Shown one piece after another: positions 1-36,222 of a stretch of DNA of 36,222 bases. The notes beneath the pieces were generated by a model that worked only from the letters and a program-made list of their open reading frames with translations, was not told the origin of the DNA and ran no database searches. This DNA comes from Pseudomonadota bacterium. GTDB lineage: Bacteria; Pseudomonadota; Gammaproteobacteria; JAKAQQ01. Location of the stretch: positions 70,209-106,430 of the forward strand of contig JAKATI010000001.1 of the NCBI GenBank assembly GCA_021828045.1. The letters run 5' to 3'. A program made the position numbers and the translations under genes. Every line of letters begins with the position of its first letter. Position 1 is the stretch's first letter.

Positions 1-2
1 TC

Positions 3-284
3 TACGAGGTCTTCGTGCGGCAAGTCAATGATCAGGGCCTGTGGGGATTCGTCAGCCTGGAAGACTTTGTCTTCGGCCAGAAGACCGAGCGGGTCATCGA
101 TCCCGGGGAGGAACGGCTGCGGGACGAGTTCTCGGGTGTGCGCCGGGCTTTGATCCCCCTGCACGCGATCTTCCGCATCGATGAAGTCTCTGAAGAAGGC
201 ACTGCCCGCATCATCGCTCCGGAGGGCAGCAACGTGACTCCCTTGCCGTTCGTCTATCCAGTCGGACGGGAGCCAAAAAAATAA
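3..284 (+). CDS. DUF1820 family protein, 5' end cut by window edge
   Basis: The reading frame is open from the first complete codon at 3 and ends at 284, so the true start lies outside the window. The 94 visible residues include the stretches GFVSLEDFVFG, VIDPGEERL, FSGVRRALIPLHAI and RIDEVSEEGTARI, which match my recollection of the small DUF1820 proteins of gamma- and betaproteobacteria (about 100-110 residues). Only some 10-15 N-terminal residues should therefore be missing. A GTG at 15 is in frame but would remove conserved N-terminal sequence, so I do not take it as the start. The function of the family is unknown. No terminator-like hairpin is obvious in the 136 bases before the next promoter. 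Confidence 0.85.
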   Translation, partial: YEVFVRQVNDQGLWGFVSLEDFVFGQKTERVIDPGEERLRDEFSGVRRALIPLHAIFRIDEVSEEGTARIIAPEGSNVTPLPFVYPVGREPKK

Positions 285-420
285 GACCACTGGCAATCGG
301 GAGCGGAGAAGGAGCGTGGGGGTGGAGTTGACTCCCAGCTGATGATGCCGGCCTCTCTCCCGAATGGGATCGGGATTCTCACGGCTGTCAAAGATTCCTC
401 AAAGGCTGGTTCTCCCCCGT

Positions 421-450
421 TTGACAAATCTCGGGGGGGGGGGGTAGGGT
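421..450 (+). promoter_or_regulatory. sigma-70-like promoter with a 12-G tract as spacer (candidate phase-variable promoter)
   Basis: A perfect -35 box TTGACA lies at 421-426. The spacer holds twelve consecutive G at 433-444. TAGGGT at 445-450 keeps the three most conserved -10 bases (T1, A2, T6) at a spacing of 18. Start of transcription would be near 457, about 57 bases before the ATG at 514. Homopolymers placed between -35 and -10 are a known basis of phase variation, because slipped-strand replication changes the spacer length (for example porA and opc of Neisseria). That this promoter varies is inference. The run plus the following GGG-TA-GGG could also form a G-quadruplex. Confidence 0.55.
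433..444 (+). repeat. poly-G homopolymer (12 G)
   Basis: Twelve consecutive G, followed by TAGGGTAGGG. It is by far the longest G run noticed in the window and sits exactly in the spacer of the only near-consensus -35 upstream of the secreted-protein gene. Length should be treated as uncertain, since sequencing and assembly errors concentrate at such tracts. Confidence 0.9.
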
Positions 451-513
451 AGGGAAAGCCTGTGGGCAGAATGCCCCAGGAAAACGGTCATTGGATCCAA
501 CAGGAGGAACGAC

Positions 514-1323
514 ATGAAAAAGCTAGCTTTCCCGCTCCTTTCTATTCTCGGTCTGGCCCTGATCGTCTTGTCGCCGGTCCGGGCGGCCACCAACAATCTC
601 GCCACCGACCTTTGTACGAGTTGCACGACTGCGGCCCAGTTCCAGGCCTATGCCCAAAGCAATATCCCGTCGGGAGCCTATTTCGAGACTTCGACAGGGG
701 AAAAAATGGAGGTGGAGTTCGTGATCGTCAACCCGGACGATTCGCTGGCCTCGGTCATCACCGCCCATGGTCCCTGTCTTTCGACTGCGGATGGGGCTCC
801 CTGCACGTGGGACATCAGCTGGGACAACCTCACGGGAACGACCGGGGAGGAACAGAATACTTTTTCGACACTGACTCCCTCCATGGGAGTCCAAATCCCC
901 TCGAGCGTGGCCAGCACCTTTACCGGGACCTCCCAGGCCTCAGCCGTGAGCGCTTGGCTCGACAGCAATCTGGCATCCGCAAATCCCCCGCTTTACTTTG
1001 TGATGCAGACGATCTTTCCGGACGGGTCGGAGGCGGAGTATCAAGTCACGGGAACGAGCCCCTTGAGTTTCAGTTTTGTGCTGGATAGTGGCCATGCCGC
1101 CAATGGGGAACCCGAGAACGATTCCGGTGAGGTTGTCAGTGCACCCCAATATACGTTTGTGACGAGCTCGGCCTCCTTTAGCCTGATACAGCTTCTTAAG
1201 GTAACACTCCAGCAGGAAACGGCGTACGATAGTGCCATCCTGGGCAAGGCCAAGGGGGCCGGGACCAATGCAATGGAAAGTTTCCTGCAATCAAATGCCG
1301 GACTTGAGGTTTCAAGCTTTTAA
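514..1323 (+). CDS. Secreted protein of unknown function, first gene of an envelope operon
   Basis: A 269-residue protein with a clear Sec signal peptide: KK at residues 2-3, a hydrophobic core at about 5-21, and a likely cleavage after the PVRA stretch near residue 24. The start is supported by AGGAGG at 502-507. The mature part is Ser/Thr/Ala rich and acidic, with a CxxC pair at residues 34 and 37 and two more Cys around the segment HGPCLSTADGAPC, so disulfides in the periplasm are plausible. I recognise no domain. It is followed within 30 bases by a leader ORF and a TonB-like gene, then a lipoprotein gene, suggesting a cell-envelope operon driven by the poly-G promoter upstream. A structural, pilin-like or adhesin role cannot be told from the sequence. 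Confidence 0.85.
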   Translation: MKKLAFPLLSILGLALIVLSPVRAATNNLATDLCTSCTTAAQFQAYAQSNIPSGAYFETSTGEKMEVEFVIVNPDDSLASVITAHGPCLSTADGAPCTWDISWDNLTGTTGEEQNTFSTLTPSMGVQIPSSVASTFTGTSQASAVSAWLDSNLASANPPLYFVMQTIFPDGSEAEYQVTGTSPLSFSFVLDSGHAANGEPENDSGEVVSAPQYTFVTSSASFSLIQLLKVTLQQETAYDSAILGKAKGAGTNAMESFLQSNAGLEVSSF

Positions 1324-1350
1324 AATATGTGGAGGAAGGGGGGTGCATAA

Positions 1351-1386
1351 ATGACTACGGACAAAAGCGCCCCCCCAGCTTTTTGA
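1351..1386 (+). CDS. 11-codon leader ORF overlapping the TonB-like gene
   Basis: ATG at 1351 is preceded by a strong Shine-Dalgarno sequence (GGAGGAAGG, 1331-1339; spacing about 11). It encodes only MTTDKSAPPAF before a TGA at 1384-1386 that overlaps the ATG at 1386 of the next gene (TGATG). Either it is a translational-coupling leader, or it is the authentic start of the downstream gene thrown out of frame by one base in the run of seven C at 1370-1376. Adding one C would join the two frames into one protein beginning MTTDKSAPPSFLMGIRT. Confidence 0.5.
   Translation: MTTDKSAPPAF
1370..1376 (+). repeat. poly-C tract (7 C) at a frame junction
   Basis: Seven C lie inside the short ORF that precedes the TonB-like gene. 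The well-placed ribosome binding site and ATG (1351) are in one frame and the long downstream frame is in the next; a tract of eight C would fuse them. This is the second homopolymer in the same operon in a position where length change would alter expression. Confidence 0.7.
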
Positions 1387-2306
1387 TGGGTATCAGGACA
1401 GCGAGGGGGAAAGCCCTGCGATGGCTTTTAGCAGGGGCCATCGAGTGCTTGATCTTTGTGGGCTTTGCGTTATGGCTCCAGCATTTCACAGAAAACTCGC
1501 AGCTACTCAATTGGCCTATGCGTCACCACAGACTCATCCACTGGATCCGGCAGATTCAGCCGACGGTGATAATCCCCACCCGTCAAGAGATTCATCCTCA
1601 GAAGCTTACGGCCCCTCCTCAACCGACCTATCGATTGGGGTCCATGCAGAGGGGGCTTGACAGTGAACTGGTGCAGGTCGAGGTACAACGAGGACAGTTG
1701 CTCCAGACCTTGCCCAATCCAGGTTCTGGAGACGGCTTCATCCGCGGGATCTCTGTAGACATCCCCATCCCAGATGGAGGTGGTCTGCCGGCTACGCCCT
1801 ACCGGGTAAAACTGATCAGCTGGGGGCCGCCCGGACATAAAATGGTCATGCCGGGACCTCCCCGCGATTATTACATCTGGTTCGAAGGATATGTCAACCA
1901 GGCGGGACATGTGGTCCGTCTCGGGGTCTTGCAGTCCCAGCTGGGAGCACCGTTCATTCACGACGCAGAAACCGCGATCCTTCGTTTCCGGTTTGCGCCA
2001 CTGACCCTTCATGGACGTCATTCAGGCTTTTACGTTGTCATTCCAGTCTGGTGGAGGCCTTTGGGAGAGAGGATGCCAATCGAGCATCTTCGGCATCCGC
2101 TTTTTGCTCTTCGCACCCGATCGGATTTCGGGTGGTCTAACGAACTTTTGAATTCGCACTGGGTTCTTTATCCCATACCGGGACATCATCCCCTCGCTGT
2201 GCTTTTGGCCGTTGGTTCTGATCCCATTCTGGATGTTGCTCAAGCCACTGCTTGGGCGATCCTTCGAATTGAGGGGCGATTCCAGACAAGGCAGGACCGA
2301 CCATGA
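1386..2306 (+). CDS. TonB-like membrane-anchored protein
   Basis: Taking the ATG at 1386 gives 306 residues. One N-terminal transmembrane segment (about 13-31) is preceded by basic residues, as in TonB. A Pro/Gln/His-rich region follows (to about 140). At about 162-222 comes a segment with the shape of a TonB C-terminal domain: FEGYVNQAGHVVRLGVLQSQ, then DAETAILRFRFAPL, resembling the family pattern V-d-x-x-G-x-V ... A-v-x-x-F-R-F-x-P. About 80 further residues match nothing I know. There is no ribosome binding site directly before 1386; translation is probably coupled to the short leader ORF. An in-frame GTG at 1329 would add 19 residues but coincides with the leader's ribosome binding site. 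No ExbB/ExbD genes are near, so a partner motor would have to be encoded elsewhere. TonB relation moderately confident; partner receptor unknown. Confidence 0.65.
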   Translation: MGIRTARGKALRWLLAGAIECLIFVGFALWLQHFTENSQLLNWPMRHHRLIHWIRQIQPTVIIPTRQEIHPQKLTAPPQPTYRLGSMQRGLDSELVQVEVQRGQLLQTLPNPGSGDGFIRGISVDIPIPDGGGLPATPYRVKLISWGPPGHKMVMPGPPRDYYIWFEGYVNQAGHVVRLGVLQSQLGAPFIHDAETAILRFRFAPLTLHGRHSGFYVVIPVWWRPLGERMPIEHLRHPLFALRTRSDFGWSNELLNSHWVLYPIPGHHPLAVLLAVGSDPILDVAQATAWAILRIEGRFQTRQDRP

Positions 2307-2821
2307 AACGAAGGGGCTTCTGGGTTTGTGGACGATCCGTCCTGATGATCGGAGTCATCACTCTCGGGCTTTCCGCCTGCTATTCGGCTCCGGTGGTCGT
2401 GGGTCCCTCCCATTCGAGTATTCCCTTCCAGACCGTCATGATCTTTGTGCCCCCGCTGGTTCCGAAACACTACACCATGGTGGCTCGACTGGATCATACG
2501 GGACTGATTTTGAACGGATGCGTCAGTGTGGGTGGTTTCAAAAACATAACCATAGAGCGAATGAACCGATCGATCCTGATGCGGGATGCCCGCGCAGCAG
2601 CACACCTCGGCGCAAACGGGATCCTGCTCATTCCATGGAAAACGAAGCCCGGCTATCATGCCTTGGCCGTTGGCTGTTCAGGAGAACTCGTGAAGCGTGC
2701 AGAGGCGATTTATGTGCGGCACTGGAACCCCCGGTTGGGCCACATCCTGAAGATTCTGATTCCAGGCACGGATATACCACCCGTAAAACATGCCAGTTCA
2801 TCTACAAACAAAATCCGCTGA
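2303..2821 (+). CDS. Putative outer-membrane lipoprotein
   Basis: 172 residues starting with a type II signal peptide: basic MKRR, a hydrophobic stretch, and lipobox LSAC with the lipidated Cys at residue 26. The following Tyr-Ser gives no inner-membrane retention Asp at +2, so outer-membrane sorting is likely. The central part, ending in the stretch ARAAAHLGANGILLIPW, recalls YbjQ/DUF4156-type small domains (helix, then a LGAN-a-i strand), but the match is weak. Its ATG overlaps the TGA of the TonB-like gene by four bases (ATGA), so the two are translationally coupled and probably act together in the envelope. Last gene of the operon. Confidence 0.75.
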   Translation: MKRRGFWVCGRSVLMIGVITLGLSACYSAPVVVGPSHSSIPFQTVMIFVPPLVPKHYTMVARLDHTGLILNGCVSVGGFKNITIERMNRSILMRDARAAAHLGANGILLIPWKTKPGYHALAVGCSGELVKRAEAIYVRHWNPRLGHILKILIPGTDIPPVKHASSSTNKIR

Positions 2822-3012
2822 ACCATTGCAACTTTGCACCCATGCTGGCCATGGCCGACCCTACCACTGGGTTTTTCGCCGGCTACCCCATTTGGCACCG
2901 TGGCCCAGACTGTGCAGGGTCAAGTCCAATCTCTGCTGTAAACTCAATTCGGTAGCGACGTCCTTATATCTAACCCACCGCCGCGAGAGAGCCTCCTGCA
3001 TGGGAAGGCTTC

Positions 3013-3216
3013 CTAGTGTCCTGAGTTAGAAGTTCGCATGCAGAATCGTCTGATGCTCTCGAGGATCTCATCGGCGGTCTTGGTCCATACGAAGGGTTTG
3101 GCGCTGCGGTTGTTGGCAGCGAGGTATTCGCGGATGGCCTGCTCGAGTTCGGCGGTGCTGCGATGAGTGCCGCGTCGCATCGCATCCCCCTCGAAATCCA
3201 GTCTGCCTTTGGACAT
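3013..3216 (-). pseudogene. IS630-type transposase C-terminal fragment
   Basis: The minus strand encodes RRGTHRSTAELEQAIREYL and KPFVWTKTADEILESIRRF, then a short tail ending SNSGH. These are the classic final residues of IS630-family transposases (the 'KPFxWTKTAdeIL' region). The DDE catalytic core is absent. The TAG stop at 3013-3015 is formed by the last element base plus the TA target duplication. The first dozen residues after the ATG at 3216 do not look like family sequence, so the deletion joint lies near 3190. Confidence 0.8.
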
Positions 3217-3260
3217 CGAGGGTGCATATTGGTTCGACGAATTAATGACTCAGGACACTA
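3014..3260 (-). mobile_element. IS630-family deletion derivative (about 243 bp plus TA duplication)
   Basis: The left end reads TA-GTGTCCTGAGT (3014-3026) and the right end ACTCAGGACAC-TA (3248-3260), an 11-base perfect terminal inverted repeat flanked by a TA duplication, as expected for IS630/Tc1-mariner elements. Only the last part of the transposase remains between the ends, whereas a full element is about 1.1 kb. It is inserted in the 3' end of an IS256-type transposase remnant. Both ends are intact, so it could behave as a MITE if a related transposase is supplied from elsewhere. Confidence 0.7.
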
Positions 3261-3373
3261 ATGATCCACCACTCGTGGAATTCATCCATGTCGAGGTAGC
3301 GCCGCTCGGTCCACTGTTCGCTCTGTTCGGCGAGCAGGGCGCACACGAGGCGCAGGGCCGAGTCGCTGTTCGG
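3242..3373 (-). pseudogene. IS256-type (mutator) transposase C-terminal remnant, interrupted by the IS630 derivative
   Basis: In the minus strand from 3373 downward the frame reads SALRLVCALLAEQSEQW, TERRYLDMDEFHEWW and then runs into the IS630 terminal repeat, stopping at 3242. This resembles the last residues of IS256-family transposases (S-A-x-R-L-V-x-A-L-L-x-E ... RRYL). An in-frame stop lies just upstream (3374-3376) and the rest of the gene is missing. Only the tail survives. Confidence 0.6.
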
Positions 3374-3456
3374 TCACGCTCATTACTGATAGGTAGGGTG
3401 TTTCCAAGGGTTGCGCGTCGATTTGTCCAAGGATGCGGACCTCTCGCCTGGGCGCA

Positions 3457-3600
3457 GACGCGTATCACCCCGGCTTCCCGGAAGCCCTGAACGGGCTCTT
3501 CCAGGCCGCCAAGCGCAAGACCCGCGGTTACGGGCGGTTCTCCTCCATCCGTACTGTAATCATTCTCATCGCCAGCAACCCGAAATTTCCCTCGGAGGTT
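3457..3600 (+). pseudogene. ISL3-type transposase C-terminal remnant
   Basis: The plus strand encodes ALNGLFQAAKRKTRGYGRF followed by SSIRTVIILIAS. ISL3-family (IS204/IS1001/IS1165) transposases end in just this way (N-G-L-x-Q-A-A-K-R-x-A-R-G-Y-R ... I-x-L-I-A-G-K-L). The segment upstream (3377-3456) has no recognisable transposase sequence, so only the terminal 45-50 codons are left. It adjoins the IS256 and IS630 remnants, making a small IS graveyard. Confidence 0.65.
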
Positions 3601-3606
3601 TTATCC

Positions 3607-4188
3607 TCACTCCTTCGTGGCTGAAGCCTGGATCGAGAGCCAGGCCAGATGCGGGTCAACCCCTGAACAAATCAGCTGGTCGGGGTGACAGGATTTGAAA
3701 CCATGACTCCTGAATTCCTGAGGCGGTGCATGAGGCTTTTCTGGCGAGGGTCTAGGTCTCTCGATGCCGAGGAGACGCAGGTCGCGTAGGGCCGAGAAAT
3801 CGCGGTCATGCGTTACCAGCGCGTCGGCACCGATGGCCAGTGCACTTGCTGCTTGAACCGCATCCACCAGCTGCAACCTGCAAGCGGCGCGAAGTCGAGC
3901 CGCACTTTCCGCGACTTCCGCATCCAAGTCAACGACAAACCACGATTTGAGCGTAGCCCGGTACCTCTCTGCGAGGGCTTCATTGTGAGCGCTCAAAGGT
4001 CCGGTCAGCACCTCGGCGAGGGTTACCGTGGTAACCGCAAGCCGCACCCGCCCTTTGTGGTGTGCCTCAAATACCGGCTTGAATACCCCGGCGAGTCCGG
4101 AGTGATCCTCGAGCACATGGATGATTGGAGCAGAGTCAATCAGGAGAAGCGCACTCTCCGGCAACCCTTCGAGGCTTATCGGTTCCAT
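3607..4188 (-). CDS. PIN-domain (VapC-type) toxin with an extended C terminus
   Basis: PIN-domain ribonucleases of type II toxin-antitoxin modules cleave RNA with a Mg2+-binding acidic cluster. That cluster is visible: D18 in LLLIDSAPI, E59 in TLAEVL, D109 in LVDAVQAASAL, D128/D130 in THDRDF. Family members are about 130-150 residues. Here the frame runs on to 193, and the last 40-45 residues derive from a tRNA 3' fragment and flanking DNA, so the natural stop was probably lost at an insertion joint. The ATG at 4188 overlaps the antitoxin gene's end by 13 bases, the usual operon arrangement. The toxin core looks intact while its antitoxin is truncated, so it may be repressed by lack of promoter, inactive, or tolerated through another antitoxin. 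Confidence 0.8.
   Translation of the reverse strand: MEPISLEGLPESALLLIDSAPIIHVLEDHSGLAGVFKPVFEAHHKGRVRLAVTTVTLAEVLTGPLSAHNEALAERYRATLKSWFVVDLDAEVAESAARLRAACRLQLVDAVQAASALAIGADALVTHDRDFSALRDLRLLGIERPRPSPEKPHAPPQEFRSHGFKSCHPDQLICSGVDPHLAWLSIQASATKE
3677..3702 (-). other. tRNA 3'-end fragment (candidate att remnant)
   Basis: Read on the minus strand the segment contains TTTCAAATCC then TGTCACCCCGACCA, i.e. the 3' side of a T-arm, an acceptor strand CACCCCG, a discriminator base and CCA. The matching 5' acceptor (CGGGGTG), D-arm and anticodon arm are not found in the preceding 75 bases, so it is not a functional tRNA gene. Integrative elements commonly carry such tRNA 3' ends as attachment sites. 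It lies inside the 3' extension of the PIN-domain gene, which reads through it. Att function is inference. Confidence 0.5.
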
Positions 4189-4370
4189 TCCTCCCTCACC
4201 CTTCCCAGGGTCGCCCGGCTATCGTGACCATATAACCCGCGGCCGCTTCCGGCCAGGGACAGCAGGGAGTGTTGCGGGTGGACTTCTCCAGATGCGGTGA
4301 CCGGCACCAATAGGGCAACCGGCCTGCCATGGCGCGTAATGATCGTCTGGCGGCCCTGCTGCGCGGCCAT
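4176..4370 (-). pseudogene. Phd/prevent-host-death type antitoxin, N-terminally truncated
   Basis: The frame encodes QGRQTIITRHGRPVALLVPV, the hallmark of Phd/YefM-like antitoxins, followed by a toxin-binding tail with LLSLAGSGRGLYGHDSRATL and LREEWNR-like sequence (here VREEWNR). Such proteins normally start about 25 residues earlier with the dimerisation/DNA-binding part (pattern s-x-x-e-A-r-x-x-f-s-x-L-l). That part is missing: upstream of about 4373 the sequence switches to a repeat also found near 7476. The ATG at 4370 would give only 64 residues and no DNA-binding strand. It precedes and overlaps the PIN toxin gene. Confidence 0.65.
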
Positions 4371-4545
4371 CGCAGGGATTGGGCCTGTCCAAACCCAAGG
4401 GGTGCCCAAAGGTTGTCCGGAGGGCTCGCAGCAGTACGGGAGTTGCCTTTGTGGCACGATGGTAGTTGGTCGTATAGTGTGTTACGAAGAATAGTTGACG
4501 AACCAAAACAGGCTTGGCTAACGGAACCCGTATGTCACTTTCCGG
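4361..4545 (+). repeat. Diverged repeat, copy A (partner at 7476-7667)
   Basis: About 185 bases align with 7476-7667 at roughly two-thirds identity with a few indels. Both copies contain a plus-strand frame with the pattern AIAGI-x-P-(V/I)-Q-x-QG ... G-x-C-(L/V)-C ... CY(E/A)E-stop (stops at 4492-4494 and 7610-7612), and many differences fall on third codon positions. Similarity continues past the stop to CACTTTCCGG. It could be the 3' end of a small gene or an untranslated element of a mobile unit; I do not recognise it. Copy A cuts the antitoxin gene on one side and precedes a secreted-protein gene on the other. Confidence 0.55.
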
Positions 4546-4658
4546 AAAATCACCCAGACGGGGGGCAGGGCGTAGCGTGCGGGTTTCCCTGGTTTGACCC
4601 TTTCTTGTGTGGAGTGGTAGTTTCCAATGCAAGGTGTGGGCCTTCTGGAGGAGTCGTC

Positions 4659-5324
4659 ATGAATGAGAGGACGCAGGCTGGGGATGGGACCGGGGAAAGG
4701 AGCCGGAAGGGAGTCTTCTGGGTGATGTGGTGCCTGATGGTGACGGCGGTTCCGATGGTGGCCTGGGGTCATGTGGGGACCCCTCCGCCGGTCCGTTCTT
4801 CATCCGGGGTCACGGTACTTCCGAGGTGGCGGACGACCAAGCTTCACCGCATTCTGGTGGTGGGGCACCGGATCCGGATTCCCAAGCCCGTCGTTTTCGA
4901 GATCATCAAGGCGGCGCTCCAGCGAACCTGGTCGACCTCACCCCGTGACGGGAACCAGATCGTCTGCCAGTTCCACTATCCGGTGGGTTCCCATATCCAG
5001 GACCGGGCGGTGCTGTTCTGCCAGACCAACAACGAGCATTTCCAGTTCCAGGAAAGGCATTGGTTCATGAATATCGATGGACGGGATGGTGGGCTTATCC
5101 CGCCTACGATTCGGGGTCCCTTGGGGTTTCAGGAGTTCGAGACGGACCAGATGCATTTGGTGGATCCGGCTCGTCTGCGGCGGCTCTTGGCCAAGCTGCC
5201 GGCGGCGGGTGGGCGGTATGAGTTCAAGGTCATGAAGCACGGGCATCCGGAGTCGGAGTGGTTCATGAACCGGGGGAAGGTGGTCCGGGTGATCGATTTC
5301 AAGAAGGAGGGAAAAGCCAGGTAG
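4659..5324 (+). CDS. Secreted protein of unknown function
   Basis: 221 residues, ATG at 4659 preceded by TGGAGGAG (4646-4653). The N-terminal 18 residues are polar and basic, followed by a hydrophobic stretch (VFWVMWCLMVTAVPMVAWG) and a probable Sec cleavage near AWG-HV at about residue 37-40. The mature part is about 180 residues, with two Cys (IVCQFHY, VLFCQTN) and a conserved-looking core around HWFMNIDGRDGG. No family recognised. It is the only apparently intact non-TA gene in the accessory stretch and ends 56 bases before the first decayed purL copy. It could belong to the ancestral purL neighbourhood or be cargo. Confidence 0.75.
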   Translation: MNERTQAGDGTGERSRKGVFWVMWCLMVTAVPMVAWGHVGTPPPVRSSSGVTVLPRWRTTKLHRILVVGHRIRIPKPVVFEIIKAALQRTWSTSPRDGNQIVCQFHYPVGSHIQDRAVLFCQTNNEHFQFQERHWFMNIDGRDGGLIPPTIRGPLGFQEFETDQMHLVDPARLRRLLAKLPAAGGRYEFKVMKHGHPESEWFMNRGKVVRVIDFKKEGKAR

Positions 5325-5380
5325 GGCTGCTGGTTGCGGGCCTGCCGGCACCACGGTTTCACGACAACATCCCGTCAATC

Positions 5381-5781
5381 CGTGGGGGAGAGGGCCCGCC
5401 TGCGCTCGTCGTGTGCCGCGCTACGCTATATTTTCAGGATCCGCAGTTTGGGCCAACCCTCGGAGGTTCCGCTCTCGCGTCTTTCCGGCACTGGAAGATC
5501 GAGGAACGTATGGGCCCCGGTAAAAACCGACTGGCGGGCGCCCATTTTCTCTGCCTGGTCGAAAAGGCGGGTCCCGGGGCCGTTCCCGAAGGAACGGTTG
5601 GGGAGATTTCCGGCTCCCTTCGAGATTCCTCCCGGGACCTCGTGGTTGTTCCGAGGCCAGCCGTGGCATTCCCCTGGTTCTCCAAGGCCACGGACATCCT
5701 TGAGCGGACCGGGCTTGCCGGCTTTGGCCGGATCGAACGGGGAGTGGTCTACCGGACTGGGACCCGCTGTCCGGAGCGGAG
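5381..5781 (+). pseudogene. purL: Decayed copy 1 of the purL promoter and 5' end
   Basis: About 400 bases align with 9192-9636, from the leader (CCTGCG ... GTGTGCCGCGCTA) through the first 115 or so codons of purL. The frame translates to ASFRHWKIEERMGPGKNRLA and SKATDILERTGLAGFGRIER, close to the intact protein. A 24-base deletion between two CTCGGA repeats removed the region holding the start codon, about eight codons are lost in the middle, and the homology stops abruptly after CCGGAGCGGAG. It cannot make PurL. A TATATT at 5427 replaces the TATAAT of the real gene. The HigBA-like module follows at once. Confidence 0.85.
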
Positions 5782-5907
5782 TCAATGCCACCAGCGGCAA
5801 TGGCCGGGTTGTGGACCTCGAGGGTCATCACCCGGACTGATCCTGGCCGGAGATACGCTGCATCCAGACGCGCCGATCGTCCTCGTCCGGAACGGGTTGG
5901 TCAACGT

Positions 5908-6285
5908 TCAAGTTGCGCGATGTGCCGTTTTTGATGCGCTCGCTCGAATGCGTGATCGGGTAGCGGATCGTTCCACTCGCCGCGGTACAAAGGCAATTTT
6001 AAGCGTACAACCCACCGCGTCCGCGTATTTCTTGAGTGACGCCACCGATGGCGCATGTTTGCCAGCACCTTCCAGTCGCGAGATGGCACTCTTGGTCGTG
6101 CCCATGCGGTTCGCGACCGCTTCCTGGGTCAGGCCGGCGCGTGTCCGCGCGGACAGCATTTCGTGTGCGAGGGCATACTCGGCTTCCAAGGCATCATAGG
6201 CCTTACGGAACCCCGGGCGCCTTGATGCTTTTTCAAGAAAAGCGCTTTGATGGTGCGGTGTGGGATCGTATTTGAATTTAGGCAT
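5908..6285 (-). CDS. HigA-like XRE-family antitoxin
   Basis: 125 residues with a Cro/C1-type helix-turn-helix at about 45-80: LSARTRAGLTQEAVANRMGT, TKSAISRLEG, then PSVASLKKYADAVGCTLKIA. This is the standard arrangement of HigA/HigA-2 antitoxins, which neutralise a RelE-fold toxin and repress their own promoter. The gene is second in its operon, starting 8 bases before the toxin gene ends. A basic C-terminal tail (about residues 100-125: RRVERSATRSRIRASASK) extends beyond the usual core and may reflect read-through into foreign DNA. Confidence 0.85.
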   Translation of the reverse strand: MPKFKYDPTPHHQSAFLEKASRRPGFRKAYDALEAEYALAHEMLSARTRAGLTQEAVANRMGTTKSAISRLEGAGKHAPSVASLKKYADAVGCTLKIAFVPRRVERSATRSRIRASASKTAHRAT

Positions 6286-6604
6286 GTCGGATCTCCTTCA
6301 TTCGGTTACGTGCCATCTTGATTTCCCGCTCTGGTGTCTGCTGTGTCTTCTTGAGAAAGGCGTGCACTATCACTATGTGTTGCCCGCCAACAAAACAGTA
6401 AAGCGCTCTTCCTATGCCCGACTTGCCACGCAGACGCAATTCGAACAACCCGCCGCCCAGGGCGCGTGAATAGGGCAAGCGCAAGTGCGGGCCGTGCTCA
6501 ATAAGAAGTGCGACCATTCTTGCGTAGTCAGCGACCACATCCACAGGCCAAGCCTCAATCGCGGTCCGTACTCGGGCATGAAAGTATCCAACGGAATAAG
6601 CCAT
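6278..6604 (-). CDS. HigB-like (RelE/Gp49 superfamily) toxin
   Basis: 108 residues from the ATG at 6604; an upstream in-frame start at 6625 would run through the operator and is rejected. Sequence features of the phage-derived Gp49-like/HigB group are visible: a Trp-Pro near residue 19-20, LIEHGPHLRLPYSRALGGGL, FELRLRGKSGIGRALYCF, then HAFLKKTQQTPEREI (the 'h-x-F-x-K-K-t-q-x-t-P' motif). These toxins are ribosome-dependent or related mRNA interferases. Toxin-first order with the XRE antitoxin downstream is typical of HigBA. A near-consensus promoter overlapped by an inverted repeat lies immediately upstream. Confidence 0.85.
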   Translation of the reverse strand: MAYSVGYFHARVRTAIEAWPVDVVADYARMVALLIEHGPHLRLPYSRALGGGLFELRLRGKSGIGRALYCFVGGQHIVIVHAFLKKTQQTPEREIKMARNRMKEIRHA

Positions 6605-6615
6605 GTCGGGGGCCG

Positions 6616-6644
6616 ATGTTAGCAAATCCGCTAACGTTCGTCAA
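6616..6644 (-). promoter_or_regulatory. higBA-like promoter and operator
   Basis: On the minus strand, -35 TTGACG (6644-6639), a 17-base spacer and -10 TAACAT (6621-6616). An inverted repeat GTTAGC-n6-GCTAAC (6618-6635) covers the spacer and -10, the position expected for autorepression by the antitoxin-toxin complex. The -10 lies only about 12 bases from the toxin ATG, so the message would be leaderless or nearly so. Confidence 0.65.
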
Positions 6645-7140
6645 TGTTCTGATTTTGGAACCCTGAATGGCCTGTCTCCAATCCAAAACCATGAACTTGG
6701 AGATCGGGTTGCTGATCTAGCGGCGAAAATTATGATGGGAACAGCGACACTGGCGCAAAAAAGGCGAAGCGGACGTATTGCAGACCGCCTTATTGTGGCA
6801 GTGGGGTGCTGATGTCATCGGTTCGGCGCCCATTTCCCAGATTTCATAGACACGTTCCCTACGTGCCAGCAATCATCTCCTGACCAGGAAGAGGTTTACC
6901 AGCGCTGCGGTTGCCTCCCGTCGGTTGAAGTTCTTGGCGAGCCCACGGGATCATCCCGATCATGTGCTCAACTTCCGAGCGGATGCTCGGTTGGTTTTGG
7001 TTTTTTGCGGTGATGACCTCGTTCCTCCATTGACCAAATCGGCAGCGCCGGCTACTGCAGTCGCGTGCTCGTGGTGTGAAGGAACGGATGACCTTCCTCT
7101 GTCGCGATCGGCTGGGTCACTCTACCCGCAGGTCTCCTGC
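6645..7140. other. Accessory spacer between the HigBA-like module and purL copy 2
   Basis: Apart from the possible IS5 remnant at 6874-6955 I see no supported gene here. A plus frame at 6603-6812 begins inside the toxin promoter and shows no recognisable domain. Frames on both strands are short and interrupted. Confidence 0.4.
6874..6955 (-). pseudogene. IS5-type transposase C-terminal remnant (tentative)
   Basis: The minus strand reads SRGLAKNFNRREATAALVNL followed by FLVRR and a stop. IS5-group transposases end with R-Y-R-G-L-A-K-N-x-x-R ... A-L-x-N-L-f-L-x-R-R, so this looks like a 25-codon relic. Upstream the frame is broken. Too short to be certain. Confidence 0.4.
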
Positions 7141-7256
7141 CTGTGCCCTCTTGGTCGTGCCGCTGCTGGGTACGGTATTCCCCTGGTCCTCCAAGGCCGC
7201 GGACATCCTTGAGCGGACCGGGCTTGCCGGCTTCGGCCGGATCGAACGGGGGTTGG
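7141..7256 (+). pseudogene. purL: Decayed copy 2 of a purL 5' segment
   Basis: About 115 bases align with 9487-9600 of the intact gene. The frame reads LLVVPLLGTVFPWSSKAADI then LERTGLAGFGRIERG, against LVVPRLGTVSPWSSKATDI and LERTGLSGFGRIERG in PurL. Copies 1 and 2 share FPW and GLAGF where the intact gene has SPW and GLSGF, so they derive from a common or slightly different purL allele rather than independently from the present gene. No promoter or start is retained. Confidence 0.8.
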
Positions 7257-7475
7257 TTGCGGAACCGGCAGGTACTCCTGTGTTTTCATGGGAACCGCTT
7301 GGCTCCGGCTTGACCAATCTCGAGGGGGATACACTCGAAACTGAATCGCGCGGGTCTGCCCGAAAGACTGGAAACCATCAAGCCAGGGAACGCGACGGAG
7401 ACTGTTCGATAAACAAGAGACGCACAGTCGGTGGCTATCTTTTCTTTTCCCCATTCTTGATCCCGTTGTTGTTTG

Positions 7476-7667
7476 GCGCAGCCATTGCAGGGATTGAGCC
7501 CATCCAACCGCAAGGACAGCCAATAGGAGGTTCACCTTGTACAGATACCGGAAAGCAGATTGGTGGCTGCGTTTGTGCCGCACGACACGTTTGGTTCTGT
7601 TATGCCGAGTAGTTGCGAAGAAAAGACAGGCTCGGCTGGCAAAGGGGGCCCAGACGCCACTTTCCGG
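7476..7667 (+). repeat. Diverged repeat, copy B (partner at 4361-4545)
   Basis: Aligned with copy A over its full length, including the shared frame ending CVCAARHVWFCYAE-stop (copy A: CLCGTMVVGRIVCYEE-stop) and the post-stop stretch ACAGGCTCGGCT/ACAGGCTTGGCT. In copy B the frame is open upstream back into purL copy 2, and includes a hydrophobic stretch (LFFSPFLIPLLFGAAIAGI), but no convincing start or homology supports a gene. Confidence 0.55.
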
Positions 7668-7941
7668 GACACTTTCCTAGCCTGGATCGATGCCGCAAGA
7701 TACGAGGAGAGGTTTCCCACACCCAGCGGTTGAGGGTGGCCGCGAAACGGGGATCGGTTTCATAGAGATCGGCAAGTCCAGCCCAGGTTCAACTGGTCGT
7801 CGCAACACGGCCACGCGGCCGCCCTGCCACCGATCCTTCGCATCACCTTGAAGGTTGAAGGCCGAGATCAGTGCTCCGCTGGCGGACACCTGGGCAAAGT
7901 TCCGGTTGGGGGCAGTGGCCACGAGTGCGGCGACGGCGTCC
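7668..7941. other. Unassigned degenerate stretch upstream of vapBC
   Basis: The minus strand is open at 7677-7922 (81 codons) without a recognisable domain. In another minus frame the string ADLYETDPRFAATLNRW recalls part of a TipAS/MerR effector domain, suggesting a frameshifted relic, but the match is short. No supported gene. Confidence 0.3.
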
Positions 7942-7978
7942 TTGACGGAATTCCCAGATATATATATAGTTGATATCT
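7942..7978 (+). promoter_or_regulatory. vapBC promoter and operator
   Basis: TTGACG at 7942-7947, a 17-base spacer and TATAGT at 7965-7970 make a near-consensus sigma-70 promoter. An inverted repeat AGATAT-n11-ATATCT (7956-7978) brackets the -10, in an AT-rich block unlike the surroundings, and is the likely site for VapBC autorepression. Confidence 0.7.
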
Positions 7979-8003
7979 ATTTTTAGAGATGAAGGGGGTT
8001 CTC

Positions 8004-8237
8004 GTGAAAACGGCCAAGCTCTTCAAGAACGGTGACAGTCAGGCAGTACGGCTCCCCAAGGAGTTCCGCTTCGCGGGAGCAGAGGTGCTGATCAAGCGTG
8101 TTGGCAGTGCGGTCGTACTTCTGCCCAAAACCAAATCATGGGACACGCTGGTGCAGAGCCTCGATCAGTTTCCAGAAGATTTCATGAGCACACGCGAGCA
8201 GCCACCTGAAGCAGAGCAGCGAGGTCTGCTACCGTGA
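8004..8237 (+). CDS. vapB: VapB-type antitoxin (AbrB/SpoVT fold)
   Basis: The GTG at 8004 gives 77 residues beginning VKTAKLFKNGDSQAVRLPKE, followed by FRFAGAEVLIKR, the canonical swapped-hairpin AbrB DNA-binding domain of VapB. A Shine-Dalgarno AAGGGGG (7992-7998) fits this start; the ATG at 7989 adds five non-homologous residues ahead of it and is less likely. The C-terminal half, from SWDTLVQSLDQFPEDF on, is the flexible part that wraps the toxin. It neutralises VapC and, with it, represses the operon through the inverted repeat upstream. The gene end overlaps vapC by four bases. Confidence 0.92.
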   Translation: MKTAKLFKNGDSQAVRLPKEFRFAGAEVLIKRVGSAVVLLPKTKSWDTLVQSLDQFPEDFMSTREQPPEAEQRGLLP

Positions 8238-8635
8238 AATGGATGCTGGATACCGACACGTGCATCGCCATCATTAAGAAGCATCCAACTGCACTCAAGA
8301 AAATACGCGGCAAACCGATCGGACACGTCGGAATTTCATCCATTACGTTGGGTGAACTCACGTTCGGAGCGGCCAAAAGCAGTCGCCCAGAGGTTGCACA
8401 TGACGCTCTGGATGAATTCCTGCTGGCGCTCGAGATTGCGGGGTTCGATGAAGACGCCGCAATGACGTACGGGGACATCCGCGCATCGCTCGAGCAGCAG
8501 GGAAGACCGATTGGTCCACTCGATACGCTCATCGGCAGCCATGCGCATGCACTAGATGTAACTCTTGTCACACACAACACACGGGAGTTCTCTCGGATCG
8601 AAGACCTTCGACTCGAAGATTGGACTGTACGGTGA
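8234..8635 (+). CDS. vapC: VapC-type PIN-domain ribonuclease toxin
   Basis: 133 residues starting at GTG 8234, overlapping the vapB stop (GTGA), so translation is coupled. The PIN active-site acids are all present: D6 (MLDTDTC), E41 (TLGELTFG), D97 (GPLDTLIGSHA) and the N115/E118 region (THNTREFSRI), followed by LEDW. Length is normal for VapC. Known members cleave tRNA or rRNA at single sites; the target here cannot be inferred. This is the one fully intact VapBC module among the three TA loci upstream of purL. Confidence 0.93.
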   Translation: MKWMLDTDTCIAIIKKHPTALKKIRGKPIGHVGISSITLGELTFGAAKSSRPEVAHDALDEFLLALEIAGFDEDAAMTYGDIRASLEQQGRPIGPLDTLIGSHAHALDVTLVTHNTREFSRIEDLRLEDWTVR

Positions 8636-9191
8636 CGGGATGTATTCATCGGCGTTCCGCTGGGCCAGACCCGTGGTCCACCCTCCGGGCATGCCTCTCC
8701 CTGCTCCGGCAGGGAGGCCGACTGTGGATCCAGACCCCGAACCTCGAAGGGGCGGGTCATTCCTTTGGAAGGACCTCCCAGCCGAAACCAGGAAAGTAGG
8801 ACTGAAGGAACCCTGATCCATCCGGCAACAGGGGGCAGGGTTTCCGGATCCGGGGGGCTGTTTTTGGTTTTACACCCCTTCCGGTTGAAGATTTCCTCCC
8901 GGTCCCGGGGGCTTTCTGGATCCGGTGGGAATGAAGGCCACAGACCACGGACAGGCGTGGGGTTCCTGGCGGGTCTTGGTGTCTGGCCCTGTTGAAACCG
9001 AAAACTCCCTTGAGGATCCCGAAAAAATCCTCCATCGGGTCCCTGGGGTGGGTTGGATTATATGGTCTCGCTTCACCGGGGGAGTGCATTTTGGAATCCC
9101 TTGTGAGGGGAAGGTTTTGGGACAAGAGGGAATGCTCGCAGATCCCGGGATCGAGCTGCAGTGACCGCCCCCACGCTTGGGGCTTCCTTCC
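8636..9191. other. Non-coding stretch between vapC and the purL leader
   Basis: About 550 bases without a supported gene. It contains a hairpin CTCCCTG-n6-CAGGGAG (8697-8716) that lacks a T tract and several GGATCC-containing G/C-rich patches. The open frames (for example plus 8925-9164) show no domain and no good ribosome binding site. The purL homology shared with copy 1 begins at about 9192. Confidence 0.5.
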
Positions 9192-9232
9192 CGTGGAAGA
9201 GGGGGTCCGCCTGCGCGCTTCGTGTGCCGCGC

Positions 9233-9238
9233 TATAAT
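9233..9238 (+). promoter_or_regulatory. purL -10 box
   Basis: A perfect TATAAT 39 bases before the purL start. No good -35 lies 16-18 bases upstream (CCTGCG region), so an activator or a weak -35 is implied. The region is included in decayed copy 1, where it reads TATATT. Confidence 0.45.
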
Positions 9239-9276
9239 TTCAGGGTCCGCCGTTTGGGCCAACCCTCGGAAATCCG

Positions 9277-12200
9277 TTGCGTGCTTACCTCGGAGGTCCC
9301 GCCCTCTCCCCTTTCCGGCTCCGGAAGATCGAGGAACGATGGGCCCCGGTAAAAATCCGGCTGGCGGACGCCCGTTTTCTCTACCTGGTCGAAAAAGAGG
9401 CCCCGGGGACGCTCCAGGAGGAAAAGCTGTTGGCGCTTCTCGGGGAAGCACAGCTCCTTTCGTCGGGGCTCCTTCCGGATTCTTCCCGTGTCTTCTTGGT
9501 CGTGCCGCGGCTGGGCACGGTATCCCCCTGGTCCTCCAAGGCCACGGACATCCTTGAGCGGACCGGGCTTTCCGGCTTCGGCCGGATCGAACGGGGAGTG
9601 GTCTACCGGGCTGGGGATCCGCTGTCCGGAACGGAGCGGGAGATGCTGGCCCGGAAGATCGCCGATCCACTGACCGAGAGCGCACTTGCCATGCTTCCGG
9701 AAGCCCACCGGATTTTCGAAGCCCCCCTCCCACGCCCCCTCGGCGTGGTGCCCTTGCTGGAGGAGGGACGGGGCGCACTCGAGGAGGCCGACCGGCGGTA
9801 TGGTTTTGGTCTGGCCGGGCAGGATCAGGACCATCTCCTGTCCGTTTATCGGCGGCTCGGCCGGAACCCCACCGATGCGGAGCTCATGATGTGGGCACAG
9901 ATCCACTCGGAGCATTGCCGGCACCACCTGTTCCATTCACCGCTCGAGGTGGATGGGAAACGTCTGGACCGAACCCTCTTTTCCTGCATCAATGCGACCT
10001 ACCGGAGCCATCACGGCCCCGTCCTTCTGGCCTACCGCGACAATGCGGCCGTGATCGAAGGAGGGACGGCGCGCCGGATCGGCGCCAGCATCGACGATCG
10101 CGTCTATCGGATGCACCGGGAACCCGTCCACGGCGTGATCAAGGTCGAGACCCACAACCATCCCACGGCCATCGCCCCGTTTCCGGGTGCGGCCACCGGG
10201 AGCGGGGGGGAGATCCGGGACGAGTCCGCAACCGGCCGGGGCGCCCGGCCGCGCGCCGGATTGTGCGGATTCACGGTTTCCGACCTCCACATTCCGGGAC
10301 TGCCCCGTGCTTGGGAACGGAAGGATCCGGCCCATGTGCCGGGAATGGCCAGCGCCCTGGAAATCATGCGGGACGGACCGGTGGGCGCGGCATCCTACAA
10401 CAACGAGTTCGGCAGGCCCAACCTGGCAGGCTATTTCAGGAGCTTCGAGTCGCCGGAAGGACCGGATTTCCTCTCCCGGGTGACCCATGGCTATGCCAAA
10501 CCGGTGATGCTGGCCGGAGGGATCGGCTCATTACGGGGCCACGCCTGGCGCAAGCGCCCGCTCCGGCCCGGGCTTGCAATCCTCGTGCTGGGAGGACCGG
10601 GCTTCCTCATCGGTCTCGGCGGAGGATCCCAATCCTCACGGGCCGGGGGTCTCGCGGACGGGTTGGACTGGGCATCGGTGCAACGGGGCAATCCCGAGAT
10701 GGAACGGCGGACCCAAGAGGTCATCGACCGGCTGGTCGCGCTCGGTCCCGACAACCCCGTGGTTTCCATCCATGACGTGGGTGCCGGCGGTCTGGCCAAT
10801 GCCGTGCCCGAACTCGTCTGGTCCGGCCGGGTCGGTGCGGTGATCGATCTCGATGCAGTCCCGCGCGGGGATTCCGGTTTGTCGCCGATGGAGGTCTGGT
10901 GCAACGAGTCCCAGGAACGGTATGTGCTGGCGTTCCTGCCCGAGGCACTGCCGGTCCTGGCGACGATCGCGGGACGGGAGCGATGTCCCTGGGCCCGGAT
11001 CGGGGAGACGACCGCCGAATCGCGCCTCGTCGTGCGCACGGGAACCCCCCCGCAGTGCGCGGTCGATCTGGATCTCGCGCTCCTGTTCCACGGGACCCGG
11101 AGGCGCAAGAGGAGGAGCGTGCTGCCGTCCGGTTGCCGGGAGGAGGGGGGGGACGGACTGGTCTGGGACCTGCCGGTTCCGGTCCTGCTCCGGGAGGTTC
11201 TCAAGGCGCCTTCGGTGGCCGACAAGAGCTTCCTCGTCACGATCGCCGACCGGACCGTCGGTGGTTTGTCGGTGCGGGATCCGATGGTGGGTCCCTACCA
11301 GGTTCCCGTGGCCGACGTCGCGGTGGTGGCCCGGGACTTCACCAGTCTCGGAGGCGATGCCTTCGCCCTGGGGGAACGTCCGCCGGTGGCGCTCATCGAT
11401 CCTGCTGCCTCCGCCCGCCTGGCAGCGGCCGAGGCCCTGACCAACCTCATGGCGGCTTCCGTCCGCGGCCCCGAGGCCGTGGCGCTCTCGGCCAACTGGA
11501 TGGCTGCCGCGGGCGATGCCCGGGAGGAGGGGGCGCTCTATGCCGCGGTGGACGCGCTCACGGCCTGTGCACAGGCCTGGGGGATTCCGATCCCCGTGGG
11601 CAAGGATTCACTCTCGATGAGGGTGCGGCTGCGGCAAGGGGGGACCGCGGAAGAAACCGAGATCCGCTCCCCCGTGACCGTGGTGGTTTCGGCCTTCGGA
11701 CAGGTCCCGGATGTCCGCCGGACCCTCACGCCGGTTTTCGATCCTCAAGGGTCCCCCATCCTCGTCCTGGTCGAGCTCACGAGACGGCCCGGCCGGCTGG
11801 GTGGAAGCACGGCGGCGCAAGTGACGGGCCAGCTCGGAACCCGAGCGCCGGATCTTGAAGATCCGGGGATGCTGATCCGTTTCTGGCAGATCCTGAATCG
11901 CCTCCGGGAACGGGGCGGGGTTTGTGCCTACCATGACCGTTCGGACGGCGGCGCCTGGGTGGCTGCCCTGGAGATGGCCTTTGCCAGCCGTGCCGGACTC
12001 GACTTCGAGATTCCGCGGGAGGGCGAGTTTCTGCTCCGCTTCCTCCTTGATGAGGCACCCGGCGTGATTCTGGCCGTGGATCCTGCCCATGTGACGGAGA
12101 TCCTGGCACTTCTGGAACGGGATGGTTTCGAAGGACAGGTCCACCGCCTGGCCACGGCCCATCCGGAGGACAGGATCCGGATCTGCTCTGGCTCCCATAT

Positions 12201-13170
12201 CCCGTTCGAGGCCCGCCGCTCCGAGTTGCGCCGGATCTGGTCGGAGACCACCCATGCGATGAAACGGCTACGCGACGAGCCGGAATCGGCCGACCAGGAG
12301 GAGCTTGCGCGGGATGATCCGGACCGCTATCGTCTTTGGGCTTCGCCGGCGCCTGTCCGGAAAGTCTTCCGTCCCTCCCGTTCGAGCCGGCCCCGGGTGG
12401 CCATTCTGCGCGAGCAGGGTGTGAATGGACAGCTCGAGATGGCGGCTGCATTCATGGCGGCGGGTTTCCGGGCGTCCGACGTGCACATGAGCGATCTCGT
12501 CTCCGGTGACGAAACACTGGAGTCTTACGATGTCTTGGCTGCCTGCGGTGGCTTTTCCTACGGAGATGTCCTGGGTGCCGGGAATGGTTGGGCGCGGGCC
12601 ATCCGTGATGATTCCCGGCTACGCGAGGGGTTTCGGGCATTTTTCGCCCGTCCCGGTACCCTGGCACTTGGAGTCTGCAATGGCTGCCAGATGCTGGCGG
12701 GACTCCGCGATCTCATTCCGGGCGCGGAGGACTGGCCCGAATTCAAGCCGAACCGTTCCGAACAGTTCGAAGCGCGTCTCGCCATGGTCCGGGTGGGTTC
12801 CCATGCTTCTCCCTGGCTCAGCGGTCTTGCGGGTGGGGAATGGCCGATCGTCATCTCCCACGGTGAGGGGCGAGCCTGGTTTGCGCCCGGGGATCTCGAC
12901 CGTCTACGGGCCCGCGGGGGCGTTGCGCTCGAGTACCTGTCCGGGCGGGGGGAGCCGACCGAGGACTATCCGGCGAACCCGAACGGTTCCCCCGGTGGAG
13001 CCACCGCGTTCACGAACCGTGATGGCCGCGTCTTGATCGCCATGCCGCATTTCGAGCGTTCGTTCCGAACCGTCCAGCTCTCCTGGCATCCCGACGACTG
13101 GGGAGAGACATCCCCGTGGTTGGCACTCTTCGACAATGCCCGGCGTTTCGTCCTGAATGGCCGGCAGTGA
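9277..13170 (+). CDS. purL: Phosphoribosylformylglycinamidine synthase, single-chain
   Basis: PurL converts FGAR, glutamine and ATP to FGAM in step 4 of purine synthesis. At 1297 residues it matches the large proteobacterial form (E. coli about 1295). Order: N-terminal PurS-like domain (about 1-150, with GGPALSPFRLRKIEERW); FGAR-binding and ATP domains with THNHPTAIAPFPGAATG and GGEIRDE; the duplicated half with PVGKDSLSMR; and a C-terminal class I glutaminase starting VAILREQGVNGQLEMAAAF, with nucleophile Cys1134 in LGVCNGCQML and a late HGEGR. The TTG start at 9277 fits homology (family starts just before the G-x-P-A-L-S motif); GGA at 9268-9270 is only a weak ribosome binding site. It stands alone between the accessory region and the hut cluster. 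Confidence 0.97.
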   Translation: MRAYLGGPALSPFRLRKIEERWAPVKIRLADARFLYLVEKEAPGTLQEEKLLALLGEAQLLSSGLLPDSSRVFLVVPRLGTVSPWSSKATDILERTGLSGFGRIERGVVYRAGDPLSGTEREMLARKIADPLTESALAMLPEAHRIFEAPLPRPLGVVPLLEEGRGALEEADRRYGFGLAGQDQDHLLSVYRRLGRNPTDAELMMWAQIHSEHCRHHLFHSPLEVDGKRLDRTLFSCINATYRSHHGPVLLAYRDNAAVIEGGTARRIGASIDDRVYRMHREPVHGVIKVETHNHPTAIAPFPGAATGSGGEIRDESATGRGARPRAGLCGFTVSDLHIPGLPRAWERKDPAHVPGMASALEIMRDGPVGAASYNNEFGRPNLAGYFRSFESPEGPDFLSRVTHGYAKPVMLAGGIGSLRGHAWRKRPLRPGLAILVLGGPGFLIGLGGGSQSSRAGGLADGLDWASVQRGNPEMERRTQEVIDRLVALGPDNPVVSIHDVGAGGLANAVPELVWSGRVGAVIDLDAVPRGDSGLSPMEVWCNESQERYVLAFLPEALPVLATIAGRERCPWARIGETTAESRLVVRTGTPPQCAVDLDLALLFHGTRRRKRRSVLPSGCREEGGDGLVWDLPVPVLLREVLKAPSVADKSFLVTIADRTVGGLSVRDPMVGPYQVPVADVAVVARDFTSLGGDAFALGERPPVALIDPAASARLAAAEALTNLMAASVRGPEAVALSANWMAAAGDAREEGALYAAVDALTACAQAWGIPIPVGKDSLSMRVRLRQGGTAEETEIRSPVTVVVSAFGQVPDVRRTLTPVFDPQGSPILVLVELTRRPGRLGGSTAAQVTGQLGTRAPDLEDPGMLIRFWQILNRLRERGGVCAYHDRSDGGAWVAALEMAFASRAGLDFEIPREGEFLLRFLLDEAPGVILAVDPAHVTEILALLERDGFEGQVHRLATAHPEDRIRICSGSHIPFEARRSELRRIWSETTHAMKRLRDEPESADQEELARDDPDRYRLWASPAPVRKVFRPSRSSRPRVAILREQGVNGQLEMAAAFMAAGFRASDVHMSDLVSGDETLESYDVLAACGGFSYGDVLGAGNGWARAIRDDSRLREGFRAFFARPGTLALGVCNGCQMLAGLRDLIPGAEDWPEFKPNRSEQFEARLAMVRVGSHASPWLSGLAGGEWPIVISHGEGRAWFAPGDLDRLRARGGVALEYLSGRGEPTEDYPANPNGSPGGATAFTNRDGRVLIAMPHFERSFRTVQLSWHPDDWGETSPWLALFDNARRFVLNGRQ

Positions 13171-13193
13171 GGCAAGACGTGAAACGGCGGCGG

Positions 13194-13199
13194 TAGAAT
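13194..13199 (+). promoter_or_regulatory. Possible hutU -10 box
   Basis: TAGAAT lies 53 bases before the hutU ATG in the 82-base gap after purL. No convincing -35 is present, so hutU may instead be read from an upstream promoter or an activated one. No clear HutC-type palindrome was seen. Confidence 0.25.
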
Positions 13200-13252
13200 G
13201 ACGCCGGAGACCTGAACCCCCCTTTGATGTACTGCCTTGGGAGAGTCTGCCC

Positions 13253-14944
13253 ATGCCCACCCGACACCGATCCATCACCCTCCGGGCGCCTCGGGGGCCC
13301 GAACGGAGCTGCGCCGGATGGGTCCAGGAAGCCGCCCTGCGCCTCATCCACAACAATCTCGATCCGGAGGTTGGCGAGAAGCCCGAGGAACTCGTGGTCT
13401 ACGGCGGTATCGGCCGGGCGGCCCGGGACTGGGAGTCCTTCGACGCCATCGTTGCGACCCTGCGCAGGCTGGCCAACGACGAAACCCTCCTGATCCAGTC
13501 CGGCAAGCCGGTCGGTGTCTTTGAAACCCAGCCGGATGCGCCCAGGGTCCTGATCGCGAACTCCAACCTGGTCGGTCGCTGGGCGACCTGGGAACACTTC
13601 GAGGAACTCGACCGGAAGGGGCTCATGATGTTCGGGCAGATGACAGCCGGGTCCTGGATCTACATCGGTTCGCAGGGGATCATCGAGGGGACTTACGAGA
13701 CTTTTGCACAGGCCGTGTCCCAGCATTATGGCGGGAATGCGACCGGCCGCTGGCTCCTCACCGCCGGACTCGGCGGGATGGGTGGCGCGCAGCCCTTGGC
13801 CGCCACGTTCGCCGGCCTGTCCTCCCTTGCGGTTGAGGTCGACGAAAGTCGCATCCGGAGGCGGCTTGCGAGCGGATACCTGGATCGGGTCGCAACCGGA
13901 CTGGATGAGGCACTCGGATGCATCGAAGAAGCCCGCACCCGGGGTCGGCCGGTCTCCGTGGGTCTGCTCGGCAATGCGGCCACGCTCTTCGAGGCGATGG
14001 CCCAGAAGGGGATCCGACCGGATCTCGTCACCGACCAGACCTCGGCCCACGATCCTCTCAACGGCTATATCCCGGTCGGGCTTTCCCTGCAAGAAGCTGC
14101 GGCGCTCCGGAAGACGGATCCGAACGAGTACCGGAGGCGGGCCCGCGAGTCGATTGCCCGTCACGTGCAGGCCATGCTGGAGTTCCATGACCAGGGGGTT
14201 CCGGTTTTCGATTATGGCAACAACATCCGGGCCGAAGCCCGTGAGGCCGGTGTCGATCGGGCCTTCGACTTCAAAGGCTTCGTCCCGCTCTACATCCGTC
14301 CCTTGTTCTGTGAGGGGTTGGGACCCTTTCGCTGGGTCGCCCTGTCCGGAGACCCTGAGGACATTGCCAAGACCGATGCCAAGGCCCGCGAACTTTTCCC
14401 CGACAACACAAGGCTCAACCGCTGGCTCGACATGGCCCAGGCGCGCATCCGGTTCCAGGGCCTGCCGGCCCGGATTCTCTGGCTGGGGTACCGGGAACGG
14501 GACCGCTTGGGTCTCGCTTTCAATGAGATGGTCGCCCGGGGCGAGCTCAAGGCCCCGATTGCCATCGGCCGCGATCACCTGGATGCGGGTTCCGTAGCTT
14601 CTCCGTACCGGGAGACGGAAGCCATGCGTGACGGTTCCGATGCCGTTGCCGACTGGCCGATCCTGAATGCGTTGCTCAATGTGGCCTCGGGTGCCTCGTG
14701 GGTCAGTTTCCATCACGGGGGGGGCGTGGGCATGGGCTACGCCCTGCATGCCGGTCTGGTCGTGGTCTGTGATGGTTCACCACGGGCCGCCCGTGCTCTT
14801 CGCCTCGCCCTGACCAATGATCCCGGAACCGGGGTGATGCGTCATGCGGATGCGGGTTATCCGCGGGCGCTCGAGGTCGCCCGCGAACGGGGACTGGACC
14901 TGCCGATGGTTGATGGAACCCGGCCTTCCCGCCGTCCGGGATGA
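13253..14944 (+). CDS. hutU: Urocanate hydratase
   Basis: HutU adds water to urocanate to give imidazolonepropionate, using tightly bound NAD+. The 563-residue length and sequence match urocanase throughout: [20 protein letters not shown] and [14 protein letters not shown] near the N terminus, QTLRRL-equivalent here [54 protein letters not shown], and [20 protein letters not shown] with the active-site Cys region [13 protein letters not shown], then [22 protein letters not shown] at 13253 is preceded by GGGAG. It shares ATGA with the following transporter gene. The other hut enzymes lie further on in separate blocks. Confidence 0.97.
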
Positions 14945-16191
14945 GGCCGGTTCCCCCTACAACGGGTTCGGGGTCCGACCCGGAGCCCCGGCTGCCGGGT
15001 ACGGCCCGGGCCCTGATCGCCCTGCGGGGTGCCCGCAGCCTGGGTCAGGGGGCGTTTTTCGTCGACCTCGCCCTTTATCTCGCGCATCTCGGATGGTCCG
15101 GTACCCAAATCGGTCTCGTGCTCACGGGTGGCGGCCTCTTTACTGGCGCGCTCTCACTCGGGGTCGGGTTCTCGAGCGACCGCCTGACGCGCAAGCCCTT
15201 CATCGTCGCGAACGAGTGCCTGACTTTCGCCGCTGCGGTGACTGCTTTCCTGGCACAAACTCCCTGGCTGCTCGCGATCCCCATCGTCTTGGCCGGGTTC
15301 GGGCGCGGGGCCAACGGGTCGGCCGGCCCCTTTGCGGCGGCGGAACAGGCCTGGCTCGCCCACCTGATCCCCCCCAAGCGGCGGGGACGGATTTTCAGCC
15401 TCAATACCGCGACGGGCTTCTTCGGCATGGGGGCCGGGGCCCTGATCGCGATTTTTCCCGGCGTGGCAGGCCTGGGTCTTCTCGGTTATCGCCTGCTTTT
15501 CATCCTGCCGATGGCATCCAGCCTGTTCAATCTCACTGTCCTGTCCTTTCTCCGGGAAGTCCGGCCGCCACCCCAAGCCCCGGCTCCCGTTCACCACGTC
15601 CGGGCGCAGCGGAGGAAAGAGAACCGGAATCTCACCCGTCTCGTGCTCCTCAACTCGGTGAACGGTTTTGCCGTGGGATTGATCGGGCCACTCATGTCCT
15701 ACTGGTTGGCGGTCCGCTTCGGCGTGGGTCCTGCGGCCATCGCTCCCGTGATGGGGTTGGCCTTTGCCGTGACCGGCGTGTCTTCGCTGGTCACGGGACG
15801 CCTGACGGAGCGGCTCGGACTCGTCCGCTCGGTGGTGAGCCTGAGAAGTCTCGGGCTCATCCTGCTCGCCATCCTGCCCCTCATGCCCACCTATGCCCTG
15901 GCCGCACTCGTCTACTTCATCCGTTCGGCACTGAACCGGGGATCCGTGGGGGCCCGCCAGGCCGTCGTCATGTCACTTGTGGGGGATGAGCGCCGCGGAT
16001 GGGCCACGAGCCTCAACGCCACGTCCTTCCAGTTTCCCCAGGCCATCGGTCCCGTGCTTGCGGGCACCCTGATCGAACAGGGCGACCTCATCCTGCCGTT
16101 CTATCTGGCCTTCGTCCTGCAACTCGTCTATGTGGCGGGATACTGGCGCCTGTTTCGTCATCTCGAGTCCGGCCCGGCTCCAGCTCCATAG
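14941..16191 (+). CDS. Major facilitator superfamily transporter in the hut cluster
   Basis: 416 residues with about 11-12 hydrophobic segments. The loop [14 protein letters not shown] (about residues 78-91) is the MFS motif between helices 2 and 3 (G-x-x-x-D-R-x-x-R-r), and a second such loop, [14 protein letters not shown], follows in the C-terminal half, as in MFS proteins. The central loop is basic. Its ATG overlaps the hutU stop (ATGA), so the two are co-translated. Position suggests transport of histidine, urocanate or a pathway product, but MFS is not the usual histidine carrier family in hut clusters (HutT/HutM are), and export is equally possible. Its last 34 bases overlap the convergent oxygenase gene. 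Confidence 0.85.
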
Positions 16192-17672
16192 AGCGGCCGT
16201 GCCCGGATGGCGGTCCGGAGCAGCCATTTTTCACCCCGTTCGATCGGGCAGCCCTCGTGGCGACTCCGTGGATCGGGTTGCCCGTCCGAGCGCACATTGC
16301 CGTGCCACACGCCGAGACCCTCTCGACCCCGAACCTTGAGGCCGGTTTCGGGATAATGGGTCTCCCCGCCCGCTTCTGGTGCACGAAGGTAGATCAGGAA
16401 GGTGCCGACGCGCTGTCCACCGGGATCACCCGACCGGGCGTACTCCTCGAGACGGGCGGCATCAAAGTAATCGACGTGTTCGGCGTAACGGTGCCCGGTC
16501 CGGTAACGGAGAACCGAAAAGGGTTCGATCCGTTCCGGGGGGATGCCGAGGACGGCGGACACGCGTGCGGCAATCCAGTGGATGGTCAGATCGGCTTGCG
16601 GCAGTCGCAGCATCGCCACTTCCCCGCTGAAGGCATCGTTTTCGTTGGACAAGGTATCTTTCACTTTCCCGCTGGCAGGTCCGAGATCATGCCAGACGAG
16701 TTCCATGACGTGGGCCAGTGTTTCGGGGTCGAGGAAGTCGGGGTATTCGCGGACCTGCGGGCTCATCGAGCGTTCGACGGTGGTGGGAAGCGGTGTGACC
16801 GAGCGCGGCAGGGCTTGATGTGCATCCGAGAGCGGTCCGAGATCGGGGAGGGGATCCAGCACGAGGGCTGGCCTTTGGATCATCCGCCGCCAGTGTTCGA
16901 GAGCCAGGGCATTGAGGAAGCCGGGACGTCCGAGTTCCAGTGCCTGCCGGGCCTCGAGTTCTCCTACGGCTGTCTCAAAGCCGGTCCGGTGCCGTTCCAG
17001 CTGGTTGCCGAGTGCAAGGGCAGCCTCCCGTTGTTCCCGCGTGAGTTCGGAACCGCTTCGTTCCAGGAGGTCTCCCGACAAGGGGTACCCCAATGCTGCG
17101 GCTTGGCTGGCGAGCGCGTGGGTTGCCACGGGGTCGATGGGCGGGTTCCGTGACAGGTCAAGGGCGGCACTGAAATATCCTCTGGGGTAGGCCAAGGCGA
17201 CCTGCCAGAGGCGGGCCCTGCGGGCCAGGACCGGGTTGGGCGGCAGACCGATGCCGTGATCCAGGCAGAAGGCCAGATGACCGAATCCCACGGGATAGCC
17301 GAGTTCGGCCGTTTTCCCATACAAGGACACGGCGAGTACCGGATCTTCCGGGCAACCCCAGCCGAGGAGGGAGAGATCCCCCAGCCGGTCGAGAGCGGCA
17401 GGGAGGTTTGCCTGGGCGGCGGCCTGATAGGCGGTAACCGCCCGTGCCAGGGATTCCGGGCCGGTGATGCGCTGGCTGTGGAAGTCCCCGAGGACAAGCG
17501 GAGCCAAGGGGTGTCCTGCCCGCCCGGCTGCATCGATCCACTGGAGCCCTTCCGTTTCCGTCTGCTCTCCATGCCGGCTTTGGGACAAAAGGGACTGGCC
17601 CAGTGCCAGCATGGCCTCGGGATCCCCCCCACGTGCCCGTTCCTCGAGGACCTGGTCGTTGGTGGGGCTCAT
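16158..17672 (-). CDS. Sel1-repeat protein fused to a 2-oxoglutarate/Fe(II) oxygenase (prolyl-4-hydroxylase type)
   Basis: 504 residues. About 1-270 are helical TPR/Sel1-like repeats (for example DPEAMLALGQSLL, PAALDRLGDLSLLGWGCPED, AVSLYGKTAELGYPVGFGHLA). About 305-490 form a P4Hc-type dioxygenase: FSVLRYRTGHRYAEHVDYFD with Fe ligands H399 and D401, TFLIYLRAPEAGGETHYPE, and the distal ligand H472 in RHEGCPIERGEKW with K482 as the likely 2OG-binding residue. The catalytic set looks complete. ATG at 17672 overlaps the hutH stop (ATGA), so it is translated with hutH and hutI. The substrate is unknown; P4Hc domains hydroxylate Pro or other residues of proteins, and Sel1 repeats bind proteins. 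Such a gene in a hut operon is unusual. Confidence 0.85.
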   Translation of the reverse strand: MSPTNDQVLEERARGGDPEAMLALGQSLLSQSRHGEQTETEGLQWIDAAGRAGHPLAPLVLGDFHSQRITGPESLARAVTAYQAAAQANLPAALDRLGDLSLLGWGCPEDPVLAVSLYGKTAELGYPVGFGHLAFCLDHGIGLPPNPVLARRARLWQVALAYPRGYFSAALDLSRNPPIDPVATHALASQAAALGYPLSGDLLERSGSELTREQREAALALGNQLERHRTGFETAVGELEARQALELGRPGFLNALALEHWRRMIQRPALVLDPLPDLGPLSDAHQALPRSVTPLPTTVERSMSPQVREYPDFLDPETLAHVMELVWHDLGPASGKVKDTLSNENDAFSGEVAMLRLPQADLTIHWIAARVSAVLGIPPERIEPFSVLRYRTGHRYAEHVDYFDAARLEEYARSGDPGGQRVGTFLIYLRAPEAGGETHYPETGLKVRGREGLGVWHGNVRSDGQPDPRSRHEGCPIERGEKWLLRTAIRARPLYGAGAGPDSR

Positions 17673-19201
17673 GACCAGTCCTCCGTCTCCCCGGATGCAG
17701 GCCAGAGTCCGGCCCAGGTCATAGGATCAGCTACGAGATCAGCCAGGGAGCGGATGTCTCGATCGAGACGGCGATCCCCGGTGTGGGCGGGAACCCGTTC
17801 GCGGGCTTTCCGGTAGAGTGCCTCCAGCGGAGGCGTGGTGGTCAGCGGGCGCAGGCAGTCCAGGGCCGCAGCCGCGGCGAGCCACTCGATGCCGAGAATC
17901 GTGGAAACATTGCGGGCGATCATGAGCAGTTTGTAGCCGGCCCAGGGAGCCATGCTCACGTGGTCTTCCTGGCCGGCCGAGGTCGGAAGCGAGTCGATCG
18001 TCGCAGGGTGGGCCAAAGTCTTGTTTTCGGAAGCCAGGGCGGCTGCGCTCACGTGGGCAATCATGAAGCCCGATTCAACCCCCGGCTCCCGTGCCAGAAA
18101 GGGCGGCAGTTTCGGGTTGACCTGGCGCATGAAGAGGTCGATGCGTCGCTCGCTCTGGGCTCCGATTTCCGAAAGGGCGATGGCCATGAAGTCGGCCTGC
18201 GCCGCGACCGGCTCGGCGTGGAAGTTTCCGCCCGAGAGAATCGTCTCCCCGAAGACCAGGGGATTGTCGGTCACCCCGTTCATTTCCCGGGTGAGAACCA
18301 TCCGCGCCTGTTCCAGGGTTTCGGCTACCATGCCCAAAACCTGGGGGAGGCAGCGGACGGCATAGGGATCCTGCACCCGGTCACAGTCCCGGTGGCTTTC
18401 ATGAATCGCCGACTCGGTGAGCAGGGCTCGGAGGTGATTGGCAACCCGGATCTGCCCCTTTTGTCCACGGGCTTCATGGATCCGGGCGTCGAAGGGAGCA
18501 TGACTCCCACACAAAGCCTCTGTGCTCAGGGCACCGATGGCGGTCGCTCCGGCCAGTAGTGTCTCCCCCTGAAGGTACCCCTCGAGGGCGAGGGCCGTGG
18601 ACAGTTGGGTGCCGTTCAGGAGGGCGAGAGCTTCCTTGGCCTCGAGCGTGAGGGGAGGGAGACCCGCGGCCTGGTTGACCTCCGGGCCTTCGAGCCGACG
18701 CCCGTCCTGGGTGGCCTCCCCCTCGCCGATCAGGGCGAGGACCAGGTGAGCCAGCGGGGCGAGATCGCCCGAGGCACCGACCGATCCCCGTTCGGGAATT
18801 TCCGGCAGCACATCGTGGTTCCAGAAGGCCAGGAGTTGATCGACCACGAGGCTCCGGACACCGGAAAGGCCGAGCGCCAGGCTGTTGGCCTTGAGAAGAA
18901 GGATGCGTCGAACGAGTTTTGGGGCGAGGGCGGGGCCGATTCCCGTGCTATGACTGCGCGCCAGGTTGTATTGCAGTTCTTCGATCCGGCGGTTGCCGAT
19001 GTGCCGGTTGGCGAGTGCTCCAAACCCCGTATTGAGACCGTAATAGGGTCGCTCCGACTGGGCCAGCCGTCTCACCGTGGCGGCGCTTTCCTCCATGTGC
19101 CGACGGGCAGCATCTGCGAGCGCGAGTTGCGGATGCCGGGTTTCCCAGGCTCGCAGGGTGGCGAGGTTCAGTTGACCACCTTCGAGGATTTCACTCTTCA
19201 T
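17669..19201 (-). CDS. hutH: Histidine ammonia-lyase
   Basis: HutH removes ammonia from histidine to give urocanate, the first step of the pathway. It has the self-forming MIO cofactor triad Ala143-Ser144-Gly145 in GSVGASGDLAPLAH, at the position of the Pseudomonas enzyme (142-144), and the catalytic Tyr54 in YYGLNTGFG. Also visible are QYNLARSHSTGIG and EPVAAQADFMAIALSEIG. The ATG at 19201 gives 510 residues, the family length, and overlaps the hutI stop (ATGA); an upstream in-frame start at 19240 would add 13 foreign residues within hutI. It is the middle gene of hutI-hutH-oxygenase on the minus strand. Confidence 0.97.
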   Translation of the reverse strand: MKSEILEGGQLNLATLRAWETRHPQLALADAARRHMEESAATVRRLAQSERPYYGLNTGFGALANRHIGNRRIEELQYNLARSHSTGIGPALAPKLVRRILLLKANSLALGLSGVRSLVVDQLLAFWNHDVLPEIPERGSVGASGDLAPLAHLVLALIGEGEATQDGRRLEGPEVNQAAGLPPLTLEAKEALALLNGTQLSTALALEGYLQGETLLAGATAIGALSTEALCGSHAPFDARIHEARGQKGQIRVANHLRALLTESAIHESHRDCDRVQDPYAVRCLPQVLGMVAETLEQARMVLTREMNGVTDNPLVFGETILSGGNFHAEPVAAQADFMAIALSEIGAQSERRIDLFMRQVNPKLPPFLAREPGVESGFMIAHVSAAALASENKTLAHPATIDSLPTSAGQEDHVSMAPWAGYKLLMIARNVSTILGIEWLAAAAALDCLRPLTTTPPLEALYRKARERVPAHTGDRRLDRDIRSLADLVADPMTWAGLWPASGETEDWS

Positions 19202-20382
19202 CGTCTTTCTCCCCGATAGAAACTCATGACTGGACGGCACCCTCCCGGAGCGTAGAGCAGGGATTCCGGCCGGCCCAGGTCCCAGAGGTTGAAGTCGGCG
19301 CTCTGGCCGACCGCGAGGGTTCCGAAGTCCGGTCGGGGATCCAGGGCGCGGGCGGCGTTTTTGGTGATTCCGAGCAGGGCCTCGGTCGGTGTGAGCGAGA
19401 AATGCCGGACGGCCTCCTGGGCCGCGCGGAGCAGGCTTGGATCCGGTGCGGTTCCAGGATTGAGGTCGGAGGCAATGGCAATCGGCACTCCTGCCTTTCG
19501 CAGAGCGTCCACGGGGGGTTTCCGGGACTGTCCCAAAAACAGGGCCGCAGTCGGTAGGAGGACGGCGACGGTTCCGCTTCGCGCAAGTGCCGCGACATCG
19601 TCCGGACCGCTTTCGTCCAGGTGGTCGCAGGACAATGCTCCCCAGTCCGCGGCCCGAACGGTCGCGCCGAGCCGAGCCCGCTGGTCGGTATGGGCATGGA
19701 GCGAACAGGAAAGCGTTTTGGCCTTGTCGAACAGGCGGTCGAGGTGTTCGGGACCGAAAGCGATGGTATCGACATAAATGTCGACGGCACGGGTGAGCCC
19801 GGATTCGAGGCAGGCTGGCAGCATGTCCTCCCTCACCCGCTCCAGATAGCGGGACGGGTCCTCCCCCGGGGGCGGGACATGGGCGCCGAGGAAGGTCGGT
19901 ACAATACGGCTCTTGAGGATGGGGCCGAGTGCCCGGGCGGCTTGGAGCAGGCGCATCTCGGTCTCGCGTTCGAGTCCGTACCCGCTTTTGACCTCGAGCG
20001 TCGTCACCCCTTCGGCAATGAGCGGAACCGCATGCTGGACCCCGAGATCGATCAGTTCTGCGAGAGAGGCCCGGCGGGTGGCATGGACCGTGTGGAAAAT
20101 CCCGCCGCCCGCCTTGTGCTGGGCTTCGTAGCTCTGTCCGGAAAGACGGGCGAGGTACTCATCCAGCCGGTCCCCTGCATAGATGGCGTGGGTGTGGCAA
20201 TCCACAAATCCCGGGAGGAGCAGCCGGCCGCGTCCGTCGAGGTGCCGTCGGCGGGGGGCTTCGGGAGGAGGGGCCAGGGTGGCGATTCGTCCGTCCTGGA
20301 TGCCGATGGCGGTTTCGGGCCGGCAGGAAAGGTCCTGTTCACAGGAGCAGATCCGGACATTGTCGATGACGAGATCAAACAT
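19198..20382 (-). CDS. hutI: Imidazolonepropionase
   Basis: HutI hydrolyses imidazolonepropionate to N-formimino-glutamate. 394 residues of the amidohydrolase superfamily: metal-binding H63-x-H65 in GFVDCHTHAIYAGDRLDEY, AGGGIFHTVHATR, EGVTTLEVKSGYGL, LGAHVPP, HTDQ, and the metal Asp region SDLNPGTAPDPS. The ATG at 20382-20380 overlaps the start codon of divergent hutF by two bases (CATG). Its promoter and ribosome binding site must therefore lie inside hutF coding sequence; GGGAG about 15 bases upstream is a distant candidate. First gene of the minus-strand block. Confidence 0.96.
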   Translation of the reverse strand: MFDLVIDNVRICSCEQDLSCRPETAIGIQDGRIATLAPPPEAPRRRHLDGRGRLLLPGFVDCHTHAIYAGDRLDEYLARLSGQSYEAQHKAGGGIFHTVHATRRASLAELIDLGVQHAVPLIAEGVTTLEVKSGYGLERETEMRLLQAARALGPILKSRIVPTFLGAHVPPPGEDPSRYLERVREDMLPACLESGLTRAVDIYVDTIAFGPEHLDRLFDKAKTLSCSLHAHTDQRARLGATVRAADWGALSCDHLDESGPDDVAALARSGTVAVLLPTAALFLGQSRKPPVDALRKAGVPIAIASDLNPGTAPDPSLLRAAQEAVRHFSLTPTEALLGITKNAARALDPRPDFGTLAVGQSADFNLWDLGRPESLLYAPGGCRPVMSFYRGERR

Positions 20383-21733
20383 GGATGAGCGGGCATCTCC
20401 CGGCCGGCGGCTCGCGTTCCGCTATGTTCTCACATCCGGAGGATGGCTTCGGGACCAGTCCATCGGGATCGATGGGGCCGGGCGGATTTTGGATCTCGCT
20501 CCGGCGAGCGGACCCTGGGATGGATGGATGGCCGTGCCCGGCATGCCGAACGGCCATAGTCACGCCTTCCAGCGGGCACTGGTCGGTCTGGGAGAAAAGG
20601 CGCAGGGCGCGGCTGATTTCTGGAGCTGGCGCGCACTCATGTACCGGGTGGCGGGGCAGATGGAGCCCGAGGCACTGGAGTCGCTTGCGGTCCTCGCCTA
20701 TACGGAGATGCTGGCCGCCGGATTTACGGCGGTCGCCGAGTTTTTTTACCTCCACCATGAGGTGGATGGAACTCCCGGAACGGCCATGGCCGAGGCCGTG
20801 ATCCGGGCGGCCCGGACCTCCGGAATCCGCCAGCGGCTGGTCCTTGCGTATTACGAGCGGGGGGGGATCGACCGGCCACTGGAGCCGGTGCAACGGATGC
20901 GCTTCGCCCACCCGTCACCCGCGGCCTTTGCGGACTACGCCCAATCACTTGCGGATCATCCCCTCGCGATCGCGGCGCACTCGATCCGCGCGGTCTCGCC
21001 TGATTCCTTGGTCCGTTGTGGTCTCCTCGCCGCCGAGCTGGCCGAAGGCCTGTTCCATATTCATGTGGCCGAACAGGAAAGCGAGGTGGTCCAGTCACGC
21101 TCTGCCTACGGGGTCGGACCCATCGCCCATCTCTCCCGGCTCGGGCTCGTGGGGCCGGGGCTTCAGGCGGTCCATGCGACCCACGCCGATGCCGCGGAAC
21201 GCGCCCTGCTCGTCGAACAGGGCGCGAATGTGGTGCTTTGCCCGATCACGGAGGCCTACCTGGGCGATGGACTGTTTCCAGCGGGTGAGCATCTCGCACG
21301 CAAGGGATCTTGGGCAGTGGGTTCGGATGCCAATGTCCGCCTGGATGCTTTGGAGGAGCTCCGTCTTCTCGAATACGGTCAGCGCCTCTGCCACCGGCAA
21401 CGAGGCAATCTGGCGGATCGCTCGGGTCTGGCCACCCGGCTCTGGCAGGAAGCCGCCCAAGGAGGGGCACGGGCCGTCGCTTTCCCCGTTGGCCGGATCG
21501 AACCGGGTGCCCTTGCCGATTTTGTGGTGCTCGAGGATGTCTCCCTGTTCGGCGGAGGGGATCCGGAGCTTGGGCTGGATGCCTTTCTTCTGGGCGGATC
21601 GCGCGAGAGTATCCGGCGGGTCTATGTCGGTGGGGAACTCCGGTGGCCGATCGACCCCGTGCGGTACGAGACGATCCGGAGGGAAGCGGGTGGCTGGATC
21701 ACGCGTATGCGCGAGGCAGTGACCCGTGGGTGA
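20381..21733 (+). CDS. hutF: Formimidoylglutamate deiminase
   Basis: HutF converts N-formimino-L-glutamate to N-formyl-L-glutamate and ammonia, the marker of the five-enzyme hut route. 450 residues, amidohydrolase fold: H59-x-H61 in GMPNGHSHAFQRAL, AHSIRAVSPDSL, FHIHVAEQESEV, VHATHAD, LCPITEAYLGDGLFP, and GSDANVRLDALEELRLLEYG. The family-like N-terminal strand (FRYVLTSGGWLRDQ) starts 12 residues after the ATG at 20381, so no later start is possible, while in-frame starts further up lie deep in hutI. The start codon overlaps the divergent hutI start. Only a weak GAG precedes it. The hutG gene overlaps its end by eight bases. Confidence 0.95.
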   Translation: MDERASPGRRLAFRYVLTSGGWLRDQSIGIDGAGRILDLAPASGPWDGWMAVPGMPNGHSHAFQRALVGLGEKAQGAADFWSWRALMYRVAGQMEPEALESLAVLAYTEMLAAGFTAVAEFFYLHHEVDGTPGTAMAEAVIRAARTSGIRQRLVLAYYERGGIDRPLEPVQRMRFAHPSPAAFADYAQSLADHPLAIAAHSIRAVSPDSLVRCGLLAAELAEGLFHIHVAEQESEVVQSRSAYGVGPIAHLSRLGLVGPGLQAVHATHADAAERALLVEQGANVVLCPITEAYLGDGLFPAGEHLARKGSWAVGSDANVRLDALEELRLLEYGQRLCHRQRGNLADRSGLATRLWQEAAQGGARAVAFPVGRIEPGALADFVVLEDVSLFGGGDPELGLDAFLLGGSRESIRRVYVGGELRWPIDPVRYETIRREAGGWITRMREAVTRG

Positions 21734-22541
21734 TTTCAGGATCGAGCTTGAGGGAGAGCCCTGGCGGCTGCGCCCGGCCCAAAAACCCATCCGGCCCATC
21801 GTCGCCTCAATCCCTCATGCCGGGGTCTCGGTTCCACGGGCCATCGCCACCCGTTTTGCCTCGAGCACGATCGCCGGATTACCCATGACCGACTGGTACC
21901 TCGACGAGCTCTACGATTTCTTGCCGGAACTGGGCATTGTCACCTTGATTGCCACGCAAAGCCGCTTTGTGGCTGATTGCAACCGGCCGCCCGCGGGGGA
22001 GGTTCTGTATCCCGGACGCTTCGAGACGGGACTCGTCCCGACCCAGACCTTCGATGGCGATCCGGTCTGGACGGAGCGCCCGGATGCCGCGTGGATCGAG
22101 GAGGTCCGGCTTCGGGTCTGGCAACCCTACCACGACCGCCTTGCGGCCCTGCTCGACCAGTGGCAACAGCGTTTCGGTTCGGTTGTTCTTCTGGATCTGC
22201 ATAGCGTGAGCTCGCTCCCGAACCGGATTGCCCCACAACTGGCGGAGGAGATTTTTCTCGGGGACCGGGAGGGTCGCAGTGCGGGGCACCTGCTTCGGGA
22301 AACCATCCATCAAGCCTACGTGCAGGCAGGTTTCACGGTCTCCGTGAACCACCCCTACAAGGGTGGTTACATCACCGACCACTACGGCCGCCCGCCTGCT
22401 GTCCAGGCACTCCAGATCGAGATGGCGGAGCGGGTCTATCTCGACGAGCAAAAACCCGGGAGCCGGGATCCTGTGCTTTGGCTGACAGCCTGTGAACGGA
22501 TCCGGAGTGTCTGGGAAGACTTCGTTCCGGCATTCGACTGA
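21726..22541 (+). CDS. hutG: N-formylglutamate deformylase
   Basis: HutG (N-formylglutamate amidohydrolase family) hydrolyses N-formylglutamate to glutamate and formate, the last step. 271 residues: VASIPHAGVSVP with the metal-binding His, TDWYLDELYDFLPELG, FVADCNRPP, LLDLHSVSS with a metal-binding D-x-H, and NHPYKGGYITDHYGRP near the end. The best start is GTG 21726, overlapping the hutF stop by eight bases. This is the amidohydrolase-type HutG of the HutF pathway, not the arginase-fold formiminoglutamase that releases formamide. Confidence 0.95.
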   Translation: MGDFRIELEGEPWRLRPAQKPIRPIVASIPHAGVSVPRAIATRFASSTIAGLPMTDWYLDELYDFLPELGIVTLIATQSRFVADCNRPPAGEVLYPGRFETGLVPTQTFDGDPVWTERPDAAWIEEVRLRVWQPYHDRLAALLDQWQQRFGSVVLLDLHSVSSLPNRIAPQLAEEIFLGDREGRSAGHLLRETIHQAYVQAGFTVSVNHPYKGGYITDHYGRPPAVQALQIEMAERVYLDEQKPGSRDPVLWLTACERIRSVWEDFVPAFD

Positions 22542-22868
22542 CGAACGGGTGGGGAGGATCCGCGCAATCCGAGCGGGAGCCACGGTGAACCCGGAAACGG
22601 CAAGGACGGGTATGTGTCGAGTGATTGGCCTCTCTGGCTCGTTCCTGCAAGGCCCTCCGTCGCCTCCTGCCTCGGCCACCACGGGTACTGCCCTCCCACA
22701 AAACGGTTCGGAGCTCGAGGCCGGCTGTGCCCAAGCCCAGAAGGATCGCAACCCCTTCTCCCGAACCGAGCGGCCTCCACCCTCGCCTCGGGCAACCCAC
22801 TTCGTGATTTTTGCCCCACCAGCAGAAACCCGGGTGCCAAGGGGGTTGGGTGGACGCATACTCAGGAC
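22542..22868. other. Gap between hutG and the rplM promoter
   Basis: About 330 bases with no supported gene. Open frames on both strands lack ribosome binding sites and domains. No clear terminator hairpin with a T run was seen after hutG. Confidence 0.5.
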
Positions 22869-22898
22869 TTGCCTCGGGTCCTGCCCATCGTGTACGAT
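22869..22898 (+). promoter_or_regulatory. rplM-rpsI promoter
   Basis: TTGCCT (22869-22874), an 18-base spacer and TACGAT (22893-22898). Start of transcription would be near 22905, leaving a leader of about 50 bases before the rplM ATG. No longer regulatory leader fits. Confidence 0.55.
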
Positions 22899-22956
22899 AA
22901 ACAGTTCGAGTTGCTTGATTTTCCACCGGTTCGGCAATGGGTGAGGTCTGGTTTTC

Positions 22957-23418
22957 ATGAAAAGCTATATGGCACATGCCGGTCAGGTCGATGCCCGGTG
23001 GTACGTCGTCGATGCGGCGGGAGTCCCGTTGGGCCGTCTCGCGACCGAGCTGGCTCGCCGGCTACGGGGCAAGCACAAGGCCATCTATACACCACATGTG
23101 GACACGGGCGATTTTCTGATTGTGGTCCATGCGGAACAGGTGCTTTTGACCGGTCGGAAGAAAGACGAGAAGCGCTACCATCGTCATTCCGGCTACATTG
23201 GCGGGCTCAAAACGGTCACTTTCGAGGAGATGCGGGCCCGTCATCCGGAACGGATCATTGAAGAGGCGGTCCGGGGCATGCTTCCCAAGAACCCTCTCGG
23301 TCGGGCCATGATCCGGAAGCTCAAGGTTTATGCCGGAGACCGGCATCCTCATTTGGCCCAGTCTCCCAAAACACTGACGGTCGGTAGGGTATCTGCCCGA
23401 GCCGCCAGCATTTCCTGA
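22957..23418 (+). CDS. rplM: Ribosomal protein uL13 (L13)
   Basis: Large-subunit protein L13, a primary 23S rRNA binder. 153 residues with [54 protein letters not shown] and the highly conserved [20 protein letters not shown] followed by [12 protein letters not shown]. coli L13 has 142 residues; here about 11 extra residues ([11 protein letters not shown]) extend the C terminus. rpsI follows after five bases with its own GAGGAG, the universal rplM-rpsI pair. Confidence 0.98.
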
Positions 23419-23423
23419 GGAGA

Positions 23424-23831
23424 ATGAAGGTGGTTGAAGACAAGGGTGTACTCGGTTATGGAACGGGCCGTCGCAAGACCTCGAAGGCACGGGTTTTCCT
23501 GAGACGCGGCAAGGGAGAGATCCGGGTGAACGAGCGTTCCCTGGAGGACTATTTCGGCCGGGAAACGGCCCGCATGATCATTCACCAGCCGATCGATCTG
23601 ATCGAGTTCAAGGACCGGCTGGATATCGAGGCGACCGTAACGGGTGGGGGCTTGACCGGCCAAGCGGGAGCGGTCCGGCTGGGCTTGGCCCGGGCTCTGG
23701 TGCAGTACGATGAAACGCTCAAACCGCGTCTCAAAGCAAACCACCTCCTGACCCGCGATCCCCGTGCGGTCGAGCGTAAGAAAGTCGGATTGCACAAGGC
23801 CCGTCGGGCGACGCAGTTCTCGAAACGCTGA
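23424..23831 (+). CDS. rpsI: Ribosomal protein uS9 (S9)
   Basis: Small-subunit protein S9, whose basic C-terminal tail reaches the P-site tRNA. 135 residues: [40 protein letters not shown], and the conserved end [20 protein letters not shown] followed by QFSKR. GAGGAG just before the ATG is the ribosome binding site. The tRNA-Gln gene begins seven bases after the stop and is probably in the same transcript. Confidence 0.98.
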
Positions 23832-23837
23832 GGCGCT

Positions 23838-23911
23838 TGGGGGATCGTCTAGCGGTAGGACAGCGGACTCTGACTCCGCGAACCCAGGTTCGAATCCTGG
23901 TCCCCCAGCCA
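23838..23911 (+). tRNA. tRNA-Gln (anticodon CTG)
   Basis: A 74-base cloverleaf: acceptor TGGGGGA pairs with TCCCCCA, the anticodon stem GCGGA/TCCGC encloses loop CTCTGAC with anticodon CTG, and the T-arm is CCAGGTTCGAATCCTGG. The first base U opposite A is typical of tRNA-Gln. CCA is encoded (23909-23911). It reads CAG. A gene-poor accessory stretch begins at its 3' end, which is a common integration target, but no second copy of its 3' end was found in the window. Confidence 0.97.
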
Positions 23912-24450
23912 AACCTGTTTTTAAGCCATCTCCGCGCCTTGGGCGGCTTCGCTGCGCACGCAGCAGCGCCAGTTTAGCCAACCGATCAAAAGCTTTTTTG
24001 TACACGACTACACGACGGCCGGTGTGCCCCGCTGCTCTTGTGTGGTTCGAAAGTGGAAAATTCAGCAGCCTCTGCTTCTCTTTGGCAGGCTGGGCCACGA
24101 AGAGCTGATGGGCGTTTTGAGCCCCAGGTTAGAAGGGCGGCCGGACCCTTTTCTCCGTGAACGTTTTTGGTGATTCCCCAAGTGATTTCGTTGTTTTGGG
24201 TTGCATGCAACTGGCCATTGATCTTTGCATTTTGCCTTCACACTATGGAAAGGGAATGGCGTAAACGGATCGCCGCTCGTTCACTGTTCCGCCTCACGGC
24301 ATCCGCGCCACATCTAAAAAGCGTAACATGCTGGGATCTGCTGCAACTGGGAGCAGCCCGGTTCCACTTTGAGATGCTCTGTCCAAATTCTGTGGACCAC
24401 CCAACGGCCTGTTAAGCAGTACTGAAAAACCGGGGTGGAGGTTTTGTAAC
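23912..24450. other. Accessory spacer after tRNA-Gln
   Basis: No supported gene. It contains a short hairpin AAGGG-n8-CCCTT followed by TT (24133-24152), a weak terminator candidate for rpsI-tRNA, and TTCAGCAGCCT at 24061-24071, one arm of an inverted repeat whose other arm is at 24986. Base composition is lower in GC than the conserved blocks, consistent with transferred DNA. Confidence 0.45.
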
Positions 24451-24984
24451 ATGGCGAAGCTGGTGTACGAACTGAACCAGTCCCTGGACGGGTATGTGGA
24501 CCACCAGAAGATGGGGCTGCCCCGTCCCGCTCTCTTCCGTCACTTCATCGGGCGGGTGCGCGGCTTGACCGGTATGGCATACGGTCGCGGCATATACGAG
24601 GTGATGCGTTATTGGGACGATGACCTTCCAGATTGGAATGCGGAGGAACGCGACTTCGCTGTGGTATGGCGGGCCCAGCCGAAGTGGGTTGTATCGCGAT
24701 CCTTGAAGTCGGTTGGTCCCAACGCCACCCTCGTCGAGAGCGACCTGGAGGCGGCGATACGCGGGCTCAAGATTGAGCTAGGCGGGGAGATTGTAGTTGG
24801 CGGACCCGTTCTGGCCGGAAGCCTGACTGACTTTGGTCTTATTGACGAGTATCGAATCTACCTCCACTCCATCGTGCTCGGTCGTGGCAGACCGTTCTTC
24901 ACCGGCCCCCGACCACCACTTCGCCTGGTAGCCAGTGATCCGGTTGCCGAGGACGTGATCAGGCTGACGTACGTTCCTGCTTGA
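24451..24984 (+). CDS. RibD C-terminal/dihydrofolate-reductase-like protein
   Basis: 177 residues of the RibD-C/YyaP-YwjB group, NADPH-binding proteins with a dihydrofolate reductase fold and mostly unknown substrates. Visible: LNQSLDGYVDH at the N terminus, the MAYGRGIYEVMRYW strand-helix, KWVVSRSLKSVGPNATLVES, the GGEIVVGGPVLAGSL nucleotide-binding stretch, and DEYRIYLHSIVLGRGRPFF followed by RPPLRLVASD. GTGGAGG about 10 bases upstream serves as ribosome binding site. It stands alone in an accessory stretch and is flanked by an 11-base inverted repeat (24061, 24986), so recent acquisition is likely. Not a folate-pathway DHFR as far as can be seen. Confidence 0.88.
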   Translation: MAKLVYELNQSLDGYVDHQKMGLPRPALFRHFIGRVRGLTGMAYGRGIYEVMRYWDDDLPDWNAEERDFAVVWRAQPKWVVSRSLKSVGPNATLVESDLEAAIRGLKIELGGEIVVGGPVLAGSLTDFGLIDEYRIYLHSIVLGRGRPFFTGPRPPLRLVASDPVAEDVIRLTYVPA

Positions 24985-25605
24985 CAGGCTGCTGAATAAA
25001 CCTGGTATTTCTGGCAAATTGCGCAATATGGTAGCTTTTGGGCAGAAGGATCGTGGGCTGAGAATCATTGGGCAGATTCCAGTGCACCCATAGCTATTGC
25101 GCTTGGCAGTACTGGGCCCTACGCTCACGCAATCCGCGTAAATATCGGCTCACCGGGTTGTGACTCAGCCTTGTGATCCTGGTGATTGGTTGGCATCCCG
25201 ATCCCAGGCAGACAGGCGCACCAGACAGTGAAACCAGGCCTCCGGGATTCGTGGGCGCCACTCACAACCGTGGGGCTGGCGGTCTTGGTGAATTCCTTGA
25301 ATCTGCCTCAACAGGTGCTGGTTCTGACGCTGACGGGGGATTCTCTGCCCTTCCTGTCCAGCCATAGTAGGCAGTGCCGATACTGCAGGCAACGATTCAT
25401 CAACCGAACGGGAAACTGCTTGCGACAACGTCGGAGCGCCGAATCCTTCAGGAAACCCCCTGGAAAAGAATGCTTTGCTTCGCGAAAAAATCCCGCTCCT
25501 TAATATCTCCTGGTATCGGAAGGGTCAGCCACAACGGGGTAAAATCACCTGGCCGGTTTCGAGTTATCAGCTGCCGTAAATGAGTAGTGATCGGAGGAAA
25601 ATTCG
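24985..25605. other. Degenerate accessory DNA
   Basis: No supported gene. The start, ACAGGCTGCTGAATAAACC (24984-25002), resembles a common IS terminus, and the remaining frames on both strands are interrupted and unrecognised (one plus frame has a CRYCRQRF string near 25376). It looks like decayed mobile-element DNA. Confidence 0.35.
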
Positions 25606-25818
25606 GTGAAACGCAAAATTCTCAAGAACGTTCGCGGACAAACCATTGGCCTTGTCGACGAGGATGAACAGGGTCGAAAACTCGGAAAGGACGTCCACGG
25701 AAAGCTTGTGGGCCGTTATGAGCCCAAGAGCGATCAAACCTATAACGTGGAAGGCCAACTGAAAAGCCACGGTGACACCCTGTCGTCACTGATTACTGAC
25801 GATTGGAAATCTGGTTGA
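25606..25818 (+). CDS. Small hypothetical protein with G-(R/K)-x-(V/L)-G-x-(Y/V) repeats
   Basis: 70 residues from GTG 25606 with a good GGAGG at 25595-25599. The sequence consists of short related units: VRGQTIGLVDEDEQG, VHGKLVGRYEPKSD, VEGQLKSHGDTLSSLI, resembling small bacterial proteins with repeated G-x-x-V-G-x-Y motifs. No catalytic residues or transmembrane segment. It ends in a hairpin shared with the convergent rpiA. Function unknown. Confidence 0.7.
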   Translation: MKRKILKNVRGQTIGLVDEDEQGRKLGKDVHGKLVGRYEPKSDQTYNVEGQLKSHGDTLSSLITDDWKSG

Positions 25819-25835
25819 GGGCGACTTTCCCTCAA
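25815..25835. terminator. Hairpin between convergent genes
   Basis: TTGAGGG-n7-CCCTCAA (25815-25821 / 25829-25835), a perfect 7-bp stem covering the stop codon of the small protein gene and 11 bases beyond the rpiA stop. No long T run follows on either strand, so it may act as a weak bidirectional terminator. Confidence 0.45.
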
Positions 25836-25845
25836 TGATGCAAAT

Positions 25846-26547
25846 CTAGAAATCGGGCCGTTCGAGGCTTTCCACTGTTGAGGACCCGCCAGCCACGAAA
25901 ATGATGTCAGGAACCCGGTGGGCAAAAATACCCGATTCGATGACTCCTGGAATCGACTTGAGCTGGATCTCCATGCGCGGGGGATCGTTCAGGGGCAAAT
26001 GGAGGATGTCCAGGATCTGGTTCCCATTGTCCGTGAGGTAATGCTCCCGCAAGGCCGGTGCCCCGCCCAGACGAACGATCTGGCGGGCCGTGAAACTGCG
26101 GGCGAATGGTAGGACCTCAACCGGAACCGCTACCGAATCCGCCAAGCGGTCAAAGCGTTTTCGGCTATCCACGACGACCACGAATTTCCGGCTCGCCGTC
26201 GCGAGTATCTTCTCCCGCAGAAGTGCCCCGCCATGGCCCTTGATGAGACGGAAATGGGGGTCGAAAGCGTCCGCGCCGTCCACGTAAAGGTCGACATCGC
26301 CCGTCTCGTTGAGGTCGAGAACCCGGATGCCAGCCTGTCGCAGCAGGGCTGCGGTCTGCTCCGAACTGGCGACGGCAGCCTCGAAGTGAGTTTGGATGCC
26401 CGCCAGACCCTCGATGAAGTAGCGGATGGTGGATCCGGTTCCGACGCCCAGGAAACGGACGTCGCGGACCAGGGCGAGTGCAGCCTCGGCGGCCCGGCGC
26501 TTGGACGCGTCAGCGGCAGGGGGGGTCTCCTCGGGGCTCGGGGTCAT
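25846..26547 (-). CDS. rpiA: Ribose-5-phosphate isomerase A
   Basis: RpiA interconverts ribulose-5-phosphate and ribose-5-phosphate in the pentose phosphate pathway. 233 residues with the phosphate-binding FLGVGTGSTIRYFIEGL, SSEQTAALLRQAGI, the active-site DVDLYVDGADAFD, and LIKGHGGALLREKILA, then the conserved LTDNGNQILDI near the C terminus. Length is slightly more than E. coli RpiA (219) because of a 15-residue Pro/Glu/Ala-rich N-terminal lead (SPEETPPAADAS). It lies downstream of the histone-like gene on the same strand, separated by a strong terminator, so it needs its own promoter in the short gap. Confidence 0.96.
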   Translation of the reverse strand: MTPSPEETPPAADASKRRAAEAALALVRDVRFLGVGTGSTIRYFIEGLAGIQTHFEAAVASSEQTAALLRQAGIRVLDLNETGDVDLYVDGADAFDPHFRLIKGHGGALLREKILATASRKFVVVVDSRKRFDRLADSVAVPVEVLPFARSFTARQIVRLGGAPALREHYLTDNGNQILDILHLPLNDPPRMEIQLKSIPGVIESGIFAHRVPDIIFVAGGSSTVESLERPDF

Positions 26548-26576
26548 TGGAGTCTGCGGATCAGACAGTCGGGCGG

Positions 26577-26614
26577 AAAAAAGCGCTGGGCCGAACTCTT
26601 GGTCAACCCAGCGC
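26577..26614 (-). terminator. Rho-independent terminator of the histone H1-like gene
   Basis: On the minus strand GCGCTGGG-n16-CCCAGCGC forms a perfect 8-bp G/C-rich stem directly followed by six T. It lies 18 bases after the stop of the Lys/Ala-rich gene and before rpiA. Confidence 0.85.
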
Positions 26615-26631
26615 CCCAGTTTCCTATCCGA

Positions 26632-27018
26632 TCAGAAAATTGCGCTGATCGAGGTTTCACCACTTTCGAAGACCGAAGTCTTGGGCTCCGGGGTAAAAAC
26701 CGGACGCAGACCCGATCCCGTGGAATGTTTTTTGGCCGGTTTCCGGGCCGGTTTTTTCTTCACCGTCGAGGTTTTCCGGCTAGATGCCTTTTTTTTTACG
26801 CTGCTCTTTTTGGGCTTGGCCGCAGCCTTTTTGGGCTTGGCCTTGCTACGAGAAGCCGCTTTTTTCTTCTTCGCGGGAGCCTTTTTCTTGGCTACCGCTT
26901 TCTTCTTGGCGACAGGCCGGCGACGGGCCGCAGTTTTGGCCTTGTGGGCCGGCTTACGGCGGGCGGCAGGCTTTTTCTTCGCCACTGCACGCTTCTTGGT
27001 CACTTTACGTTTCATCAT
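26632..27018 (-). CDS. Lysine/alanine-rich histone H1-like DNA-binding protein
   Basis: 128 residues from the ATG at 27018 (GGAG eight bases upstream); a longer start at 27045 is less well supported. Residues 2 to about 100 are almost only Lys, Ala, Arg, Pro, Ser in KKK/AKKK units resembling histone H1 C-terminal tails and proteins such as AlgP or HctB; such proteins bind and compact DNA and are intrinsically disordered. The last 25 residues (PVFTPEPKTSVFESGETSIS) are not basic and include acidic residues, an unusual feature. Low-complexity coding repeats make the length prone to variation. Monocistronic, with a strong terminator. Confidence 0.85.
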   Translation of the reverse strand: MMKRKVTKKRAVAKKKPAARRKPAHKAKTAARRRPVAKKKAVAKKKAPAKKKKAASRSKAKPKKAAAKPKKSSVKKKASSRKTSTVKKKPARKPAKKHSTGSGLRPVFTPEPKTSVFESGETSISAIF

Positions 27019-27051
27019 CGCGGAATCTCCGCTGGGTAACAACACGTGGAG

Positions 27052-27057
27052 AGTATA
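27052..27057 (-). promoter_or_regulatory. -10 box of the histone H1-like gene
   Basis: TATACT on the minus strand, 34 bases before the ATG, preceded (upstream on this strand) by an 11-base T run and further A/T tracts (27065-27104). The tracts could act as an UP-like element; no clear -35 is present. Confidence 0.45.
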
Positions 27058-27133
27058 TCCAATTAAAAAAAAAAATCAGGTTTTTTTTTGTTTTGGGTTT
27101 TTCTTTTCTCCGGACCTTGGGTGCTGAGGGATC

Positions 27134-27607
27134 TCAAAGCGGAAAAAGTCGGGTTTGGGCGAGGAGGTGGGTCCATTCCGAGGGACTGACCGGCAGGATG
27201 GAGAGACGATTGCCGAAGCGGAGCAGTCGGAACTCTTGGAGTTCAGGATCGCCACGCAGATGGCTGAGCAGGAGGACGGGGCAAAGGCGGGCAGTCAGCC
27301 GGACATCGACCGCGTACCAGCGGGGTTGTCCTGGAAGGTTCCGGGGATCCCAATAGGGACTTTCCGGATCTGATGCCGTGGGATCCGGATAGCCTGCCCG
27401 AACCACCTCCATCAGCCCCACGATTCCCGGCTGCTCACAGCTTGAGTGGTAGAGAAAGACCGGGTCACCCACCTGGATCTGGTCCCGAAGCAGATTCCGG
27501 GCCTCATAGTTCCGGACACCATCCCAACGTGCCACCCGTCCGGGCAAGGCCAGCAGATGGTCCAGCCCGAACTCCTGTGGTTCCGATTTAAAAAGCCAGT
27601 AAGACAT
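27134..27607 (-). CDS. EVE-domain protein
   Basis: 157 residues beginning MSYWLFKSEPQEFGLDHL, the signature start of bacterial EVE proteins, followed by WDGVRNYEARNLLRDQIQVG, DPVFLYHSSCEQPGIVGLME and YPDPTASDPESPYWDPR. EVE domains are PUA-like folds that bind modified bases in DNA or RNA. In many proteobacteria the gene sits beside ygfA and 6S RNA, as here. The start at 27607 follows GGGAAG with suitable spacing and lies 20 bases after the ygfA stop, so it is the last gene of that operon. Confidence 0.92.
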   Translation of the reverse strand: MSYWLFKSEPQEFGLDHLLALPGRVARWDGVRNYEARNLLRDQIQVGDPVFLYHSSCEQPGIVGLMEVVRAGYPDPTASDPESPYWDPRNLPGQPRWYAVDVRLTARLCPVLLLSHLRGDPELQEFRLLRFGNRLSILPVSPSEWTHLLAQTRLFPL

Positions 27608-27627
27608 GGAATTGCTTCCCGAAATCC

Positions 27628-28326
27628 TCACTCCAGATCCGGCCAAGAAGGATGGAAGCAACCGTTGTGGTACCAGCCCCGGTCGGTGACCACCCAGTCC
27701 AGGGGGACATCCCAAGGCGCTTCCGGAATCAAACCGACCCGTTGCCGGTCGTGAGCGACACCAATGCGGAGGGGTCTGATTGGTCCCTCCCGTCCTTTCT
27801 CCAGGGTCCGGTCGTAAAAGCCGCCGCCCGTACCCAGTCGTCGTCCCCACGAGTCAAACGCCCGAAGCGGGATCAGAATCGCGCCGAGCCGTTCAGGGGG
27901 AAGAGTCTGCCCGGTCGCAGGTTCGGGAATTCCGAAGCGATTGGGCCTGAGTCCGGCTTCCGGTTCCCACGAGACAAACTCGAGACTCTCGCCCTGAACA
28001 CGAGGGAGATAGACATGGAGACCGAAGGGTGGACTCGGGTTCCCCAGTCCGGTAAAGCCATTCGGATCGATTTCACCCCGCACCGGGAGGTAGCTCGCCA
28101 GGTGACCGTCGGACATATCGTGGAGGAAGGGTGTCAGTTGCGCGGCCAGGTGTCTTGCGGCAACCCCCTGGGTTTCGGCATCGAAATGCCGGATCAGGTC
28201 TTTCATGCGTGAACGGAGCGCCTCCCGGCACGATTGATCCGTCTCCGGAAGAGGGACATCTCCCGCTTGCGCCGTTACCGGCCTTTGCCCTTGAACCTGA
28301 GGTTCAGGTGGAGGCTTCGAGGCCAT
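27628..28326 (-). CDS. ygfA: 5-formyltetrahydrofolate cyclo-ligase (YgfA)
   Basis: YgfA/MTHFS converts 5-formyl-THF to 5,10-methenyl-THF with ATP. 232 residues from ATG 28326, with GGGGAG eight bases upstream. The first 40 residues are Pro/Gln-rich and not conserved. Then come the substrate-binding LASYLPVRGEIDPNGF, the GLHVYLPRVQGESLEF strand, PEPATGQTLPPERLGAILIP, LRAFDSWGRRLGTGGGFYDR (the family motif D-x-x-G-x-R-L-G-x-G-x-G-y-Y-D-R), and a late RIGVAHDRQRV. The gene lies directly after the 6S RNA, whose 3' stem contains its Shine-Dalgarno sequence; in E. coli ssrS and ygfA are also co-transcribed. Confidence 0.93.
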   Translation of the reverse strand: MASKPPPEPQVQGQRPVTAQAGDVPLPETDQSCREALRSRMKDLIRHFDAETQGVAARHLAAQLTPFLHDMSDGHLASYLPVRGEIDPNGFTGLGNPSPPFGLHVYLPRVQGESLEFVSWEPEAGLRPNRFGIPEPATGQTLPPERLGAILIPLRAFDSWGRRLGTGGGFYDRTLEKGREGPIRPLRIGVAHDRQRVGLIPEAPWDVPLDWVVTDRGWYHNGCFHPSWPDLE

Positions 28327-28328
28327 CT

Positions 28329-28498
28329 TCAGGCTCCCCGCTCAGGGACGGGTCTGCACAACAACGACCTGTCGGCTTCCGGGATGGATCATTAGGCTCG
28401 AAGAGAATCCCAGCCCGTATCGAGCGCAGCAGGAGACGTCGTATCCATGATGCACCGGCTGTCGGGTATTTACAAGAGGCAGCGGGCTTGTCCTGATT
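28329..28498 (-). ncRNA. ssrS: 6S RNA
   Basis: The 204-base gap between zapA and ygfA is the standard place of 6S RNA, which binds sigma-70 RNA polymerase by imitating an open promoter. The minus-strand RNA folds as one long rod of nested stems: UCAGG/CCUGA and CCCGCU/AGCGGG (28481-28496 with 28329-28342), then a large internal bubble, CGAC/GUCG, CCGG/CCGG, AUGGAU/AUCCAU, and apical GCUCGA/UCGAGC. About 168 bases, close to the usual 180. Exact ends are not fixed by the sequence. No promoter of its own was recognised, so it may be processed from the zapA transcript. Confidence 0.8.
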
Positions 28499-28502
28499 GG
28501 TG

Positions 28503-28527
28503 TGGCCCGACTGAGGTTGCCGGGCCA
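28503..28527 (-). other. Hairpin between zapA and 6S RNA
   Basis: TGGCCCG-n11-CGGGCCA forms a perfect 7-bp stem just after the zapA stop and before the 6S closing stem. No T run follows. It may protect the zapA message end or be a processing site releasing 6S RNA. Confidence 0.4.
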
Positions 28528-28530
28528 TTC

Positions 28531-28815
28531 CTAGAGAGAGGCGGTGAGCTCCAAATTCAGGCGATGGAGCTGTTCGAGCCAACGGTCGGACTCCGGTCCC
28601 TCCCGCCGCCTGGCCTCCAGTAATTGGTGAGCGAGGTCCAAACCCACCATGATGGCAATCCGGTCAAGACCCACGAGCTTCCCTTCGTTCCTGAGCTTTT
28701 GCATCTCATCGTTCAGGAAGGTCGCTGCCTCGAGCAGCGCCAAGCGCTCGTTCTCCGGACAGTTCACCTGGAACTCGCGGTCAAGGATGCGGATTCGGAC
28801 GGGGGTGGCAGTCAC
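28531..28815 (-). CDS. zapA: Cell division protein ZapA
   Basis: ZapA binds and cross-links FtsZ filaments at the Z-ring. 94 residues, in the family range: an N-terminal strand RIRILDREFQVNCPENE, LLEAATFLNDEMQKLRNEGK, then LDRIAIMVGLDLAHQLLEAR and a C-terminal coiled coil. Its ATG overlaps the TGA of the upstream TIGR02449-type gene by four bases, so the two small division-related proteins are made together. 6S RNA and ygfA follow on the same strand. Confidence 0.93.
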   Translation of the reverse strand: MTATPVRIRILDREFQVNCPENERLALLEAATFLNDEMQKLRNEGKLVGLDRIAIMVGLDLAHQLLEARRREGPESDRWLEQLHRLNLELTASL

Positions 28816-29024
28816 CGTTCGTTTTCGAGTGATTTGAGACGATGAATCATGGACTCCACCCGGAAACGGACATCATCACGGTTGTGTAAAAACGTCGCCC
28901 GCTCCTGTGCCAGCTCTGCCAGTTTGGTCCGCAGGGAACGGTTTTCCTGTTGCAGTTGGTTCCTTTCGGCAAGCAGGAGATGGACGGACCGCTCCAAGCT
29001 TGCGAGTTCTTCTTGCCAGTTCAT
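28812..29024 (-). CDS. TIGR02449-type small coiled-coil protein (ZapB-like)
   Basis: 70 residues, almost entirely one coiled coil with Leu heptads (LASLERSVHLLLAERNQLQQ, ENRSLRTKLAELAQERATFL, then RVESMIHRLKSLE). The position upstream of zapA and the length match the TIGR02449 family, often described as ZapB-like, though a division role is inferred from neighbourhood. GGAGG four bases before the ATG is a strong ribosome binding site. First gene of the minus-strand operon. Confidence 0.88.
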   Translation of the reverse strand: MNWQEELASLERSVHLLLAERNQLQQENRSLRTKLAELAQERATFLHNRDDVRFRVESMIHRLKSLENER

Positions 29025-29044
29025 ATTGCCTCCGGAAGAACTTC

Positions 29045-29050
29045 ACTATA
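29045..29050 (-). promoter_or_regulatory. -10 box for the TIGR02449-zapA operon
   Basis: TATAGT on the minus strand, 21 bases before the ATG at 29024. No good -35 is seen 17 bases further up. Confidence 0.4.
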
Positions 29051-29087
29051 CAACAAATCCGGATGGAGACGAGCGGGTTCATGGGCC

Positions 29088-29115
29088 CCTGCATGCTAAA
29101 ATCGGCCCATGCAGG
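29088..29115 (+). promoter_or_regulatory. Inverted repeat spanning a -10 box upstream of ygfB
   Basis: CCTGCATG-n12-CATGCAGG, a perfect 8-bp inverted repeat, encloses TAAAAT (29097-29102), a -10 candidate for ygfB. The outer bases extend it as an alternative TGGGCC/GGCCCA pairing. It is placed where a repressor could block ygfB-pepP-ubi transcription, or it is a 5' hairpin of the message. Confidence 0.4.
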
Positions 29116-29140
29116 CGTCCGATGCCCGGGACAACGGGTC

Positions 29141-29686
29141 ATGAGCAATACCAGCCGAGGCAGGGAATCCGGGCAGATTCCGATGCACCAGTTGCAGGGA
29201 GAGGTGTGCGGCTTGCTCTGTGCAGGCTGGACACCGGAGGAAAACGACCCACATGCGAGCGGGGGTTCCCGTTCTCTGGCGCCCCTGGAGTGGGGGAATT
29301 CCGAGTGGGATTTCTGGCGGGCCCAAGGCCCCCTGTGGGCCCAGCAACTGGCACGCGGCCAGCTCGACTTTGATCTCGGCCTGCCCGACGATGAAGAAGC
29401 ATTGGAGACCCGGGTCAAGGCCTTGGCTTGCTGGGTGGATGGCTTTCTCTCGACCTTGGGTGAGGTGGGATCCGGGTTCCCCAGGACGGGTGAGGGTCGC
29501 GAGGTGCTTCGGGATCTGGCCGAGATCAGCCGCGTGGCACCCCCGTCGGCCGCCACGGAGAACGATGAAAGGGACTTCCTGGAAGTTGCCGAGTACGTGC
29601 GCATGGCGGTCCAGTTTTTGTACGATGAACGCCGAGGGGCAACCGCGTCCCCGGCATCCGAGGAGTCCCCGCATGAACCACCATGA
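29141..29686 (+). CDS. ygfB: UPF0149 family protein YgfB
   Basis: 181 residues from ATG 29141. YgfB-family features: HQLQGEVCGLLCAGWTPEE at the N terminus (family 'E-x-H-G-l-l-x-G'), LGLPDDEEALETRVKALACW followed by VDGFLSTLG, DLAEISRVA, and a C-terminal DFLEVAEYVRMAVQFLYDE. In E. coli ygfB lies beside pepP-ubiH as here; in Pseudomonas a YgfB homologue modulates an AmpG/AmpDh pathway regulator, but the general role is unclear. The ribosome binding site is weak (GGG). The stop overlaps the start of pepP by 14 bases. Confidence 0.85.
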   Translation: MSNTSRGRESGQIPMHQLQGEVCGLLCAGWTPEENDPHASGGSRSLAPLEWGNSEWDFWRAQGPLWAQQLARGQLDFDLGLPDDEEALETRVKALACWVDGFLSTLGEVGSGFPRTGEGREVLRDLAEISRVAPPSAATENDERDFLEVAEYVRMAVQFLYDERRGATASPASEESPHEPP

Positions 29687-30989
29687 AGAATGGGCGCGTC
29701 GCCGACGTGCCCTGTTGCGTGAAATGGGCCGGAATGCGATTGCGATCCTGCCCGGAGCCAATGAAAAAATCCGGAACCGGGATGTGGTCCACCGCTTCCG
29801 CCAGGACAGTGATTTTCTCTACCTGACCGGTTTCGAGGAGCCGGGGGCCGTCGCGGTTTTTGTGCCCGGTCGTCCGGAAGGCGACTATCTCCTGTTCTGT
29901 AATCCGCGGGATCGTGAGCGCGAGACGTGGACGGGCCGACGAGCCGGTCCCGAGGGAGCCGTAGAGCGGTATGGGGCAGACCAGGGGTTTGCGATCACCC
30001 AGCTGGACGCCGAGATGCCGCGACTGCTTGAGGGTGCAGAGCGGATCTTTTATACCATGGGTCAGAATGAGGCTTTCGACCATCGGGTGATCGACTGGGT
30101 CAACAAGCTGCGGGCTCGCGCTCGTTCGGGGGTGGCTTCCCCCGAAACCTTCATCTCGCTTGAACCCATCGTTCATGAGATGCGCCTGTTCAAGTCCAAG
30201 GCGGAAATTGCCGAGATGCGCAAGGCGGCCCGGGTCAGTGTTGCCGCCCACCGGCGCGTGCTTCGGACCATTGCCCCAGGCCTCCATGAATATGACGTCG
30301 CGGCCGAGGTTCTGCACGAGTTCCTGCGGTCCGGGTGCGAGGAAGCGTACGGCACAATTGCCGGAGCTGGGGCCAATGCCTGTATCCTGCATTACACCCA
30401 GAATTCGGAACCACTCAGGGATGGGGATCTCCTGCTTCTGGATGCCGGTTGCGAATCCCGGGGTTATGCTGCGGACATCACCCGGACCTTCCCGGTGAAC
30501 GGCCGGTTCAGTCCGGAGCAGCGTGCGGTCTACGATGTCGTGCTCGCTGCCCAACAGGAGGCGATCGCGACCTGCCGGAGGGGACGACACTGGAATGAAC
30601 CCTATGAGGCCACGGTCCGGATCATCACCCAGGGACTCGTGCACCTGGGGTTGCTCCAGGGTCCGGTCCGGGAACTGGTTCGCGACCGGGCCTATGAAGA
30701 GTTTTATATGCACCGGGCCGGCCATTGGCTCGGCCTCGATGTGCATGATGTGGGGAGCTACAAGATCGATGGTCACTGGCGGGAATTCGAACCGGGCATG
30801 GTTCTGACCGTGGAGCCGGGAATCTATCTCCGACCCGGGAACCGGCGGATCCCCAAGCGCTTCCAGGGTATCGGAATCCGTATCGAAGATGACGTGCTCA
30901 TTACCCGGAAAGATCCCGATGTGTTGACCCGACAGCTGGTCAAGTCGGCAGAAGACATCGAGCGTGGGATGCATGTCGGACGGACTTGA
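29673..30989 (+). CDS. pepP: Xaa-Pro aminopeptidase (aminopeptidase P)
   Basis: PepP removes N-terminal residues preceding proline. 438 residues (E. coli 441): N-terminal domain with GRNAIAILPGANEKIRNRDV and FRQDSDFLYLTGFEEPGAV, then the pita-bread catalytic domain. The dinuclear metal ligands are visible in LLLLDAGCESRGYAADITRT (two Asp), HRAGHWLGLDVHDVG (His), LTVEPGIYL (Glu) and GIGIRIEDDVLIT (Glu). ATG at 29673 inside the end of ygfB; its own end overlaps ubiH by 17 bases, indicating a compact operon as in E. coli. Confidence 0.96.
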   Translation: MNHHEEWARRRRALLREMGRNAIAILPGANEKIRNRDVVHRFRQDSDFLYLTGFEEPGAVAVFVPGRPEGDYLLFCNPRDRERETWTGRRAGPEGAVERYGADQGFAITQLDAEMPRLLEGAERIFYTMGQNEAFDHRVIDWVNKLRARARSGVASPETFISLEPIVHEMRLFKSKAEIAEMRKAARVSVAAHRRVLRTIAPGLHEYDVAAEVLHEFLRSGCEEAYGTIAGAGANACILHYTQNSEPLRDGDLLLLDAGCESRGYAADITRTFPVNGRFSPEQRAVYDVVLAAQQEAIATCRRGRHWNEPYEATVRIITQGLVHLGLLQGPVRELVRDRAYEEFYMHRAGHWLGLDVHDVGSYKIDGHWREFEPGMVLTVEPGIYLRPGNRRIPKRFQGIGIRIEDDVLITRKDPDVLTRQLVKSAEDIERGMHVGRT

Positions 30990-32169
30990 TTCTGCTGGAT
31001 CGACCGGACTGCTCATCTCGGGAGCCGGAAGTGTGGGGTCGGCACTGGCCGTGGCGGCTGCGCGTGCGGGTGTGCCGGTCACCCTCGTCGAGCAACGGGG
31101 AGAAACCGAGTTTGGACGGGATGAGCGCTTGTTTGTGCTTTCCGAGCCGTCGTGGCGCTGGCTGAGTGAAATCGGGGTGCTTGCCCATCTGGGGACACCG
31201 GCCAATCCCATTCGCGAGATTTGTGTTGAGGAGCCGGGACAGCCACCGGTCCTGCTGGATGCGCTCGATGTGGACTTGCCGATCCTCGGTTATACCGTCT
31301 GGTCCCACCGGCTTGGGGAAGCCCTCCACCGGGCACTCAGGAATGAGAGGGCGATCCGGCTGCTTTATGGCAGCCGGATCCGGCGTTCCGTTCCCGTGCG
31401 TGGAGGGGCACACTGCTGGCTCGATACCCCCCAGGGTTCCCTCCAACTGACCACTCCGCTCGCCGTCGTTGCCGAGGGCTGCCTGCCCGACTGGGCCCTG
31501 GAATCCGGTCTGCGATCCCGGGAGGAGGATACCGGACGGACGGCTATTGTGATTCCCCTGGCCAACCGGGTTCGACCGCGATCGGCCCAAGCGTATGAAC
31601 AGCTCGAGGGGCAGAGCCTCTTGACGATTCTGCCCGCTGCGACCGATCGGTCGGTCGTCATTTGGACCCGGCCGCGGGATCAGGCGGCCGACTTCATGGA
31701 GGCTGCGCCGGAAAAACGCCGCTGGGAACTCTCGCGCCAGCTCCGTTGCCGTCCGGAAGACCTGACGGAGGAGGGGAAACCGGCGGTTTTCGATCTCCTC
31801 TCGCGTCGGGTGGATCCGCCCTGCGCTGAACGCATGCTCTTGATCGGCAATGCCGCCCATACGGTTGTTCCCTTTGCGGCCCAGGGACTGAATCTTGCAC
31901 TCCGGGATGCGCGCCACCTGGTCGAAGCGATCGTTGCCGCCCGAGCGCGGGATGGGACTTGGGGAAGTGGGACATGGACGGCCCGCTTCTGGGCCAGCCG
32001 GGTCCGAGATCACCGACATGTCGATCAGCTGACCCTGGACCTGCCCCGCCTTTTCCAACGGAACGATCCCTTGTTTCGCATGATCCGATGGGGAGGATGG
32101 AGAATGTTCGCCCGGTCTCATACCCTCCAGCGGCGCATCTTGGTGCGGGGACTTGGGTGGAATCCCTGA
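30973..32169 (+). CDS. ubiH: UbiH-type FAD-dependent hydroxylase of ubiquinone synthesis
   Basis: 398 residues of the UbiH/COQ6 family, which hydroxylates the ubiquinone ring (C4 for UbiH in E. coli). FAD-binding GAGSVGSALAVAAARAGVPV with the acidic strand end TLVEQ, the DG-like stretch DERLFVLSEPSWRWLSEIGV, and the second FAD motif GNAAHTVVPFAAQGLNLAL followed by RDARHLVEAI. The Asn in GNAAH is typical of UbiH. ATG 30973 is chosen; an in-frame GTG three codons earlier is possible. It lies between pepP and a second hydroxylase gene, with overlaps at both ends. Confidence 0.92.
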   Translation: MSDGLDSAGSTGLLISGAGSVGSALAVAAARAGVPVTLVEQRGETEFGRDERLFVLSEPSWRWLSEIGVLAHLGTPANPIREICVEEPGQPPVLLDALDVDLPILGYTVWSHRLGEALHRALRNERAIRLLYGSRIRRSVPVRGGAHCWLDTPQGSLQLTTPLAVVAEGCLPDWALESGLRSREEDTGRTAIVIPLANRVRPRSAQAYEQLEGQSLLTILPAATDRSVVIWTRPRDQAADFMEAAPEKRRWELSRQLRCRPEDLTEEGKPAVFDLLSRRVDPPCAERMLLIGNAAHTVVPFAAQGLNLALRDARHLVEAIVAARARDGTWGSGTWTARFWASRVRDHRHVDQLTLDLPRLFQRNDPLFRMIRWGGWRMFARSHTLQRRILVRGLGWNP

Positions 32170-33383
32170 AGGCCGGCAAGATTCCACGGACGGCAACGGG
32201 TCCGATCGCGGTGGTGGGAGACGGGCCGGTGGGTCTCCTGACCGCCTGTCTCTTGGCGCGCCACCATCCCGTCTGCCGGATCGGGGAGGGGAGGGAGGGG
32301 GCCCGACCGGGAACCGATCCCCGCCTGTACGCCCTCTCGGCCACCAGTCTCAACCTCCTGGAACGCCTGGGAATCTATAGCGAACTTGCCCCCGCGCGGT
32401 GTCGGGTATTTTCAGCGTTGGAGATCTGGATTCACCGCCACCGGAGTCGCCTCCGCTTCTCGGCGGAAGATATCGGAGGCGGGCTTCTCGGTGCCACTGT
32501 CTGGGCACGGGATTTGCTGCCGGTTCTCGAAAGCAGGATCCAAACCGCAGGGATCATCCGCTGGGAGGGCCATCCCGACCAGATTGAGCGGGCGGAGGAC
32601 GGCTGGCGGTTGACCGGAAACGGGAAAGAGGGGGTATTCCCCCTGCTGATCGTGGCGGAGGGCGGGAATTCCCGTCTACGCGAGCGCGAGGGGATTCCGC
32701 TCGACATCCACGACTATGGCGAAAGCGCCGTGACGGGGTGGTGTGTGCCTGAGCGGGAAGGGGGTGACGTCTTGCGTCAGGTCTTTACCCCCTGGGGACC
32801 CTTGGGTCTTTTGCCGGTACCCGGGGGGGGACTGTCTTTTGTCTGGTCCATGCCCAATCCGATTGCGCGTAACTGGCTGATGCGGAAGCCCGAGGAATGG
32901 GCTGCGTTGATCGAGGAGGCCAGCGAAGGCTTCTACGGACGGATCCAGCTGCCGGAGGCTCCGCACGCTTTTCCGCTCCGACGCCAGGTTGCGCGGCGCT
33001 ATGTCACAGGGCGTTTCGCCTTGGTGGGGGATGCAGCCCATGTGGTCCACCCGTTTGCCGGACAGGGGCTCAATCTCGGCTTCCTGGATGCCGGGGTTCT
33101 TGCAGGCCGGCTGGCCCGGACCCTGTGCCGTTCCGGCCCGGTGTCGTGGGACGCTGCGCTCTTGGCCTATGACCGGAACCGGCGCAGTGCGAATCTCCGC
33201 TTTCTCGCCGGGCTTGAAGCCCTCCGCCTGTTTTTGCGGGGCCGTGATCCGCTGGGTTGGCGCGATCAAGCCCTCGCGGTTCTGGCCCGACACCGCCTCC
33301 TGAGGCGCCCCTGGGTCGCCGTGGCGGCGGGCCACGGCAGCCGGCGCCTCCTCCGAGAAGGAACCCCTGTCCGGGTGGCATGA
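32157..33383 (+). CDS. Second UbiH/UbiF/UbiI-type ubiquinone hydroxylase
   Basis: 408 residues from GTG 32157, inside the end of ubiH. The FAD fold is clear: IAVVGDGPVGLLTACLLARH, DPRLYALSATSLNLLERLGI, and GDAAHVVHPFAGQGLNLGFL followed by DAGVLAGRL. Gene order pepP-ubiH-x corresponds to E. coli ubiI (visC), which hydroxylates C5, but sequence alone does not separate UbiI, UbiF or a broad-specificity UbiL/UbiM. The first 15 residues before PIAVVGDG are non-conserved, so a slightly later start cannot be excluded. Its stop overlaps the next start (ATGA). Confidence 0.9.
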   Translation: MESLKAGKIPRTATGPIAVVGDGPVGLLTACLLARHHPVCRIGEGREGARPGTDPRLYALSATSLNLLERLGIYSELAPARCRVFSALEIWIHRHRSRLRFSAEDIGGGLLGATVWARDLLPVLESRIQTAGIIRWEGHPDQIERAEDGWRLTGNGKEGVFPLLIVAEGGNSRLREREGIPLDIHDYGESAVTGWCVPEREGGDVLRQVFTPWGPLGLLPVPGGGLSFVWSMPNPIARNWLMRKPEEWAALIEEASEGFYGRIQLPEAPHAFPLRRQVARRYVTGRFALVGDAAHVVHPFAGQGLNLGFLDAGVLAGRLARTLCRSGPVSWDAALLAYDRNRRSANLRFLAGLEALRLFLRGRDPLGWRDQALAVLARHRLLRRPWVAVAAGHGSRRLLREGTPVRVA

Positions 33384-36073
33384 GCGGGTCAAGAGAGAGG
33401 TCGGCAGTGCCCTTTGCCCGCCCGATCCGCGAGGGGAGCTGGCTTGTGCCCACCGATCGCTTGCGCCGGATGCTTTTGGCGCGTGAACTGGAAGAGCAGG
33501 AAGCAGCCGGATACCGGTTGGCCGAGACGCCCCTGATCGAGCAGCCGGCCGAATGGGCCCGCCGGCACTGGGCGGCCATCGATACCGAGGCTCGACTTCT
33601 GTCTCCGTCTGCCGACCGCCTGTTGTGGCTCGACGTGATCCGGAGCGTGGATGCGGGTGTGCAGCATCCTTTGGGGCTGGCCCGCCTCGCACAAGAAGCC
33701 TTTGCCCTTGAAGCCGAATGGCAGGTCGATGAACGGCAGCTCGGAGCGGGTGGAGGTCAGGAAAACGAGCGTTACCGCGCGCTTCGCGCCCGGTTTCTCG
33801 AACGTCTCCGGGATGGCGGCTTCGAATCCCCGGGACGCCTGCTCGCAAGGGTCGTCGGGGCGCTTGAGGATGGTTCGCTTGAGGAGCCGGAGGGATCCCT
33901 CACCTTTTTCGGCTTTGATGAGCTGACTCCGCTCGAGTCGCGGCTGGCCTGCGCAGCCCGTCAGCGTGGCTTTCGGTGTCTCGTCCAGAACGAGGTTGAA
34001 GGACGGCCCGCCGCCCGGTTGTCCGTCCAGGCCTACCCGAATCGGACTGACGAACTCTATGCGGTGGCCACGGCAGCCCAGGCTCTCCTGCAGGAGCGTC
34101 CGTCGTGCCGTATCGGGATCGTCCTATTGGGAGGGGATCGCTACCGGACCCAGTTCCGAGCAGTCCTGGATGATGTTCTGTCCCCTCCCCGCCTCGCATC
34201 CTGTGGGGACCCTGCTCACCGGCCCTACAGCTTGAGTCTGGGCGATCCCCTGTCCAACTATCCGCTGGTGGAAACCACGCTCGATATCCTGGATTGCGCT
34301 GACCGGAACCGTTCCGGGGAGGGATTGAGCCGTCTTTTGCGTAGCGCCTACTGGGGGGAGATCGCACGGGATGGCCAAAAGCGCTTTGCTGCAGACTGCG
34401 CTTGGCGGGATCTGGGCCGGGGTGTCGGGGTTGGTTGGGATACCCTGACCGCCCTTGCCGAGTGTCCTTCGGATTTCCAAGATCGAGGCCGAGCCTTGAT
34501 GCGGCGCCTGGAATCCTTTGGCCCGCTTCAGAAGCGGTCATTTTCCGAATGGGTCGGCCTCTGGATGGGATTGCTTGTCGATCTCGGATGGCCCGGTGCT
34601 CGGACGCTCGATTCCACAGAGTATCAGGCCTATACGGCCTGGTTGGAGACAATCCAGTCGTTTCCCGTGCTGGACATGATCGGTGCACGCTGCTCGCTCG
34701 ATGAATTCCAGAACTGGGCGAGAGAGAGTCTCCGGGAGAGAATTTTTCAGCCCGAGTCCCCACCGGTCCCGATCTCGGTCATGGGTCCGCTGGAAACTGC
34801 CGGTCTGACTTTCGACCGGCTTTGGATCCTCGGGGCCGAAGCCGAGGTCTGGCCGTCTCCTCCGCACCCCCATCCGTTTTTGCCTTTCGTGTTGCAGAGG
34901 CAGCTTGGTCTGCCTCATGCCGATAGCATGCGCGAGTTCCGTTTCGGGGAACGGCTGGTGGAACGATGGAAACGGGCGGCAGCCGAGCTCCAGGTGAGCT
35001 GGACCACGCACGAAGAGGACACGGAACATGACCTGTCGCCCTACTTCAGCCAGGAAACCGGCTCCCCTCCGAACGCCTACCGCGGCCGCGGATTCAGAGC
35101 CCGGTGGCGGGGCCGTGCCGGGCCACTCGAGGCGGTTCCTTTCACGGATCCCGTGCCTTGGAACCGGCCGGTGTTCCGCGGCGGAACGCGCCTTCTTGAG
35201 GATCAGGCGGCCTGTCCGTTCAAGGCGTTTGCCGCCCATCGCCTGGGGGCAGAGGTGCTCCCGCCGTGGCGCTTGCCGCTCGATGCCCGGGAACGCGGGC
35301 GGCTCCTCCATGCGATGCTGGAGCACATCGGATCGCTGGGACTGGGTTCCAGTCGTCCGCCGGGCCAACCGGAGTGGGCGGAACTGGTTCCGCAGGTTGT
35401 GGATCTCGTTCTCGAGTCTGAGGCCCGGGGCGGCCGGCTGGTCCGGGCCTTGTGTGAGGCCCTGCGGGGGGATTTCATCCAGCGTCTGAGGTCCTGGTTT
35501 GAAAACGTGGAGAGCCGGCGCGTCACCCCCTTTCATTCCGAGCCGGAAAGGGAGTCCCGGGTGACTCTGGCCGGAGTCACGTTTCGGATCCGGGCAGATC
35601 GCATCGACCGGTTTCCGGACGGCGCGGCAGCCATCGTGGACTACAAGACCGGCAGCCCACCGACCCCTCGTGACTGGTTACATGCCGAGCGGTTGTTCAA
35701 ACCACAGCTGCCGGCCTATGCCTTGGCCTGGCCCGAAGCACGCGCCCTATTGGTGGCCAGTCTTGGCAAATCCCAGGGCTATCACGGACTCCAGGACAGT
35801 GCCTGGACCGGTCTTTCCGAACTCAATCTGATCGGAGTCCCTGATTGGGAAGCGGAGCGGACGGGCTGGAAAGACGGTCTGGATGCACTGGCCCGGGAGA
35901 TCTGTGCCGGTCGGAATGACCTCGATCCGCGTGGGGTGCGGGGATCGCCCTGCTCCAGGTGTGATTTTCCGGCCTTGTGCCGTCTGCATGAACGCCCCGA
36001 GATTGATGTCCGCGCGAATGAGGAAGAGTCAAGGGAGTCGGGGCTTTCCGTAGACGCTGATGAGCCGGCCTGA
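33380..36073 (+). CDS. PD-(D/E)XK nuclease with Fe-S cluster, AddB-like DNA repair protein
   Basis: 897 residues, resembling the 'probable DNA repair protein' group related to AddB. The N-terminal half is an inactivated-helicase-like region (SWLVPTDRLRRMLL; FFGFDELTPLESRL; LDRLWILGAEAEVWP-like here TFDRLWILGAEAEVWP). The C-terminal nuclease has RADRIDRFPDGAAAIVDYKT with D754 and K756 and a preceding acidic residue. Four Cys in the AddB arrangement, C612 (QAACPFKAF) and C858-x2-C861-x5-C867 (SPCSRCDFPALC), should hold a 4Fe-4S cluster. No Walker A motif was seen, so it should need a helicase partner or act as a nuclease alone. It is coupled to the ubi operon by ATGA, an odd functional pairing. 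Confidence 0.88.
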   Translation: MSGSRERSAVPFARPIREGSWLVPTDRLRRMLLARELEEQEAAGYRLAETPLIEQPAEWARRHWAAIDTEARLLSPSADRLLWLDVIRSVDAGVQHPLGLARLAQEAFALEAEWQVDERQLGAGGGQENERYRALRARFLERLRDGGFESPGRLLARVVGALEDGSLEEPEGSLTFFGFDELTPLESRLACAARQRGFRCLVQNEVEGRPAARLSVQAYPNRTDELYAVATAAQALLQERPSCRIGIVLLGGDRYRTQFRAVLDDVLSPPRLASCGDPAHRPYSLSLGDPLSNYPLVETTLDILDCADRNRSGEGLSRLLRSAYWGEIARDGQKRFAADCAWRDLGRGVGVGWDTLTALAECPSDFQDRGRALMRRLESFGPLQKRSFSEWVGLWMGLLVDLGWPGARTLDSTEYQAYTAWLETIQSFPVLDMIGARCSLDEFQNWARESLRERIFQPESPPVPISVMGPLETAGLTFDRLWILGAEAEVWPSPPHPHPFLPFVLQRQLGLPHADSMREFRFGERLVERWKRAAAELQVSWTTHEEDTEHDLSPYFSQETGSPPNAYRGRGFRARWRGRAGPLEAVPFTDPVPWNRPVFRGGTRLLEDQAACPFKAFAAHRLGAEVLPPWRLPLDARERGRLLHAMLEHIGSLGLGSSRPPGQPEWAELVPQVVDLVLESEARGGRLVRALCEALRGDFIQRLRSWFENVESRRVTPFHSEPERESRVTLAGVTFRIRADRIDRFPDGAAAIVDYKTGSPPTPRDWLHAERLFKPQLPAYALAWPEARALLVASLGKSQGYHGLQDSAWTGLSELNLIGVPDWEAERTGWKDGLDALAREICAGRNDLDPRGVRGSPCSRCDFPALCRLHERPEIDVRANEEESRESGLSVDADEPA

Positions 36074-36089
36074 GGACGGAAAAACCGTG

Positions 36090-36108
36090 CGTTTGGCATG
36101 CCCAAACG
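36090..36108. terminator. Hairpin after the nuclease gene
   Basis: CGTTTGG-n5-CCAAACG, a perfect 7-bp stem 16 bases after the stop. No T run follows, so a rho-independent role is only possible. It is the last feature seen; the remaining bases to 36222 show no supported gene. Confidence 0.4.
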
Positions 36109-36222
36109 ACCCGGGTGATGGGGCAGTCCCCGGTCGGATCCCGATGCCGAGGGTGGTTCCCTCTCACCACTCGGTCGTGGAATTGCGGAGCGCGAGAAAC
36201 GAACGCCATGGGTGAGGTCCGA

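Follow-up and report, generated by a model that had tools for sequence, protein, structure and literature searches.

A poly-G tract in a promoter spacer as a candidate phase-variation switch of a multicopy, lineage-restricted envelope operon

A promoter whose spacer ends in 12 consecutive G residues, upstream of a three-gene operon for predicted envelope proteins, is probably subject to slipped-strand, spacing-dependent transcriptional phase variation, as judged by comparison with its relatives. The promoter lies in the window, by which we mean the whole analysed stretch of 36,222 nucleotides (contig JAKATI010000001.1 of assembly GCA_021828045.1), and its operon belongs to a set of dispersed copies with mosaic structure, most of which have a G-tract promoter of their own. 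The comparison supports the reading that a known kind of switch acts in a new lineage, where it would control a multicopy family of envelope genes that is itself new. The features referred to below, in window coordinates, are:

421-426, + strand: -35 element TTGACA, the same in 22/22 family promoters examined
427-432, + strand: conserved spacer start AATCTC, from the family comparison
433-444, + strand: G12 tract, the proposed slippage site; 4-15 G in most relatives
445-450, + strand: -10-like TAGGGT; TANNNT or (once) CAGGGT in 17/22 family copies, the window copy counted
451-513, + strand: 5' leader with Shine-Dalgarno (CAGGAGGAACGAC); the leader of the C31 paralog is closely similar
514-1323, + strand: W1, secreted protein of 269 aa with CxxC close to the mature N-terminus; opens the three-gene operon
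1329-2306, + strand: W2, membrane-anchored, in part resembling TonB_C; the start codon may be GTG 1329 or ATG 1386
2303-2821, + strand: W3, small lipoprotein with an LSAC lipobox; its ATG overlaps the W2 stop
7310-7335, + strand: degenerate sister promoter (TTGACC, 14 bases with G5, TACACT) before the gene of a small secreted peptide, which belongs to a second family

The initial annotation had described TTGACA, an 18-base spacer with 12 G and TAGGGT, followed by genes for a secreted, a TonB-like and a lipoprotein product, and this description holds: the site is exact in the sequence, with G12 at the end of the spacer, and the genes carry a signal peptide (W1), a weak TonB_C likeness (W2) and a lipobox (W3). 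G12 is the longest G or C run in the window (the runner-up is 8), and its position between -35 and -10 and its length, above about 8, are those of the porA/Tp0126 type of promoter. From base composition, G12 runs are expected about 3 times per whole genome (both strands), and TTGACA, G12 and TANNNT in the window arrangement about 2.5e-5 times per genome. The -10 is weak, with 3/6 positions of TAGGGT identical to TATAAT, and because of this limited match a standard promoter scanner did not report the TTGACA-G12-TAGGGT site; the promoter case for 421-450 therefore rests on conservation, the window hexamers being kept across three genera.

W2 and W3 are joined by an overlap through ATGA. The W1 signal peptide and W3 lipobox, which place a predicted secreted or surface product under the promoter, were assigned by inspection of sequence only. 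Pfam TonB_C matched 1/9 W2 homologs (E 8.2e-5) and scored below threshold against the window W2 itself, and W2 is taken to resemble TonB_C weakly. Searches with W1 gave no confident match in Pfam (top match Fea1, E 0.031, below cut-off) and no sequence relatives in the PDB. Since the AlphaFold model of W1 was moderate (pLDDT 64), and Foldseek with this model returned zero matches below E 0.1, no fold is claimed for W1; the W3 model (pLDDT 46) was too poor for structure search. The gene upstream of the operon encodes a DUF1820 protein (15-284, E 6e-26). A PIN-domain protein is encoded at 3607-4188 (- strand, PF01850, E 1.6e-12) and is a probable toxin component of a toxin-antitoxin system.

The source MAG (1.69 Mb, 90% complete) holds two more partial W1 copies at contig ends, with the promoter shared (C31, 95% identity over 283 bases; C5, 72%). 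Among 56 relatives searched, W1 was found in 8/9 genomes of its own bacterial family, with up to eleven matches per genome, and in none of the 47 other genomes of the class. Named records with W1 relatives are uncultured 'Proteobacteria bacterium' MAGs, which, from record and sample names, we take to be gammaproteobacterial and presumably sampled at acid-mine sites; these bacteria are probably free-living. W1 relatives were not found among viral contigs, so there is no sign of phage carriage. W2 homologs lie downstream of several other W1 copies, and W3 homologs downstream of many, in all three genera. W1 would be an undescribed, multicopy, lineage-restricted family of predicted envelope proteins. 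In the closest W1 paralog, C31 (L004, G000:C31, 1-279), the signal-peptide region is frameshifted by one base; the copy may be silent, or the frameshift may be an assembly error or a second off-switch.

Promoter regions of 22 copies, the window copy included, were recovered from eight genomes. TTGACA was perfect throughout, mostly with GC just before it, and the sequence upstream was largely unrelated among copies. AATCTC or a similar sequence stood between TTGACA and the G-run, and 19/22 had a G-run of 5 or more after TTGACA (maximum 15). A -10 was recognisable in 17/22 (TANNNT, CAGGGT once), at spacers of 15 to 21; the other 5 copies had an assembly gap inside the tract (2) or a -10 that was not recognisable (3). 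The G-run measured 4-15 in all copies except L048 (G003), in which the tract is absent and both hexamers are kept at a spacer of 17. Compared with the window, C31 has G9 instead of G12 and a spacer of 15 instead of 18, and the tract accounts for the principal indel that separates the two. The initial annotation had proposed reversible switching of the operon by slippage, and had named invariant tract length in relatives as evidence against it; tract length instead varies between paralogs and between species and genera (runs up to 15, spacers 15-21) with the hexamers held, which supports the proposal, although MAG assembly from short reads may misstate such lengths by one base or more.

Spacer lengths separated according to the state of the tract. 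Unbroken tracts of at least 9 G (n=10) had spacers of 15, 15, 16, 16, 18, 18, 19, 20, 20 and 21, and broken, shorter or lost tracts (n=7) had spacers of 17, 17, 17, 18, 18, 18 and 20, so that a spacer of 17-18 was seen in 6/7 of the latter vs 2/10 of the former (Fisher p = 0.015; permutation p = 0.019 for the difference in variance), a modest contrast among 17 sequences that are related to one another and were assigned to classes once the data had been seen. In L050, a shorter G6 tract offsets additional bases other than G that follow the -35, giving a spacer of 18; in L060, four extra bases plus G10 give a spacer of 20, with CAGGGT as the -10. The spacing of the broken tracts lends indirect support to an expression that would depend on tract length.

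An ordinary-promoter control was assembled from 46 TTGACA-N15-20-TANNNT sites in G000 and G001. The longest G-run in these spacers was 5, and 38/46 spacers measured 16-18; spacers outside 16-18 were found for 6/10 unbroken W1 tracts vs 8/46 ordinary sites (p = 0.011). Six apparent ortholog pairs of ordinary sites, matched by sequence similarity, had identical spacing (17, 18, 16, 16, 19, 17). These data bear on the alternative that G-richness of the spacer has a fixed role and tunes constant expression, through DNA melting or shape, sensitivity to supercoiling, or a G-quadruplex, while lengths merely drift. G-rich spacers of 19 bases before bioB in two relatives would fit it, but long G-runs are absent from ordinary promoters of the same genomes, broken tracts preserve length and not G-content, and L048 keeps both hexamers at 17 spacing with no tract at all, and we consider a fixed role improbable.

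G-runs of 9 or more were frequent (33 in G000, 55 in G001). A perfect TTGACA preceded 6/60 of the G9+ tracts examined in the two genomes, four of these six sites lying before W1 and two before other secreted-type genes (L194, L198), and the other tracts examined were mostly within long open frames. Genome-wide poly-G richness was rejected as an explanation because of this placement, away from any -35. In most genomes of the family, TTGACA followed by G6 within 13 bases was more frequent than the same pattern reversed, which served as control. Across the class (one genome per family), TTGACA followed by G7 was rare, with a comparable site in 22/113 other genomes, mostly one each.

In G001, paralog pairs are mosaic: identity reaches up to 100% in the leader and signal peptide, against about 50-65% in the rest of the gene, and similarity starts near the -35 and G-tract. 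This pattern, together with L050 and L063, which differ between -35 and tract yet share a leader, is what would be expected if the tract were a recombination junction that spreads or shuffles promoter-gene cassettes, with spacing effects secondary. Neither the conservation of the hexamers nor the 17-18 spacing of broken tracts is predicted by such a junction, which we regard as very unlikely to be the main explanation, though junction and switch roles of the tract could coexist.

Assembly or two-colour sequencing artefact was also considered as the origin of the poly-G, given that the genomes are short-read MAGs and that two gaps fall inside the tract. The tract is contig-interior, occurs on both strands and lies between the same flanking sequences, conserved in MAGs that were assembled independently, and an artefact is barely credible. 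Only two distinct N-gaps were found in about 427 kb examined, both inside a promoter G-tract, in a sample enriched for G-tracts that makes this result suggestive only; the gaps hint at length variation within populations.

For the phase-variation reading, the following sequence of events is proposed. In a promoter of sigma-70 type, G12 would be the portion of the spacer that varies, and in it replication slippage would add or remove single G-C pairs, shifting the TTGACA-TAGGGT spacing around a 17-18 optimum and altering sigma-70 RNA polymerase contact, so that W1-W2-W3 transcription would be switched or graded, heritably and reversibly. Since several copies are dispersed in the genome, independent slippage at each would leave a population mixed for the variants made. 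The window copy (spacer 18) is predicted to be active and the C31 copy (spacer 15) weak. We infer slippage within the population, its effect on transcription and the surface role. Homopolymer tracts of 8 or more in Neisseria are predominantly variable in deep reads (PMC5084427), which puts G12 well inside the unstable range. Missing mismatch repair was dropped as a cause: MutS was found in eight relatives, so slippage is not inflated by a repair defect, and it was not found in the source MAG, which is incomplete. Against phase variation, length differences between paralogs and species could accumulate slowly, the -10 is weak (3/6), and the G-rich spacer before bioB in two relatives indicates that such spacers also occur outside the envelope genes.

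Several known systems are comparable. The porA promoter of Neisseria meningitidis has a poly-G between -35 and -10, and the spacing sets transcription (van der Ende 1995, cited in PMC2791445 and PMC7864442), like the window promoter a poly-G in the spacer of an envelope gene; it differs in being a single gene of a host-adapted pathogen, in contrast to a multicopy operon family of an unrelated protein in environmental MAGs. Treponema pallidum Tp0126 likewise has a poly-G between -35 and -10 and works best at 17 spacing (PMC7864442), the optimum given for both it and porA (PMC7864442, PMC2791445). In the T. pallidum tpr family, several paralogous membrane-protein genes have a promoter poly-G, the rule for tprE/G/J being at most 8 G, and tprL being more active with 8 G than with 10 (PMC7864442). 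The likeness to Tp0126 is thus the spacer poly-G and that to tpr the paralogous genes each with a promoter poly-G, the difference being that those are putative outer-membrane proteins of a spirochaete. The meningococcal surface-protein genes opc and fetA also have homopolymers in their promoter regions (PMC2791445), but the genes are others and the opc tract is a poly-C that overlaps the -35 (PMC7864442). A literature search for phase variation in acid mine drainage gave nothing relevant.

All poly-G spacing switches found by literature search are in host-adapted pathogens, and the apparent recurrence of such a switch at many secreted-protein operons of uncultured, probably free-living, presumed acid-mine bacteria suggests that population-level envelope bet-hedging is selected outside hosts. 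A broader reading, which we put forward tentatively and with somewhat more doubt than belief, is combinatorial surface variation, in which poly-G-switched mosaic operons would be driven by a factor besides host immunity (phage, predators or surface chemistry), and a second family, of small secreted peptides, would be switched in a similar way. Metagenome reads that already exist would allow the tracts at the promoters to be counted by length, a direct test of the switch.

Further G-tract promoters were observed. Window positions 7310-7612 hold the degenerate promoter and its small secreted cysteine-containing peptide, relatives of which in G001 have longer G-tracts (L127, G9TGGG; L125, G6); the tract is also longer, at G8, before L124, a gene of secreted type in G002. 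An unrelated lipoprotein-like ORF in G001 is preceded by TTGACAAAAGTC-G11-TATTTT (L128, G001:C5:2777), and a similar G14 promoter lies close to a contig end (L131, G008:C101:44-68); to judge from these two sites, genes besides W1 may be switched similarly. Upstream of bioB (biotin synthase), the spacers in G006 and G002 (L134 and L143) are G-rich and 19 bases long, with G9AG3 in G006.
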